This document shows, piece by piece, positions 1-56,626 of a stretch of DNA of 56,626 nucleotides. The stretch is from Burkholderia sp. BCC0322. Its GTDB lineage: Bacteria > Pseudomonadota > Gammaproteobacteria > Burkholderiales > Burkholderiaceae. The stretch is from NCBI RefSeq assembly GCF_902833045.1, contig NZ_CADFDU010000023.1, forward strand, positions 1-56,626, in the 5' to 3' direction. The translations under genes and the position numbers were made by a program. Numbering within the stretch: position 1 is the stretch's first letter; the number at the start of each line of letters is the position of its first letter. The notes below the pieces were generated by a model, which ran no database searches, had not been told where the DNA came from, and worked only from the letters and a program-made list of their open reading frames with translations.

Positions 1-215
1 CCGTCCGAGTCCCACAGGTAGACGCCGTCGGCCTTCACGATCACGCGGCTGCCCGCGCGGTTCAGCGCGCCCATGTCGGAGAACGGGTGAATGTGGTGCG
101 CGGCATCGAGCGCGCGGTATTCGGCGGTCGTGCGTGCCTGCGTCGTGCGGGGCGCTGCGGCCGTGGCGCTCGGCGCGGCCGGCTGGATCCAGGCAGATTC
201 GTTGCGGTAAGTCAT
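1..215 (-). CDS. Class III (aspartate-family) aminotransferase, putrescine/polyamine type, N-terminal part only
   Basis: The gene runs off the left edge; only about 71 codons are visible. The start ATG at 215 is preceded by a good GGAGG site. The N-terminus contains LDAAHHIHPFSDM followed by a segment ending YLWDSD, which matches the start of the SpuC/putrescine:pyruvate aminotransferase group of PLP class III enzymes as I recall it. Established knowledge: such enzymes remove the terminal amino group from putrescine or a related omega-amine in the cytoplasm. It lies 37 bases downstream of a PuuA-like ligase and is read in the same direction, so it is the third visible gene of a polyamine operon. 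The catalytic lysine lies outside the window, so the substrate is inferred from context only. Confidence 0.8.
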   Translation of the reverse strand, partial: MTYRNESAWIQPAAPSATAAAPRTTQARTTAEYRALDAAHHIHPFSDMGALNRAGSRVIVKADGVYLWDSD

Positions 216-252
216 GTTTCCTCCGTGATTCCGTATTCGGTTGTGCGCACGC

Positions 253-1590
253 TCACACGTGCAGCAGCAGATGGCGGCGTTCCCAGGAGCTGATCACGCG
301 GAAGAACGCTTCGTATTCGGTTTCCTTCAGCGCCAGGTAGGCCGTCACGAACTTGTCGCCGAGAATGCCGGCCAGCGGTGCGCAGGCCGCCATCAGCGAG
401 ATGCCCTCCTCGAGATTGCGCGGCAGCTGGTACGGCAGGTTGTAGCCGTCCGACGCGATCGGCTCGGTCGGTGCGAGCTGCTGGATCAAGCCGAGATAGC
501 CGGCCGCGAGCGTCGCGGCGAACGCAAGGTACGGGTTGCAGTCGACGCCCGGGATACGGTTCTCGATACGGCGCGCCGACGAATCCGACTGCGGGATGCG
601 GAAGCCGACCGTACGGTTGTCGTAGCCCCATTGCACGTTGATCGGTGCGGCCATGAAGCGCGACAGGCGGCGATACGAGTTGATGTACGGCGCGAAGATC
701 GGCATCAACGCGGGCGTGTACTTCTGCAGCCCCGCGAGATAGCTGTGGAACATCGGCGACACGGCGCCGTCCTCGTTGGAGAACAGGTTGCGCCCGGTGC
801 GCGCGTCGGCCAGGCTCTGGTGGATATGCATCGCCGAGCCCGGCTCGTCCTGCATCGGCTTCGCCATGAAGGTCGCGTACATGTTGTGGCGCAGCGCCGC
901 CTCGCGCACGGTGCGCTTGAACAGGAACACCTGGTCGGCCAGCGACAGCGCATCGCCGTGCATGAAGTTGATCTCCATCTGCGCGGCGCCGACCTCGTGG
1001 ATCAGCGTGTCGATGTCGAGCCCCTGCATCTCGCAGTATTCGTAGATGTCCTCGAACAGCGGATCGAACTCGTTGACGGCCTCGATCGAATACGACTGCC
1101 GGCCGGTCTCCGCACGCCCGGTGCGGCCGACGGGCGGACGCAGCGGCAGGTCGGGATCGGCATTCATGTCGACGAGATAGAACTCGAGCTCGGGCGCAAC
1201 GACCGGCTGCCAGCCTTTCGCCTTGTACAGGTCGAGCACGCGTCGCAGCACGTAGCGTGGCGAGATTTCGACCGGCGAGCCGTCGAAGTGAACACAGTCG
1301 TGGATCACCTGCGCGGTCGGATCGACGGCCCACGGAATCAGGCAGATCGTCGACGGATCGGGCACGCACACCATGTCGGGATCGGTCACGCCGGTCAGCG
1401 TGCCGTCTTCCGGATAGTCGCCGGTGACGGTCTGCACCATCACGGCCTGCGGCAGGCGCATCGATTCGCCGGATTCGAACTTGTTGCGCGGAATGATCTT
1501 GCCGCGCGCAATGCCGGCCATGTCGGGAATGATCGCCTCGACCTCGGTGATGCGGTGCTGTCGCAGGAATTCGCTCAGTTCGGGTTGCAT
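253..1590 (-). CDS. puuA: Glutamine synthetase family protein, gamma-glutamylpolyamine synthetase (PuuA-like)
   Basis: A 445-residue GS-family ligase, the usual length for PuuA/SpuI and GlnT-like enzymes. An N-terminal beta-grasp region (about 1-110) is followed by the catalytic domain. It holds PELEFYLVD (metal-binding glutamate region, about 145), EINFMHGDAL, the GS signature MHIHQSL and the C-terminal RIENRIPG-type motif with substrate arginines. Expected reaction: ATP-dependent joining of glutamate to putrescine or another amine, which protects the amine before oxidation. It sits between a PuuD-type hydrolase (12 bases upstream) and a class III aminotransferase, which supports a polyamine role over true glutamine synthesis. 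The exact amine cannot be told from sequence. Confidence 0.88.
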   Translation of the reverse strand: MQPELSEFLRQHRITEVEAIIPDMAGIARGKIIPRNKFESGESMRLPQAVMVQTVTGDYPEDGTLTGVTDPDMVCVPDPSTICLIPWAVDPTAQVIHDCVHFDGSPVEISPRYVLRRVLDLYKAKGWQPVVAPELEFYLVDMNADPDLPLRPPVGRTGRAETGRQSYSIEAVNEFDPLFEDIYEYCEMQGLDIDTLIHEVGAAQMEINFMHGDALSLADQVFLFKRTVREAALRHNMYATFMAKPMQDEPGSAMHIHQSLADARTGRNLFSNEDGAVSPMFHSYLAGLQKYTPALMPIFAPYINSYRRLSRFMAAPINVQWGYDNRTVGFRIPQSDSSARRIENRIPGVDCNPYLAFAATLAAGYLGLIQQLAPTEPIASDGYNLPYQLPRNLEEGISLMAACAPLAGILGDKFVTAYLALKETEYEAFFRVISSWERRHLLLHV

Positions 1591-1602
1591 GATCGGCCTC
1601 TA

Positions 1603-2409
1603 TCAGTCGACGTCGGATGCGGCCGGCGACGAAATCGCGCCACCGGCTGCATGAATGCGATGCGTCATGCGCGCGCGGCACGCCGCGCCGAATGCCGCGA
1701 AGATGTCGCGCGACAGCGGCTGTTCCGCGTAGCGCCATTCGGGATGCCACTGCACGCCGAGCGCGAACGCGCGTGCGCCGCGCACGCTGACGGCCTCGAC
1801 CAGCCCGTCGGGTGCGCTGGCTTCGACGACGAGCCCCGCGCCGAGCTGCGCGATGCCCTGGTCGTGCAGCGAATTGACCGTCGCCTCCTGCGCGCCGTGC
1901 GCGACCCGCTGCAGCAGGCCGCCCGGCGCGAACCGCACGACATGCGCGGGACCGTACTGCCGTTCGAGCGGATCGGCGGGCCGCTCGCGGTGATCGTCGA
2001 AGCCGGTCGTCGCGTGCAGCCGCTGGTGCAGCGTGCCGCCGTAGGCGACGTTCAGCTCCTGCATGCCGCGACAGATCGCGAGGACGGGCACGCCCGCATC
2101 GATCGCCACACGGATCAGCGGCAACGCGGTCGCGTCGCGCGCGGGATCGTGCAGCGTGTCGGGCGCGCTCGCGGCGCCGCCGTAGTGATGCGGTTCGACG
2201 TTCGAATAGCTGCCAGTCAACAGCAACCCGTCGATCGCCGCGACGATCGCGTCGGCCGGCTGGCGCGCGCCGAGTGCGGGCAGCACGAAGGCGAGCGCGC
2301 CGGCGCCGTCGACGAGTGCGGCCAGATACTTCTCCCCCGCCGTGTGGTTCGGATGCGCACCGCGCAGGATGCGGTCGGCGGTGACGGCTACGATCGGGCG
2401 CGTACGCAT
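1603..2409 (-). CDS. puuD: Gamma-glutamyl-gamma-aminobutyrate hydrolase family protein (PuuD-like)
   Basis: A class I glutamine-amidotransferase-like hydrolase of 268 residues. I chose the ATG at 2409 (MRTRPIVAVTAD) because it has a GGAGAGAC site just upstream and matches the usual N-terminus; an in-frame ATG ten codons earlier is less likely. The nucleophile is Cys113 in AICRGMQELN, and the conserved histidine lies in GVQWHPEW near the C-terminus. Established role: cleaving gamma-Glu-GABA to glutamate and GABA in the last step of the gamma-glutamylated putrescine pathway. It is the first gene of the visible minus-strand block. Related peptidase C26 members act on other gamma-glutamyl compounds, so the substrate is inferred from the PuuA neighbour. 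Confidence 0.88.
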   Translation of the reverse strand: MRTRPIVAVTADRILRGAHPNHTAGEKYLAALVDGAGALAFVLPALGARQPADAIVAAIDGLLLTGSYSNVEPHHYGGAASAPDTLHDPARDATALPLIRVAIDAGVPVLAICRGMQELNVAYGGTLHQRLHATTGFDDHRERPADPLERQYGPAHVVRFAPGGLLQRVAHGAQEATVNSLHDQGIAQLGAGLVVEASAPDGLVEAVSVRGARAFALGVQWHPEWRYAEQPLSRDIFAAFGAACRARMTHRIHAAGGAISSPAASDVD

Positions 2410-2977
2410 GGGTGTCTCTCCGGTAATCGCGCGCGACACGGCCGTACGCGGGACGATGATGGGTCGCGCCGGCGCCGCACGCGCGCACCACGACGCGGCG
2501 CATGCCCATGCGCGATCCTGCCGCGCGGACGAAGCGGCATCAGGCGGTGCGACTCGGAACGGAAGCGGAAAACGACGCTAGGGCAACAACGATGCGCTGC
2601 CGTCGCACTGCACCGCGCTGAAGACGTGCGCGGTCACGAGATTGAAGCGGCGCAAGCCGCGATGGGAAATGGCGAAGCAACGAGGCTTGCGCAAAGGGGC
2701 GGCACGCGTGCCGCGATCAGCATGCCGGATCGGCCCGGCCTGAGGCGGCGCGCCCGCCGACGGACTTCGCGTCCGGCGTATCGAAGGGCTGGCGGCTTTC
2801 ACGATCGTACTCGACTGACTGATGAATGCAGGACACGTGTCGCGATGAAGCGCAAGCGGCAAAGCCGCGCGGCGACACGTCGGCGAGGTGTCTCGCAGCG
2901 CATTCCGGCGCGGTGCGGCCACGATCGATGGCCCCGCCGCAAGTGCGCGTGACGATTTCCTGACATTCAGCTTATAT
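2410..2977 (-). other. Long non-coding leader of the polyamine operon, with a structured element
   Basis: About 570 bases with no convincing gene lie between the operator/promoter-like sequence at 2978-3007 and the puuD start at 2409. One element can form an elongated hairpin: the arms ACGTGTCGC (2835-2843) and GCGACACGT (2872-2880) are perfect complements, and inside them GCGGC (2856-2860) pairs with GCCGC (2864-2868) around an AAA loop. Short open frames here have arginine/alanine-rich products typical of GC-rich shadow frames and no ribosome binding site. I see no known riboswitch consensus. Whether the leader is transcribed in full is inference. Confidence 0.4.
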
Positions 2978-3007
2978 CACCTAAAAATTGCGTCAAATTT
3001 TCAGGTG
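2978..3007. promoter_or_regulatory. 30-bp hyphenated inverted repeat, probable operator/promoter of the polyamine operon
   Basis: The 5' arm CACCTAAAAATT and 3' arm AATTTTCAGGTG match at 11 of 12 positions around a 6-base centre. The site is strikingly A+T-rich in a GC-rich region. On the minus strand TTGACG, 14 bases, then TATAAG lies inside and just beyond the repeat, so a repressor bound here could block RNA polymerase. The minus strand downstream leads to puuD, and the hutG terminator ends just on the other side, so puuD-puuA is the only plausible target. The bound protein is unknown and no regulator gene is adjacent. Confidence 0.5.
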
Positions 3008-3041
3008 CCGATGACGACATCGGTCAGACGAAAGCCACACG

Positions 3042-3075
3042 AAAAAAACGGCATCGATCCCGTGGATCGATGCCG
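3042..3075 (-). terminator. Intrinsic terminator of the hut operon
   Basis: A perfect 12-bp stem, CGGCATCGATCC (3049-3060) with its complement (3064-3075), closes a 3-base loop. Read on the minus strand it is followed by seven T residues (3042-3048). It lies about 90 bases after the hutG stop codon and ends the histidine operon before the polyamine-operon promoter. Confidence 0.93.
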
Positions 3076-3165
3076 TGTGGTGCATTGCATCGGTGCGGCA
3101 GGCTGCTTGCCGGCAGGCTGCGGCGCGCCTGCGCCACCGCGCTGCCGCATCCGAGCGGCCCGTGT

Positions 3166-3963
3166 TCAACGATAGGCGAGCGCGGTCTCGACGAGCGTCT
3201 GCAATAGCGGCACAATCCGCGCCGCACGCGTTTCGTCATACGTGTAAGGACGCGTCTCTTCCATGTAGGTGATCTGCGAGAGCTCGAGCTGCACGGCCTC
3301 GACGCCGGTATCGGGCACGCCATAGTGACGCGTGATGTAACCGCCTTTGAAGCGCCCGTTCGCGACGGCCGTATAGCCGCCATGTTCGAGCACGCGTGCG
3401 GCCAGCGCCTCTGCCAGGCCCGGTGCGGCACTCGCGCCGCTCGACGTGCCGAAGTTGAAGTCCGGCAGGCGGCCGTCGAAGAAGCGCGGCACGTGCGAGC
3501 GGATCGAATGCGCTTCCCACACGAGCACGCGGCCATGCTCGCGCTTCAGGCGCGCCACCTCGCTTTGCAGCGCCTCGTGATACGGCAGCCAGTAGCGGTC
3601 GCGGCGACGCATGATCTCGTCGTTGCCGGGCAGCGCGTTCGCCGGATACAGCGGCACCTTGTCGAACGTATCGACCGGCACGAGCCCCGTCGTGTCCTGC
3701 CCCGGGTACAGGTTCTCGTTGTCGGGCGGACGATTCAGGTCGACGACGTAACGCGCGTGCGACGGTACGAGGATCGATGCGCCGAGGTCGGCCGCGAATC
3801 CGTACAGCCGTTCGAGATGCCAGTCGCAATCGTCGACGAAACGCGCGTCGGCCGTCATCGTCGCGGCGATGTCGGCGGGGATGTGCGTGCCTGCGTGCGG
3901 AATCGAGATCAGCAGCGGCAGCGTGCCCTGCTTCAGCGTGAATACAGCCGGTTGTTCAGTCAT
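3166..3963 (-). CDS. hutG: N-formylglutamate deformylase (N-formylglutamate amidohydrolase)
   Basis: A 265-residue protein of the N-formylglutamate amidohydrolase family. Visible motifs are ISIPHAGTHIP near residue 19 (metal-binding histidine), VDLNRPPDNENLYPG, VWEAHSIRS and RFKGGYITRHYG. Role: the last step of the five-step histidine pathway, hydrolysing N-formyl-L-glutamate to formate and L-glutamate in the cytoplasm. Its partner HutF lies immediately upstream, so the cell uses the formylglutamate route and not direct formiminoglutamase. It is the last gene of the operon, 59 bases after hutF with a strong hairpin in the gap, and is followed by an intrinsic terminator. Confidence 0.95.
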   Translation of the reverse strand: MTEQPAVFTLKQGTLPLLISIPHAGTHIPADIAATMTADARFVDDCDWHLERLYGFAADLGASILVPSHARYVVDLNRPPDNENLYPGQDTTGLVPVDTFDKVPLYPANALPGNDEIMRRRDRYWLPYHEALQSEVARLKREHGRVLVWEAHSIRSHVPRFFDGRLPDFNFGTSSGASAAPGLAEALAARVLEHGGYTAVANGRFKGGYITRHYGVPDTGVEAVQLELSQITYMEETRPYTYDETRAARIVPLLQTLVETALAYR

Positions 3964-3986
3964 GTCGCATCACCGTTGGAGGTCTG

Positions 3987-4013
3987 CCGGCGCACGCTTG
4001 CGGCGTGCGCCGG
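3987..4013 (-). other. Intercistronic hairpin between hutF and hutG
   Basis: The arms CCGGCGCACGC (3987-3997) and GCGTGCGCCGG (4003-4013) form a perfect 11-bp GC-rich stem with a 5-base loop. There is no T-run, so it is not a standard terminator. It occupies most of the 59-base gap between two genes of one operon. Such elements commonly act as mRNA stabilisers or processing sites that set different levels for the two cistrons; that role is inference here. Confidence 0.6.
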
Positions 4014-4022
4014 TTGCGCGCG

Positions 4023-5399
4023 TCAGCGCAGCAGTTGCGCCAGCGCGGCGCGGTAATCGGCATACGCGAGCGCTTCGTCGCGATGACGGCGGCCGCTCAC
4101 GACGCGCTCGCCGCCCGTGTAGACGTCGAGCACCGGCGTCTCGCCGTGTTCCGCGAACACGATACCCGACAACCACGACGTGCTGTCGTGTTCGGCGATC
4201 GCCGGATGATCGGGATCGAGCACGAGCCAGTCGGCACGGCACCCTTCGCGCAGCGCACCGACGCGCCGCCCGCTGGCCTGCGCGCCGCCCGCAAGCGAAG
4301 CGTCGAACAGGCGATCGGCGACATGCGCCTGCGTATCGCTCGCCAGCACGTTGCGCGCGCAATGCACGAGCCGTTGCCCGTATTCGAGCAGGCGCAATTC
4401 CGAGCGCCAGTCGACCGACGCGTGGCTGTCCGAACCAACGCCGATCACGCCGCCCTGCGCGAGATAGTCGACGGCCGGGAACACGCCGTCGCCGAGATTC
4501 GCTTCGGTCGTCAGGCACAGGCCCGCGACCGCGCGACGCTTCGCGAGCGCGGCCGTTTCGGCGGCGTCGACGTGCGTCGCGTGCACGAGACACCAGCGCG
4601 CATCGACGTCGAAGCGATCGAGCAGCCATTGCACGGGGCGCGCACCGTAGGCGCGCACGCAGTCGTCGACTTCGGCCGTCTGCTCGGCGATATGGATGTG
4701 CACGGGCGCATCGTCGGGCAGCCCATTCAGCAGCACGCGCAACCCGTTCTCGGATACTGCGCGCAGCGAGTGCGGTGCAACGCCGTAGCGCAGCCCGCCG
4801 TGCTCCGGGGCCACGCGACGCATCGCGTCGAGCAGCTCGAGCAGGCCGTCGGGCGTGTTGATGAAGCGGCGCTGGTCGTCGCGCGGCGGCCTGTCGCCGA
4901 AGCCGGCGAACTGGTACGACACGGGCAGCATCGTGATGCCGATGCCGGCCGCGCGCGCGGCGTCGATCACGCGCGTGCCGAGTTCCGCGATCTGCGGATA
5001 ACGCGAGCCGTCCTGCGTGTGATGCACGTAGTGGAATTCGCACACCGACGTGTAGCCGCACTTGAGCATCTCGACATACAGCCAGCGCGCGATCGCAGCG
5101 AGCGCGTCGGGCGTGATCTTCAGCGCGAAGCGGTACATCAGGTCGCGCCAACTCCAGAAGCTGTCGGCCGGATTCGCGCGGTATTCGGTGAGCCCCGCCA
5201 TCGCGCGCTGGAACGCGTGCGAATGCAGGTTCGGCATGCCCGGCAGCACCGGCCCGGCCGCGCGCGCGACGCCCGCCGGCGGGTCGGTGTCGGGCGTCAC
5301 TTCGGTCAGCGTGCCGGCCGCGTCCCAGCGCAGCAGCACGTTACGGCGCCAGCCATCGGGCAGGTACGCATGGTCAGCAAACAACGTGGTGTCGGTCAT
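4023..5399 (-). CDS. hutF: Formimidoylglutamate deiminase
   Basis: A 458-residue member of the amidohydrolase superfamily, counting from the ATG at 5399 (MTDTTLFADH). An in-frame ATG four codons earlier would overlap the hutI stop and is possible. Motifs: MPNLHSHAFQRAMAGL (metal HxH), CEFHYVHHTQDGS, HIHIAEQ, LVHATHVDAAE and GVGSDSHASVDW (the metal aspartate). Role: deiminates N-formimino-L-glutamate to N-formyl-L-glutamate plus ammonia. With HutG downstream this gives the two-step branch typical of Burkholderia and Pseudomonas. The gap to hutI is only about four bases, implying translational coupling. Confidence 0.95.
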   Translation of the reverse strand: MTDTTLFADHAYLPDGWRRNVLLRWDAAGTLTEVTPDTDPPAGVARAAGPVLPGMPNLHSHAFQRAMAGLTEYRANPADSFWSWRDLMYRFALKITPDALAAIARWLYVEMLKCGYTSVCEFHYVHHTQDGSRYPQIAELGTRVIDAARAAGIGITMLPVSYQFAGFGDRPPRDDQRRFINTPDGLLELLDAMRRVAPEHGGLRYGVAPHSLRAVSENGLRVLLNGLPDDAPVHIHIAEQTAEVDDCVRAYGARPVQWLLDRFDVDARWCLVHATHVDAAETAALAKRRAVAGLCLTTEANLGDGVFPAVDYLAQGGVIGVGSDSHASVDWRSELRLLEYGQRLVHCARNVLASDTQAHVADRLFDASLAGGAQASGRRVGALREGCRADWLVLDPDHPAIAEHDSTSWLSGIVFAEHGETPVLDVYTGGERVVSGRRHRDEALAYADYRAALAQLLR

Positions 5400-5403
5400 G
5401 AGG

Positions 5404-6627
5404 CTATCCATTCATCCGGCGAAACACGGTCGTGCCGCCGCGTACGACCTGCTCGCACAGCGGCCGGCCGATCCAGTAGGCGAGCTCCGCCAGCGAGCCG
5501 ACCGACCAAGCGGCGAAGTCGGCCTGGCGACCGACCTCGAGCGCGCCATGGCGATCCGCGCGGCCGAGCGCCGCGGCCGCATGGCGCGTGACGCCCTGCA
5601 GCACCTCGGGCACCGTCATGCGGAACAGCGTGCAGCCCATGTTCAACGTCAGCAGCAGCGATTCGAGCGGCGACGTGCCGGGATTGTGATCGGTCGCGAG
5701 CGCGATCGGCACGCCGTGCTTGCGCAGCAGCTCGATCGGCGGCAGTTGCGTCTCGCGGATGAAGTAATACGCGCCGGGCAGCAGCACGGCAACCGTACCG
5801 GCCGCCTTCATCGCCTCGATGCCGGCTTCGTCCAGAAATTCGAGGTGATCGGCGGACAGTGCGCGATAACGCGCGGCAAGCGCCGTGCCGCCCGCGTTCG
5901 ACAGTTGCTCCGCATGCAGCTTCACGGGCAGCCCGCGCCGCGTCGCGGCCTCGAACACGCGCTCGGTCTGCGCGAGCGAAAAGCCGATGCGTTCACAGAA
6001 CACGTCGACCGCGTCGACGAGGCCTTCGTCGGCCAGCGCCGGCAGCATCCGGTCGCACACTTCGTCGATGTACGCGTCCGCGCGGCCCGCATATTCGGGC
6101 GGCAGCGCGTGCGCGCCGAGGAAGGTCGTGTAGACGGTGACCGGAAAGCGTTCGCCGAGCTGGCGTGCGACGCGCAGCATCTTGCGTTCGCTCGCGAGGT
6201 CGAGCCCGTAGCCCGACTTGATCTCGATCGCGCTCACGCCTTCGGCGAGCAACGGCTGCAGGCGTGCGGCGGCCTGCACGAACAGCGTCGTCTCGTCGGC
6301 CGCGCGCGTCGCGCGCACCGTCGACACGATCCCGCCGCCCTGCCGCGCGATTTCCTCGTAGCTCACGCCCGCGAGACGCTGCGCGAATTCGTCGGCGCGC
6401 GTGCCGCCGTATACGAGGTGCGTATGGCAGTCGACGAGGCCCGGCGTCACCCACGCGCCGTGCAGATCCTCGCGCTGCCAGTGGGCATAACCGTGCGGCA
6501 GCGCGGACAGTGCGCCGAGCCAGACGATCGTGCCGGTTTCGTCGACGGCGATCGCCGCGTCGTCGATCGTCTCGTCAGGATGGCCGTGCGGACACAGCCT
6601 CAGGTGATGCCAGACAGTCGGTTTCAT
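5404..6627 (-). CDS. hutI: Imidazolonepropionase
   Basis: A 407-residue amidohydrolase-fold enzyme, the normal length for HutI. It shows [22 protein letters not shown] (HxH metal site, about residues 66-87), [31 protein letters not shown] and [12 protein letters not shown] (metal aspartate). It hydrolyses the imidazolone ring of 4-imidazolone-5-propanoate to N-formimino-L-glutamate, the third step of histidine degradation. It starts four bases after the hutD stop and is followed by hutF with almost no gap, so translation is likely coupled along this part of the operon. Confidence 0.96.
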
Positions 6628-6631
6628 GCGT

Positions 6632-7243
6632 TCAGTCTCGTTCGCCGATGGCGAGCGACACGGCGAGCAACGCGCCGCTGCCGCTCACGACGACGTCAAA
6701 CGCACGCCGCGGCCCGTCGAGCCGCAACGTGTCCATTTCTTCCAGTGTGTAGCGTGCGCCGTCGATTTCAACGGCAGCCTCGCCGGCCGCGCAAAACAGC
6801 AGCACGGTATCGGCATGCTCGATGCGGTGCGCGCCTGCGCGCCACACGTCGAGCGCGCCGCGCGCGGCCGACCGGCGCGTCATCAGGTTGAAGTCGCGCG
6901 TCGCGCCGTCGTGCAGCGTCGCGTCGATCTCCGCCTCGCCCGCAAAATCCGCGCGGGTCAGCGGTGCGTCGAGCACGTGGCGGGCGCCGCCTTCCTCGGC
7001 GAGCGTCATGCCCGCGCCGGACAGCAGCACCAGCGTGCGGTCGATCCCGTCGAAACGCGAGAACGGCCCGGCCGTGCCGACGTCGGCGACGCTCACGCGC
7101 CACGCGAACGTGTCGAGCGCGGCGCCCGGCGGGAACGCGCCGATTTCGCGCGTCACGCCACCGCCGTTCTTCCATGGCGACGCGACGAGATCCGCGGCGC
7201 GGATCAGCATCGCGTTCACCGGCGCCTGGTGGAGCGCCGTCAT
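6632..7243 (-). CDS. hutD: HutD family protein
   Basis: I place the start at the ATG at 7243, two bases after the hutU stop, giving 203 residues. Longer upstream frames run through hutU and are spurious. The N-terminus has the family hallmark [13 protein letters not shown], followed by [31 protein letters not shown]. HutD proteins are bicupin-fold cytoplasmic proteins found in hut operons. Published work in Pseudomonas suggests they limit over-activity of the pathway, perhaps by binding an intermediate such as formimino- or formylglutamate; no enzymatic reaction is established. It lies between hutU and hutI. Confidence 0.9.
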
Positions 7244-7245
7244 GC

Positions 7246-8934
7246 TCAGCGGCCGAGCATCGGCAGCTTCAGGCCGGCTTCGCGGGCCGTCTGCTGCGCG
7301 AGTTCGTAGCCGGCATCCGCATGGCGCATCACGCCCGTCGCCGGATCGTTCAGCAGCACGCGGCCAAGACGCTCGTGCGCTTCGGCGGTACCGTCGGCGA
7401 CGATCACGACGCCCGAGTGCTGCGAGAAGCCCATCCCGACGCCGCCGCCGTGGTGCAGCGACACCCACGATGCGCCGCCCGCGGTGTTCAGCAGTGCGTT
7501 CAGGAGCGGCCAGTCGCTGACTGCGTCCGAACCGTCCTTCATCGATTCCGTCTCGCGGTTCGGGCTGGCGACCGAACCCGTATCGAGGTGGTCGCGGCCG
7601 ATCACGATCGGCGCCTTCAGTTCGCCGTTCTTGACCATCTCGTTGAACGCCTGGCCGAGGCGATAGCGATCCTTCACGCCGACCCAGCAGATCCGTGCCG
7701 GCAGGCCCTGGAACGCAATGCGCTCACGCGCCATGTCGAGCCAGTTGTGCAGATGCGGATCGTCGGGGATCAGTTCCTTCACCTTCTGGTCGGTCTTGTA
7801 GATGTCTTCCGGATCGCCCGACAGCGCGACCCAGCGGAACGGGCCCTTGCCTTCGCAGAACAGCGGGCGGATGTAGGCCGGCACGAAGCCCGGGAAGTCG
7901 AATGCGTTCTCGACACCCATTTCCAGGGCCATCTGGCGGATGTTGTTGCCGTAGTCGAGCGTCGCCGCGCCGCGTTCCTGCAGCGCCAGCATCGCGCGCA
8001 CCTGGACGGCCATCGACTGCTTCGCGACCTTCACGATGCTCTGCGGATCGACCTTCTGCGCTTCGCGCCATTGCGCGACGCTCCAGCCTTGCGGCAGGTA
8101 GCCGTTGATCGGGTCGTGCGCGCTCGTCTGGTCGGTCACGCAGTCCGGCGTGATGCCGCGCGTGACGAGTTCCGCGAACACGTCGGCCGCGTTGCCGAGC
8201 AGGCCAACCGACACCGGCTTGCCGGTGCGCTTCGCTTCCTCGATCATGCCGAGCGCCTCGTCGAGCGTGGTCGCCTTCTTGTCGACGTAGCGCGTCTTCA
8301 GGCGGAAGTCGATGCGGGTTTCGTCGCATTCGACCGCGATCATCGAGAACCCGGCCATCGTCGCGGCCAGCGGCTGCGCGCCGCCCATGCCGCCCAGGCC
8401 GCCCGTCAGGATCCAGCGGCCCGACGGATCGCCGTTGAAGTGCTGGTTCGCGACCGAGAAGAACGTTTCATAGGTACCCTGAACGATGCCCTGGCTGCCG
8501 ATGTAGATCCAGCTTCCGGCCGTCATCTGGCCGTACATCATCAGGCCCTTGCGATCGAGCTCGTGGAAGTGATCCCAGTTCGCCCAGTGCGGCACGAGGT
8601 TCGAGTTCGCGAGCAGCACACGCGGCGCATCCTTGTGCGTGCGGAACACACCGACCGGCTTGCCCGACTGGATCAGCAGCGTCTCGTTCTCTTCGAGATC
8701 CTTCAGCGATGCGAGGATCTGGTCGTAGCATTCCCAGTTGCGCGCCGCGCGGCCGATGCCGCCATACACGACGAGCGCATGCGGATGCTCGGCGACTTCC
8801 GGATCGAGGTTGTTCTGGATCATCCGGTACGCCGCTTCGGCCAGCCAGGTCTTGCAGACTTTCTCGCTGCCGCGCGGCGCGCGGATCGTGCGCGTGGGAT
8901 CGAGACGGGGATCGATGTGTTTCGGATGGTTCAT
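7246..8934 (-). CDS. hutU: Urocanate hydratase (urocanase)
   Basis: A 562-residue protein, full length for urocanase. The N-terminus carries [18 protein letters not shown]; the NAD-binding glycine-rich segment [11 protein letters not shown] sits at about 178-188; the later region has [18 protein letters not shown], the PARICWVG cysteine region, and [20 protein letters not shown]. It uses tightly bound NAD+ as an electrophile to hydrate urocanate to 4-imidazolone-5-propanoate, step two of histidine degradation. GGGAG lies eight bases before the ATG. It follows hutC after a 39-base A+T-richer gap in which I see no second HutC palindrome. Confidence 0.97.
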
Positions 8935-8973
8935 GACGACTGCTCCCGAAGGAAAATGAATATCAAATAGAAA

Positions 8974-9669
8974 TCAGAAATGCCCGGTGAAGCGATAACG
9001 GCTGCCGGGATGCCACAGATTCGCCACCGAGGCGACGACGCCCTGCGACCAGGTGCGTCGATGTAAAACCAGACACGGCTCGACGTCGTCCATCCGCAGC
9101 TGCTCGCGCCGCTCCGGCGCCGGGGCCGCCGCTTCGATCCGGTACTCGACACGCTGCAGCGGAGCCGCGCGCATCAGGTACAGGTTCGGCGTCGTGTTCG
9201 TGAAATCCTGCTCGGCGTAATCCGGCGCGACCGCCGGATTCACCCATCGTTCTTCGAGCTGCACGGGTTCGTCATTCTCGAAGTGCAGCACCTGCGAATG
9301 AAACAGCTTCGTGCGCACGGCCACCTGCATCTCGTCGGCGAGCGCCTCGTCGGCGCGGATCGTGTCGAGGCCGAGCACGCTGGCGTGATACGCATGCCCG
9401 CGTGCACCGACTTCCTCCGAGATGCTGCGGATCGCCACCAGCGTCGACTCGTACTTCGGCCGCGCGACGTAGGTGCCCGCCCCCTTCATGCGCGTGAGCA
9501 CCTGCTCGGCCGTCAACTCGCGCAGCGCGCGGTTGACGGTCATGCGCGCCACCTTGAATTCGCGCGCCAGCTCGTTCTCGGACGGCACCTGGTCGCCCTC
9601 CTCCCACTCGCCGGCGTGGATGCGGGCCAGGATGAAATCCTTGATCTCCTGGTAGACCGGCGCGCTCAT
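8974..9669 (-). CDS. hutC: Histidine-utilisation repressor, GntR family (HutC subfamily)
   Basis: A 231-residue protein with a GntR winged helix at the N-terminus (about 1-75: VPSENELAREFKVARMTVNRALREL) and a UTRA ligand-binding domain from about 90 to the end. HutC represses the hut operon and is released by urocanate, so product of the first enzyme induces the rest. It is encoded second in the operon, four bases after hutH, giving autoregulation. The two TTGTCTAGACAA-like palindromes at the hutH promoter are the obvious binding sites. The operator assignment is inference; the family assignment is firm. Confidence 0.93.
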   Translation of the reverse strand: MSAPVYQEIKDFILARIHAGEWEEGDQVPSENELAREFKVARMTVNRALRELTAEQVLTRMKGAGTYVARPKYESTLVAIRSISEEVGARGHAYHASVLGLDTIRADEALADEMQVAVRTKLFHSQVLHFENDEPVQLEERWVNPAVAPDYAEQDFTNTTPNLYLMRAAPLQRVEYRIEAAAPAPERREQLRMDDVEPCLVLHRRTWSQGVVASVANLWHPGSRYRFTGHF

Positions 9670-9673
9670 TGGC

Positions 9674-11197
9674 TTACTGTTCCGATGCGAACGAGAACGG
9701 TGCGACCTTCGCGAACGCGCGCTCGCCGACGAGCTTCGCGACCGCTGCGATGTCTGGTGCGAAGTAGTGGTCGAGTTCGTAGTGCGCCACCTTGCTGCGG
9801 ATCGTCTCCATCACCGGCGCCAGCTTCGGGCTCGTGTGGTACGGCGCACGCAGGTCGACGCCTTGTGCGGCGGCCAGCAGTTCGATGGCGAGGATGTGCT
9901 TCGTGTTGTCCGCGATGTCGGCGAGCTTGCGCGCGGCGAACGTCGCCATCGACACGTGGTCTTCCTGGTTTGCCGAGGTCGGCAGCGAGTCGACCGATGC
10001 CGGGTGCGCGAGCGTCTTGTTTTCCGATGCGAGCGCGGCCGCCGTCACGTGGGCGATCATGAAGCCCGAGTTCACGCCGCCGTCCCTCACGAGGAACGGG
10101 GGCAGGCCCGACAGCGTCGCGTCGATCAGCAATGCGATGCGGCGTTCGGCCAGCGCGCCGATTTCCGCGGCGGCGAGCGCGAGGTTGTCGGCCGCGAATG
10201 CGACGGGTTCCGCGTGGAAGTTGCCGCCCGACAGCACTTCGCCGGTATCCGGGAAGATCAGCGGGTTATCCGACACGGCGTTCGCTTCGATCAGCAGCAC
10301 GTCGGCCGCGTGACGCATCTGGTCCAGGCACGCGCCCATCACCTGCGGCTGGCAGCGCAGGCTATACGGATCCTGCACCTTGTCGCAGTCGCGGTGCGAC
10401 TGGTTGATCGGCGAGCCGTCGAGCAGCTCGCGATACGACGCGGCGGCGTCGATCTGGCCTTGATGGCCGCGCAGTTCATGAATGCGGGCGTCGAACGGCT
10501 TCACCGAGCCGGCAGCCGCGTCGACCGACAGCGCCCCCGCGACGAGCGCGGTGCGGTACAGGTCTTCGATCGCGAACATGTTGTCGAGCGCCAGCGCGGT
10601 CGAGGCCTGCGTGCCGTTCAGCAGCGCGAGGCCTTCCTTCGCCTGCAGCGTCAGCGGCGCGAGGCCCGCGACGCGCAGACCGTCGAGCGCGCTCGCACGC
10701 TCGCCGCGGATGAACACTTCGCCGACGCCCAGCAGCACGGCCGACATGTGCGCGAGCGGCGCGAGGTCGCCCGATGCGCCGACCGAGCCCTTCACCGGGA
10801 TCAACGGCAGCACGTCCGCGTTGAACAGCTTGATCAGCGCGTCCATCACTTCCCGACGGATGCCCGAGTGGCCGCGGCCGAGGCTCGACAGCTTCAGCGC
10901 CATCAGCAGACGCACAGACGAGCGCGCCATCGGCTCGCCGACGCCGACCGCGTGCGACAGCACGAGGTTCTTCTGCAGCAGTTCGAGCTGGTCGTGCGGG
11001 ATGTGCGTGCTGGCCAGACGGCCGAAGCCCGTGTTGATGCCGTAGGCCGGCTCGCCCTTCGCGGCGATGTCGGCGACGGCCTTCGCGCCGGCGTCGATCT
11101 TCGCGAAGCTGGCCGGATCGAGCGTCAGCTGCACGGATTCGCGCGCGATCTGGCGCAGTTGCGGGAGGGTCAGGCGGCCGGGGGTCAACGTAATCAT
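9674..11197 (-). CDS. hutH: Histidine ammonia-lyase (histidase)
   Basis: A 507-residue protein starting [11 protein letters not shown] at the ATG at 11197. A longer in-frame start at 11251 would begin inside the operator and is rejected. The Ala141-Ser142-Gly143 triplet in [16 protein letters not shown] forms the MIO electrophile. Other family motifs are [11 protein letters not shown] (about 52-62), [25 protein letters not shown] and [13 protein letters not shown]. It deaminates L-histidine to trans-urocanate and ammonia, the first and committing step. It is the first gene of the operon, directly behind the HutC-controlled promoter. No histidine permease gene (hutT) is present in this operon. 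Confidence 0.97.
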
Positions 11198-11208
11198 GTG
11201 AGCAATCC

Positions 11209-11218
11209 TGTCTAGACA
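11209..11218. promoter_or_regulatory. Downstream HutC operator (O2)
   Basis: TGTCTAGACA is a perfect 10-bp palindrome, extending imperfectly outward. It lies about 11-20 bases downstream of the predicted transcription start and just before the hutH ribosome binding region. Its centre is 45 bp from the centre of the second palindrome at 11253-11264, so the pair could bind two HutC dimers. Confidence 0.7.
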
Positions 11219-11235
11219 AGTTCGGAATGGATTGA

Positions 11236-11264
11236 AGTGTAGCCACGCCAACTTGTCTAGACAA
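11236..11264 (-). promoter_or_regulatory. hutH promoter overlapping an upstream HutC operator (O1)
   Basis: On the minus strand TTGTCT (11259-11264) and TACACT (11236-11241) are separated by exactly 17 bases, a reasonable sigma70 promoter. The perfect 12-bp palindrome TTGTCTAGACAA (11253-11264) covers the -35 element, so a bound repressor would exclude RNA polymerase. GntR/HutC proteins bind short palindromes of this shape. Predicted transcription start is near 11229, giving a leader of about 30 bases. Confidence 0.72.
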
Positions 11265-11410
11265 CCCGTTTTTCATCGATTTCGACTTGGGAGTTTCCCT
11301 GATGTCCGGCGCGCCCCGCCACATCGGTCCGTGTGATCCGGCCCTTAACATTTGCTTCACTTGTTTCGCATCTTTCAACAGATGGATCGCCATTCGCCAC
11401 GCAGACCGTC

Positions 11411-12313
11411 ATGTCATTCCCGTGACGATTCGCCACCCGGTTCGGCCGCCCCCTGCTCTTCATCGCGTGCACACTCGCATGCGGCGCGTCGCTCGCCGCG
11501 GAGCCGCTCCCGGGTACGCTCGATAAGATCCGGCAGCGCAACCTGATCTCGATCGGCCACCGCGAAACGTCAATGCCGTTCTCCTGCGCCGACGCGAACG
11601 GCAAGGTCGTCGCTTCTCGCAGGACCTGTGTGACCGCGTGATCGCCGCGGTTAAGGCGCGCACCAGCAAGCCCGACCTGCAGGTGCGCTTCATCCCCGTC
11701 ACGTCGCAGAACCGCATCCAGCTCGTGCGGAACGGCACCGTCGAGCTCGAATGCGGTGTCACCACGAACCTCGCCGCACGTCACGCGCAGGTCGCGTTCT
11801 CGACTGCCGGCTTCGTTGCGACGACGCGCTTGCTCACGCTCATGCGCTCGGGCATCCGCGACTTTCCCGATCTCGACGGCAAGACGGTCGTAACCGATCA
11901 GCGCACGACGTCCGGGCGCCTGCTGCGCAAGATGAACGAGGAAAAGAAGATGAACATGCGGATCATCAGCGCAAAGGACGCCTCACGCTCGAATCCGGCC
12001 GCGCGGCCGCGTACATGACGGACGACGTGCTGCCCGCGGGCGTGCGCCCGCTCGCCGTGGAGCCGGCCGACTGGCAGATCGTCGGCACGCTGAAATCGTC
12101 GCAAGCCTGCGGGTTCATGCGGCGCAAGGACGATCCGCCGTTCAAGGCGCTCGTCGACGGCGTGCTTACGCAGTTGATGAAGGCGAGATCGACGCGCTGT
12201 ACGACACGTGGTTCACGAAGCCGGCGCCGCCGAAGGAGCTGTCGTTCGACTGCGCGATGAACGACGTGATCAAGGCGCGCGACGCGGCGCCGAACGACGC
12301 GCCGCTCGAATGA
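11411..12313 (+). pseudogene. Glutamate/aspartate ABC transporter substrate-binding protein (GltI-like), multiply disrupted
   Basis: Reading across frames recovers most of a periplasmic amino-acid-binding protein: a signal-peptide-like segment ending ACGASLAA, then EPLPGTLDKIRQRNLISIGH, RFIPVTSQNRIQLVRNGTVE, LECGVTTNLAARHAQVAFS, DLDGKTVVTDQRTTSGRLLR, AAAYMTDDVLP, GFMRRKDDPPFKALVDGVLT and EIDALYDTWFTKP. Lesions: the putative ATG at 11411 hits an in-frame TGA after four codons; frame is lost near 11611, near 11980 and near 12183. The last frame ends at the TGA at 12311. It is divergent from hutH, and no permease or ATPase gene follows, so this is a dead remnant and not a hut transporter. Confidence 0.85.
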
Positions 12314-12334
12314 GCGCCGCGCGCTGATCCCGGC

Positions 12335-13096
12335 TCACGCACGCGTCCACGCGACGCACGCCGCGTAGCCGGGCGCCGCGTCGAGCCATGCCGCCTCAAA
12401 CGCCGCGACACCGGCGGCAGGCGCGGCCGGGTCGACGATCGTCGTCGCCGGAGTCGCGACATCGCGCGGCGGCACGACCGCGAACGCGCTCAGCCCGCCG
12501 ACGATGCCCGTGCCGAGCGCCTTGAGCAGCGCCTCTTTCGCACTCCAGACGCGCATGAATTCGCCGGCGCGCGCGGCGGCCGGCAGGCTGTCGAGATAGG
12601 CGGCCTCGGCCGGCGCGCAGACTTCGCGCGTCAGCGCGCGCCAGTCGGCCGCGCGATTGCAGCTCTCGATATCGACGCCGACGCGGCCCGCGGGTGCCCA
12701 CGCAAGCAACGCATGGTCGCCCGCATGCGACACGTTGAAGTCGAGCGATGCGCGATGCGCGCTGTCCAGCGACGGCCGCCCCGATGCATCGATGGCGATC
12801 GCCACCGCCTGCGGCGCGATGCCGAGGGCCGTGCCGAGCACGTCGCGCAGCGCGGCGCGGGTCGTGGCGCTGCGCACCGCATCTTCATGCCGCATGAAGC
12901 GCGCGGCCCGCGCCCGCTCGTCATCGCTGAGTGCCGCATACGCGGGCGATGCAAGCGGCACGCGCCAGTCGAAATCGACACGTGCGAGCCGCACGCCGGC
13001 GCGCGCCGCCGCAGGCGGCACATCAAGTTCGTGCACGCTCCAGGCGCGCGGCGTTTCGGACGGGGAAGCGAAATCGGGCGGGGCTGGCATCGACAT
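12335..13096 (-). CDS. 4'-phosphopantetheinyl transferase superfamily protein (Sfp/Gsp type)
   Basis: A 253-residue protein. The central motif VGVDIE holds the Mg-binding aspartate and glutamate, and the second motif WSAKEALLKALG carries the catalytic-site glutamate and lysine; both are diagnostic. FNVSHAGDHALLAW just before the first motif is also typical. It transfers phosphopantetheine from CoA to a serine of a carrier protein domain. The length and two-half layout indicate the Sfp class, which serves siderophore, NRPS or PKS carriers, and not the short AcpS class. No NRPS/PKS lies nearby, so the carrier target is elsewhere in the genome. The gene ends 22 bases from the convergent gltI remnant. 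Confidence 0.88.
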   Translation of the reverse strand: MSMPAPPDFASPSETPRAWSVHELDVPPAAARAGVRLARVDFDWRVPLASPAYAALSDDERARAARFMRHEDAVRSATTRAALRDVLGTALGIAPQAVAIAIDASGRPSLDSAHRASLDFNVSHAGDHALLAWAPAGRVGVDIESCNRAADWRALTREVCAPAEAAYLDSLPAAARAGEFMRVWSAKEALLKALGTGIVGGLSAFAVVPPRDVATPATTIVDPAAPAAGVAAFEAAWLDAAPGYAACVAWTRA

Positions 13097-13246
13097 GCGG
13101 CGGCCTGTGGAACGAAACGTCCGATGTTAATCGATCACGCGGTGCGGCGAGCCGTTGCGACCCGCCGGCGTCAATGCTGCCGGCACCGTGCGCCGCGCTG
13201 ACGCTTGCCCTCTCGGCACGCGCCCGCGTTAGGCGGCCGCCCTCTG

Positions 13247-14287
13247 TCACCCGTTCGCGGCAACACCCGGCACACCGCTGCCGTGCCCACGCCCGCGCGA
13301 TGCCGGGTGAATCGCATGCACATTGCCCGGGGCATCCGCCGGCAGCACGCCGTGTTGCAGCCAGTAGAGCGCCAGCGGCCACAGCGTGTCGGTGAAGCGG
13401 CTGTGGAAAAACGCGAAATGGCCGATCGCTTCGGCGCCGATGTCGGCCGGCGCGATCCGCAGATGCGTGACGTCGCTGCCCGTGTAATAGCCGACCAGCC
13501 GCTCGATCGCCTCGACCGTGCCGAACCCGTCGTCGTCGAGGCCGATCGCGAGCATCGGTGCCGACAGTCCCGCGAAGCGGGCGGGCAACGCGGCGCGACT
13601 CGCGGCGGGTTCGGCGAGCGGGCCGCTCGTATAGCCCTCCTCGAAGCGCGCCTGCGAGCGCACCCACGACAACGCGATGCCGCGCGGCGTGTCCTCCATC
13701 CAGCCGAGCCGCTTCGCGGGCACATAGCCGAACACGGCCGCGAGCGCCGGCATCGCGACATGCCACTTCCACCACATACGCCGCCGTTCGGCCGGCAAGT
13801 AATCGCGCCAGTACGCATACTGCGCGCCGACCGTTACCGCATGTCGCACGTGAGCGTTCGATGCGGCGAGCCCGAGCGCGAACCCGCCGATGCTGTGCGC
13901 GACGACGTCGATCGGCTGGCCCGCAAACGCGTCACGCGCGTATTGCAGCGCGGCTTCGCAATCGAGCCGCCCCCAGTCGAGCCAGTTCGCGCGCAGCTTC
14001 GCGAGCTGCGCCGGGCGCGACCCGCCGATGCCGCGATAGTCATAGACGAGCACGTCGCGCCCCTGTGCGAAAAGCCAGGCTGCAAAACGAAAGTAGTAGT
14101 CGCAACGCACCGAAGTCGCGCAATTGATGACCGTCACGGGCCGCGCGACGCTGCCGCCGCGATGGCGCCACACATGGCCGCGCAATGCATAGCCGTCGGC
14201 CGCGTGCAACGTCACCGGCTCGGGTGGCAATGCGTCCGCCGCGCGGGTGTCCTGTGTCATCTCGCTGCCTTCGTTCGAAATTGTCAT
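13247..14287 (-). CDS. Alpha/beta hydrolase family protein, function unknown
   Basis: A 346-residue alpha/beta hydrolase. I use the ATG at 14287, preceded by AGGAGAC; an ATG nine codons in is also possible. Strand motifs are HAADGYALRGHVWRH, VTVINCATSVRCDYYFRFA and VLVYDYRGIGGS, followed by the nucleophile elbow AHSIGGFALGLA (serine about 145). The candidate acid and histidine are IGLDDDGFGTVEA and IGHFAFFH. It resembles the COG4757-type predicted hydrolases, whose substrate is unknown; I see no signal peptide. It is read away from the 92-bp repeat array, which fills its upstream region. It may be co-transcribed with the phosphopantetheinyl transferase 150 bases downstream. Confidence 0.75.
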   Translation of the reverse strand: MTISNEGSEMTQDTRAADALPPEPVTLHAADGYALRGHVWRHRGGSVARPVTVINCATSVRCDYYFRFAAWLFAQGRDVLVYDYRGIGGSRPAQLAKLRANWLDWGRLDCEAALQYARDAFAGQPIDVVAHSIGGFALGLAASNAHVRHAVTVGAQYAYWRDYLPAERRRMWWKWHVAMPALAAVFGYVPAKRLGWMEDTPRGIALSWVRSQARFEEGYTSGPLAEPAASRAALPARFAGLSAPMLAIGLDDDGFGTVEAIERLVGYYTGSDVTHLRIAPADIGAEAIGHFAFFHSRFTDTLWPLALYWLQHGVLPADAPGNVHAIHPASRGRGHGSGVPGVAANG

Positions 14288-14300
14288 CTTGTCTCCTGTC

Positions 14301-14640
14301 GACCGCAGTTAGCGCTTCAGCGCTTACTGCGGTCCCATGGCGTGGTTGGGTGGAGTTAGCGCTTCAGCGCTTACTCCACCCCCACGGCGGTCGATCGCGG
14401 TTAGCGCTTCAGCGCTTACTGCGGTCCCATGGCGTGGTTGGGTGGAGTTAGCGCTTCAGCGCTTACTCCACCCCCACGGCGGTCGACTGCAGTTAGCGCT
14501 TCAGCGCTTACTGCGGTCCCATGGCGTGGCTGGGTGGAGTTAGCGCTTCAGCGCTTACTCCACCCCCACGGCGGTCGATCGCGGTTAGCGCTTCAGCGCT
14601 TACTCCACCCACGGCGGTCGATCGAAGTCAGCGCTTACCC
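14301..14640. repeat. Tandem 92-bp repeat array of alternating hairpins
   Basis: Seven copies of the core TTAGCGCTTCAGCGCTTA start at 14309, 14356, 14401, 14448, 14493, 14540 and 14585, that is two cores per 92-bp unit. Each core is a near-palindrome that extends into matching flanks. Type A has CGCAGT before and ACTGCG after; type B has GTGGAGT before and ACTCCAC after. Each therefore forms a stem of about 14-16 bp with one mismatch and a tiny loop. Copies alternate A,B,A,B,A,B. The seventh has an A-type left flank and a B-type right flank, and a degenerate copy follows near 14627. The array lies between two divergent genes, so it is not a terminator. I do not recognise the family. Confidence 0.9.
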
Positions 14641-14823
14641 TGCCCCCACGCCCCGCAATCCATCCAGGTCAGCGCCTCAAGCCAACTCACGCCCATGCTT
14701 CACAGCCCAGCCGGGGCGTCAACCGACCAACACCGGCCCCATCCCCCACGCCCGCCTCCATTGAACTTGACGCGGCCCGCGTTCTCAACCAATCTTGCTG
14801 CTCCGTTCGCATGAGTCACGCGC

Positions 14824-15765
14824 ATGTCAACGCCGCTCGTCCGTCTCCCATCGCTCGACCTCGTCCGCGGTTTCGTCGCCGTCGGTCGCCGCATGAGCAT
14901 CACGCTCGCCGCGCAGGACCTCTGCGTCACGCAATCGGCGGTCAGCCGCCAGGTGCACGCGCTCGAAGCGCATCTCGGCGTCGCGCTGCTGCAGCGCGGC
15001 TACCGGAAGATCGCATTCACGCCGGAAGGCGAGCGGCTGTTTCGCGTCGCGGATGCGGCACTGCACGGCCTGCAGGACACCGTCGCGTCGCTCGCCGCCG
15101 CACGCGAGCGCCAGCCCGTCACGATCACCGCGAGCATCGGCGTCACCGCACTGTGGCTGCTGCCGCGGCTCGGGCGGCTGCAGGCGCGCCTGCCCGAGAT
15201 CGACCTGCGCGTCGCCGCGAACGACAAGGTACTCGATTTGCGCACCGAGGGCATCGACCTCGGGATCCGCTATTGTCCGCGCGACCGCGCGCCGGCCGGC
15301 GCACTGCGCCTGTTCGACGAGATCGTCGTGCCGGTCGCGCATCCGGCGCTCGCCGCGCGGCCCGTCACGAACGCAGCCGCGATCGCCGATCACGTGCTGC
15401 TCGAATTCGACGGGCCGCCGCAGCCGCAATTGCAGTGGCGCGCGCACCTGCACGCGGCCGGGCTCGGCGACGCGCGCCCGAAAGGCGTGCTGCGCTTCAA
15501 CCAGTACGACCAGGTGATCCAGGCCGCGATCGCGGGCCAGGGCGTCGCGCTCGGCCGGCTCGCGCTCGTCGCGCCGATGCTCGCGGACGGGCGGCTCGCG
15601 GTGCTCGGGCCGCACACCCAGGCACTGTCGGATGCGTACGGCTACTGGCTGTTCCAGCACGATCCGGCCCCGCGCCGCGAAGTAGCCGACGTCCGCGACT
15701 GGATGCTCGCCGAAGCGGCCGAATGCGATGCCGCGATGCGTGCGCACGACATGGCGTCGGCGTAA
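14824..15765 (+). CDS. LysR family transcriptional regulator (GcvA-like subgroup)
   Basis: A 313-residue regulator. The HTH occupies about 1-65 (LAAQDLCVTQSAVSRQVHAL followed by HLGVALLQRGYRKIAFTPEG). The effector-binding domain starts near 95; ASIGVTALWLLPRLGRLQ and DLRTEGIDLGIRYCPRD are typical of the GcvA/AmpR-like branch. LysR proteins are cytoplasmic tetramers that usually act on a neighbouring promoter. The nearest candidate target is the MFS transporter 187 bases downstream on the same strand, or the hydrolase across the repeat array. The ATG at 14824 has no strong ribosome binding site, but the next in-frame ATG would truncate the HTH. Confidence 0.88.
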   Translation: MSTPLVRLPSLDLVRGFVAVGRRMSITLAAQDLCVTQSAVSRQVHALEAHLGVALLQRGYRKIAFTPEGERLFRVADAALHGLQDTVASLAAARERQPVTITASIGVTALWLLPRLGRLQARLPEIDLRVAANDKVLDLRTEGIDLGIRYCPRDRAPAGALRLFDEIVVPVAHPALAARPVTNAAAIADHVLLEFDGPPQPQLQWRAHLHAAGLGDARPKGVLRFNQYDQVIQAAIAGQGVALGRLALVAPMLADGRLAVLGPHTQALSDAYGYWLFQHDPAPRREVADVRDWMLAEAAECDAAMRAHDMASA

Positions 15766-15952
15766 GCGGGCGCGGTCTTTGCAAACAAGCCTGGCCGTTT
15801 CCGAGCGCTCCCGCCGCACCCCGCACGCCCCGCGTCGCATTCCCAGCACGCATGCCAACCTGACCGAATGATCGCTTGAGCGACGACGGGCCCGATCGTC
15901 TAATCGGATCGAGAGCGGCCGTTTTGCCGCGCGCCTTCATCCGGAGACACGC

Positions 15953-17185
15953 ATGACCCCGATCGAACAGGAAGTTCGCCGCCGCTGGCTGCCCGTCCTG
16001 GCTGGCGGCCTGATCATGGGCGCCGCGCTCGGCATCCGCCACGTGCAGGGCCTGTTCCTCGCACCGGTGTCGCTCGACCACGGCTGGTCGCGCGAAGCGT
16101 TCGGACTCGCCCTGGCGCTGCAGAACCTGATCTGGGGCATTGCGCAGCCGTTCACGGGGATGGTCGCCGATCGCTTCGGCTCGCTGCGCGTGATCGTCGC
16201 CGGGATGCTGCTTTACGCGGCCGGGCTCGTCACGATGGCCCATGCGGCATCGACCGGCATGTTCACGATCGGCGCGGGGCTCGTGATCGGCATCGCACTG
16301 TCGGGCTCGGCGTTCGCGTCGATCTATGGCGCGCTGAGCCGCCTGTTTCCGCCCGACCGGCGCGGCTGGGCGCTTGGCGTCGCCGGCGCGATCGGCGGGC
16401 TCGGCCAGTTCTGCATGGTGCCCGTCGCGCAGGAGCTGATCGGCGGCATCGGCTGGCGGCATGCGTTCATCGCACTGGCGCTCGTCGCGGTGCTGCTCGC
16501 GCCGCTCGCCGTGCTGCTGCGCGACCGGCCCGCGCAGGCTGCCGGCGCCACCGCCGGCCCCGACCAGTCGATCGGCGAAGCCGTGCGCGAGGCGTTCGCG
16601 CATCGCGGCTTCTGGCTGCTGAACGCGGGCTTCTTCGCGTGCGGCTTTCAGCTCGCGTTCATCGCGACGCATCTTCCCGCCTACCTGCTCGACCACGGCC
16701 TGGCGGCACGCCACGCGAGCGTCGCGCTCGCGCTGATCGCGCTGACCAACGTGGCCGGCACCTATGCGTGCGGCCATCTCGGCGGGCTGCTGCGGCGCAA
16801 GTACGTGCTGTCGGTGCTGTACCTCGTGCGTGCGCTCACGATGGCGGTATTCGTCGCCGCGCCGCTGTCGCCCGCGAGCGTCTATGTGTTCGCAGCCGTC
16901 ATGGGGCTCACGTGGCTCGGCACCGTGCCGCTGACGAACGGCGTGATCTCGCAGGTGTTCGGCGTGCGCTACATCGCGACGCTGTTCGGCTTCGTGTTCT
17001 TCGGGCACCAGCTCGGCAGTTTCTTCGGCGTCTGGCTGGGTGCGCTCGTGTACGACGCGACACACTCGTACATGCCGCTGTGGATCGGCTCGATCGCGCT
17101 CGGCGTGCTCGCGGCGTTGCTGCACCTGCCGATCGACGACGCGCGCATCGCGCGTCCGGCATCGGGCAACGCGGCATGGGCATGA
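15953..17185 (+). CDS. MFS transporter (oxalate/formate antiporter-like, OFA/MCT type)
   Basis: A 410-residue protein with about twelve hydrophobic segments. It starts with an ATG behind CCGGAGACACGC. HVQGLFLAPVSLDHGWSREAFGLALALQNL is typical of the OFA/monocarboxylate branch, and MVADRFGSLRV between helices 2 and 3 is the MFS A-motif. The central cytoplasmic loop is short. The substrate is unknown, and an organic anion is plausible from the subfamily. The stop codon overlaps the start of a 38-residue membrane peptide in an ATGA arrangement. A LysR regulator lies upstream on the same strand. Confidence 0.85.
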   Translation: MTPIEQEVRRRWLPVLAGGLIMGAALGIRHVQGLFLAPVSLDHGWSREAFGLALALQNLIWGIAQPFTGMVADRFGSLRVIVAGMLLYAAGLVTMAHAASTGMFTIGAGLVIGIALSGSAFASIYGALSRLFPPDRRGWALGVAGAIGGLGQFCMVPVAQELIGGIGWRHAFIALALVAVLLAPLAVLLRDRPAQAAGATAGPDQSIGEAVREAFAHRGFWLLNAGFFACGFQLAFIATHLPAYLLDHGLAARHASVALALIALTNVAGTYACGHLGGLLRRKYVLSVLYLVRALTMAVFVAAPLSPASVYVFAAVMGLTWLGTVPLTNGVISQVFGVRYIATLFGFVFFGHQLGSFFGVWLGALVYDATHSYMPLWIGSIALGVLAALLHLPIDDARIARPASGNAAWA

Positions 17186-17298
17186 TCCGCGCGGCGCTGG
17201 CTGCCGTCACGCTCGCATTCGTCGCGTGGTGCGGCGCGGCCTATTTCGGTTCTGGCGTCGCGTACGCGCTGCTCGAACACGTCGCGTTCTGCAATTGA
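17182..17298 (+). CDS. Small membrane protein translationally coupled to the MFS transporter (38 residues)
   Basis: The start ATG at 17182 overlaps the transporter stop TGA in the ATGA configuration, a classical sign of translational coupling. The product starts MIRAALAAVTLAFVAW and holds one long hydrophobic stretch (about residues 3-30), then a short tail with two cysteines overall. No family is recognised. Single-helix peptides next to transporters often act as small subunits or modulators; that is inference. It is convergent with the photolyase gene, whose stop lies 22 bases away. Confidence 0.6.
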   Translation: MIRAALAAVTLAFVAWCGAAYFGSGVAYALLEHVAFCN

Positions 17299-17320
17299 TG
17301 CAGCAACCCGCAGCAGAAGG

Positions 17321-18805
17321 TCAGCGGCGCTTCGGCAACGCTGCCAGCGCATCGAGCGCACGGGCACGCGCGGCCGCATGCTCGACGAGCGGTTCCGGAT
17401 AGTCGACGCCGAGCCGCACGCCAGCCGCGTCGAGTTCCAGCGGCGAGGCTTCCCACGGCGCATGGATCGATGCGTTGTCGAGGCCGGCGAGTTCGGGCAC
17501 CCAGCGCCGTACGTACGCGCCGTCGGGATCGAACTTCTGCCCCTGCGCGACCGGATTGAAGATGCGGAAATACGGCGCGGCGTCGGCGCCGCAACCGGCC
17601 ACCCACTGCCAGCTCGCCGCGTTGTTCGCGGGATCGGCGTCGACCAGCGTGTCCCAGAACCACGCTTCGCCCGCGCGCCAGTCGATCAGCAGATGCTTGA
17701 TCAGGAACGACGCGACGACCATCCGCACGCGGTTGTGCATCCAGCCGGTCGTCCACAGTTCGCGCAGGCCCGCATCGACGAGCGGATAGCCGGTCAGCCC
17801 GCGCTGCCATGCGTGCAGCGCGGTGGAATCGTCGCGCCACGGCATCGCGTCGAACTGCGCGCGGAAATTGTCGGTCGCGAGCGCCGGGAAGTGGTACAGG
17901 AGCGTGTAGCTGAACTCGCGCCAGCCGAGCTCGCTCAGGAATTTGTCGGCGTCCGCGGCGACCGCCGCGCCGCCTGCACTCGCAGCGCCCTGCACCGCGT
18001 GCCACACCTGTCGCGGCGACACGTTGCCAAAGCGCAGGAACGGCGAAAGCCGGCTCGTCGCGGGACGGTCGGGAAGGTCGCGCGCATCCGCATAACCGGC
18101 GAGCGATGTCGTCAGGAACGCGTCGAGCCGGGCGTGCGCCCCGGCTTCGTCGGGCGCGGGCCACGCATCACGCAGGCCGCCGGCCCAATCCGGCACCGGC
18201 GGACGCAAAGCCAGCGCGTCCAGCGCCAGCGCGCAGTCACGCACGGCTTTCGGCCACGGATGAAACGCGATCCGCTCGGGCTCCGGCAACGGCGCGGCGA
18301 CCGTGCGGTCGCGGCGCGCCGCGCGCCAGTACGCGGTGAACACCTGGTACGGCCCGCCGCTGCCCGTCAGCACCTCCCACGGCTCGTTCAGCAGGCTGCC
18401 GTTGCTGCTCTCGACCGCGACGCCGCGCGCCTTGAGCGACGCCTTCAGCGCCGCGTCGGCGTCGCGCTGCGGCTGCGCATAGCGGCGGTTCCAGTACACG
18501 GCTTGCGCGCCCGTGTCGTGCACGATGCGTTCGATCTCGCGCGGCGCGTCGCCGCGCAACAGCAGCAGGCGTCCGCCATGACGCACCAGCGCCGCGTCGA
18601 GCCCGGCCAGCGACCCGTGCAGCCACCAGCGCGCCGCGCCGCCGAGCGCCCGCCCGGCGCCGGCGCCCGTGTCGTCGACGAATACGCACACGAGCGGCCG
18701 GCCCGACGCCACCGCGCGCGTCAGCGCGGGCTGGTCGGTCACGCGCAGATCGTCGCGGAACCAGACGATCGCGGGAGCAATGGACGACTTGGCGGGCACG
18801 GGCAC
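17321..18805 (-). CDS. phrB: Deoxyribodipyrimidine photolyase (DNA photolyase, class I CPD)
   Basis: About 494 residues from a GTG at 18805 (a second GTG two codons on is equally possible). No ATG lies in frame near IVWFRDDLRVTDQPAL, the conserved N-terminus, so a GTG start is required; a longer frame that continues upstream is spurious. The N-terminal Rossmann antenna domain runs to about 135. The C-terminal FAD domain holds FGNVSPRQVW, LSELGWREFSYTLLYHFP, MHNRVRMVVASFLIKHLLIDW and WFWDTLVDADPANNAASWQWVAG. It uses blue light and FADH- to reverse cyclobutane pyrimidine dimers. Motif and length agreement is strong. Confidence 0.93.
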   Translation of the reverse strand: MPVPAKSSIAPAIVWFRDDLRVTDQPALTRAVASGRPLVCVFVDDTGAGAGRALGGAARWWLHGSLAGLDAALVRHGGRLLLLRGDAPREIERIVHDTGAQAVYWNRRYAQPQRDADAALKASLKARGVAVESSNGSLLNEPWEVLTGSGGPYQVFTAYWRAARRDRTVAAPLPEPERIAFHPWPKAVRDCALALDALALRPPVPDWAGGLRDAWPAPDEAGAHARLDAFLTTSLAGYADARDLPDRPATSRLSPFLRFGNVSPRQVWHAVQGAASAGGAAVAADADKFLSELGWREFSYTLLYHFPALATDNFRAQFDAMPWRDDSTALHAWQRGLTGYPLVDAGLRELWTTGWMHNRVRMVVASFLIKHLLIDWRAGEAWFWDTLVDADPANNAASWQWVAGCGADAAPYFRIFNPVAQGQKFDPDGAYVRRWVPELAGLDNASIHAPWEASPLELDAAGVRLGVDYPEPLVEHAAARARALDALAALPKRR

Positions 18806-18842
18806 CTCGATGACGAAAGCGGAAAGAGACGCGTATTGTCGC

Positions 18843-19234
18843 GGCTGCGCTGCGCGGTGTCGATGTTCGACGCGCTCGACGCGGTGTTCACACCTGATGC
18901 CGCGATCGACTATCGCGCGATGGGCGGCATCGCCGGCCGCTATCCGGGGGGACGGCGTGGCTGCGCACCGTGCTGCCGCCGTTTCCGCAATACCGGCACA
19001 TGGTCGGCAACCTGTCGATCCGACTCGACGGCCATACCCGCGCGCGGCCGCACGATCTGCTTCAAGCCGATGGAGGTCGCGCTGCCGGACGGCGGCACGC
19101 AGGTGATGGTTCTCGGGCCGTGGTACGCGGACCAGTTCGTGCGCACCGCACGGGGTTGGCGCATCGCCGAGCGCGTCAAGGCGCGCTGCTGCTGTCACAA
19201 CATGCCGGCCGCGCTCGCGGGCGCGACCGATTGA
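18843..19234 (+). pseudogene. SnoaL/NTF2-like small protein, degraded remnant
   Basis: Reading across frames gives FDALDAVFTPDAAIDYRAMGG, then AWLRTVLPPFPQYRHMVGNL in a second frame, then PMEVALPDGGTQVMVLGPWY and ADQFVRTARGWRIAERV back in the first frame. These are the landmarks of an NTF2-like (SnoaL) domain. Frame is lost at the G-run near 18950 and again near 19055, and the expected N-terminal helix is missing. The remnant ends at the TGA at 19232. It is divergent from the photolyase gene and lies within the photolyase upstream region. Confidence 0.75.
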
Positions 19235-19301
19235 TCCGGCCACGATGCGCACGCCGCGCGATGGCTGCACGGCGTGAGCGTCATCGCAGCCGGCCGCTGC
19301 G

Positions 19302-20282
19302 TCAATCGAGCCGGAACGCCGCCTCGAATCGCTCGGCGAACGCGTCGAACTCGGCTTCCGGCAGATGGTTGATGCCGCCCGCGCGCTTGCGCCCACCACC
19401 GGTCGGAAAGCCGCGACAGAACTCGTCGGCACCGAGCGGCCGACCGTCCGGCACGCGCACGCTCACGACGAGCCCGCCGTCCGCGCGCGGAGACAGCACC
19501 GCGAGCGCCGCATGCGGCGCGTTGCGCATCCGCTCGTTCGCGAGCATGCCGGTCGCGCGCCGCGCCCATGGATGATCAGGCATCCGGACCAGTGTCGCGC
19601 CAGGCACTTCGCGCAACGGCGCGAGTGCGCACGCGCGCGCCATGTCGTCGCGGTAGCCGTCGCGCAGCGCGGCGAACACGGCCGTCTCGCGCACGAAATC
19701 GAGCGGGTCGATGCAAGGCAGCATCGCGTCCGCGAGCGCGGCCGGGTCGAAATGCAGATCGCCGACGCATTCGCCGTACGCGTTGTAGTTCAGGTAGAGC
19801 CCGAGTTCGGCGAGCGTGTCGCGCTCGGCGTCGCCCAGCCCGTGCTCGCGCGCGAGCACATTGCCGAGCGCCGGCAACTCGTCGCCGAACGCCGCGACGA
19901 TCGCCCAGCGCGCGTGCCGGCCGCCGAGATAACGGTTCACGATCGCGCTCGTGCAAATGTCGGCCGCCGTATCGATATGCGCGTCGAAGCGCGCATCGTC
20001 GGGCAGCTCGCCCGCGAAGTGATGGTCGAAATAGCGGACCGTCACGCCATCGCGCAGCAGCCGCGCGCAAGCGTCGCGATTCTGGTCGTGCGACACGTCG
20101 AGCACGGTGACGATGTCGCCCGCGCGCGCGTCGATCCGCTCGAGCAGTTTGATGTCGCGCTTCACGCCGGTCACGAGCGTGCCGTGCTCGCCCTCCGCGA
20201 GCCGCAGTTGCTGAAGCGCGCACAGGCCGTCCGCATCGCCATTGAACGCGAAGAAATGCCGCGCGTGTTGATTGTCCTGCAT
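19302..20282 (-). CDS. DHH-family phosphoesterase-like protein
   Basis: 326 residues from the ATG at 20282, which has GGAG nine bases upstream; an ATG five codons earlier would put that site inside the gene. FNGDADGLCALQQL (about 10-23) is the first aspartate motif. TVLDVSHDQNRD and VRYFDHHFAGELP give the second and third, so the metal-binding aspartates and the DHH triplet are present. The C-terminus has FPTGGGRKRAGGINHLP, like a DHHA1 substrate-binding segment. Family members cleave phosphodiesters in nucleotides or short oligonucleotides (NrnA, RecJ relatives). The exact substrate is unknown. It stands alone between gene remnants. Confidence 0.78.
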   Translation of the reverse strand: MQDNQHARHFFAFNGDADGLCALQQLRLAEGEHGTLVTGVKRDIKLLERIDARAGDIVTVLDVSHDQNRDACARLLRDGVTVRYFDHHFAGELPDDARFDAHIDTAADICTSAIVNRYLGGRHARWAIVAAFGDELPALGNVLAREHGLGDAERDTLAELGLYLNYNAYGECVGDLHFDPAALADAMLPCIDPLDFVRETAVFAALRDGYRDDMARACALAPLREVPGATLVRMPDHPWARRATGMLANERMRNAPHAALAVLSPRADGGLVVSVRVPDGRPLGADEFCRGFPTGGGRKRAGGINHLPEAEFDAFAERFEAAFRLD

Positions 20283-20299
20283 GATCCATTGCTCCATCG

Positions 20300-20605
20300 T
20301 CAACGCATGAAATTGCCGCCATTCGTGTCGCGCGTCGCACCCGTCCCCGCATTCGCGTGGTCCGACACAAGGAACGGCGCGGCCCGCGCGCAATCGTCGT
20401 CGGTCGGCAGCTTCGCGAGCGCGAGGTTCGACGCGATCGGCGCGATGATCTGCTCCTCCGTCATGCCGTACCCGGCGGCCGCCTGCCGGTCATACTTCTG
20501 GGTCGGCACGCCCCACATCCGCCCCACGTGGATGCTGTTCGCGCGATTGCCGTGCACGCCGAGTTCGCGCGCCGGGTATTTTGCCGCAACCTCGATCGTC
20601 GACGA
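20300..20605 (-). pseudogene. SDR-family oxidoreductase, C-terminal remnant only
   Basis: The minus strand encodes AAKYPARELGVHGNRANSIH, then VGRMWGVPTQKY, GMTEEQIIAPIASNLALAKL and PTDDDCARAAPFLVSDHANA, ending TNGGNFMR and a TGA at 20300. This is the C-terminal third of a short-chain dehydrogenase, including the region after the active-site YxxxK lysine. The Rossmann half with the TGxxxGIG motif is absent. Upstream the sequence changes abruptly to a remnant of a different gene read on the opposite strand, so a deletion or rearrangement joined the two. Confidence 0.78.
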
Positions 20606-21145
20606 GGACGGCCGCGCGATCAAGCGCAACCGCATCGCCGAGCGACTGATCGGGCGGCACGACGGGCTGTGCGTGCGCCAGGAGCGGCTTCATGCGTCGT
20701 GCCCGCTCGACGAGCGCCGGCTGCAGAAAGCGTTGCGGGCCGCGCTCGAGCATTTCCGCGCGGGCGCGCTCGCGTCGAAGCCACCACGCTGTCGCGCCCC
20801 GGCGGCGCGATCCCGTTGAACGTGCTGTTGCGCCCGCTCGCGCCCTACCGCGGCGCGGAGGACCGCTAGCACCGGCCGGCCGTCGCGGTGCTCGTCCGCG
20901 ATCCGGCGGCGTCGCCCCAGACGTCGCGTGACAGGCTGCACCGGTTGTTCCGGCGCACGCCGACGGAAACCGAAATCGCGCTGCGGCGCGTCGACGGGCT
21001 GACGCTCGACGAGGCGGCCGCCGCGACCGGCATCACGAAGAACACGGCCCGCGCGCATCTGCGCGGCCTCTTCGCGAAAACGGGCGCGACGCGGCAGGCC
21101 GTGCTCGTGAAGTCGCTGCTCGACAGCGTCGAGTCGATGGCGTAG
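20583..21145 (+). pseudogene. LuxR-type (GerE HTH) regulator, truncated and frameshifted
   Basis: The plus strand encodes VDEDGRAIKRNRIAERLIGR, then QERLHASCPLDERRLQKALR and, after a frame change near 20783, a segment with ATTLSRPGGAIPLNVLLRPL. An in-frame TAG stands at about 20869. The C-terminal third holds LTLDEAAAATGITKNTARAH and LRGLFAKTGATRQAVLVKSL, a GerE-like helix-turn-helix. The N-terminus is missing where the sequence meets the SDR remnant. The combination resembles the family of large LuxR proteins with a C-terminal HTH. It cannot give a functional protein without two corrections. Confidence 0.75.
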
Positions 21146-21238
21146 CGGCCGCGACGGCAATCGCCGGACGGGCCGCGCGGTCGGTACCCCGGCGCACGGG
21201 TAGCGGTCGGCTATCCCGTGACTGACGCACACTCATTT

Positions 21239-21261
21239 CATGTCATACGTCATCAGACATG
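21239..21261. promoter_or_regulatory. Inverted repeat upstream of the MFS-lactonase operon
   Basis: CATGTC (21239-21244) and GACATG (21256-21261) are perfect 6-base arms separated by 11 bases, in a stretch that is visibly A+T-richer than the surroundings. A further GTTATACGACGACATAC-like element lies at about 21354-21370. Either could be an operator for the TTG-started transporter gene at 21442, but no regulator is adjacent and the assignment is weak. Confidence 0.3.
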
Positions 21262-21441
21262 AATAAACAACTGCCGAGTCTCAATAATTTCCCTTATATC
21301 CGGGAAATTACCGGGTAAACCCGCGACGCCTTCCTCTACGCTCAGGCGTACCATGTTATACGACGACATACTACATAGACCGCCACCCGGACGCTGACGC
21401 GAGCAACCGCCCCGTCCGCCGCCGCCCGACCGGAGACACGC

Positions 21442-22809
21442 TTGAACCCGCCCTCGCCCGCTTTGCCCGGACCCGACCCGCTCGCGTCCGCCGTCTCGAA
21501 AGTGAAGTGGCACGTGCTGCCGCTCGTGCTGATCATGTTCATCGCGAACTACATCGACCGCGTAAACGTCGGCTTCGTCGATCGCCACCTCGAGGCGTCG
21601 ATCGGCATCGGCGCGGCCGCGTACGGGCTCGGCGCCGGGCTGTTCTTCGTCGGCTACGCGCTGTTCGAAGTGCCGTCGAACCTGCTGATGCAGCGCTACG
21701 GCGCACGCGTGTGGCTCGCGCGGATCATGGCGACGTGGGGCATCGTCGCGGCCGCGATGGCGTTCGTGTGGAACGACACGTCGTTCTACGCGTTGCGCTT
21801 CCTGCTCGGCGCGGCCGAGGCCGGCTTCTTCCCCGGCGTCGTGCTGTACCTGTCGCAATGGCTGCCGCCGCAGGAGCGCGGCAAGGCGATGGCGATCTTC
21901 CTCGGCGGTTCCGCGTTCGCTTCGGTGCTGTCCGGGCCCGTCACGGGCGCACTGCTGTCGATCCGCGGCTTCGGCCTCGAAGGCTGGCAGTGGATGTTCC
22001 TGATCGAGGGGCTGTTCTCCGTCGCGCTGTGCGGCGCGAGCTGGCTGCTGCTGAAATCGCACATTCGTGACGCAACGTGGCTCACGGCCGAAGAACGCGC
22101 GGCGCTCGAACACGCGCTCGACGAGGAGCGCGCGGCGCGCGACGTCCGCTCGAACGTGCCCGTGCGCGCCACCGCACTGCTGCGCGATCCGCAGATCATG
22201 CTGTTCTGCTTCCTGTATTTCTCGATCCAGCTGACGATCTACGCAGCCACGTTCTGGCTGCCGACGATCATCCGCAAGATGGGCGGCCTCACCGATTTCC
22301 AGGTCGGCCTCTACAACACGATTCCATGGATGATCGCGATCGGCGCGATGTACGGCTTCGCGGTGCTGTCGTCGAAGTGGAAGCATCCGCAGCGCTGGCT
22401 CGCGTTCGCGCTCGTGCTCGCCGCGTGCGGGCTGTTCGCGTCGACGTCGCACGATCCCGTGTGGTCGTTCGCGTCGATCTGCTTCGCCGCGCTCGGCTTC
22501 AAGGCCGCGTCGTCGCTGTTCTGGCCGATCCCGCAGGGTTATCTCGACACACGCGTGGCCGCGGCCGTAATCGCGCTGATCAACTCGGTCGGCAACCTCG
22601 GCGGCTTCGTCGCGCCGACGGCCTTCGGCTATCTGAAGCAACATACGGGTTCGATCACGGGCGGACTGTATGCGCTCGCGATCGCTTCGCTCGTCGCCGC
22701 GGTCGCCGCGCTGTTCGCGCGCACGCACCGGCGCAACGATCCACCGCGCGGCCTGCCGGCCGACGAGTCCTTCACGAACGCTTCGATGCTCCGCCATGCC
22801 GAACACTGA
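21442..22809 (+). CDS. MFS transporter, anion:cation symporter (ACS) family
   Basis: A 455-residue protein with about twelve membrane segments. It uses a TTG start (21442) behind CGGAGACACGC; no in-frame ATG lies near enough to include the conserved N-terminal segment. LIMFIANYIDRVNVGFVDRH is the ACS hallmark (D-R-N in helix 1), and EVPSNLLMQRYGARVWLARI is the typical loop 2-3. ACS carriers take up organic anions such as phthalate, hydroxyphenylacetate, tartrate or hexuronates with protons. The substrate is not predictable. The stop overlaps the start of the lactonase gene by 14 bases, so the pair forms one operon, suggesting a sugar-acid or lactone substrate. Confidence 0.88.
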   Translation: MNPPSPALPGPDPLASAVSKVKWHVLPLVLIMFIANYIDRVNVGFVDRHLEASIGIGAAAYGLGAGLFFVGYALFEVPSNLLMQRYGARVWLARIMATWGIVAAAMAFVWNDTSFYALRFLLGAAEAGFFPGVVLYLSQWLPPQERGKAMAIFLGGSAFASVLSGPVTGALLSIRGFGLEGWQWMFLIEGLFSVALCGASWLLLKSHIRDATWLTAEERAALEHALDEERAARDVRSNVPVRATALLRDPQIMLFCFLYFSIQLTIYAATFWLPTIIRKMGGLTDFQVGLYNTIPWMIAIGAMYGFAVLSSKWKHPQRWLAFALVLAACGLFASTSHDPVWSFASICFAALGFKAASSLFWPIPQGYLDTRVAAAVIALINSVGNLGGFVAPTAFGYLKQHTGSITGGLYALAIASLVAAVAALFARTHRRNDPPRGLPADESFTNASMLRHAEH

Positions 22810-23845
22810 CCGCCTGACCGTCGTCGTCTCGAATGCCGCCGACGGCGACCTCGCCACGTTCTCCCTCACGACCGACGGCACGCTCGCGCCGCTCGCCCGC
22901 TACCCGGCGGCCGACGTTGCAATGCCGATCGCCGTGCAGGCCGACCGCGCGCGGCTTTACGTCGCGACGCGCGGCGAACAGCCGACGATCGTCGCGTTCC
23001 GGGTCGTCCCGGCCACGGGCGCGCTCGCGCGCATCGGCACGACCGCGATCGACGCGAGCCACGCATACCTGTCGCTCGACCGCAGCGGCCGCTGGCTGCT
23101 CGGCGCGTCGTACGGCGGGAATTCGCTGAGCCTCTATGACGCCGCGCGCGTGCGCGACGGCGACGGCGCACCGCTGCAGGTGGCCGGCGGCATCGCGAAC
23201 GCGCACGCGGTGATCGTGTCGCCGGATAACCGTTTCGCGTACGTCAGTTCGCTCGGCTCGGACCGCGTGTTCAGCTTCGAACTCGTCGAGAACGCGGCCG
23301 GCCTGCGCGCGCTCGAACACGGCGAAACGCGCGTGCCGGCCGGCTTCGGCCCGCGTCACCTGCGCTTCGCGCGCGACGGCCGCGCGCTCGTCGTCGTCAG
23401 CGAATTCCAGGCCACGCTCGCGACGTTCGCGCGCGACCCCGACACCGGCCGGCTGGGCGATGCACACGTGAGCGCACGCCATCCGGCCGTCGCCGAACTC
23501 GCGCAAGGTCATGCGCGGCCGCCCGCGCCCGCCGAACCGTCCGTGTGGGCCGCCGATCTCCATCTGACGCCCGACGAGCGTTTCGCGTATGTCAGCGAAC
23601 GCACGTCGAGCCGCCTGCTCTGCTATCGCCGCACCGCCGCCAACACGTTCGAGCCCGCGCACGCGACCACCACCGAGACGCAGCCGCGCGGGTTCGCGAT
23701 CGATCCGTCGGGGCGCTGGCTCGTCGCCTGCGGAGAACAGTCGGAATACGTGTCGGTGCATGCGATCGCGCCAAACGACGGTGCGCTGTCGCCGCACGCG
23801 CGCGTGCCGGGCGGGCGCGGTGCGAACTGGGTCGCGATCATCTGA
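22796..23845 (+). CDS. Lactonase family protein (6-phosphogluconolactonase-like seven-bladed beta-propeller)
   Basis: 349 residues from the ATG at 22796, which overlaps the upstream transporter by 14 bases. Repeating propeller strands are visible, for example AHAVIVSPDNRFAYVSSLG, GPRHLRFARDGRALVVVSEF, WAADLHLTPDERFAYVSERT and RGFAIDPSGRWLVACGEQ. This is the lactonase (YbhE/Pgl, COG2706) family that hydrolyses 6-phosphogluconolactone or related lactones. Because it is coupled to an ACS transporter and not to pentose-phosphate genes, a role on an imported sugar lactone is equally plausible. No signal peptide is seen, so it should be cytoplasmic. Confidence 0.88.
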   Translation: MPNTDRLTVVVSNAADGDLATFSLTTDGTLAPLARYPAADVAMPIAVQADRARLYVATRGEQPTIVAFRVVPATGALARIGTTAIDASHAYLSLDRSGRWLLGASYGGNSLSLYDAARVRDGDGAPLQVAGGIANAHAVIVSPDNRFAYVSSLGSDRVFSFELVENAAGLRALEHGETRVPAGFGPRHLRFARDGRALVVVSEFQATLATFARDPDTGRLGDAHVSARHPAVAELAQGHARPPAPAEPSVWAADLHLTPDERFAYVSERTSSRLLCYRRTAANTFEPAHATTTETQPRGFAIDPSGRWLVACGEQSEYVSVHAIAPNDGALSPHARVPGGRGANWVAII

Positions 23846-23906
23846 CGCCGAGGCGCGCAGAGCATGACTCGGCAGGCCCGCCACGCAGGCGCGCGCTTGC
23901 CCGCAT

Positions 23907-24944
23907 TCAGCGCCGCTCGCTCGGCGCGACGCCCGTCCAGCGCTTGAATGCACGCGTGAAGTTAGCGCGATCCGTATAGCCGACGCGCGCGGCGATCTCG
24001 TCGACCGGCAGCCGCGTGCCCTCGAGCAGCCGCAGCGCGTCGCGTAGCCGGATCTCGTCGAGCAGTGCAGAATAAGTCACGCCGTACTCGGCGAGCTTGC
24101 GCTTGAGCGTACGCGCAGATACATGCAGTTCGCGCGCGACGTCGTCGACCGATGGATAGCCGCCCTCGCCGCAGATCAGCAGGTTGCGCACGCGCTCGAC
24201 GATGCTTTCCGCATAGCCGAGCCGCGCGAGTTCGGCCTCGCACTGCTGCACGATCATCTGCGCGGTGTGCGCATTCGCGGTGCCGATCGGTTCGTCGAGC
24301 AGCGCGGCGTCGCAGCGGATGCGGTTCGCGCTTGCGTCGAAATGGCAGCGTGGCAGCCGCCCACGATAACGCTCGAACCACGGCGGTTCGGGCCATTCGA
24401 AATGGAGCTCGGCACGCGACTGCAGCGTGCGCCCCGGCACCGGATACAGCAGCGAGTTGAACAGGATCGCCGTCTCGACCAGGAAGTTCTCGACCGCGAA
24501 CTGCCGCAGACGGCCGAGCGGAAACGCTTCGAACACGTCGATGTCGACGGTCCCGTCGAGCTGCGTGAGCCGCACCGAAAAGAACGGCACGCGCGTCGGC
24601 AGATAGCGGATGCCGAGCGAGATCGCCTCGCCGAGCGTCGCGCAGCTCATCAGCCCGAAGCCGATCAGTCCCGCTTTCGTCAGGCTGCTGCGCAGGCCGA
24701 TCTCGATCGCGATCGACGGGTCGTCCGTCGCGTCGAGCAGGTTGAACACGATCGCCGCCTGCTGCAGCGGCGTGATGCGCGCATCGGGCTGCGCGAGCCG
24801 CTCGCGCTCGACGCCCGAGCCGGCAAGAACGCGGCTGCCGTCGATGCCGCGCTCCTCCGCCAGCATCAGCATGAACAGCGCATACGCGGACGACACCGTC
24901 GCCTTGTTCAGCTGGCGCGCGGCATCCGGGACGGACAGGACCAT
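23907..24944 (-). CDS. AraC family transcriptional regulator with arabinose_bd-type N-terminal domain
   Basis: 345 residues from the ATG at 24944 (MVLSVPDAARQLNKATVSSA). The N-terminal effector domain spans about 1-230 and resembles the PF12625 type found in regulators such as OruR and ArgR-like proteins. The C-terminal AraC domain holds SVDDVARELHVSARTLKRKL and IAARVGYTDRANFTRAFKRW, two helix-turn-helices. It is divergent from the fatty-acid desaturase. Two nearly identical 17-bp direct repeats lie in the shared 205-bp promoter region and are the natural candidates for its binding sites. Confidence 0.9.
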   Translation of the reverse strand: MVLSVPDAARQLNKATVSSAYALFMLMLAEERGIDGSRVLAGSGVERERLAQPDARITPLQQAAIVFNLLDATDDPSIAIEIGLRSSLTKAGLIGFGLMSCATLGEAISLGIRYLPTRVPFFSVRLTQLDGTVDIDVFEAFPLGRLRQFAVENFLVETAILFNSLLYPVPGRTLQSRAELHFEWPEPPWFERYRGRLPRCHFDASANRIRCDAALLDEPIGTANAHTAQMIVQQCEAELARLGYAESIVERVRNLLICGEGGYPSVDDVARELHVSARTLKRKLAEYGVTYSALLDEIRLRDALRLLEGTRLPVDEIAARVGYTDRANFTRAFKRWTGVAPSERR

Positions 24945-24985
24945 GCGGCAGACTCCGGAGCGGTTTCGGCGGATTGTAGCGTCGC

Positions 24986-25053
24986 TGGCCCGCAATGACA
25001 CCGGGGCGAGACTCTAGCGGCGCCGGCCGGCCATCGTGGCCCGAAATGACACC
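24986..25053. promoter_or_regulatory. Pair of 17-bp direct repeats, putative AraC-regulator sites
   Basis: TGGCCCGCAATGACACC (24986-25002) and TGGCCCGAAATGACACC (25037-25053) differ at one position and are offset by 51 bp, close to five helical turns. They lie between the divergent AraC gene and the desaturase gene. AraC proteins bind asymmetric direct repeats, so the spacing and orientation fit. A TATGCT -10-like element for the desaturase is at 25097-25102, about 45 bases past the second repeat. Confidence 0.65.
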
Positions 25054-25149
25054 ACCATTGGCACCCGCGGCCCTCGCGTGTGGTCCGGTGCACGCCTATG
25101 CTTGTCACATCGGCATTGCGCCCCACTCTTTCCGCAGGAATCCCGGTCG

Positions 25150-26259
25150 ATGAGCCAACCCGCACGAACCGCCTTTCGCAACGACGCGGACAAGGTCGCG
25201 TACGTCCGCCGCGAGGTCAACGCCGCGAGCGACGCGATCCGCGCACGCATTCCGCTGCTCGACAACCAGAACCTCGTCGGCGCGACCGTGATGGCCGTCT
25301 CGGTCGCCGCGATGCTCGCGATCGCGTGGCTGTATGCGCGCGGCGCGATCGCATGGTACGTCGCGCTGCCGCTCGCCGCGTTCGTCACGTCGCTGATCCA
25401 CGAGCTCGAGCACGACCTGATCCACCTGATGTACTTCAAGAAGACGCCGTGGGCCTATCACCTGATGATGGCGCTGTGCTGGCTCACGCGGCCCGGCACG
25501 ATCAACCCGTGGACGCGGCGACGCATGCACCTGCATCACCACAAGGTATCGGGCGGAGAATCGGATCTCGAGGAATTCGGCATCACGAACGGCGAGCGCT
25601 GGGGCGTGAAGCGCCTGCTGATGATCGCGGACGGCATGCTCGCCGTCGTGCTGCGGCCGGCCGCGATGCGCCGCAAGGTGAAGCAGTATGTGGCCGCGCA
25701 GTCGGTGCAGGATCCGTCCGAGCGCCTGCAGTTGCGCGTCGAGCAAGTATCGTCGTACATGCCGGTCGGTCACGTGTATTACGTGCTGTGGCATGCGTTC
25801 ATCGTCTATCACGTCGGCCTGTTCGCGCTGCATGCGTTCGGCTACCCGGTGACGGTGCCGGCCATCGTCGAGCGCGTGATGCGCGTCGTCGATTTCCTGG
25901 CCGTGGTGTGGCTCGGGCCGAACTTCGTGCGCAGCTTCTGCATCAACTTCGTCAGCTCGAACATGCATTACTTCGGCGACATCGATTCGCGCAACGTGAT
26001 TCAGCAGACGCAGGTGCTCAACCCGTGGTGGATGCTGCCGTTCCAGCTGTTCTGCTTCAACTTCGGCAGCACGCACGCGATCCATCACTTCGTGGTGCGC
26101 GACCCGTTCTACATCCGCCAGTTGACCGCGCGCACCGCGCATGCGGCGCTGCGTGAAGTCGGCGTGCGCTTCAACGATACCGGCACGTTCGCGCGGGCGA
26201 ATCGCTGGGGCGGTTATCGCCCGGCGCGTGATACGCGCCAGGCTCGGGCCGACGCGTAA
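25150..26259 (+). CDS. Membrane fatty-acid desaturase family protein
   Basis: 369 residues, starting MSQPARTAF at 25150. Three histidine clusters of the membrane di-iron desaturase/hydroxylase fold are visible: HELEHD (84-89), HLHHH (127-131) and HAIHH (309-313), with further histidines in NMHYFGD (271-277). Hydrophobic segments lie at about 43-63, 67-83, 103-113 and 205-265. It should insert a double bond or hydroxyl into an acyl chain at the inner membrane using O2. Substrate and regiochemistry are unknown. The divergent AraC regulator probably controls it. The stop is only nine bases from the convergent HAD gene. Confidence 0.88.
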   Translation: MSQPARTAFRNDADKVAYVRREVNAASDAIRARIPLLDNQNLVGATVMAVSVAAMLAIAWLYARGAIAWYVALPLAAFVTSLIHELEHDLIHLMYFKKTPWAYHLMMALCWLTRPGTINPWTRRRMHLHHHKVSGGESDLEEFGITNGERWGVKRLLMIADGMLAVVLRPAAMRRKVKQYVAAQSVQDPSERLQLRVEQVSSYMPVGHVYYVLWHAFIVYHVGLFALHAFGYPVTVPAIVERVMRVVDFLAVVWLGPNFVRSFCINFVSSNMHYFGDIDSRNVIQQTQVLNPWWMLPFQLFCFNFGSTHAIHHFVVRDPFYIRQLTARTAHAALREVGVRFNDTGTFARANRWGGYRPARDTRQARADA

Positions 26260-26268
26260 CGCGCCGCC

Positions 26269-26889
26269 TCAACCGCCGATCGGCGGCATCGGCCCTTGCC
26301 CGCGGATCCACGACCAGTTCGCGAGCTCGGCCATTTCCTTGTCGCCTCGGCTGTCGCCATACGCGAACAACTGTTTCGGCGGCCGGTTGCCCCACCACCC
26401 GCGCAGCCGCACGACCTTCTGCGGCCCCCAGCAGTTTTCGCCGTCGAGCCGCCCGGTGAAGGTGCCGCGCTCGAACGCGAGCCGCGTCGCGAGCACTGCG
26501 TCGAAGCCGGCCGTCTTCGCCCACTTCTCCAGATACAGCGACGGCGACGCGCTCACCAGCACGACTTCGTGCCCGCGGGCCCGATGCTCGTGGATGCGCT
26601 CGAGCATCTCCGGACGCACGAGGCTCGGCAGATAGCTGTCGACGAAGGTGCGCGCCTGCGCATCGAGCGCGTCCTCGCGCACCGGCCCGAACGCGAACGA
26701 CGCGAACCTCGCCTTCGCGTCGCCGCGCGACATCAGGCCGGCCTTCATCGCGACGATCCACGGCAGTGCGCGCAATCCGGCCCACGCGAAGCGCGGCGTG
26801 CCGACCGCATAGCGGACGAAATGGCGAAAGCTGTCGGTCGTCGTGATGGTGCCGTCGAAATCGAATGCGGCAACGATGCGGTCAGTCAT
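26269..26889 (-). CDS. HAD-IB family hydrolase (SerB-like phosphatase)
   Basis: 206 residues from the ATG at 26889. Motif I is AFDFDGTITTTDSF with nucleophile Asp10 and acid Asp12. Motif II is VVLVSASPSLYLEKWAK. Motif IV is FAYGDSRGDKEMAELAN. The layout with an alpha-helical cap after motif I matches the HAD-IB/PSPase-like group. Members hydrolyse phosphomonoesters, including lysophosphatidate and phosphoserine-like substrates. The substrate here is unknown. It stands alone between the desaturase and the tellurite-type operon. Confidence 0.88.
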   Translation of the reverse strand: MTDRIVAAFDFDGTITTTDSFRHFVRYAVGTPRFAWAGLRALPWIVAMKAGLMSRGDAKARFASFAFGPVREDALDAQARTFVDSYLPSLVRPEMLERIHEHRARGHEVVLVSASPSLYLEKWAKTAGFDAVLATRLAFERGTFTGRLDGENCWGPQKVVRLRGWWGNRPPKQLFAYGDSRGDKEMAELANWSWIRGQGPMPPIGG

Positions 26890-27034
26890 GGAGAATCGGC
26901 GGGAAAGCGATGAGATGCCCGGGAAGATAGCAGACTCGCGCCGGTGCACGTGAAATGACGTGACGCAGCGTGGCCTGCGCAGCGAACGCGCGCGCCGTCA
27001 CGGCGCACGCGTTCGTGCCCTTCGCGCCGCTCCC

Positions 27035-27907
27035 TCAGCGCTGCGGTCGCGCCGCCAATGCCGCCGGCAGCACGACGTTCATCAGGTGATCGGCGCGCGA
27101 CAGCAGATCGGTCACGCGCTCGTCGAGCCCGCGCAATTGCGCGGGTTGCATGCGGATCTGCTGCACCGCCTGGCCGACGATGTTGCGGCGGTCGAACAGC
27201 GTGCGCTCGACACCCGCATCGTCCGGCGCGCGCACGACATCCGACACCGCGCTCAGCGCCGCGAGCACAACAACGAGGTTTTCTTCCGCGTGGCGAACCT
27301 TCGCGGCAAGCTCCTCGGTACGGCGCGGGAAAAAGCCGAGCGACTGCTTGAGCGCCCCGATCGCCGCACGGTAGTCGACATGGCCCGTCGCCGCGCCGAA
27401 CCAGCGCTCGAACATGCCCGCCTTGCGTGTCGCCTGCGCGAGCATGCCGGCCATCATGTCGGCCGCGCCGAGTTCGTTGAATTCGCGCGTCGTTGCCGCG
27501 ACGGCTTCGACGAGATTGCCGGCCGTCTCCAGCGCGCCGTCACCGATCGTCGCGACCGTCGCGAGCTTGAGCGGCACCAGTTGCCGGATGTGCCGCTCGA
27601 TGCGCGGCGCGTAGTCGGGATAGAGATTCGGAAAGCTGGCCTGCGCGGCGCGGAAGCACGCTTCGAGCTGCGGATGGTTCGATTCGCCGAACACCGCCCG
27701 GCCGACCGCCTCGGCCAGCGCCGCGCGCACGGTTTTATCGGACGCGGGCGTGGGCCCGAAGTCGAGCGCCTGCGGCGCCGGCCGCTCGGGCCCGCGCGCA
27801 ACCGGCGCCGCGGCCGCGGGCGGCGCGTCGAACGCAAGACGCCCGGGCGTGCGCTCGGGCGTCGTATCGAACTCGAGCCGCTTCGGCTCGTCTGACGGAT
27901 TCGTCAT
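27035..27907 (-). CDS. Unrecognised protein at the 3' end of the tellurite-resistance-type operon
   Basis: 290 residues. The first 60 or so are proline/alanine-rich and probably disordered. The rest is predicted mainly helical, with ELGAADMMAGMLAQATRKAG, QSLGFFPRRTEELAAKVRHA and HAEENLVVVLAALSAVSDVV as landmarks. There is no signal peptide or membrane segment. I do not recognise a catalytic motif. It follows terD after 51 bases and is the last gene of the operon, so it probably works with TerD, TerC-like and TelA proteins. Similar genes occur next to telA in other proteobacteria as far as I recall, but I cannot name a function. Confidence 0.7.
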   Translation of the reverse strand: MTNPSDEPKRLEFDTTPERTPGRLAFDAPPAAAAPVARGPERPAPQALDFGPTPASDKTVRAALAEAVGRAVFGESNHPQLEACFRAAQASFPNLYPDYAPRIERHIRQLVPLKLATVATIGDGALETAGNLVEAVAATTREFNELGAADMMAGMLAQATRKAGMFERWFGAATGHVDYRAAIGALKQSLGFFPRRTEELAAKVRHAEENLVVVLAALSAVSDVVRAPDDAGVERTLFDRRNIVGQAVQQIRMQPAQLRGLDERVTDLLSRADHLMNVVLPAALAARPQR

Positions 27908-27958
27908 CGCTGCTTCCTGCCCGGCGCGGCGGTATCCCGCCAGCCGGGCTGCCGCCAG

Positions 27959-28615
27959 TCAGACCGCGCCGCCGTACGCGCGCACGAAGTCGCCCAGGCC
28001 GCGGTTGTAGCCGGCGCCAACCGCCTTGAACATGAAGTGGCCGTCGCGGCGATAGAAGCTGCCGACCTGCACCGACGTCTCCATCGAGAAGTCTTCCTCG
28101 AGTGCGTACTTCGCGATCACCGCGCCCGACACTTCATCGGCGATCTGGATGTAGCTGTTGCGCACCTGGCCGAAATTCTGGCGACGCGCTTCGGCCTGGT
28201 CGATCGTCACGACCACCGAGACTTCCTCGACGTCGGCCGCGAGCTTCGTCACGTCGATGAAGATCACCTCGTCGTCGCCGTCGCCGCTGCCCGTGCGGTT
28301 GTCGCCGCTGTGCACGACACCCAGGCACTTCGACGCGGGCATCCCGCGCTTCGGGAAATCGTCGCCCGGCTGGATGAAGGTGTCCTTGCGATCCATCGTG
28401 CGCACTTCGCTGTTGTAGAACACGAAGTGCTGATCCGAGATCAGCTTCGGGTTGCTCTGCGCGTCGTACTTGCACAGGAACACCGACACGTCGAGATCGA
28501 AGTCCGTACCCGTGTCCGTCGCGTTCGCGTCCCAGCCGAGACCGATGCGGAACTTCTGCGTGCCGGGCGCTTCCTTCGACAGGTTGACGCGACCGCCTTT
28601 CGACAAATTGATCAT
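27959..28615 (-). CDS. terD: TerD family protein
   Basis: 218 residues. It begins MINLSKGGRVNLSKEAPG, the typical TerD/TerE/TerZ start. GLGWDANATDTGTDFDLDVS supplies acidic calcium-binding residues, and KCLGVVHSGDNRTGSGDGDD with DEVIFIDVTKL gives the second acidic cluster. TerD-domain proteins are cytoplasmic calcium-binding beta-sandwiches linked to tellurite resistance, phage inhibition and envelope stress; their chemistry is not settled. The gene lies in a telA-vwa-terC-terD operon. The choice among TerD, TerE and TerZ is not certain. Confidence 0.9.
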   Translation of the reverse strand: MINLSKGGRVNLSKEAPGTQKFRIGLGWDANATDTGTDFDLDVSVFLCKYDAQSNPKLISDQHFVFYNSEVRTMDRKDTFIQPGDDFPKRGMPASKCLGVVHSGDNRTGSGDGDDEVIFIDVTKLAADVEEVSVVVTIDQAEARRQNFGQVRNSYIQIADEVSGAVIAKYALEEDFSMETSVQVGSFYRRDGHFMFKAVGAGYNRGLGDFVRAYGGAV

Positions 28616-28715
28616 TTGAACCTCTTCTGCTGGAACCGCCGTTGCGCCGGCGGCAATGCCGGGCCGCCCTGCGCGGCCCCTCGTTGATGGTGTTCGACCC
28701 GCGTGTCGCGCGTGA

Positions 28716-29732
28716 TCACTCGCCCGCCACGGCCGTCCGGTTTTCCTTGCGTTGCACGACGATCGACGACCACACGGCCGCAGCGATCATCGCCGCGCCG
28801 ATCAGGCCGGTAACGACCTCGGGCACCTCGAACTTCACGCCGAGGAACATGATCGTTGCGAGCGCACCGATCGCCCAGAAGGCACCGTGCTCGAGAAAGC
28901 GGTACTGCGCGAGCGTGCCCTTCTTCAGCAGCACGAGCGTCATCTCCCGGATGTAGGCCGCGCCGACGCCGAGGCCCAGCGCGATCAGGAAGATGTTGTT
29001 CGACAGCGCGAACGCGCCGATCACACCGTCGAAGCTGAACGACGAATCGAGCACCTCGAGATACATGAAACCCGCGACGCCTTCGCGCACCACGCGCGTC
29101 CCCGTCTCCTCGCCACCGATGAGGTCGCCGATGCCGTGCGCGATCACGAAGCTGATGACGCCGAACGCACCCGCGAGCAGGAAGCCCACCTGCTCGACCG
29201 CCGGCACGTAGAGCGACGCAATGATGATGATCGCGAGCGTCAGCGCCACTTCCAGCGCCGTGATGCGGCCGAGGTGGCTCATCGGGCCTTCCAGGAAGCC
29301 GATCCAGTGCTCGTCCTTCTCGGTGTCGAGCATGAACTTGAAGAACACCATCAGCAGGAACGCACCGCCGAATGCGGAGACCTGGTGATGCGCGGACGTG
29401 AGGATCGCCGCGTACTGCTCCGGCGACTCGATCGCGAGCTTCAGCGCGTCCCACATGCCGATGTGGCCGATCACGGCAACGATCAGCAGCGGGAACACGA
29501 GCCGCATGCCGAACACGGCGACCGGCAGGCCGAACACCATGAAGCGGTTGCGCCACTTCTCCGACCAGTTCTTGAGCACCGATGCATTGACGACCGCGTT
29601 GTCGAGCGACAGCGAGATTTCCAGCACGGACAGGACCGCGACGATCAGCATGTCCTTCACGCCGCCGAGGAGATAGGCCGCGACGAGCGCGAGCACCGTA
29701 AGCGACAACGGGATCTTGAAGTCTTTCAACAT
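28716..29732 (-). CDS. DUF475 / TerC family integral membrane protein
   Basis: 338 residues with about nine hydrophobic segments. SVLEISLSLDNAVVNASVLKN (about 36-56) and SFSFDGVIGAFALSNNIFLI carry the conserved intramembrane acidic residues of the TerC family, thought to bind or move metal ions. The protein belongs to the DUF475 branch, longer than E. coli TerC. It probably anchors the Ter complex at the inner membrane. Recent work on TerC relatives points to metal export during exoenzyme metalation; applying that here is inference. A 100-base GC-rich gap separates it from terD. Confidence 0.88.
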   Translation of the reverse strand: MLKDFKIPLSLTVLALVAAYLLGGVKDMLIVAVLSVLEISLSLDNAVVNASVLKNWSEKWRNRFMVFGLPVAVFGMRLVFPLLIVAVIGHIGMWDALKLAIESPEQYAAILTSAHHQVSAFGGAFLLMVFFKFMLDTEKDEHWIGFLEGPMSHLGRITALEVALTLAIIIIASLYVPAVEQVGFLLAGAFGVISFVIAHGIGDLIGGEETGTRVVREGVAGFMYLEVLDSSFSFDGVIGAFALSNNIFLIALGLGVGAAYIREMTLVLLKKGTLAQYRFLEHGAFWAIGALATIMFLGVKFEVPEVVTGLIGAAMIAAAVWSSIVVQRKENRTAVAGE

Positions 29733-29777
29733 GATAGGGGGTAGTCGAGTTCTGGATAAAAGGCGTGCGGGCCGCGC

Positions 29778-30524
29778 TTACTTCGCGCGCACCCAGTCGC
29801 AGAATTCCTGCGTGATCAGCTGTTCGTAGATCTGTTCGTCGCTGATGTCGAGCGATTCGAGATGCAGGAAGCCGACGTTCGGCATCTCGTCCGCGACTTC
29901 CGCGAGGAAGCCGAATTCGCTCGGATCGCCGACGCCGACGAGCGACCAGTACAGCGGGTAGTGCTGCGATTCGGCCAGCAGCTGGCGCACGCGCTTGCGA
30001 TCGTTCTTCGGGTTCTGGCCGTCGGTGACGAACAACACCCACGCGGGCAGATGGCCGTTCACCGGCGCGGAAGCGGCCGGCGCGGGCGTCTCGTCCGCAC
30101 CGCCGAACAGCCGGCTCAGGAAGCCGCGCTTCTCTTCGCGTTTCGGCGACGGCTCCGGCGCGCGGAAGAAGAAGTCGACGATGTCGTTCATCACCGGCGC
30201 GTACTGCGTGCCGCCCCACTTGTCGATCCGCGCGTTGAGCACGTGATCGGAGATGTACGAGCCGTAGTTGTCCGGCGTCGCGGTCGGCAGGCGGTCGTAG
30301 CCTTCGGTGAAGGTCCACGTGTCGACTTCGCCGTTGTCGTCGAACTTCAGTGCGATGCCGAGGATCCGGTCGTGCGTGTCCTGGATCACGCCCGACTGGT
30401 ACAGCGGCTTCGCGGAGCCGGAGATGTCGAGCGCCGCGCCGACGCGCACGACGGGCGGCTTCAGGATCTGGCGTTTTTCGAGGACGATCGCGACCTTCGC
30501 CGCGCGTTTCTCAAGCGTAATCAT
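29778..30524 (-). CDS. VWA domain-containing protein (TerY/TerF-like)
   Basis: 248 residues from the ATG at 30524. GAALDISGSAKPLYQSG carries a MIDAS DxSxS motif (aspartate about 33), with threonine in KWGGTQYAPVMND and the acidic VLFVTDGQNPKND closing the metal site. A proline/alanine-rich insertion with EEKRGFLSRLFGG lies in the middle. VWA proteins of Ter operons are cytoplasmic adaptors for protein-protein contacts in the TerB/TerC/TerD assembly. It lies between telA (20 bases upstream) and the DUF475 gene. Confidence 0.9.
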   Translation of the reverse strand: MITLEKRAAKVAIVLEKRQILKPPVVRVGAALDISGSAKPLYQSGVIQDTHDRILGIALKFDDNGEVDTWTFTEGYDRLPTATPDNYGSYISDHVLNARIDKWGGTQYAPVMNDIVDFFFRAPEPSPKREEKRGFLSRLFGGADETPAPAASAPVNGHLPAWVLFVTDGQNPKNDRKRVRQLLAESQHYPLYWSLVGVGDPSEFGFLAEVADEMPNVGFLHLESLDISDEQIYEQLITQEFCDWVRAK

Positions 30525-30544
30525 GCGGTGTTCTCTCGGTTCTT

Positions 30545-31636
30545 TCAGTTGTGCTTCGGAGCGAATCGGGTGATCAGGTCCTGTTCGAGCTGGCGCAGGC
30601 GCGGCGCGTCCTGCTCGCGCTGGCGCTTGCCGTCGGCGACGATCTGCGTGATGTCGTCGAATGCGCCGAACAGCTGCTGCTGCGCGTATTCGAACGTGTC
30701 GGTCGAGATCACCGGGCGCTGGCCGAGCTTCGCGACTTCCTGTGCGTTCTGGCGGTTCAGGTCGGCCTGCGCGCGGATCGCCTCGTCGGCCGCGTCGTAC
30801 GTCGCGTTCGCGAGCGCTGCCGCGCGCTTCGTGCTGAGCTGCTCGAGGTAGAGCGCGAACGCGTTGGTCCACGCGGGGATCAGCACGGTCTTGATCGTCA
30901 TGAACTTCGACGTCAGCGTGCGTTTCTGGTCCTGCTCCATCCGGATCTGCGGCGCGAGCTGCTTCGACATCAGCATCGCGCGATCGAGGTCGTCGAGCTT
31001 GCTTTCGAGCGCGTCGACCTTGCGCTTCACGTCGAGCAGGCGTTGCGCGGCAAACGCGTCGTCCACCGGCTGCTGGCCGGCCGCGAGATGCGCGCGCAGC
31101 GTCGCGAGCGCCGCTTCGCCGTGCGCTTTCGACTGTGCGAGCTCCTGGTGCAACGCGTAGTTGTCGTTGTACATCCGCTCGAGCTCGTCGATGCCGGCCT
31201 TCTGGCGCTGCGCATGGTTCTCGAGCTCGACGACGAGCGTGTCCATCCGCTTGCTCACCGACTCGTATTGCGACAGCAGCTTCTCCTTGGTCGAACGGAA
31301 CAGCCGCGTGACCTGTGTGAGCAGCCCGCCCTTGTCGGCGCCGCGCGGATCGAGCCCCTTCGCGGTCGCGATCAGTTCGTTGAGCTTGTCGCCGAACCGG
31401 TCGGCATCCGACGCGCGGACGCTCGCGAGAATCTGCTGGGAGAAGGCGGCGATTCGCGTGCCCTGCGTCGCGCCGAGCTGGTCGATCTCGTCGACGGTGA
31501 TCAGGCGGACGTTCTCCGCCGGGCGTGCCGCCGGCACGGCAACAGCGGCGGCAGGCATGACGACGGGAGACGAAGACGGGGTGGAAGGACGATCGCTGAC
31601 CGCATTGGCGTTCTTGTCGTCGAATAGCGGCTTCAT
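30545..31636 (-). CDS. telA: Toxic anion resistance protein TelA/KlaA family
   Basis: 363 residues from the ATG at 31636; a start 15 codons earlier in a lysine/arginine-rich segment cannot be excluded. An alanine/proline-rich N-terminus (1-45) precedes a long helical, coiled-coil body with VTRLFRSTKEKLLSQYESVS, LVVELENHAQRQKAGIDELE and FMTIKTVLIPAWTNAFALYL, all typical of TelA. The family is associated with tellurite and toxic-anion tolerance, and with resistance to some cell-wall antimicrobials; the mechanism is unknown. It is the first gene of the five-gene minus-strand operon. Confidence 0.9.
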   Translation of the reverse strand: MKPLFDDKNANAVSDRPSTPSSSPVVMPAAAVAVPAARPAENVRLITVDEIDQLGATQGTRIAAFSQQILASVRASDADRFGDKLNELIATAKGLDPRGADKGGLLTQVTRLFRSTKEKLLSQYESVSKRMDTLVVELENHAQRQKAGIDELERMYNDNYALHQELAQSKAHGEAALATLRAHLAAGQQPVDDAFAAQRLLDVKRKVDALESKLDDLDRAMLMSKQLAPQIRMEQDQKRTLTSKFMTIKTVLIPAWTNAFALYLEQLSTKRAAALANATYDAADEAIRAQADLNRQNAQEVAKLGQRPVISTDTFEYAQQQLFGAFDDITQIVADGKRQREQDAPRLRQLEQDLITRFAPKHN

Positions 31637-31901
31637 GTGGCTACCACGTTTCCTTTTCTGCTTTTTGCTGCGTGTTGTCATGCGCGCAAGGCGCGCATCC
31701 GCGATTGCCGCCGTGCTCTCTCACGGGCGGCAGACGGACAATAAATGGCTCGAGCGCCTTGCGTCAAGGGAAGGAATTCTTTCAATTTCCATTCATTTTG
31801 TAATGTGCCGGGTGAGCGCAATGCCCGACCGTCGCCGTTTCTGCCGCCATGCATGTTGGTCGTGAAGGATTCGGACACATCAAAACTTACATGTCCGATC
31901 A
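31637..31901. other. Upstream region of the telA operon
   Basis: About 265 bases with no gene I can support. It is A+T-richer than its surroundings around 31740-31830 and should contain the telA promoter on the minus strand. I cannot pick a clear -35/-10 pair. The other side leads to a decayed TonB-receptor remnant. Confidence 0.4.
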
Positions 31902-32462
31902 ATGCGAAAGAGAAATGAAACCGCCCGTTTTGTCTGGTTTCAGACGGCGCACATGCTCGCCGTTCACGAGCACATGGGTGCGCGACGGTCAGGTTTCATA
32001 CGGACCATCGTGCATGTCGAGCGTGAAGCGCTCGATCGGCTCGGCGGCGGCGACATGAGCGAGCCGGGCACGGTCACCGAGACCTGGCTGAGCAGCGTCG
32101 CGGTGACCGACACGATCGGCTTCCTACTCGGCGACCGCGCGCTGTTCACGATCGGCGTGCCGTGGCTCCCGCTCAACGCCGGCGCTGAATACGACGTGCC
32201 GATGCCGCGCGGCCTCACGCCAACCGCACGCTGGATCCACACGGGGCCGCAATACGTGGACGTCGCGAACACGATGTCAATCCAGGCGCGGGACCGCTAC
32301 GACCTCGGTGCGCACTACGCGGCGGAACCGTTCGGCCGGAAGACGATGCTCCGCGCGACCGTACGCGATGTCACGCACTCTTGCCGGCCGTCGACGGCCG
32401 GCGGATACCTGGCGCAGGACGATCCGCGCTCGGTGTGGCTACCGATGACGACGGATTTTTGA
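31902..32462 (+). pseudogene. TonB-dependent siderophore receptor, remnant with internal deletion
   Basis: From about 32052 one frame reads SEPGTVTETWLSSVAVTDTI, GFLLGDRALFTIGV, then LPLNAGAEYDVPMPRGLTPT, ARWIHTGPQYVDVANTMSIQ, RDRYDLGAHYAAEPFGRKTM, LRATVRDVTHSC and finally GGYLAQDDPRSVWLPMTTDF. The last segments are the C-terminal beta-strands of a siderophore-type TonB receptor, ending with the outer-membrane terminal phenylalanine. The plug domain and most of the barrel are absent, and the block before LPLNAG is joined directly to a strand that normally lies far upstream (junction near 32160). A ribosome may read the frame, but the product could not form a receptor. Confidence 0.8.
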
Positions 32463-32502
32463 CGATCACCGGAGGGAGTGGCGGGCTGCCACCAGAGTTT
32501 GC

Positions 32503-32508
32503 TATACT
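32503..32508 (+). promoter_or_regulatory. -10 element of the tRNA-Ser gene
   Basis: TATACT lies 11 bases before the mature tRNA 5' end, the expected place for a stable-RNA promoter. No clear -35 hexamer is seen at the usual distance. Confidence 0.55.
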
Positions 32509-32519
32509 CTCGGTCTTCC

Positions 32520-32610
32520 GGAGAGATGGATGAGTGGTTTAAGTCGCACGCCTGGAAAGCGTGTATAGGTTAATCGCCTATCGGGGGTTCGAATCCCCCT
32601 CTCTCCGCCA
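32520..32610 (+). tRNA. tRNA-Ser(GGA)
   Basis: The 91-base gene folds as a class II tRNA. The acceptor arm GGAGAGA pairs with TCTCTCC, the anticodon loop CTGGAAA has anticodon GGA, and a long variable arm lies between anticodon and T arms. The T loop is GGGGGTTCGAATCCCCC. The CCA end is encoded (32608-32610). It decodes UCC and UCU serine codons. Confidence 0.97.
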
Positions 32611-32620
32611 AGACATCAGC

Positions 32621-32646
32621 AAAAACGGGCCGCTCGGCCCGTTTTT
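32621..32646 (+). terminator. Intrinsic terminator after tRNA-Ser
   Basis: ACGGGCC and GGCCCGT pair around a short loop, preceded by five A residues and followed by five T residues, so it can work in both directions. It begins 11 bases after the tRNA 3' end. Confidence 0.88.
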
Positions 32647-33094
32647 CATTTCTGCACGCCAAAGCGCCCGTCAATCCGTTGACGCAACTTCAGTGGACAG
32701 CGCTCTTGATGCGTTGATTCGCCGTCTCCAAGGCCACGCGCTCCGAACCCGCCCGCCATCACGGGCTTCGCATGGATTCCACACTCATGCGCTACGCGCA
32801 GGCGCAGGCCATGCAATTCGACGCGCCCTGTCCTCAATCGCTCCATTGCTTTTCTCGGCCCGAAAGCGTCCAACTGAATCCGTCATTCGAAGTTGAATAA
32901 CGATCGCATGCCGGCGCCGCATCGGATCGAATGATGTACACGTGCAGCATTGCCCCAATCGGAGAAACTGCGCTCGCGACACCCCATATGTCCACGCCCG
33001 TTCCTTCGGGAGTACCGCAACTCCCGAACACCGCACGTTAAAGATGTGTATTCTTCTGACGATATCCGAGGTTTCATCTCCGCGAGTCAGATCC
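32647..33094. other. Gene-free, lower-GC stretch downstream of tRNA-Ser
   Basis: About 450 bases with visibly lower G+C than flanking genes. Short frames on both strands have no ribosome binding site and no family I recognise. I see no copy of the tRNA 3' end that would mark an att site, and no integrase. It may be the scar of an element once inserted at the tRNA, or simply an untranslated region ahead of the lipoprotein gene. Confidence 0.4.
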
Positions 33095-33697
33095 ATGCGA
33101 TTCAGTCCACGGTTCGCCATGATGGCTGTCGCTGCGACGATGCTGTCCGCTTGCGCAACGGCATTTTCGCCGGCGTCGATCAGCACCACCGTCGCGGTAA
33201 CGTCTCCCCCGCCGCTCGAGAAATCGTTGCGCGACGGCGGATCGTCGACCGACCTGTCGGCCATCGGCCAGCCCGCATCTCAATTTCGCACGCTTCTTTC
33301 CGTTCGCGAATGCGTCGCCGCCAAATGCGCGGCGGGAATCGCCAAGCCGACGCTCACGGTCACGGTCCAGCGCGTGTCCGAAGGACAGGCAGCGATACGC
33401 TTCTCGGTCGACGGGGAGATCGGCAGCAGCCAGACGCTGAAATCGCAAGCCGGGAAAGCCACGTCGGAAGTGACCCTGTCGATCCCGTCGGGCGTGACGC
33501 CGATCAACGATCAATTTGCCGTCGAACGGGTCGCGACGATCAAGGTTGGCGAGTTTCGACACGTGGCGTTGCCACATGGCATGCGTGCCTATGTCTGCGT
33601 CGCCATCCCGAACGCCAATGGCGTGACGGATGGCAGCTGCGATTTCAGCCGGGTGCAGGCGACCAAGGGAGCCGAGCTCGGCATTTCCGCGCTCTGA
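33095..33697 (+). CDS. Putative lipoprotein of unknown function
   Basis: 200 residues from the ATG at 33095, chosen because it gives a proper lipoprotein signal: MRFSPRFAMM, a hydrophobic core, then the lipobox LSAC with cysteine about 20. The mature part shows TLTVTVQRVSEGQAAIRFSV and SEVTLSIPSGVTPINDQFAV and looks like a beta-rich domain. Three or four further cysteines (VRECVAAKCAAG, VCVA, GSCDF) could form disulphides. No family is recognised. The absence of aspartate at +2 (residue after Cys is Ala) suggests outer-membrane sorting in enterobacterial terms; whether that rule holds here is unknown. It is convergent with the symporter gene. Confidence 0.65.
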   Translation: MRFSPRFAMMAVAATMLSACATAFSPASISTTVAVTSPPPLEKSLRDGGSSTDLSAIGQPASQFRTLLSVRECVAAKCAAGIAKPTLTVTVQRVSEGQAAIRFSVDGEIGSSQTLKSQAGKATSEVTLSIPSGVTPINDQFAVERVATIKVGEFRHVALPHGMRAYVCVAIPNANGVTDGSCDFSRVQATKGAELGISAL

Positions 33698-33763
33698 CCG
33701 GCCCGTCACCGCGCCAGTACGGGCGGATCGCGGCACTTGAGCAATGCCGAACGCCACCCCGTG

Positions 33764-35779
33764 TCACGGATGCCGGATGTAATCCACCAGCGCCCGCGTA
33801 TATTCATCCGGCTTTCGATCGAACAGACTCACGACGATCGCCACCGCAAACCCCGCCGGCACCCCGAACACCCCCGAACTGATCGGCTCGATCCCGAACC
33901 ACGTGCGCCCCGCGAACCCCGTCAGCTGCGTGAAGAACGGATAAGTCGACACGATGTAGTACACGCACACCGCCAACCCCGTCACCATCCCGGCGATCGC
34001 GCCGCGCGTCGTCGTGCGCTTCCAGAACACGCCGAGCACGAGCACAGGGAAGAAGCTCGATGCCGCGAGCGAGAACGCGGCGCCGACGAGAAACAGGATC
34101 TTCCCCGTATTGAGCGACGCGACATACGACGCGAACAGCGCGACGCCAAGCAGCAGCACCTTCGAGATCGTCACGCGCCGCTGGCTCGATGCGTCGGGCG
34201 CGACCATGCAGTAGTAGACGTCGTGCGACAGCGCGTTCGCGATCGTCAGCAGCAACCCGTCCGCGGTCGACAGCGCCGCGGCAAGCGCACCGGCCGCAAT
34301 CAATCCCGACACCACATACGGCAGCCCGGCGATCTCCGGCGCGGCCAGCACGACCATGTCCGGCTGCATCTGGATTTCCGACCAGTGCACGATGCCGTCG
34401 CGAATCACTTCGACGACGCTGATCAGGTCGGGTTCGAAGTGATGCCATTGCGTGACCCACGCGGGCAATTCGGCGAACGGCCGCCCGACGAGATTCGCGA
34501 GGATCTCGTACTTGATCAGCACCGCGAGCACCGGCACGCTGAGATAGAACAGCGCGATGAAGAACAAGGTCCAGCCGACCGAGCGCCGCGCCGACGCGAC
34601 CGACGTGGTCGTGTTGTAGCGCGTCAGGATATGCGGCAGGCTCGCCGTGCCGAGCGACAGGCACAGCAGCAGCGCAAGGAAATTCCGCTCGCGCGGTTTG
34701 CGTTCGTCATCGCTCGCGGCGGGAAATGGTTCGTGCATCGGCACGGGCGGCTCGGCCCGGGCCAGCAGATCGTCGCGCGCCTGCGTCCACGCGACGCGCG
34801 CCGCCGCCGGATCGCGCGGGAAGTCGGCCAGTTCGCGCTCGCGCTGGCTGATCTCGCGCAGCGGCCCGTTGTGGCGGCGCAGGTCGGCAAGCTGGTCGAC
34901 GAGATGACGGTGTGCGTCCGCATAGGATGCCGGCAGCCGGTCGAGCCGCGTCTGGATATCCGCGGCTTGCCGGCGATACGCGTCGCGCACCTGCTGCTCG
35001 TCGAACGCATCGCGCACCTGCGCCTCGCGCGCCGCGACGCGCTCCATCAGCTTGCCGTAGCTGAACTGCGGCACGGGGCCGAGCCCGTTCTTCATCGCGA
35101 TCAACGACACCGGAATCAGGATCGCGCTGATCAGGATGATGTACTGCGCGACCTGCGTCCACGTGACCGCGCGCATCCCGCCGAGAAACGAGCACACGAG
35201 AATACCCGCGAGCCCGCAGAAAATCCCGATCGCGAAATCGACGCCGATGAAGCGCGTCGCGATCAGGCCGATCCCCTGGATCTGCGCGACCAGGTACACG
35301 AACGAACACAGGATCGCCGCGCCGGCCGCCAACGCGCGCACGGCCGTGCTCGAGAAGCGCGTGCCGAGAAAATCGGGAATCGTGTAGCGCGCGAGCTTGC
35401 GCACATAAGGCGCGAGCAGGAACGCGACGAGGCAGAACCCGCCCGTCCAGCCCATCACGTACGCCAGCGCGTCGTAGCCGGTGGAATAGAGCGAGCCGGC
35501 CAGGCCGATGAACGACGCGGCCGACAGCCAGTCGGCCGCCGTCGCCATTCCGTTGAATGCGGACGGCACGCGCCGCCCGGCCACGTAGTACTCGACGAGA
35601 TCGGACGTGCGCGACAGCAGCCCGATCACCGCATACACGGCGATCGGCACGAACAGGAACACGTAGCCGATCCAGACGCCGGAGCCGGCGGCACGCTCGA
35701 TCCGCCACATCAGCAGCACGAAGCCGAGAAAGCCCAGCGTGTAGAGCGCGTATGCGCGAATCAGTCGATGCGTCAGCAT
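33764..35779 (-). CDS. Sodium:solute symporter, acetate-permease-like (VC_2705 subfamily), with charged insertion
   Basis: 671 residues with about 13 membrane segments. VEYYVAGRRVPSAFNGMATA and DWLSAASFIGLAGSLYSTGY in the N-terminal quarter are the sodium:solute symporter signature. Between residues about 240 and 365 there is a charged, coiled-coil-like insertion rich in Arg, Asp and Glu (for example RDAFDEQQVRDAYRRQAADI), after which transport segments resume at FLALLLCLSLGTASLPHILT. Such an insertion is known in the VC_2705-type proteins that pair with DUF4212 partners. It starts three bases after the DUF4212 stop and lies downstream of acs, which supports acetate or another short organic acid as substrate. 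Confidence 0.9.
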   Translation of the reverse strand: MLTHRLIRAYALYTLGFLGFVLLMWRIERAAGSGVWIGYVFLFVPIAVYAVIGLLSRTSDLVEYYVAGRRVPSAFNGMATAADWLSAASFIGLAGSLYSTGYDALAYVMGWTGGFCLVAFLLAPYVRKLARYTIPDFLGTRFSSTAVRALAAGAAILCSFVYLVAQIQGIGLIATRFIGVDFAIGIFCGLAGILVCSFLGGMRAVTWTQVAQYIILISAILIPVSLIAMKNGLGPVPQFSYGKLMERVAAREAQVRDAFDEQQVRDAYRRQAADIQTRLDRLPASYADAHRHLVDQLADLRRHNGPLREISQRERELADFPRDPAAARVAWTQARDDLLARAEPPVPMHEPFPAASDDERKPRERNFLALLLCLSLGTASLPHILTRYNTTTSVASARRSVGWTLFFIALFYLSVPVLAVLIKYEILANLVGRPFAELPAWVTQWHHFEPDLISVVEVIRDGIVHWSEIQMQPDMVVLAAPEIAGLPYVVSGLIAAGALAAALSTADGLLLTIANALSHDVYYCMVAPDASSQRRVTISKVLLLGVALFASYVASLNTGKILFLVGAAFSLAASSFFPVLVLGVFWKRTTTRGAIAGMVTGLAVCVYYIVSTYPFFTQLTGFAGRTWFGIEPISSGVFGVPAGFAVAIVVSLFDRKPDEYTRALVDYIRHP

Positions 35780-35782
35780 GAA

Positions 35783-36127
35783 TCAGCGCCCGCCGTTCGC
35801 GTGGCCGACGCGCGCCGCATGATCGTCGTACGCACGGCGCAGCGTGCGGTCCGCCCGTTGCATCAGCCCGATGTAGACGACGATCAGCACGAGGTACACG
35901 AGAATCGCGCCCTGCGCACCGACGTAGAACGGCAGGCTGAACCCGGCGAAGCGAACCTCGGCGAGCGCGGGCCCGTAGAACGGCACGATGAACGACACCG
36001 CAAAGCCGATCGCCATCAGCACCGCGATCAGCGCGACGTTGAAGCGCCAGTAGCGTGCGTGGGCACGCGCGAGCGGCTCGGGAACGGGCGGTGGCGCGGC
36101 AGGCGCGGGACGAGTCGGAACGGTCAT
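35783..36127 (-). CDS. DUF4212 domain-containing small membrane protein, partner of the symporter
   Basis: 114 residues from the ATG at 36127. A proline/alanine-rich head is followed by YWRFNVALIAVLMAIGFAVS and FYVGAQGAILVYLVLIVVYI, two membrane helices; this is the DUF4212 pattern, homologous in context to YjcH next to ActP. It likely forms a subunit of the symporter encoded immediately downstream. The ribosome binding site is poor. Only about 14 bases separate the start codon from the acs terminator, so this gene has no room for its own promoter there. Confidence 0.87.
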   Translation of the reverse strand: MTVPTRPAPAAPPPVPEPLARAHARYWRFNVALIAVLMAIGFAVSFIVPFYGPALAEVRFAGFSLPFYVGAQGAILVYLVLIVVYIGLMQRADRTLRRAYDDHAARVGHANGGR

Positions 36128-36140
36128 GCCGTTATGTAAC

Positions 36141-36183
36141 AAAAAGCCCCTGCGCGGGCAATCGGGATTGCCGCGCAGGGGCT
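36141..36183 (-). terminator. acs terminator / attenuator ahead of the DUF4212-symporter pair
   Basis: On the minus strand a long GC-rich stem of AGCCCCTGCGCG and its complement, extended by GGCAAT/ATTGCC with one bulged base, ends in five T residues. It lies 28 bases after the acs stop and directly in front of the next gene of the same orientation, so it probably reduces but does not abolish transcription of the transporter genes. Confidence 0.85.
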
Positions 36184-36210
36184 CGTGCGCGTGATGCGCA
36201 ACCGGTACGC

Positions 36211-38193
<1,983 letters not shown>

Positions 38194-38509
38194 CGACTAC
38201 CCCTTGGTGAACATGAATCCTCTGCATGGCGGCGCGATCGTGCGCGCCGCGCGTCTTGGCCGGCGCAAGCGCGCCGCTGTCTCCTACCCACCACCCGCGC
38301 ACGGCCCGAGGGCTGCTGCGCGATGCTGCGCCGCACCACGTCGCGCGATGGCGACCGGGCGACCCGACAGTGTCCACGATAAGCGTTCGAACTTACCCGT
38401 CACTTACGCGGCACGGCCGTTTCGCCCGCCGGGCGGCGCCGCATGTAGCTTTACGCTGTAACGAGCGCGACCCTACAATCCTAACTGAACTCGCCTTCCG
38501 GATTCCAGC
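38194..38509. other. Divergent intergenic region between acs and the DMT transporter gene
   Basis: About 316 bases without a credible gene. It contains the acs ribosome binding site (minus strand), a promoter for the DMT transporter at 38450-38479, and otherwise GC-rich sequence in which I see no operator or repeat. Confidence 0.5.
38450..38479 (+). promoter_or_regulatory. Predicted sigma70 promoter of the DMT transporter
   Basis: TTTACG (38450-38455) and TACAAT (38474-38479) are 18 bases apart. The predicted start near 38486 leaves a leader of about 24 bases before the TTG start codon. Confidence 0.5.
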
Positions 38510-39406
38510 TTGAATCGCTACGCTTTCTTTCTCGTGCTGTCGATGCTGTTCGTCGGCAGCAATGTCGGTATCGGCAAATCGATCGTCGTCTTCGTCCCCG
38601 TCGCCATCCTCGCCACGCTGCGCTTCGTGATCGCGATCGCCGTGCTGTGGCCGCTGTTCAGCCCGGTGAAGATGCGCACGGTCAAGCGCGGAGAATGGCT
38701 GAACCTGTTCCTGCAGGCGTTCTTCGGCACCTTCATGTTCACGCTGCTGATGCTGAACGGCGTGCAGCGCACGAGCGCAGTCGCCGCCGGCGTGATCACC
38801 AGCACGATCCCCGCGATCGTCGCACTGTTCGCGTGGCTGATCCTGCGTGAAAAACCGAACGGCCGTGCACTCGTGTCGATTGCACTCGCGATCGCCGGCG
38901 TCGTGACGATCAACCTCGCGAACGGCAGCACGGCCGGGCACGGCGCGTCGTCGTCGCTGACCGGCAACCTGCTGATCCTCGGCGCGGTGTGCTGCGAATC
39001 GATCTACGTGATCCTGTCGCGCCGCCTCACGCAGACGCTCGCGCCGATCGACATCTGCGCGTACACGCACCTGTTCGGCCTGTGCCTGATGCTGCCGCTC
39101 GGCGCGACGGCGATGTGGCATTTCGATTACGCGAGCGTGCCGGCCGGCACCTGGGCGCTCGTCGTCTGGTACGGCCTGTCGGCCAGCATCTTCTCGTTCT
39201 GGCTGTGGATGAAAGGCATCCGGCACGTGCCGGGCAGCCTTGCCGGCGTGTTCAGCGCGGTGCTGCCGGTCGCGGCCGCCGCATATGGCATCGCGTTCCT
39301 CGGCGAGCGCCCGACGCTCGCCCACGGCATCGCGCTCGCGTGTGTCGTCACCGGCATCGTGCTTGCGAGCCTGCGCGTGAAACGCGTGCCGGCTGCCGCC
39401 TCCTGA
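38510..39406 (+). CDS. DMT superfamily transporter (EamA family)
   Basis: 298 residues with ten hydrophobic segments in two EamA halves (about 1-140 and 150-290). It starts with TTG at 38510; the first in-frame ATG lies twelve codons in and would remove the first helix, so TTG is preferred. ILREKPNGRALVSIALAIAG and GIRHVPGSLAGVFSAVLPVA are typical. EamA proteins export amino acids and other metabolites across the inner membrane; the substrate is unknown. It stands alone with its own promoter. Confidence 0.87.
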   Translation: MNRYAFFLVLSMLFVGSNVGIGKSIVVFVPVAILATLRFVIAIAVLWPLFSPVKMRTVKRGEWLNLFLQAFFGTFMFTLLMLNGVQRTSAVAAGVITSTIPAIVALFAWLILREKPNGRALVSIALAIAGVVTINLANGSTAGHGASSSLTGNLLILGAVCCESIYVILSRRLTQTLAPIDICAYTHLFGLCLMLPLGATAMWHFDYASVPAGTWALVVWYGLSASIFSFWLWMKGIRHVPGSLAGVFSAVLPVAAAAYGIAFLGERPTLAHGIALACVVTGIVLASLRVKRVPAAAS

Positions 39407-39519
39407 TCCGTCCCTGGAAGAGCCGGCGCGTCGCTGCAGGCGCGCTGGCCGACGCGTTACAATAGCGCGCCTTTTCAAGATTACCCCCGATACCTGCGCA
39501 CCGCGCCCGACTTTCCATC

Positions 39520-40143
39520 ATGTCTGCCCCGCATTCGCCCGGCCGCCCCGCGCGTCGCCCGCTTCGCCCGCTTCCCGCGCTGATTTTCATGAGCCGCTGG
39601 CTCCAGGTCCCGCTCTACCTCGGCCTGATCGTTGCGCAGGCCGTCTACGTGTTCCTGTTCCTGAAGGAAGTCTGGCACCTGCTGTCGCATGCGACCAGCC
39701 TCGACGAAATCAGCGTGATGCTCGCGGTGCTCGGCCTGATCGACGTGGTGATGATCTCGAACCTGCTGATCATGGTGATCGTCGGCGGTTACGAAACGTT
39801 CGTGTCGCGCCTCGGCATCGAGGGCCACCCCGACGAGCCCGAATGGCTCGACCACGTGAATGCAGGCGTGCTGAAGGTCAAGCTGTCGATGGCGCTGATC
39901 AGCATTTCGTCGATCCACCTGCTGAAGACGTTCATCAACCCCGACCAGCACACGATGCACGCGATCATGTGGCAGGTGATCATCCACGTGTCGTTCCTGG
40001 TGTCGGCGCTCGTGATGGCGTGGGTCGACCGCCTGACGACGCACACGCACCCGGCCCATTTCCACGAGCCGCACGCCCGCGACGCGCACGCGCCTGCAGC
40101 GAACGAGCCCCGCAAGCCGGCCGACGCAGCCGTCAACGCATAA
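39520..40143 (+). CDS. UPF0114 / TIGR00645 family membrane protein (YqhA-like)
   Basis: 207 residues. An arginine/proline-rich head precedes [40 protein letters not shown] and [20 protein letters not shown], the family signature; [20 protein letters not shown] is the last helix. The tail is rich in histidine ([19 protein letters not shown]), which could bind metal but may simply be low-complexity. Function is unknown. A TACAAT -10-like element lies at 39458-39463. Fumarase follows 34 bases downstream on the same strand and may be co-transcribed. Confidence 0.87.
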
Positions 40144-40177
40144 ACGCATTCCCCACAGTCCTCACAGAGTCTCAGCC

Positions 40178-41701
40178 ATGACCGTCATCAAACAGGAAGA
40201 CCTGATCCAGAGCATCGCGGATTCGCTGCAGTACATCAGCTACTACCATCCGCTCGACTACATCCAGGCTCTCGGCCGCGCGTACGAGCTGGAAGAAAGC
40301 CCGGCCGCGAAGGATGCGATCGCGCAGATCCTCACGAACAGCCGCATGTGCGCGGAAGGCCGTCGCCCGATCTGCCAGGACACCGGCATCGTCACGATCT
40401 TCGTGAAGGTCGGCATGGACGTGCGCTGGGACGGCGCGACGATGGGCCTCACCGACATGATCAACGAAGGCGTGCGCCGCGGTTACACGCACCCCGACAA
40501 CGTGCTGCGCGCGTCGATCGTCAATCCGCCGGAAGGCGCCCGCAAGAACACGAAGGACAACACGCCGGCCGTGATCCACTACGAGATCGTGCCGGGCGAC
40601 AAGGTCGACGTGCAGGTCGCGGCAAAGGGCGGCGGCTCGGAGAACAAGTCGAAGTTCGTGATGCTGAACCCGTCCGACTCGATCGTCGACTGGGTGCTGA
40701 AGACGGTCCCGACGATGGGCGCGGGCTGGTGCCCGCCCGGCATGCTCGGGATCGGCATCGGCGGCACGGCTGAAAAGGCGATGCTGATGGCGAAGGAATC
40801 GCTGATGGAGCCGATCGACATCCAGGAAATCATCGCGCGCGGCCCGAAGGACTGGGTCGAGGAACTGCGCGTCGAACTGCACGAAAAGGTCAACGCGCTC
40901 GGCATCGGCGCACAGGGCCTCGGCGGCCTGGCGACCGTGCTCGACGTGAAGATCATGGCCGCACCGACGCACGCGGCATCGAAGCCGGTCGCGCTGATCC
41001 CGAACTGCGCGGCTACGCGCCATGCGCACTTCGTGCTCGACGGCTCGGGCCCGGCCAAGCTTGAAGCGCCGTCGCTCGACGCATGGCCGAAGGTCAACTG
41101 GGAACCGAATACCGAAACCAGCAAGCGTGTCGACCTGAACACGCTGACGCCGGAAGAAGTCGCGAGCTGGACGCCGGGCCAGACGCTGCTGCTGTCGGGC
41201 AAGATGCTCACCGGCCGCGACGCCGCGCACAAGCGCATCGCCGACATGCTCGCGAAGGGCGAGAAGCTGCCGGTCGACTTCACCAACCGCGTGATCTACT
41301 ACGTCGGCCCGGTCGATCCGGTCCGCGACGAAGTGGTCGGCCCGGCAGGCCCGACGACGGCCACGCGCATGGACAAGTTCACCGAGACGATGCTCGCGCA
41401 AACGGGCCTGATCTCGATGGTCGGCAAGGCCGAGCGCGGCCCGGTCGCGATCGACGCGATCAAGAAGCACAAGGCGGCCTACCTGATGGCCGTCGGCGGT
41501 GCGGCTTACCTCGTGTCGAAGGCGATCCGCGGCGCGAAGGTGCTCGCATTCGAAGACCTCGGCATGGAAGCGATCTACGAGTTCGACGTGCAGGACATGC
41601 CGGTGACGGTGGCCGTCGATTCGTCGGGCACGTCGGTGCACCAGACCGGTCCGAAGGAGTGGCAGGCGAAGATCGGCAAGATCCCGGTCGCAACCGCATA
41701 A
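40178..41701 (+). CDS. fumA: Fumarate hydratase class I (iron-sulphur, homodimeric)
   Basis: 507 residues, full length for the fused class I enzyme. The [4Fe-4S] ligand cysteines are in GRRPICQDTGIV, GWCPPGMLGIGIGGTA and LIPNCAATRHAHF. It reversibly hydrates fumarate to malate in the TCA cycle. An intrinsic terminator follows 16 bases after the stop. The oxygen- and iron-sensitive cluster makes this enzyme a usual target of iron-sparing regulation, which is relevant because iron-responsive genes start just downstream; no direct link is visible in the sequence. Confidence 0.96.
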   Translation: MTVIKQEDLIQSIADSLQYISYYHPLDYIQALGRAYELEESPAAKDAIAQILTNSRMCAEGRRPICQDTGIVTIFVKVGMDVRWDGATMGLTDMINEGVRRGYTHPDNVLRASIVNPPEGARKNTKDNTPAVIHYEIVPGDKVDVQVAAKGGGSENKSKFVMLNPSDSIVDWVLKTVPTMGAGWCPPGMLGIGIGGTAEKAMLMAKESLMEPIDIQEIIARGPKDWVEELRVELHEKVNALGIGAQGLGGLATVLDVKIMAAPTHAASKPVALIPNCAATRHAHFVLDGSGPAKLEAPSLDAWPKVNWEPNTETSKRVDLNTLTPEEVASWTPGQTLLLSGKMLTGRDAAHKRIADMLAKGEKLPVDFTNRVIYYVGPVDPVRDEVVGPAGPTTATRMDKFTETMLAQTGLISMVGKAERGPVAIDAIKKHKAAYLMAVGGAAYLVSKAIRGAKVLAFEDLGMEAIYEFDVQDMPVTVAVDSSGTSVHQTGPKEWQAKIGKIPVATA

Positions 41702-41716
41702 GCGCGATCGAACGAG

Positions 41717-41743
41717 AGGCCGGACGGAAGTCCGGCCTTTTTA
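41717..41743 (+). terminator. Intrinsic terminator of fumA
   Basis: AGGCCGGAC and GTCCGGCCT form a perfect 9-bp stem with a GGAA tetraloop, followed by a run of T residues. It ends right where the Fur-like repeats of the bfr promoter begin. Confidence 0.92.
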
Positions 41744-41744
41744 C

Positions 41745-41797
41745 TTCTCATTCTCATTATTGTGTGTGGCCGGTTATTCGAGGCTGATTCTCATTAC
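41745..41797. promoter_or_regulatory. Fur-like half-sites upstream of bfr
   Basis: TTCTCATTCTCATTATTG (41745-41762) and TGATTCTCATTAC (41785-41797) contain repeated TTCTCATT hexamer-type units, the complement of the AATGAGAA form of Fur sites in high-GC proteobacteria. The symmetry is weaker than at the other three Fur boxes of this window. For a storage protein the expected effect would be positive or indirect regulation by iron. Confidence 0.45.
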
Positions 41798-41895
41798 ACG
41801 CAAAAGGCAGGCCCGGCAAGGCTTCGAGGCTTGGCTTTTCTCGTTCGAGCGATTATCTTTCGGGTTCTGAAGCCCCACTGAACAAGGAACAAGCC

Positions 41896-42372
41896 ATGCA
41901 AGGCGACAAGAAAGTCATCGAATATCTGAACGCCCAGTTGAAGAATGAACTCACGGCGATCAACCAGTACTTCCTGCATGCGCGCATGTACAAGCACTGG
42001 GGCCTCGAGAAGCTCGGCAAGCACGAGTACGACGAGTCGATCGGCGAAATGAAGCACGCCGACTGGCTGATCGAGCGCGTCTTCATGCTCGACGGCCTGC
42101 CGAACCTGCAGGACCTGCACAAGCTGCTCGTCGGCGAGGAAACCGAAGAGATCCTGAAGTGCGACCTGAAGCTCGAGCAGATCTCGCAGTCCACCTGCAA
42201 GGAAGCGATCGCCTACTGCGAATCGGTTCGTGACTACGTGTCGCGCGAGATCTTCGAAAAGATCCTCGACGACACCGAAGAGCACATCGACTGGCTGGAA
42301 ACGCAGATCGACCTGATCGGCAAGGTCGGCCTGCAGAACTACCAGCAAACGATGATGGGTTCACCGGAGTAA
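41896..42372 (+). CDS. bfr: Bacterioferritin
   Basis: 158 residues, the normal size of haem-containing bacterioferritin. Met52 in [14 protein letters not shown] is the haem ligand. The di-iron ferroxidase ligands are visible in the first and last helices ([34 protein letters not shown]). AAGGAAC stands before the ATG. It oxidises Fe(II) and stores up to a few thousand iron atoms in a 24-mer shell in the cytoplasm. The partner ferredoxin gene bfd is about 1 kb downstream, beyond murI. Confidence 0.96.
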
Positions 42373-42411
42373 GCTCGCTTCACGCTTCCCGTTAGCGCCC
42401 CCGGCCCGTTC

Positions 42412-43272
42412 ATGTCGACACCTTCCGCTACTCCTGCGACGGCCACGACCGTCGCCCCCATCGGCATCTTCGATTCCGGGCTGGGTGGCCTGTCGGTGCT
42501 GCGCGCCGTACGCGCGCAGTTGCCCGACGAATCGTTCATCTACGTCGCCGATTCGCACCATGCGCCGTATGGTCCACGCGATGAGGCGTTCATTACCGAG
42601 CGCACGCTGGCAATCGGCGAGTGGCTGGCCCGCGAAGGGGCGAAAGCACTCGTCATCGCCTGCAACACGGCGACTGCTCGCGCGATCGCCGCGACCCGCG
42701 AACACCTGTCGATGCCACTCGTCGGCGTCGAACCGGGCATCAAGCCGGCCGCCGCCGTGTCCGCGAGCGGCGTCGCGGGCGTCCTCGCCACGCAGTCGAC
42801 GCTGAACAGCCCGCGCTTCCAGGCGCTGCTCGACCGCTATGGCGCCGGTCGCCGATTCATTTGCCAGCCCGGCCACGGGCTCGTCGAAGCCATCGAGCGC
42901 GGTGACACGAATTCGCCAGCCTTGCGCGCGTTGCTCGACAGCTACCTGCAACCGATGCTCGACGACGGCGCCGATACGCTGGTCCTCGGCTGCACGCACT
43001 ACCCGTTCTTCACGGAAACGATTCGTGACCTTGTGGGCGACCGCCTGACGCTCGTCGACACCAGCGACGCGATCGCGCGCCAGCTCATGCGGGTGCTCGA
43101 CGAACGCAACCTGCGCGCACCGGCCGGCACACGCGCGGCCCCACCCCGCTTCTGCTCGACCGGCGACGGCCGCCAACTGCAGCTCCTCGCATCGACGCTG
43201 CTCGGCCTCGCTGCGCCGGTCGAATCCGTCACCATTTCCTCGCCCAACGCGCGCGCCTGCGCGACTGCCTGA
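42412..43272 (+). CDS. murI: Glutamate racemase
   Basis: 286 residues. The two catalytic cysteines lie in ALVIACNTATARAIA and TLVLGCTHYPFFTE. The N-terminus IGIFDSGLGGLSVLRAVRA is diagnostic. It interconverts L- and D-glutamate for peptidoglycan in the cytoplasm. It starts 39 bases after bfr and may be read from the bfr transcript, but has no functional link to iron. The small hairpin after the stop (GGCACGC/GCGTGCC near 43279) lacks a T-run. Confidence 0.95.
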   Translation: MSTPSATPATATTVAPIGIFDSGLGGLSVLRAVRAQLPDESFIYVADSHHAPYGPRDEAFITERTLAIGEWLAREGAKALVIACNTATARAIAATREHLSMPLVGVEPGIKPAAAVSASGVAGVLATQSTLNSPRFQALLDRYGAGRRFICQPGHGLVEAIERGDTNSPALRALLDSYLQPMLDDGADTLVLGCTHYPFFTETIRDLVGDRLTLVDTSDAIARQLMRVLDERNLRAPAGTRAAPPRFCSTGDGRQLQLLASTLLGLAAPVESVTISSPNARACATA

Positions 43273-43380
43273 CACGGGCCGGCACGCCCTCTTTCGCGTG
43301 CCGTTCCACCGCCCCGACGTTTCAAGGGTCCGATGACCTTAAAAAAAGCGCACCCCAGGCTTGTCAACGTCCGCAAATTT

Positions 43381-43400
43381 AATGATAATAATTCGCATTA
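43381..43400. promoter_or_regulatory. Fur box of the bfd promoter
   Basis: AATGATAATAATTCGCATTA closely matches the GATAATGATAATCATTATC consensus and is strongly A+T-rich. It lies 23 bases before the bfd start, where a Fur dimer would block transcription in iron-rich cells. Confidence 0.85.
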
Positions 43401-43422
43401 CCGTTAGCTATCGCAACTCATC

Positions 43423-43659
43423 ATGATCGTCTGCGTGTGCAAGTCTGTTTCCGATCGCAAGATTCGCGCGTCCCTCGCAGAGGGCGTGAACTCTTTCGAT
43501 GAACTCCAGTTCGAGCTTGGCGTGGCCACGTGCTGCGGCAAGTGCGAGGAGTCCGTACGCGACCTCATGGCCGAACAAGGCGTCTGCGCGAGCCAGTGCG
43601 GTGTCGAGCATCATGCTCACCCGATCCCGGTCACGTTCTACGAACGCAAGGCCGCCTGA
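43423..43659 (+). CDS. bfd: Bacterioferritin-associated ferredoxin
   Basis: 78 residues. Four cysteines bind the [2Fe-2S] cluster: Cys4 and Cys6 in MIVCVCKSVSDRKIR, and Cys38 and Cys41 in ATCCGKCEESVRDLM (a neighbouring Cys37 is extra). Bfd reduces the haem of bacterioferritin to mobilise stored iron. The strong Fur box upstream fits induction by iron starvation. An intrinsic terminator follows 19 bases after the stop. The last 25 residues are rich in His/Cys (CGVEHHAHP) and look like a variable tail. Confidence 0.95.
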   Translation: MIVCVCKSVSDRKIRASLAEGVNSFDELQFELGVATCCGKCEESVRDLMAEQGVCASQCGVEHHAHPIPVTFYERKAA

Positions 43660-43677
43660 CCGGCGCCGAGTGTGCGC

Positions 43678-43701
43678 ATGCGGCCCAGGCCGCATTTTTT
43701 G
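43678..43701 (+). terminator. Intrinsic terminator of bfd
   Basis: ATGCGGC and GCCGCAT pair around a CCAG loop, followed by six T residues. It separates bfd from the tonB cluster, so tonB needs its own promoter or read-through. Confidence 0.88.
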
Positions 43702-43763
43702 TTTTGACCGTCAGCAAGCCACCGCCTGCGCGAGCCAGCGGCTTACCTGCCAAGGAGCCTGTC

Positions 43764-43826
43764 ATGGAATTGCTGATCGGATTTGTGACCACCGTTTGCA
43801 TCTCGCTGCTGATCTTCCGCAAGTGA
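43764..43826 (+). CDS. Micro-protein of 20 residues, single membrane helix, upstream of tonB
   Basis: An AAGGAG site lies seven bases before the ATG, one of the best ribosome binding sites in the window. The product is MELLIGFVTTVCISLLIFRK: a hydrophobic helix with one cysteine and a positively charged tail, as expected for an N-out single-pass peptide. It sits between the bfd terminator and tonB, 51 bases before tonB, in the tonB leader. It could be a small protein in its own right or a regulatory leader peptide. No family is recognised. Confidence 0.55.
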   Translation: MELLIGFVTTVCISLLIFRK

Positions 43827-43877
43827 TGCCGATTCACCCGCCGCGCCCCGGGTGCGACATCGTTCTTTCAAGCTAAC

Positions 43878-44609
43878 ATGCAGGCTTCGCATCTCGCTCC
43901 TGCCGGCGCCGTGCCGGCTGCACCACGTATGAACCCCCGAGTGATCGTCGTCGCGGTCGGTGTGCTTGCCGCACACGCGATCATGCTGACGGCCGCCTGG
44001 CTCCATCGCAACGCGCCGCCGCCGCCGAAGGAGATCGAGGTTCAGTCGATCACCGCGCAGCTCATTCCGCCCGCGCCCCCTGCCCAGCCGGTCGCGGTCC
44101 AGTCGGCCGCGCAACAGCCTACGCCGCCCAAGCCCACGCCGCGCGTGAAGCCGAAGGTCGAGCCGAAGCCAGTGCAGAAAGCGGTCCCGACGCCTCAGCC
44201 GGTCTCGCAGGCTCCGTCGCCGACACCCGCGCCGGCAGTGGCCGATCCGACACCGGCTCCCGCGGCGCCTGCGCCTGCTGCACCGGCTGCAGCACCCGGC
44301 CCGGCACGCGAGACGATGCAGGTCAGCGCGCCGAAGAACGTGTCGGCGCTCACCTGCAATTTCGTGAAGCCGACCTATCCGTCGATGTCGCGCCGTCGCG
44401 GCGAAACGGGCACGGCCTATGTTCACTTCATCATCGGCGTGACGGGCAAGATCGAAAGCGTCCAGTTGCAGAAGAGCAGCGGCTACCCGCGTCTCGACGA
44501 AGCCGCGCTCGATGCGACGCGCGCCAGTACCTGTCCGCCGTATATCGAGAACGGCCAGGCGATCCGCGCCGCCCATACGCTGCCCTTCAACTTCACGCTT
44601 GACGACTAA
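43878..44609 (+). CDS. tonB: Energy transducer TonB
   Basis: 243 residues. A single N-terminal helix (about 24-40, VIVVAVGVLAAHAIMLTAAW) is followed by a long proline/alanine/lysine-rich spacer (about 48-145). The C-terminal TonB box-binding domain holds NFVKPTYPSMSRRRGETGTA, YVHFIIGVTGKIESVQLQKS and SGYPRLDEAALDATRAS. TonB links the ExbB-ExbD proton channel to outer-membrane siderophore and haem receptors. It heads a tonB-exbB-exbD operon; exbB starts 36 bases later. Confidence 0.95.
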   Translation: MQASHLAPAGAVPAAPRMNPRVIVVAVGVLAAHAIMLTAAWLHRNAPPPPKEIEVQSITAQLIPPAPPAQPVAVQSAAQQPTPPKPTPRVKPKVEPKPVQKAVPTPQPVSQAPSPTPAPAVADPTPAPAAPAPAAPAAAPGPARETMQVSAPKNVSALTCNFVKPTYPSMSRRRGETGTAYVHFIIGVTGKIESVQLQKSSGYPRLDEAALDATRASTCPPYIENGQAIRAAHTLPFNFTLDD

Positions 44610-44645
44610 CCCGTCATATTCGGTAGATTCAAAGGAAACAAGAAA

Positions 44646-45377
44646 ATGCAAAGCTACGGTATCGCGCACGTCTGGGCGCAAGGTGATTTCGTCACGCGCG
44701 CCATCGCGATCACGCTGCTCGTGATGTCGATCCTGTCGTGGATCGTGATCGTCATCAAGGGCTGGAACGTGATCCGCCTGAACCGCCTGACGAAGAATGC
44801 CGAACAGGCATTCTGGCATTCGGACGACTTCGACGACGGGATCCGGAAGCTCGGGCTCGCCGCATCGACGCCGAACGACAACCCGTTCCTCGCACTCGCG
44901 CTGTCGGGCAAGGAAGCCGCCGATCACCACCATCAGACGCAACCGCACCTGCACGACCGCATGGACGTGTCGGACTGGGTCACGCGCTGCCTCAAGGACA
45001 CGATGGACGAAGGCATCTCGCGCATGCAGAGTGGTCTCGCGATCCTCGCGTCGATCGGTAGCACGGCGCCGTTCGTCGGCCTGTTCGGTACGGTCTGGGG
45101 GATCTACCACGCACTGCTCGCGATCGGCGCGTCCGGCCAGACGTCGATCGACCAGGTCGCGGGCCCGGTCGGCGAATCGCTGATCATGACCGCCTTCGGC
45201 CTGTTCGTCGCGATCCCTGCCGTGCTCGGCTACAACGCACTCACCCGTGCGAACAAGGGTGTCGTCAGCAAGCTGCGTCGCTTCGCGCACGGCCTGCACG
45301 CGTATTTTGTGACGGGCGCGAGCCTTGCCTCGTCGTCGACGCGCGACGGCCTGCGTCTCGCGACGCGCGCCAGCTGA
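44646..45377 (+). CDS. exbB: Biopolymer transport protein ExbB (MotA/TolQ/ExbB proton channel family)
   Basis: 243 residues with three membrane segments: one near the N-terminus (AITLLVMSILSWIVIVIKGW) and two near 130-210, with SIGSTAPFVGLFGTVWGIYH and SLIMTAFGLFVAIPAVLGYN, the signature of the family. ExbB forms the inner-membrane pentamer that surrounds ExbD and energises TonB with the proton gradient. It is the middle gene of the operon; exbD starts 13 bases after the stop. Confidence 0.95.
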   Translation: MQSYGIAHVWAQGDFVTRAIAITLLVMSILSWIVIVIKGWNVIRLNRLTKNAEQAFWHSDDFDDGIRKLGLAASTPNDNPFLALALSGKEAADHHHQTQPHLHDRMDVSDWVTRCLKDTMDEGISRMQSGLAILASIGSTAPFVGLFGTVWGIYHALLAIGASGQTSIDQVAGPVGESLIMTAFGLFVAIPAVLGYNALTRANKGVVSKLRRFAHGLHAYFVTGASLASSSTRDGLRLATRAS

Positions 45378-45390
45378 GGCGGGGTGAACC

Positions 45391-45819
45391 ATGGCAATGA
45401 ACACCGGTTTCAGCGACGATGACGACGATGCAGTGATGAGCGAGATCAACATGACGCCGCTCGTCGACGTCATGCTCGTACTCCTGATCATTTTCCTCGT
45501 GACGATCCCGGCGATGCAGCATGCGGTGAAGATCAACCTGCCGCACGCCAGCAGCCAGCCCGTCGACGAAAAGCCGCAGACGGTCGACGTCGCGATCCAG
45601 GGTGACGGCACGATCCTGTGGGACGACCACACGGTCACGCGCGAACAATTGCAGGAACGCATCGCGGAAGCGGCAAAACGCACGCCGCAACCGGAGTTGC
45701 ACCTGCGCGCGGACCGCAAGGTCGCGTACGAACACGTCGCGGAAGTGATGTCGGATGCACAGGCAGGCGGCCTGACGAAGCTCGGCTTCGTGACGGAGCC
45801 GACCGCGAAAGCGAAGTAA
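45391..45819 (+). CDS. exbD: Biopolymer transport protein ExbD
   Basis: 142 residues. The head MAMNTGFSDDDDDAVMSEIN leads into the helix MTPLVDVMLVLLIIFLVTIP, in which the aspartate is the proton-carrying residue. The periplasmic domain follows. It works with ExbB and TonB. Three 14-bp GC-rich repeats and an intrinsic terminator follow. Confidence 0.95.
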   Translation: MAMNTGFSDDDDDAVMSEINMTPLVDVMLVLLIIFLVTIPAMQHAVKINLPHASSQPVDEKPQTVDVAIQGDGTILWDDHTVTREQLQERIAEAAKRTPQPELHLRADRKVAYEHVAEVMSDAQAGGLTKLGFVTEPTAKAK

Positions 45820-45837
45820 CGCACGCGCTATCCGACA

Positions 45838-45877
45838 CGCCGGCCGCACCTCGCCGGCCGCACCTCGCCGGCCGCAC
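45838..45877. repeat. Three tandem 14-bp repeats after exbD
   Basis: CGCCGGCCGCACCT occurs three times head to tail (the third ends CGCACAC). It lies between the exbD stop and the terminator. Tandem short repeats like this vary in copy number between strains; no function is evident. Confidence 0.85.
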
Positions 45878-45884
45878 ACAAAGT

Positions 45885-45918
45885 AAAAGGCCTTCATCGC
45901 CAGATGAAGGCCTTTTTT
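45885..45918 (+). terminator. Intrinsic terminator of tonB-exbB-exbD
   Basis: AAGGCCTTCAT and ATGAAGGCCTT form an 11-bp perfect stem with a 6-base loop, ending in six T residues. Confidence 0.93.
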
Positions 45919-46201
45919 CATGCGCACGCGGGCGCCTTCGGGCGGCGGGCTCTTTGGCGGTATCGGTTGCGCCTCGAGCAACGCAAATGCGACTCTGCCG
46001 TGGTCTGCACGGACTGCGCGTTCTGCCCTATCTGGCTCACAATATATGCGGCCACCTGATTTCGCTCAGAACTTCCTTCACGAAATGGGATTTCAATATA
46101 GGCCCGTGTGCACGCGCATTCAAGGTTCCGGCGATTGAAACTTGCGATTGCAGGCGACGCTTCAATGACAAAACAAATTTGCCTCGCCGTGCGCGTCGTG
46201 T
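45919..46201. other. Intergenic region between the exbD terminator and the LysR gene
   Basis: About 280 bases between convergent genes. Frames on both strands are short and lack ribosome binding sites. The central part (46030-46120) is A+T-richer. I see no hairpin that would terminate the LysR gene on the minus strand. Confidence 0.4.
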
Positions 46202-47176
46202 TCAGGTCGCCGAAACATCGGCCGCCGCTTCCTTCTTCGCTCGTTCCGGGCACCCCGGTTCCTTGTAGGCGCCGTGATCGAGCTTCTCGACCAGATAGTC
46301 GACGAACGCACGCACCGCGGGCGGCATCCCCTGCCGCGACACGAACACCGCATACAGTTGCGGCACCGGCAGCGTCCAGCCCGGCATCACCGGCGACAGC
46401 TGCCCCGCACGCAGCGCGTTGCCGTACATCATCTCCGGCAGCGCCGCGATGCCGAGGCCATCGAGCACGGCTTCACGGATCGTCATCAGGTCGGCCGTCA
46501 CGAGCCGCGGGTCGTGCTCGTGCACGTGGCGCGTACCGTCCGGCGCGATCAGGTTGAACACGTGCCGCCCGTCGACGCTCGGCGTATCGAGTGTCTCGAA
46601 TCCGCTCAGGTCGTCCGGTACCAGCGGCGGCGCATTCTGGCTCAGCAGGCTCGGCGCGCCAACCAGCATCTGCTCGGTACGCCACAGCGGCCGCACGACG
46701 ATATTCGCGTTCTGCGGCGGCTCCGAGCGCACGCGCAGCGCGACGTCGATCGAATCCTCGAACAGGTCGATCACGCGATTCGTCACGCGGACGTGCACCT
46801 TCACCTCGGGATAGCGACGCAGGAATTCGGGCAGGATGCGCGACAGCATCGTCTGCGACAGCGTCACGGGCACGCTGACGCGCACCGAACCGCGCGGCGA
46901 CGAGCGCAACTGCTGGACAGCGTTCATTGCCGCCTGTGCTTCGGCCAGCATCGCCTGGCAATGCTGGTAGAACAGCTCCCCCGCCTCGGTCAGCGCGAGC
47001 TTGCGTGTGGAGCGCTGCAGCAGGCGCACGCCGAGCGCCGCCTCGAGTTCGGTCAGGCGCCGCGACAGGCGCGATTTCGAGATGCCCAGCACGCGCTCCG
47101 CAGCCGAGAACCCACCATGTTCGACGACCTGCGAAAAGTACATGAGGTCGTTCAGGTTATGTGCATCGATAGTCAT
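46202..47176 (-). CDS. LysR family transcriptional regulator, divergent from pirin
   Basis: 324 residues. The helix-turn-helix is at about 1-65 (GGFSAAERVLGISKSRLSRR followed by LEAALGVRLLQRSTRKLALT). The effector domain starts near 92 (GSVRVSVPVTLSQTMLSRIL). The subgroup with SKSRLSRR recognition helices (DsdC/CrgA-like) often controls a divergent pirin or oxidoreductase gene. The 7-bp inverted repeat in the shared 122-bp promoter region is the candidate binding site. The lysine/alanine-rich C-terminal tail is unremarkable. Confidence 0.9.
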   Translation of the reverse strand: MTIDAHNLNDLMYFSQVVEHGGFSAAERVLGISKSRLSRRLTELEAALGVRLLQRSTRKLALTEAGELFYQHCQAMLAEAQAAMNAVQQLRSSPRGSVRVSVPVTLSQTMLSRILPEFLRRYPEVKVHVRVTNRVIDLFEDSIDVALRVRSEPPQNANIVVRPLWRTEQMLVGAPSLLSQNAPPLVPDDLSGFETLDTPSVDGRHVFNLIAPDGTRHVHEHDPRLVTADLMTIREAVLDGLGIAALPEMMYGNALRAGQLSPVMPGWTLPVPQLYAVFVSRQGMPPAVRAFVDYLVEKLDHGAYKEPGCPERAKKEAAADVSAT

Positions 47177-47241
47177 CTCATCGTTCCATTTTCAGAACAA
47201 TCTATTGCGAACCGTCGCGAATCGACCGGTAAAACGCCCAA

Positions 47242-47275
47242 TATAATAGCGCTGTGTTTCAAAAATAACGCTATT
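47242..47275. promoter_or_regulatory. Pirin promoter -10 and overlapping inverted repeat
   Basis: TATAAT at 47242-47247 is a perfect -10 for pirin. AATAGCG (47245-47251) and CGCTATT (47269-47275) are perfect inverted 7-base arms separated by 17 bases and overlap it. No good -35 lies at the right distance, typical of promoters that need an activator or are repressed by a LysR protein. The transcript would start just after the first arm. Confidence 0.55.
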
Positions 47276-47298
47276 CCGATCATTTCGAGGGTATCCGC

Positions 47299-48171
47299 AT
47301 GACAACCGCTCGCTCGCTTGACCGCACTTACCCCGCGCTTCGCACGACCGAAGGCGGCGGCTTCGTGGTTCATCGCCCGTTCCCGACCCGGCTGCTGATG
47401 GATTTCGACCCGTTCCTGCTGCTCGACGAAATGGGCCCCGTCGACTACGCACCCGGCGAAGCCAAGGGCGCCCCCGACCATCCGCATCGCGGCTTCGAGA
47501 CCGTGACCTACGTACTCGACGGGCGCTTCCGTCATCGCGACTCGTCCGGCCATGCCGGCGCGCTCGGCCCGGGCGACGTGCAATGGATGACGGCGGGCGC
47601 CGGCGTCGTGCACAGCGAGATGCCGGATCCTGAATTCGCGAAGGCGGGCGGCCGCTCCCACGGCTTCCAGCTGTGGGTCAACCTGCCGCGCCGTGACAAG
47701 CTGATCGCGCCGCGCTACCAGGAGATCCCTGCCGACCGTATCCCGAGCGCGACGTCGCCGGACGGCCGTGCACGCGTACGCGTGATCGCCGGCGAAGCGT
47801 TCGGCGTACGCGCCACGATCGAAACGCGCACGCCGATCCTCTACCAGCATTTCACGCTGCAGCCCGGTGCAACGGTCACGCAGACCGTCCCCGCAGGCTA
47901 TCGCGTGTTTGCCTATCCGATCGACGGAACGGGCCTCTACGGGCCCGCCAGACAGGCTGTCGACGCACGACACATGGTCGTGTACCGCGACGACGGCGAC
48001 ACGGTCACGTTCGCCGCCGGCGACATGCCGCTCGACCTGCTGCTGATCGGCGGCGTCCCGCTCAACGAGCCGATCGTCCGCTACGGCCCTTTCGTGATGA
48101 ATACCGAGGAAGAGATTCGGCAAGCGGTCGTCGACTACCAGACCGGTCGCATGGGCCGCATCGAAGCCTGA
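47299..48171 (+). CDS. Pirin family protein
   Basis: 290 residues of the bicupin pirin fold. The metal-binding N-terminal cupin holds DHPHRGFETVTYVLDGRFRH (two histidines), GPGDVQWMTAGAGVVHSEMP (His and Glu) and FQLWVNLPRRDKLIAPRYQE. Pirins bind iron or another divalent metal; some oxidise quercetin, others modulate transcription or pyruvate metabolism. The role here is unknown. It is divergently arranged with a LysR regulator, which probably senses an aromatic or redox signal. The position in the iron neighbourhood may be coincidence. Confidence 0.92.
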   Translation: MTTARSLDRTYPALRTTEGGGFVVHRPFPTRLLMDFDPFLLLDEMGPVDYAPGEAKGAPDHPHRGFETVTYVLDGRFRHRDSSGHAGALGPGDVQWMTAGAGVVHSEMPDPEFAKAGGRSHGFQLWVNLPRRDKLIAPRYQEIPADRIPSATSPDGRARVRVIAGEAFGVRATIETRTPILYQHFTLQPGATVTQTVPAGYRVFAYPIDGTGLYGPARQAVDARHMVVYRDDGDTVTFAAGDMPLDLLLIGGVPLNEPIVRYGPFVMNTEEEIRQAVVDYQTGRMGRIEA

Positions 48172-48271
48172 CGCATGGACGGGCGCGCAGGTGCCGCGAA
48201 ACCGCCCGTTTTGCGTCACAATTGACTTCTCGAACCACGTGGCCGCCTGCCACCAGAAGGAACCCGTCCCC

Positions 48272-48754
48272 TTGAACTTCGAACATCTGATCCAGATCAA
48301 TTCCGACGATCCGGCCGTGCCGCCCCTCACCCGCGAACAGCTCTGGGAAGGTCTCGTGCTGCGCGCAGAACAGCCGCAACTGTTCGTGCTCGGCCTCGAC
48401 AGCTGCGTCGTCCACGAACGGACGGACACGACGCTCGAACGTGAACTGCACTACGGTCACGCGACCGTGCGCGACCACGTCACGTTCACACCGAACCAGC
48501 AGGTCCGCTACGACATCCGCGCCGCCGACGGCGAGATCGGCGGCTCGCTGACGATGACGATCGAGGAACGTGACGACCACGAGCTGTTCCTGCGTTTCGA
48601 ATACCGCACGACGCTGGTCGTCACGGACGACAGCGAAGACGCTCGTCAGACACACGGGATCGTCAAGGAGGCATACCGTACGTCGGATATCGACACGGTC
48701 CGCCTGATCCGCGAATACGCGCAGGGCCGCAAGGACCCCGATCCGCTGCACTGA
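48272..48754 (+). CDS. DUF1857 / SRPBCC-fold protein
   Basis: 160 residues starting at TTG 48272 (MNFEHLIQIN), with AAGGAA upstream; the next in-frame methionine would remove most of the fold, so TTG is preferred. HLIQINSDDPAVPPLTREQL, WEGLVLRAEQPQLFVLGLDS and VRLIREYAQGRKDPDPLH match the DUF1857 family of START/SRPBCC-like proteins, small ligand-binding cytoplasmic domains. Ligand and role are unknown. A hairpin with a T-rich tail follows. Confidence 0.78.
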   Translation: MNFEHLIQINSDDPAVPPLTREQLWEGLVLRAEQPQLFVLGLDSCVVHERTDTTLERELHYGHATVRDHVTFTPNQQVRYDIRAADGEIGGSLTMTIEERDDHELFLRFEYRTTLVVTDDSEDARQTHGIVKEAYRTSDIDTVRLIREYAQGRKDPDPLH

Positions 48755-48761
48755 ACCCGAT

Positions 48762-48784
48762 GGCGGCCCGCAGGCCGCCTCTTT
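48762..48784 (+). terminator. Terminator after the DUF1857 gene
   Basis: GGCGGCC and GGCCGCC pair around CGCA, followed by TCTTT. The T tract is imperfect, so termination may be partial. Confidence 0.65.
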
Positions 48785-48832
48785 GATTCAAGCTATCAGA
48801 TTCGCCCTCTCGATCGATAAAGAGTTTTTGTA

Positions 48833-48852
48833 AATGGGAATAGTTATCATTT
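48833..48852. promoter_or_regulatory. Fur box of the hemP promoter
   Basis: AATGGGAATAGTTATCATTT matches the 19-bp Fur consensus in both halves (GGAAT and ATCATT) and lies about 40 bases before the hemP start in a clearly A+T-rich stretch. Confidence 0.82.
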
Positions 48853-48892
48853 AGAATTCATTCCATCGTATCGACAGTCACCGATCAACCGA

Positions 48893-49138
48893 ATGACCGA
48901 CACCATGCGCCCGACCACGCTGACTTTGCGCCGCACGACCGGCAACGCAGGCAGCAGCCGTCAGAAGACGGCAGCGGTCACCACGCCGGCGAAGCCCGCC
49001 GGCCACCGCGATGCAGGCACGCGGGTCGTCAGCAGCGATACGCTGCTGCAAGGCCAAAGCCACGTCAGCATCGCGCACAACGGAGAGACCTATCAGTTGC
49101 GCGCCACTCGGCTGGGCAAACTGATCCTGACGAAGTAA
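48893..49138 (+). CDS. hemP: Hemin uptake protein HemP/HmuP family
   Basis: 81 residues, slightly longer than the 50-70 usual. The C-terminal half, SSDTLLQGQSHVSIAHNGET followed by YQLRATRLGKLILTK, is the family signature. The N-terminus is Thr/Arg/Ala-rich. HmuP in rhizobia activates haem-receptor transcription with Fur; in Burkholderia it is among the most strongly iron-starvation-induced genes as far as I recall. The Fur box fits. Here no haem-uptake genes follow: the next plus-strand item is a candidate small RNA and a strong terminator. Confidence 0.92.
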   Translation: MTDTMRPTTLTLRRTTGNAGSSRQKTAAVTTPAKPAGHRDAGTRVVSSDTLLQGQSHVSIAHNGETYQLRATRLGKLILTK

Positions 49139-49327
49139 CGACAGAGTATTGTGGGGACCACCTCCCTGAGAGGTGTTGGGCAGTAGCCAGCGTAACGGCT
49201 TGCACGCGAGATCTAGACCCCTTCGTGCAAACACACTCAAGCAGCCGTTGCAGCAAGCCAAGCCACTTTTTTGGTTCTCGCACAAGGAAGAAAAAAAGCG
49301 ACACGTCCTTCGACGTGTCGCTTTTTT
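49139..49327 (+). ncRNA. Candidate small RNA / hemP 3' RNA
   Basis: Between the hemP stop and a strong terminator lie about 150 bases without a coding frame. At 49160-49176 CACCTC and GAGGTG form a hairpin whose loop and 5' arm expose CACCTCCC, the complement of a Shine-Dalgarno sequence. The segment ends in a perfect 11-bp stem with U-run, as Hfq-dependent RNAs do. It would be transcribed with hemP from a Fur-controlled promoter. I recall a low-iron-induced Burkholderia cenocepacia sRNA named BrrF with a Fur-consistent context; whether this is the same locus I cannot verify from sequence. Confidence 0.45.
49291..49327. terminator. Bidirectional intrinsic terminator between hemP and ftrD
   Basis: AGCGACACGTC and GACGTGTCGCT form a perfect 11-bp stem with a CTTC tetraloop, flanked by an A-run on the left and a T-run on the right, so it can stop both the hemP transcript and the ftr transcript. 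Confidence 0.95.
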
Positions 49328-49409
49328 GTTTGGGCAGCCAATGCGTGAAGCACGCCGCCCAGCTTCGTTACCGCACGATGCCTGACCGCCGCAGCGGCAC
49401 GCGATCCGC

Positions 49410-50807
49410 TTAGAAACCCCAGAACATCAACCACCATGCGCTGTCGATGACGGCAAGCCCGACGGCGAACCATGCGAACGCCGCAAGCCGGCGCGGCCAG
49501 GCCGCATAGCGCCCTGTCACGTTCCACGCGAGCCACGCACTCCATGCGTTGGCGCCGACCAGGATCGCGATGCGCACATCGGTCGCCCAGCCGAGCGGCA
49601 CATGCTCGGCACGCAGCAGCGACAGTGTCGTGGCCGACAGGCCAAGAAATACGCCCGCCCCCGCGATCGGGATCAACGCCTGCGCAAGATGATGCAGCCG
49701 CACGCGATCGAAGCGACCGAGCATCAGCGTGGCGCCAGCCAGCAGCATCAGCAGCGCCGTGCCGTACACGAGCCCCGTGCCGACGATGTAGCTGACGACC
49801 AGCCCCCCGTCGAGCCAGGAGAACACGTCGTTGCGATCCGGGTAGTGCGTGAGCAGGAACCACGGCGCATTGGTCTCGAGCGGCCACGTGATGTCATGGT
49901 CGATCAGCCAGCCCGCGAGCCATTGCTTGATCTGCACGAACCACGGGCTGACGGTCCAGTGGAACGCACCGATCGCGACGCCGAGCAGGCCGTACAGGAT
50001 CAGCGCGGTGTCCCACGGGTTCGCCTGCTGCGCGCCGAGGTTCACGACTTCGTCGGACGGCGAGCGCAACGACAGCGAGATCGCATCGCGATGCCCGCTG
50101 CAGCGGCCGCACATGTGGCAGTCCGCCGCGCCCTTCATGTTACGCAACGGCACGAGCGGCGCGCAGTTGATTGGAATCACGCGATGGCCATGCTCGCCGT
50201 TCTTGTACGAACGGCGCCATGCATCCTCGTCGACCTTGTAGCGCATCGGCGCCAGCCGCGCGAGCAGCCCGAACACGCCGTTGACCGGGCACAGGTACTT
50301 GCACCACACGCGCTTCTCGCGGCCGTACAGCACGCCGATCACGATCGCGCCGACAGTCGAGCCGCCGAGCACGAACAGCACCGCGAGCGGGTACTGGTAC
50401 ACGCTCACCATCTGCCCGTAGATCGTCGTGAGCCCGAACGCGACAAACGGCCAGCCGCCCCACCGTATCCAGCGCGGAATCGGGCCGCCGCGGCCGAACT
50501 TGCTCGCGAATTCGGTGAGCGCCCCTTCCGGGCACAGCACGCCGCACCAGACGCGGCCGAGCATCACCATCGACAGCAGCACGAACGGCCACCAGATGCC
50601 CCAGAACGTGAACTGCGCGATCAGCGTGAGGTTGCTCCACAGGTGTGCGGAATCATCCGGCAGCGGCAACACCGCCGGCACGATGATCAGGAACGCATAG
50701 ACGGCGACGACGGCCCACTGGATGCCGCGGATCAGCGTGCCGTGCCGCTGCATCCACTGGCCGGCCTGCGCGAGCCAGCCCTGCTTGCCTGCGGCGACAA
50801 CACTCAT
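49410..50807 (-). CDS. ftrD: FtrD-type 4Fe-4S ferredoxin membrane protein of the ferrous-iron importer
   Basis: 465 residues with about eleven membrane segments. Cysteine clusters of the NapH/polyferredoxin type are WCGVLCPEGALTEF, WCKYLCPVNGVFGL and DCHMCGRCSGHRDA. In the FtrABCD system described in Bordetella and Burkholderia, this protein is thought to accept electrons from iron oxidised during uptake. Its ATG overlaps the ftrC stop by four bases. It is the last gene of the operon and ends before the shared terminator. Confidence 0.9.
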   Translation of the reverse strand: MSVVAAGKQGWLAQAGQWMQRHGTLIRGIQWAVVAVYAFLIIVPAVLPLPDDSAHLWSNLTLIAQFTFWGIWWPFVLLSMVMLGRVWCGVLCPEGALTEFASKFGRGGPIPRWIRWGGWPFVAFGLTTIYGQMVSVYQYPLAVLFVLGGSTVGAIVIGVLYGREKRVWCKYLCPVNGVFGLLARLAPMRYKVDEDAWRRSYKNGEHGHRVIPINCAPLVPLRNMKGAADCHMCGRCSGHRDAISLSLRSPSDEVVNLGAQQANPWDTALILYGLLGVAIGAFHWTVSPWFVQIKQWLAGWLIDHDITWPLETNAPWFLLTHYPDRNDVFSWLDGGLVVSYIVGTGLVYGTALLMLLAGATLMLGRFDRVRLHHLAQALIPIAGAGVFLGLSATTLSLLRAEHVPLGWATDVRIAILVGANAWSAWLAWNVTGRYAAWPRRLAAFAWFAVGLAVIDSAWWLMFWGF

Positions 50808-51646
50808 GCCGCGTGACCTGCCGCGACGGCCGGACGACGGCTCGCGCGCTTCATCAGCAGCCAGACCACCGCCCAGTACACGGCATAGGCAACCAGGTTG
50901 GTCAGTGCCGGGTGCGCACGATAGCCGGTCAGCGTCGCGACGAGCGAGCCGAACGTGCCCGAATCATCGAGGATCGCGGACGTGTCCCACACCTGCGAAA
51001 TGCCGAGCGGCAGGATTTCCTTGTCGATCAACTTGTCGACGCCGGTCTGGAACAGGCCCGCGCCGAGGAACAGCAGCATCACTTCGGTGACGCGGAAAAA
51101 ATGCCGCCACGAGAAGTACTTGCCGCCGAGCTGCAGCAGATAGAACGTGAAGAATGCAAGACCGAGGCCGATCACGACCGCGAGCATCTGGCTGCCGTCG
51201 ACGTGGCCCGATTGGCCAAAACCGAGACCGTACAGGAAGATCACCGTCTCGCTGCCTTCGCGCGCGATCGCGAGCGCGACCAGCACCGCGACGCCCCACC
51301 AGTTCGAATCGCGCGTGCTCTGCTGCAGCGATTGCTCCATGTCGCGCTTCAGCGTGCGGCCGTGCCGGCGCATCCAAAGCACCATCTGCACGATCAGCAC
51401 GCATGCGATCAGCACCATGGCGGTCTGGAAGTAGTCCTGCGCGTCGCCGGACAGCACTTCGGTGAAACCGACCAGTGCGGCACCGAGGCCGACGGCCATC
51501 AACAGGCCGACACCGACGCCGGTCCAGAGGAAAGGCAGGCCGCGGCGCGCATCGTCGTCACCGTTTTTCAGCCATGCATAGAGAATGCCGACGACGAGCA
51601 GCGCTTCGACGCTCTCCCGCCAGACGATGAACAAGATCTGACCCAT
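50804..51646 (-). CDS. ftrC: FTR1-family high-affinity iron permease
   Basis: 280 residues with seven membrane segments. The two iron-binding REXXE motifs of the FTR1 family are visible: RESVE in helix 1 (residues 10-14) and REGSE in the fourth helix region. It carries iron across the inner membrane after oxidation at the periplasmic side. It follows ftrB after 58 bases and overlaps ftrD, so the two are translated together. Confidence 0.93.
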   Translation of the reverse strand: MGQILFIVWRESVEALLVVGILYAWLKNGDDDARRGLPFLWTGVGVGLLMAVGLGAALVGFTEVLSGDAQDYFQTAMVLIACVLIVQMVLWMRRHGRTLKRDMEQSLQQSTRDSNWWGVAVLVALAIAREGSETVIFLYGLGFGQSGHVDGSQMLAVVIGLGLAFFTFYLLQLGGKYFSWRHFFRVTEVMLLFLGAGLFQTGVDKLIDKEILPLGISQVWDTSAILDDSGTFGSLVATLTGYRAHPALTNLVAYAVYWAVVWLLMKRASRRPAVAAGHAA

Positions 51647-51704
51647 CGATATCTCCTGACGCGCGGTACACCGGGCAGGTGTGCCCGCGCGCAGATAAAA
51701 CGCG

Positions 51705-52037
51705 TTACTTCGCGACGATTACGCCCTGCGCCTGCTGGTGGAAATCGTCGAAAAACTTGTATTCGCCCGGCGACAACGGTGCGACGACCACGAACGAATC
51801 GGCGCCCGGCGCGAGCACCTTCTCCTTGCGCAGTTGCACGCTCTCGAATTCGGCGGCGCCCTTGCCGGTGTTCTTGATCTCGATCTTGAAACGCTGGCCG
51901 GCCGGCACTTCGATGCGGGCGGGATTCAGCTTGCCGTCCGCCATCTCGAGCTTGAACGTCGGCAGATCGGCAGCGTACGCTGCGCCGGCAAGCCACAACG
52001 CAGCAGCTGCGGCAACGATTTTCTGGGGAATTTTCAT
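51705..52037 (-). CDS. ftrB: FtrB periplasmic cupredoxin-domain protein
   Basis: 110 residues from the ATG at 52037. A signal peptide ending LAGAAYAADLP is followed by a cupredoxin fold with FKIEIKNTGKGAAEFESVQL and FFDDFHQQAQGVIVAK. In FtrABCD it probably oxidises Fe(II) or hands it to FtrC in the periplasm. The usual cupredoxin copper ligands are not clearly present, as reported for this family, so metal use remains uncertain. Confidence 0.9.
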   Translation of the reverse strand: MKIPQKIVAAAAALWLAGAAYAADLPTFKLEMADGKLNPARIEVPAGQRFKIEIKNTGKGAAEFESVQLRKEKVLAPGADSFVVVAPLSPGEYKFFDDFHQQAQGVIVAK

Positions 52038-52082
52038 TCTGGGTTCTCTACGCCGACGGCACGCCGTCCGTGATGCCACCGA

Positions 52083-52634
52083 TCAGTAACCGCCCTTCTT
52101 GCCGATACCGGCGAACGGGAAGTCGTACTCGAGGGTAATGGGCTTGAACCATGCGCCCACGCCCGTTTCCTTGTCGATGTGACGGCCGAACGCCATATGG
52201 CCCGTCTGCATCGGCGGCTTGACGACCATCGTCAGGTGGTACTTGCCCGGGCCGTTCAGCTTCACGTTGTCGCCGTAGTGCGGGCCGTCGCTCGCGACCA
52301 TGCCCATCAGGTCGCCTTCCGCCTTCCACTTCGTGTCGCCCTGCTTCGTCAGCTTGTACGTGACCTGCAGGTACGGCATCCAGTCGCCTTCCGCGAAACC
52401 CGTCGGGTTGTTCTTGACCGCATGGATGTCGGCCTCGAGGTGGATGTCGGAATCCGACGCCTTGCGCATCATCCCTTCCGGATCCATCGTGATCGGCTGC
52501 AGGTACACCGCGCCGATTTCCATGCCGCCCTGGATCTGCTGCTTGCCGATCGGATATTCGGCAGCCGAGGCCGACATCGCGGCAAGCGCCGCCGCTACCG
52601 CAACCGTCGTGCGGATGAACGAAGAACCCAACAT
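52083..52634 (-). CDS. ftrA: FtrA periplasmic iron-binding protein (P19/Tp34 family)
   Basis: 183 residues from the ATG at 52634, with AAGGAG five bases upstream; an earlier in-frame GTG is less likely. A signal peptide ends SASAAEYP. The mature protein shows GGMEIGAVYLQPITMDPEGM, SDIHLEADIHAVKNN and GHMAFGRHIDKETGVGAWF, with Met, Glu and His metal ligands of the P19 fold. It binds ferrous iron in the periplasm. It is the first gene of ftrABCD and lies behind a Fur box. Confidence 0.93.
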   Translation of the reverse strand: MLGSSFIRTTVAVAAALAAMSASAAEYPIGKQQIQGGMEIGAVYLQPITMDPEGMMRKASDSDIHLEADIHAVKNNPTGFAEGDWMPYLQVTYKLTKQGDTKWKAEGDLMGMVASDGPHYGDNVKLNGPGKYHLTMVVKPPMQTGHMAFGRHIDKETGVGAWFKPITLEYDFPFAGIGKKGGY

Positions 52635-52718
52635 GGACACTCCTTGTTATTTGATCTGGAACCATGTGAACCGACCGCCAGGCCGGCCCACTGAAACACT
52701 AACGCGACGAAGAACGTT

Positions 52719-52740
52719 AATGCGAACAATTCTCAATAAT
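52719..52740. promoter_or_regulatory. Fur box of the ftrABCD promoter
   Basis: On the minus strand TGAGAAT, one base, GTTCGCA agrees with the 7-1-7 Fur pattern TGATAAT-N-ATTATCA at the key positions, flanked by ATTATT. It lies 85-105 bases upstream of the ftrA start in an A+T-rich segment. Confidence 0.72.
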
Positions 52741-52853
52741 TGCGAAGTTTAGCACCGAACCTGTTTCGGAACAAACGGCGAGCCGTGTAAACCCCTGATC
52801 CGACAAGGCTTACAGGCTCCCTACCGCAGGGGCTAGGTGACGCTTGGAAAGAT

Positions 52854-54944
52854 TTACCGGCCGCCGTTGACGTGATCGCCGACGTTCGCACCGAACACGC
52901 GCTCACGCAGCAGCGCAAGTTGGTCGCGGGTCGCGGCGGCCTTCTCGAACTCGAGGTTCTTCGCGTAGTCGGCCATCTGCTTCTCGAGGCGCTTGATTTC
53001 CTTGGCGAGCTGCTTTTCCGACATGTCCTCGAATTTCGCGCGCTGCTGCGCTTCTTTCAGCTCGGCGCGTGCCTCGTCCGCGTTGTAGACGCCGTCGATG
53101 ATGTCCTTGATGCGCTTCACGACACCGCGCGGCGTGATGCCCATCTTCTCGTTGTGCGCGATCTGCTTCGCACGGCGCCGCTCGGTCTCGCCGATCGCAC
53201 GCTTCATCGACTCGGTCATGTTGTCCGCGTAGAGGATCGCCTTGCCGTTCACGTTCCGCGCCGCGCGGCCGATCGTCTGGATCAGCGAGCGCTCCGCGCG
53301 CAGGAAGCCTTCCTTGTCCGCGTCGAGGATCGCGACGAGCGACACCTCGGGAATGTCGAGCCCTTCCCGCAGCAGGTTGATCCCGACCAGCACGTCGAAC
53401 GTGCCGAGCCGCAGGTCGCGGATGATCTCGACGCGCTCGACCGTGTCGATGTCGCTGTGCAGGTAACGCACCTTGACCCCGTGATCGGCGAGAAACTCGG
53501 TGAGCTGCTCGGCCATGCGCTTCGTCAGCACGGTGATCAGCACGCGCTCCTCGGCCTTCACGCGCGCGTTGATCTCGGCCAGCACGTCGTCGACCTGCGA
53601 GCTCGCCGGCCGCACTTCGATTTCCGGATCGACGAGGCCCGTCGGCCGCACGACCTGTTCGGCGATCTGCCCGGTCACGCGCTTCTCGTAGTCTGCCGGC
53701 GTGGCCGACACGAACACGACCTGGCGCATCTTGCGTTCGAACTCCGGAAACTTGAGCGGCCGGTTGTCCAGCGCCGACGGCAACCGGAACCCGTAGTTGA
53801 CGAGGTTTTCCTTGCGCGCGCGATCGCCGTTGTACATGCCGTTCAACTGGCCGATCAGTACGTGCGATTCGTCGAGCAGCATCAGCGCATCGGGCGGCAG
53901 GTAGTCGACGAGGGTCGGCGGCGGATCGCCAGGCGCCGCGCCCGAGAAATGCCGCGAGTAGTTCTCGATGCCCTTGCAGAAGCCGAGCTCCTGCAGCATC
54001 TCGAGGTCGAAGCGCGTACGCTGCTCGAGGCGCTGCGCCTCGACGAGCTTGCCGTCGCGGTGGAAGAACTCGAGGCGTTCGCGCAATTCGTCCTTGATCG
54101 TCTCGACCGCGCGCATCACGGTGTCACGCGGCGTCACGTAGTGCGACGACGGATACACGGTGAAGCGCGGGATCTTCTGCCGCACGCGCCCCGTCAGCGG
54201 GTCGAACAGCTGCAGCGTCTCCACCTCGTCGTCGAACAGTTCGACGCGCACGGCCAGCTCCGCGTGTTCGGCCGGGAAGATGTCGATCGTGTCGCCGCGC
54301 ACGCGGAACGTGCCGCGTTGGAAATCCTGCTCGTTGCGCGTGTACTGCATCGCGATCAGCCGCGCGATCACGTCACGCTGGCCGAGCTTGTCTCCGGCGC
54401 GCAGCGTCAGGATCATCTGGTGGTATTCGGACGGGTTGCCGATACCGTAGATCGCCGACACCGTCGCGACGATCACGACGTCGCGGCGCTCCATCAGGCT
54501 CTTCGTCGCCGACAGCCGCATCTGCTCGATGTGCTCGTTGATCGACGAGTCCTTTTCGATGAACAGGTCGCGCTGCGGCACGTACGCTTCAGGCTGGTAA
54601 TAGTCGTAGTACGACACGAAATATTCGACCGCATTGCGCGGGAAGAACTCGCGAAATTCCGAATAGAGCTGCGCGGCAAGCGTCTTGTTCGGCGCGAACA
54701 CGATCGCCGGGCGGCCGAGCCGCGCGATCGTGTTCGCCATCGTGAAGGTCTTGCCCGAGCCCGTCACACCGAGGAGCGTCTGGAACGAGAGACCATCCTC
54801 GACCCCTTCGACGAGCGTCTCTATCGCGGTCGGCTGATCGCCTGCGGGCGGATACGGTTGATACAGCTGGAACGGCGACCCTTCGAAGGTCACGAATTTC
54901 GATTCGTCGAGCGCGTCGCCGGTTTCGGCTTTATGTTCGGACAT
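52854..54944 (-). CDS. uvrB: Excinuclease ABC subunit B
   Basis: 696 residues from the ATG at 54944 ([20 protein letters not shown]); a longer in-frame reading upstream is not supported. Walker A is GVTGSGKT (59-66). The beta-hairpin that clamps DNA is [15 protein letters not shown]. Walker B is LMLLDESH. Helicase motifs V-VI are [20 protein letters not shown] and [18 protein letters not shown]. The UVR domain that binds UvrC is at the C-terminus ([20 protein letters not shown]). UvrB verifies damage for nucleotide-excision repair. I see no LexA box upstream. Confidence 0.97.
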
Positions 54945-55207
54945 GGAATGCGGCCGGAGCGAGGGCAAAGAAAGCATTCTAGCGCTTCGCGGCCTCGCGA
55001 ACTGCTGTCGGCTCCTGACGAGCGGTGGCCGCACGGCATCTCGATTTGCCGCCGAATTTCGCCGCCGATTCGTCGCCCCCGCCTGCACGAATTCGCTACA
55101 ATGTCAGGCTGCTGCGCTTTCCGGCGTCGTGCCTGCCCGCACGCGGTCCGCCGCGCCCGCCCCGCTCGTTGAAAGCCTGACCCTCTTTTCACTACTGCCG
55201 AATCATC

Positions 55208-56407
55208 ATGTCGCTCTTCTCCGCTGTCCAGCTTGCTCCCCGCGACCCGATCCTGGGCCTGAACGAAGCCTTCAACGCCGATACGCGTCCGACCAAGGTC
55301 AATCTCGGCGTCGGTGTGTACACGAACGAAGAAGGCAAGATTCCGCTGCTGCGCGCGGTTCGCGAAGCAGAGAAGGTGCGTGTCGAGGCCGGCCTGCCCC
55401 GCGGCTACCTGCCGATCGACGGCATCGCTGCCTACGATGCGGCCGTGCAGAAACTGCTGCTCGGCAACGACTCGCCGCTGATCGCGGCAGGTCGCGTGGT
55501 CACGGCCCAGGCACTGGGCGGCACGGGCGCGCTGAAGATCGGCGCCGATTTCCTGCGCACCGTGAACCCGAACGTGAAGGTCGCGATCAGCGATCCGAGC
55601 TGGGAAAACCATCGCGCGCTGTTCGAAGCAGCCGGCTTCGAAGTCGTTGCGTACCCGTATTACGACGCTGCCACCAACGGCGTGAACTTCGAAGGCATGC
55701 TGTCGGCATTGAACGGCTATGCGGCAGGTACGGTCGTCGTGCTGCACGCGTGCTGCCACAACCCGACCGGCGTGGACCTGACCGAAGCGCAATGGCAACA
55801 GGTCGTCGACGTCGTGAAGGCGCGCAACCTCGTGCCGTTCCTCGACATGGCCTACCAGGGCTTCGGCGAGAACATCGAGGCCGATGCTGCGGCCGTGCGC
55901 CTGTTCGCCGCGGCCGACCTGAACGCATTCGTGTCGTCGTCGTTCTCGAAGTCGTTCTCGCTGTACGGCGAGCGCGTCGGCGCACTGTCGATCATTACGT
56001 CGAGCAAGGAAGAAGCGACGCGCGTGCTGTCGCAACTGAAGCGCGTGATCCGCACGAACTACTCGAACCCGCCGACCCATGGCGGCGCCGTGGTCGCAGC
56101 GGTGCTCGCATCGCCGGAACTGCACGCTTCGTGGGTGCAGGAACTCGGTGAAATGCGCGATCGCATCCGCGCGATGCGCAACGGTCTCGTCGAGCGCCTG
56201 AAGGCTAGCGGCGTCGATCGCGACTTCAGCTTCATCAACGCACAGCGCGGGATGTTCTCGTATTCGGGCCTGACCTCGGCGCAAGTCGATCGCCTGCGCG
56301 AAGAGTTCGGCATCTATGCGGTCGGCACGGGCCGGATCTGCGTTGCAGCACTGAACACGCGCAACCTCGACGCAGTCGCCAATGCAATCGCGGCCGTCCT
56401 GAAGTAA
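55208..56407 (+). CDS. tyrB: Aromatic amino acid / aspartate aminotransferase (class I)
   Basis: 399 residues. The PLP lysine is Lys248 in SSSFSKSFSLYGERVGAL. ACCHNPTGVD (N and P) and FLDMAYQGFG (the aspartate and tyrosine that hold PLP) are visible. The length and motifs fit the AspC/TyrB branch that transaminates phenylalanine, tyrosine and aspartate with 2-oxoglutarate. A TACAAT -10-like element lies at 55097-55102. AspC against TyrB cannot be decided from sequence alone. A strong terminator follows. Confidence 0.93.
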   Translation: MSLFSAVQLAPRDPILGLNEAFNADTRPTKVNLGVGVYTNEEGKIPLLRAVREAEKVRVEAGLPRGYLPIDGIAAYDAAVQKLLLGNDSPLIAAGRVVTAQALGGTGALKIGADFLRTVNPNVKVAISDPSWENHRALFEAAGFEVVAYPYYDAATNGVNFEGMLSALNGYAAGTVVVLHACCHNPTGVDLTEAQWQQVVDVVKARNLVPFLDMAYQGFGENIEADAAAVRLFAAADLNAFVSSSFSKSFSLYGERVGALSIITSSKEEATRVLSQLKRVIRTNYSNPPTHGGAVVAAVLASPELHASWVQELGEMRDRIRAMRNGLVERLKASGVDRDFSFINAQRGMFSYSGLTSAQVDRLREEFGIYAVGTGRICVAALNTRNLDAVANAIAAVLK

Positions 56408-56456
56408 CGCGGCTTGAGCAGGCGGCAGCCGTCATCGGCCCCGCCCCGCCAAAATG

Positions 56457-56486
56457 AAAACGCACTCTACGGAGTGCGTTTTTTTA
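56457..56486. terminator. Bidirectional terminator between tyrB and the SDR gene
   Basis: ACGCACTC and GAGTGCGT pair around a TACG loop, with four A residues on the left and seven T residues on the right. It serves the plus-strand aminotransferase and may serve the convergent gene. Confidence 0.92.
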
Positions 56487-56526
56487 TGCCATTCGCCGGC
56501 GGGCAGCTACCCCGCCCGCCCCCGCA

Positions 56527-56626
56527 TCACTGCATGAACCAGCCGTGGCTGACGATGAACGACTGGCCCGTGAGCGCGGCGCTCGGGAAGGCCGACAGGA
56601 ACAGCACCGTCTGCGCGACGTCCTGA
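56527..56626 (-). CDS. 3-hydroxybutyrate dehydrogenase (SDR family), C-terminal fragment at the window edge
   Basis: The last 32 residues are visible: [20 protein letters not shown] followed by [12 protein letters not shown] and a TGA. This is the C-terminus of an SDR enzyme; the SHGWxMQ ending is characteristic of D-3-hydroxybutyrate dehydrogenases in Burkholderia and relatives, which convert 3-hydroxybutyrate to acetoacetate with NAD+. The cofactor-binding and catalytic parts lie outside the window. Confidence 0.82.

Follow-up and report, generated by a model that had tools for sequence, protein, structure and literature searches.

A tandem array in Burkholderia belongs to a family of short predicted hairpins that usually face one direction and often stand in tandem before Shine-Dalgarno sequences

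Background

Between an alpha/beta hydrolase gene and a LysR-type regulator gene of Burkholderia sp. BCC0322 lies an array of near-identical short repeats, and the question is what this array is and what it could do there. The window (the whole stretch of 56,626 nucleotides that was analysed, contig NZ_CADFDU010000023.1) had received an initial annotation that described seven cores with two alternating types of complementary flanks, assigned them to a divergent promoter region, and proposed a cruciform-forming, recombination-prone element or a REP-like repeat mobilised by a RAYT transposase. Here we describe the array, its counterparts in related genomes and the explanations that may account for it.

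Results

The array and its surroundings

The features of the locus are the following:

13247..14287, minus strand: alpha/beta hydrolase gene (Pfam Hydrolase_4), whose presumed leader contains the array
14293..14297, minus strand: Shine-Dalgarno sequence (SD) AGGAG of the hydrolase gene, straight after hairpin-CGAC (from the sequence)
14299..14336, minus strand: gene-proximal type A hairpin, abutting the hydrolase SD (model R1, 61.8 bits; predicted fold -26.5 kcal/mol, z -6.5)
14346..14383, minus strand: type B hairpin with a CGTGG/CCACG extension on each side (covariance model, fold)
14391..14428, minus strand: type A hairpin with 2 arm mismatches (covariance model, sequence)
14438..14475, minus strand: type B hairpin (covariance model)
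14483..14520, minus strand: type A hairpin with 1 arm mismatch (covariance model, sequence)
14530..14567, minus strand: type B hairpin (covariance model)
14575..14610, minus strand: chimeric copy, B left and A right, arms mismatched (34.4 bits; z -1.0)
14618..14647, minus strand: decayed eighth copy, core partly missing (16.1 bits, E 0.066)
14824..15765, plus strand: divergent LysR-type regulator gene (ORF, family search)

Exact matches to the core TTAGCGCTTCAGCGCTTA occur seven times in the window, spanning 14309-14602, while the chance level is a mean of 0.03 matches with up to 3 mismatches (100 shuffles), and Tandem Repeats Finder describes 14298-14604 as period 92, 3.3 copies and 95% matches; the seven identical cores and the two flank types are confirmed. 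Spacing alternates between 45 and 47 bp. In the minus-strand reading, each intact copy consists of 8-pair arms, a T-A pair, an A-A mismatch, five further pairs and a UGAA loop. The type B arms are GGGTGGAG/CTCCACCC, with 8-base arms fully complementary in all three B copies and a helix lengthened by CGTGG/CCACG beyond an AA bulge; the type A arms of the gene-proximal copy, GACCGCAG/CTGCGGTC, are likewise fully complementary over 8 bases. Since the two remaining A copies carry one and two arm mismatches, the earlier statement that each copy has complementary flanks holds for the B copies and for the gene-proximal A copy, and was slightly overstated for the others. The type B copy is predicted to fold at -33.9 kcal/mol (z -6.5). 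The chimeric copy folds no better than its shuffles, and it has the composition that recombination between cores would leave, as the initial annotation had proposed.

The covariance model finds in the window the seven copies and the decayed eighth, all on the minus strand, together with plus-strand echoes for six copies that score below the sense matches, and no further array elsewhere in the window. At 45838-45877 the window also holds a perfect 14-bp tandem repeat of 2.9 copies, CGCCGGCCGCACCT. Folded whole as RNA, the leader reaches z -11.2 against shuffles; in its best predicted structure the copies pair with each other and only the gene-proximal hairpin stands alone.

The minus-strand end of the array coincides with the SD of the hydrolase gene, in the arrangement hairpin-CGACAGGAGACAAG-ATG. 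No sigma-70 promoter was found between 14000 and 15000. The LysR protein shares 99% identity with a B. aenigmatica protein. The gene pair is divergent, as had been noted, but what had been called a divergent promoter region is better described as a presumed hydrolase 5' leader that the array occupies as far as the SD.

Orthologous loci

Searching for orthologous LysR loci returned 80, of which 31 (L031-L061) were examined for the array. Copies with at most 4 core mismatches precede the LysR gene in 15 of these 31 loci, in numbers from 1 to 9, and are absent from 16. In 13 of the 15 array-bearing loci the first copy adjoins the hydrolase SD, the exceptions being L032, where it is decayed, and L057, where it could not be placed; the arms of the first copy vary between species and are compensated in most cases. 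Seven element-free sites (L045, L046, L047, L049, L051, L052 and L060) have a like SD, ACAGGAGAC, close before the ATG, and so the SD need not arrive with the element. The covariance model, run on 24 loci without a clear array, returned a single weak match (L032). L033 and L032 lack the gene-proximal hairpin and keep the SD, GCATGGG joining almost directly to the GGAG of the SD, and the L033 junction is the expected scar of a deletion between the GGAG of the arm and that of the SD; the gene-proximal hairpin is thus not essential in these two loci. An unrelated G+C-rich hairpin occupies the same spot before the hydrolase SD in L045, L051 and L052.

A local assembly artefact, which the initial annotation had named as a possible refutation, is unlikely, because other Burkholderia have like arrays at the corresponding locus and other genomes have them at other genes. 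These other arrays, tandem and in some cases strictly alternating, also speak against a single-copy terminator hairpin without tandem organisation elsewhere.

Structure and conservation of the hairpin

The family unit consists of GCATGG, a 14-pair hairpin whose core TAAGCGCTRAAGCGCTAA contains an A-A mismatch and which is closed by a URAA loop, and CGAC(A). For 89 distinct hairpins out of 100, taken with at most 4 core mismatches and no pairing filter, arm pairing is 0.806, as against 0.607 (maximum 0.663 of 1000) for arms dealt among copies. Alignment A1 (59 sequences, at most 3 core mismatches) gave a covariation score of 0.376 versus 0.166 when shuffled and 102 cells with double-sided changes that keep pairing versus 36 in shuffles, values that are biased upward because at least 6 of 8 arm pairs were required for entry. 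The two arm versions described in the initial annotation are thereby supported, as is the maintenance of arm complementarity by compensatory change. The core, the loop, the A-A mismatch and the ends GCATGG and CGACA are conserved (core, loop and ends as judged from 79 of 83 gene-proximal copies); loop, mismatch and both ends vary less than the covarying arms.

Conservation is also polar. In 37 arrays of at least 3 copies, which are not fully independent since some are orthologues, the gene-proximal copy retains 7.73 of 8 arm pairs, compared with 6.16 in the most distal one, and the two have 0.43 and 2.08 core mismatches, respectively; for arm pairs the gene-proximal copy is better in 23 arrays, equal in 13 and worse in 1 (Wilcoxon p 3e-5). 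This polarity could come from growth at the gene-proximal end instead of selection. As for the strand, G-U versus A-C combinations read in sense number 56 versus 35 in the arms and 17 versus 33 at paired core positions, and because arms and core point in opposite ways the pair types do not settle which strand acts as RNA. Local folds give the gene-proximal hairpin an arm-pair probability above 0.8 in 46 of 75 cases. Predicted accessibility of the SD is 0.476 with left-arm pairing and 0.424 without it, being higher in 36 of 61 cases (p 0.084). This difference is not significant, and the idea that folding alone insulates the SD was set aside.

Distribution of the family

In the nearest genome compared (G001) the core pattern occurs at 34 places with at most 2 mismatches, whereas the reversed control gives 0, and model R1 gives 48 matches. 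Across the genus R1 matches 59 of 61 genomes, with 2 to 84 matches each; G046 has the most hairpins of this sample, and G051 and G058 have none. At family level, 79 of 200 genomes have matches, representing 8 of 25 genera. At order level the count is 5 of 300; four of these genomes are again members of this family, and the match in the fifth is marginal (E 5.9e-4). A BLAST search that used the window array as query hit megaplasmids of Burkholderia, Paraburkholderia and Caballeronia (13 records). Eight of these 13 were inspected and carry no annotation at the hairpins, so that gene context was taken from ORF tests and HMM searches. The same array has no match among phage records, and a phage origin was rejected on this basis.

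Neighbouring model matches share one strand in the window and in G001, G007, G036 and G517. Arrays are mostly uniform (49-50 bp) or alternating (45/47 bp); other spacings occur in L114 of G007 and in L173 and L179 of G517, and the alternation is broken in L005. All nine 45/47 arrays listed have a type A copy next to the gene.

Eight genomes were searched for Y1_Tnp transposase genes, and seven of them have only one marginal gene. G051 and G058, the only two hairpin-free genomes among the eight, carry such a marginal gene too, and hence mobilisation of a REP by a RAYT, as initially suggested, is not supported in this sample, which is too small to dismiss a transposase altogether. G046 has, besides its marginal gene, a strong Y1_Tnp match with two internal stop codons (G046:C8:95889-96254).

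Placement before genes

The trait common to the clusters, which the initial annotation had missed, is sense orientation directly before a predicted SD. Placement was evaluated in three genomes of the genus (G001, G007 and G036) and in one of another genus of the same family (G517), with clusters defined at E 0.01 in G001 and G007 and at 1e-5 in G036 and G517; a cluster was scored as preceding an SD if the next 60 nt held at least 4 bases from AAGGAGG and a start that opens a reading frame of 60 codons or longer. Matches at rRNA operons were left out: in G007 eight matches forming four like pairs, of which L124 was read as an rRNA operon and the three others were taken as rRNA from their equal scores and spacing, and in G036 L139 (rRNA) together with five places of equal score presumed to be rRNA.

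Clusters in sense before an SD and a start number 75 of 83 (G001 21 of 24, G007 14 of 16, G036 22 of 24, G517 18 of 19), one of them, L130, scored as sense solely via a doubtful ORF; the opposite-strand test gives 7 of 83. Hairpin and SD are separated by 1 nt in 40 of the 75 and by at most 5 nt in 61, the gaps ranging from 1 to 40 nt. Among the misses, L020, L145 and L155 have an SD-like sequence followed by a short first ORF; L123 and L138, in two genomes, are antisense, 35 nt before a tgt-like gene that we take to be tgt; and L121, L137 and L182 have no start codon in reach, more hairpin-like sequence intervening before the gene in L182. In L155 (G036) the SD is followed by a very short ORF and then by a longer transporter-like ORF, and a leader peptide is possible.

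The direction of the upstream gene could be called for 63 of the 75 clusters and is the same strand in 45 and the opposite in 18. The stop-to-array gap is at most 97 nt in 22 of the 45, and many clusters therefore sit between genes in operon-like spacing.

The downstream genes form 57 groups, of which 16 carry the hairpin in at least two of the four genomes, two of these also in G517. Family searches covered 55 of the 57 groups, with at most the first 330 residues, and 51 of the 55 had a match at the limits used. Many of these matched genes encode metabolic enzymes or transporters. ATP synthase epsilon, quinolinate synthase and 2-methylcitrate synthase score above the NCBIfam cut-offs, and an ExbD/TolR-type protein below. 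The enzymes further include tryptophan synthase alpha, thiolases, glycine cleavage P-protein, a lipoyl-domain E2-like subunit, sarcosine oxidase delta, MmgE/PrpD, acyl-CoA dehydrogenases, AMP-dependent ligases and short-chain dehydrogenases; the transporters are MFS, dicarboxylate and others. Peptidases, a sigma-70-type factor, a DhaR-like regulator and proteins of unknown function are also found.

Hairpins at rRNA operons

In the rRNA operon L124 of G007, kindred hairpins stand on either side of the 23S gene, outside the likely precursor stem; the 5' one points in sense and the 3' one in antisense. Three further pairs of places in G007 match L124 in scores and spacing, and in G036 (L139) a kindred hairpin lies on the 3' side of 23S. 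These rRNA-flanking hairpins hint at RNA handling.

Discussion

Comparison with known systems

The hairpin family seems to be undescribed. Among the 23 Rfam matches listed for 13500-15500 none reaches its gathering threshold, so a known Rfam family was set aside, in agreement with the earlier remark that no known family was recognised. Our literature search, whose reach did not extend to many subscription papers and supplementary tables, found no description of the hairpin, nor is it described in the portions available of a B. cenocepacia start-site map (PMC4603805), of the ncS35 study (PMC5760752), of PMC2267715 and of a VNTR study (PMC1853098). A table in PMC5968390 includes GCGTAAGCGCTAAAGCGCTAACGCC, from Paraburkholderia terrae, among CRISPR repeats and marks its cas genes 'NI'; this repeat contains the same core as the window array. 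A CRISPR array was rejected for the window, as there are no unique spacers and the spacers are themselves repeated.

Judging from the consulted parts of the sources, the nearest parallels are BOX (PMC3049150) and the TAACTGA repeats (PMC4679880). BOX of Streptococcus pneumoniae likewise has tandem hairpin modules in variable number between fixed ends, its length differs by strain, and it reportedly alters expression of the downstream gene; in contrast to the present family, which faces in sense and abuts the SD, it is reportedly over-represented between convergent genes, and the host and, by description, the ends differ (PMC3049150). The TAACTGA direct repeats of Beggiatoaceae have a 7-nt unit (PMC4679880), whereas here units of 45-50 nt with a covarying hairpin are followed by a normal SD. 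REP/BIME elements, too, are short palindromes, many per genome and grouped, but as described in the accessible text (PMC2817692) REPs alternate in orientation, while the present neighbours face one way before an SD, and in the eight genomes searched, two of them hairpin-free, a Y1 gene shows no correlation with the hairpins. Correia elements of Neisseria and ERIC resemble the present hairpins, whose transcription is presumed, in being transcribed palindromic repeats; they are reported RNase III targets and putative RNase E targets, respectively, but are described as insertion elements, for which the sections available report no tie to an SD (PMC2649163; PMC3049150).

Possible explanations

On the sequence evidence (structure, covariation, orientation, adjacency to the SD, gene-proximal polarity and recurrence at 16 of 57 gene groups), we favour, with a probability of roughly 0.55, a tandem cis-acting RNA element whose unit, lying in sense directly before the SD, would raise mRNA stability or translation. 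The hairpin, placed in a 5' leader or between operon genes, would act within the mRNA on the following cistron; most likely it would protect or set a processed 5' end, which in turn would increase mRNA stability or translation. Stability and processing are favoured over translation, which comes second, because many copies are intercistronic and the SD-exposure test was not significant. Recombination or slippage among the nearly identical units would add copies, and older distal copies would decay. Besides the placement, pairing and polarity data, the rRNA-flanking hairpins speak for this reading. Against it weigh the 16 LysR loci that have no copy, the loss of the gene-proximal hairpin in L033 and L032, the exceptions in orientation and start codon, the pairing of copies with each other in the whole-leader fold and the small difference in predicted SD accessibility.

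Hairpins located before a ribosome-binding site (RBS) or at an mRNA 5' end, such as RiboJ-type insulators and the ompA 5' stem-loop, expose the RBS or stabilise the mRNA, but they are engineered or belong to single genes and are not genome-wide repeats.

The main competitor, a possible reading though clearly a less probable one, is an RNA operator of a regulon, in which a protein or small RNA would recognise the conserved core together with the mismatch and the loop next to the SD and would control translation, copy number setting the strength of joint control over many genes. The stronger conservation of loop, A-A mismatch and ends relative to the arms is what a recognition site would lead one to expect, and the many metabolic enzymes and transporters downstream fit a regulon; the housekeeping genes among the targets (ATP synthase epsilon, tryptophan synthase alpha) fit it poorly. 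We are more doubtful about a selfish, REP- or IS200-like mobile hairpin that would insert in one orientation beside CTCCT, the complement of the SD, any function being secondary. Its conserved ends, its fixed side and orientation, its patchy occurrence at a single locus, the existence of reversed copies and the SD already present at element-free orthologous sites would be in line with such an origin, but a Y1_Tnp gene does not track the hairpins in the eight genomes searched, phage records give no match to the window array, the SD gap varies from 1 to 40 nt, two gene groups carry the hairpin in both genera compared, and arm pairing is best kept beside the gene.

An element acting on DNA, whether as a cruciform or as an operator for a DNA-binding protein in a divergent promoter, appears very improbable. 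Both strands of the array do fold as DNA and the gene pair in the window is divergent, but divergence is no common factor of the family, as an opposite-strand upstream gene occurs in only 18 of the 63 confidently called clusters and 45 lie behind a same-strand gene; orientation and SD spacing would also be hard to account for. Least credible of all is an intrinsic terminator or attenuator: the stems are strong and G+C-rich, but no stem followed by a T run was found in 14000-15000 (0 sites), and the hairpins directly precede the genes that they would shut off.

Conclusions

The array in the window is a member of a family of short predicted hairpins in Burkholderia and its relatives that usually point in one direction, often stand in tandem and precede the SDs of dozens of genes, many with metabolic roles, whose protein output they may tune. 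Going farther, we put forward only as a speculation a post-transcriptional regulon extending over the family, with a shared operator abutting the SD, a dedicated RNA-binding factor or ribonuclease that would also meet the hairpins flanking 23S, and copy number as an expression dial. Since orthologues with no, one and many copies exist, the role of intergenic hairpin repeats becomes directly testable. The family may also account for some of the 'CRISPR' calls without cas genes, to judge from the part of PMC5968390 available. If the cis-acting RNA element is confirmed, it would represent an undescribed layer of gene control in several genera comprising soil bacteria, opportunists and symbionts, and a control that could be read from the sequence: the gene behind the hairpin and the spacing to the SD are known, and the copy numbers form a natural series.
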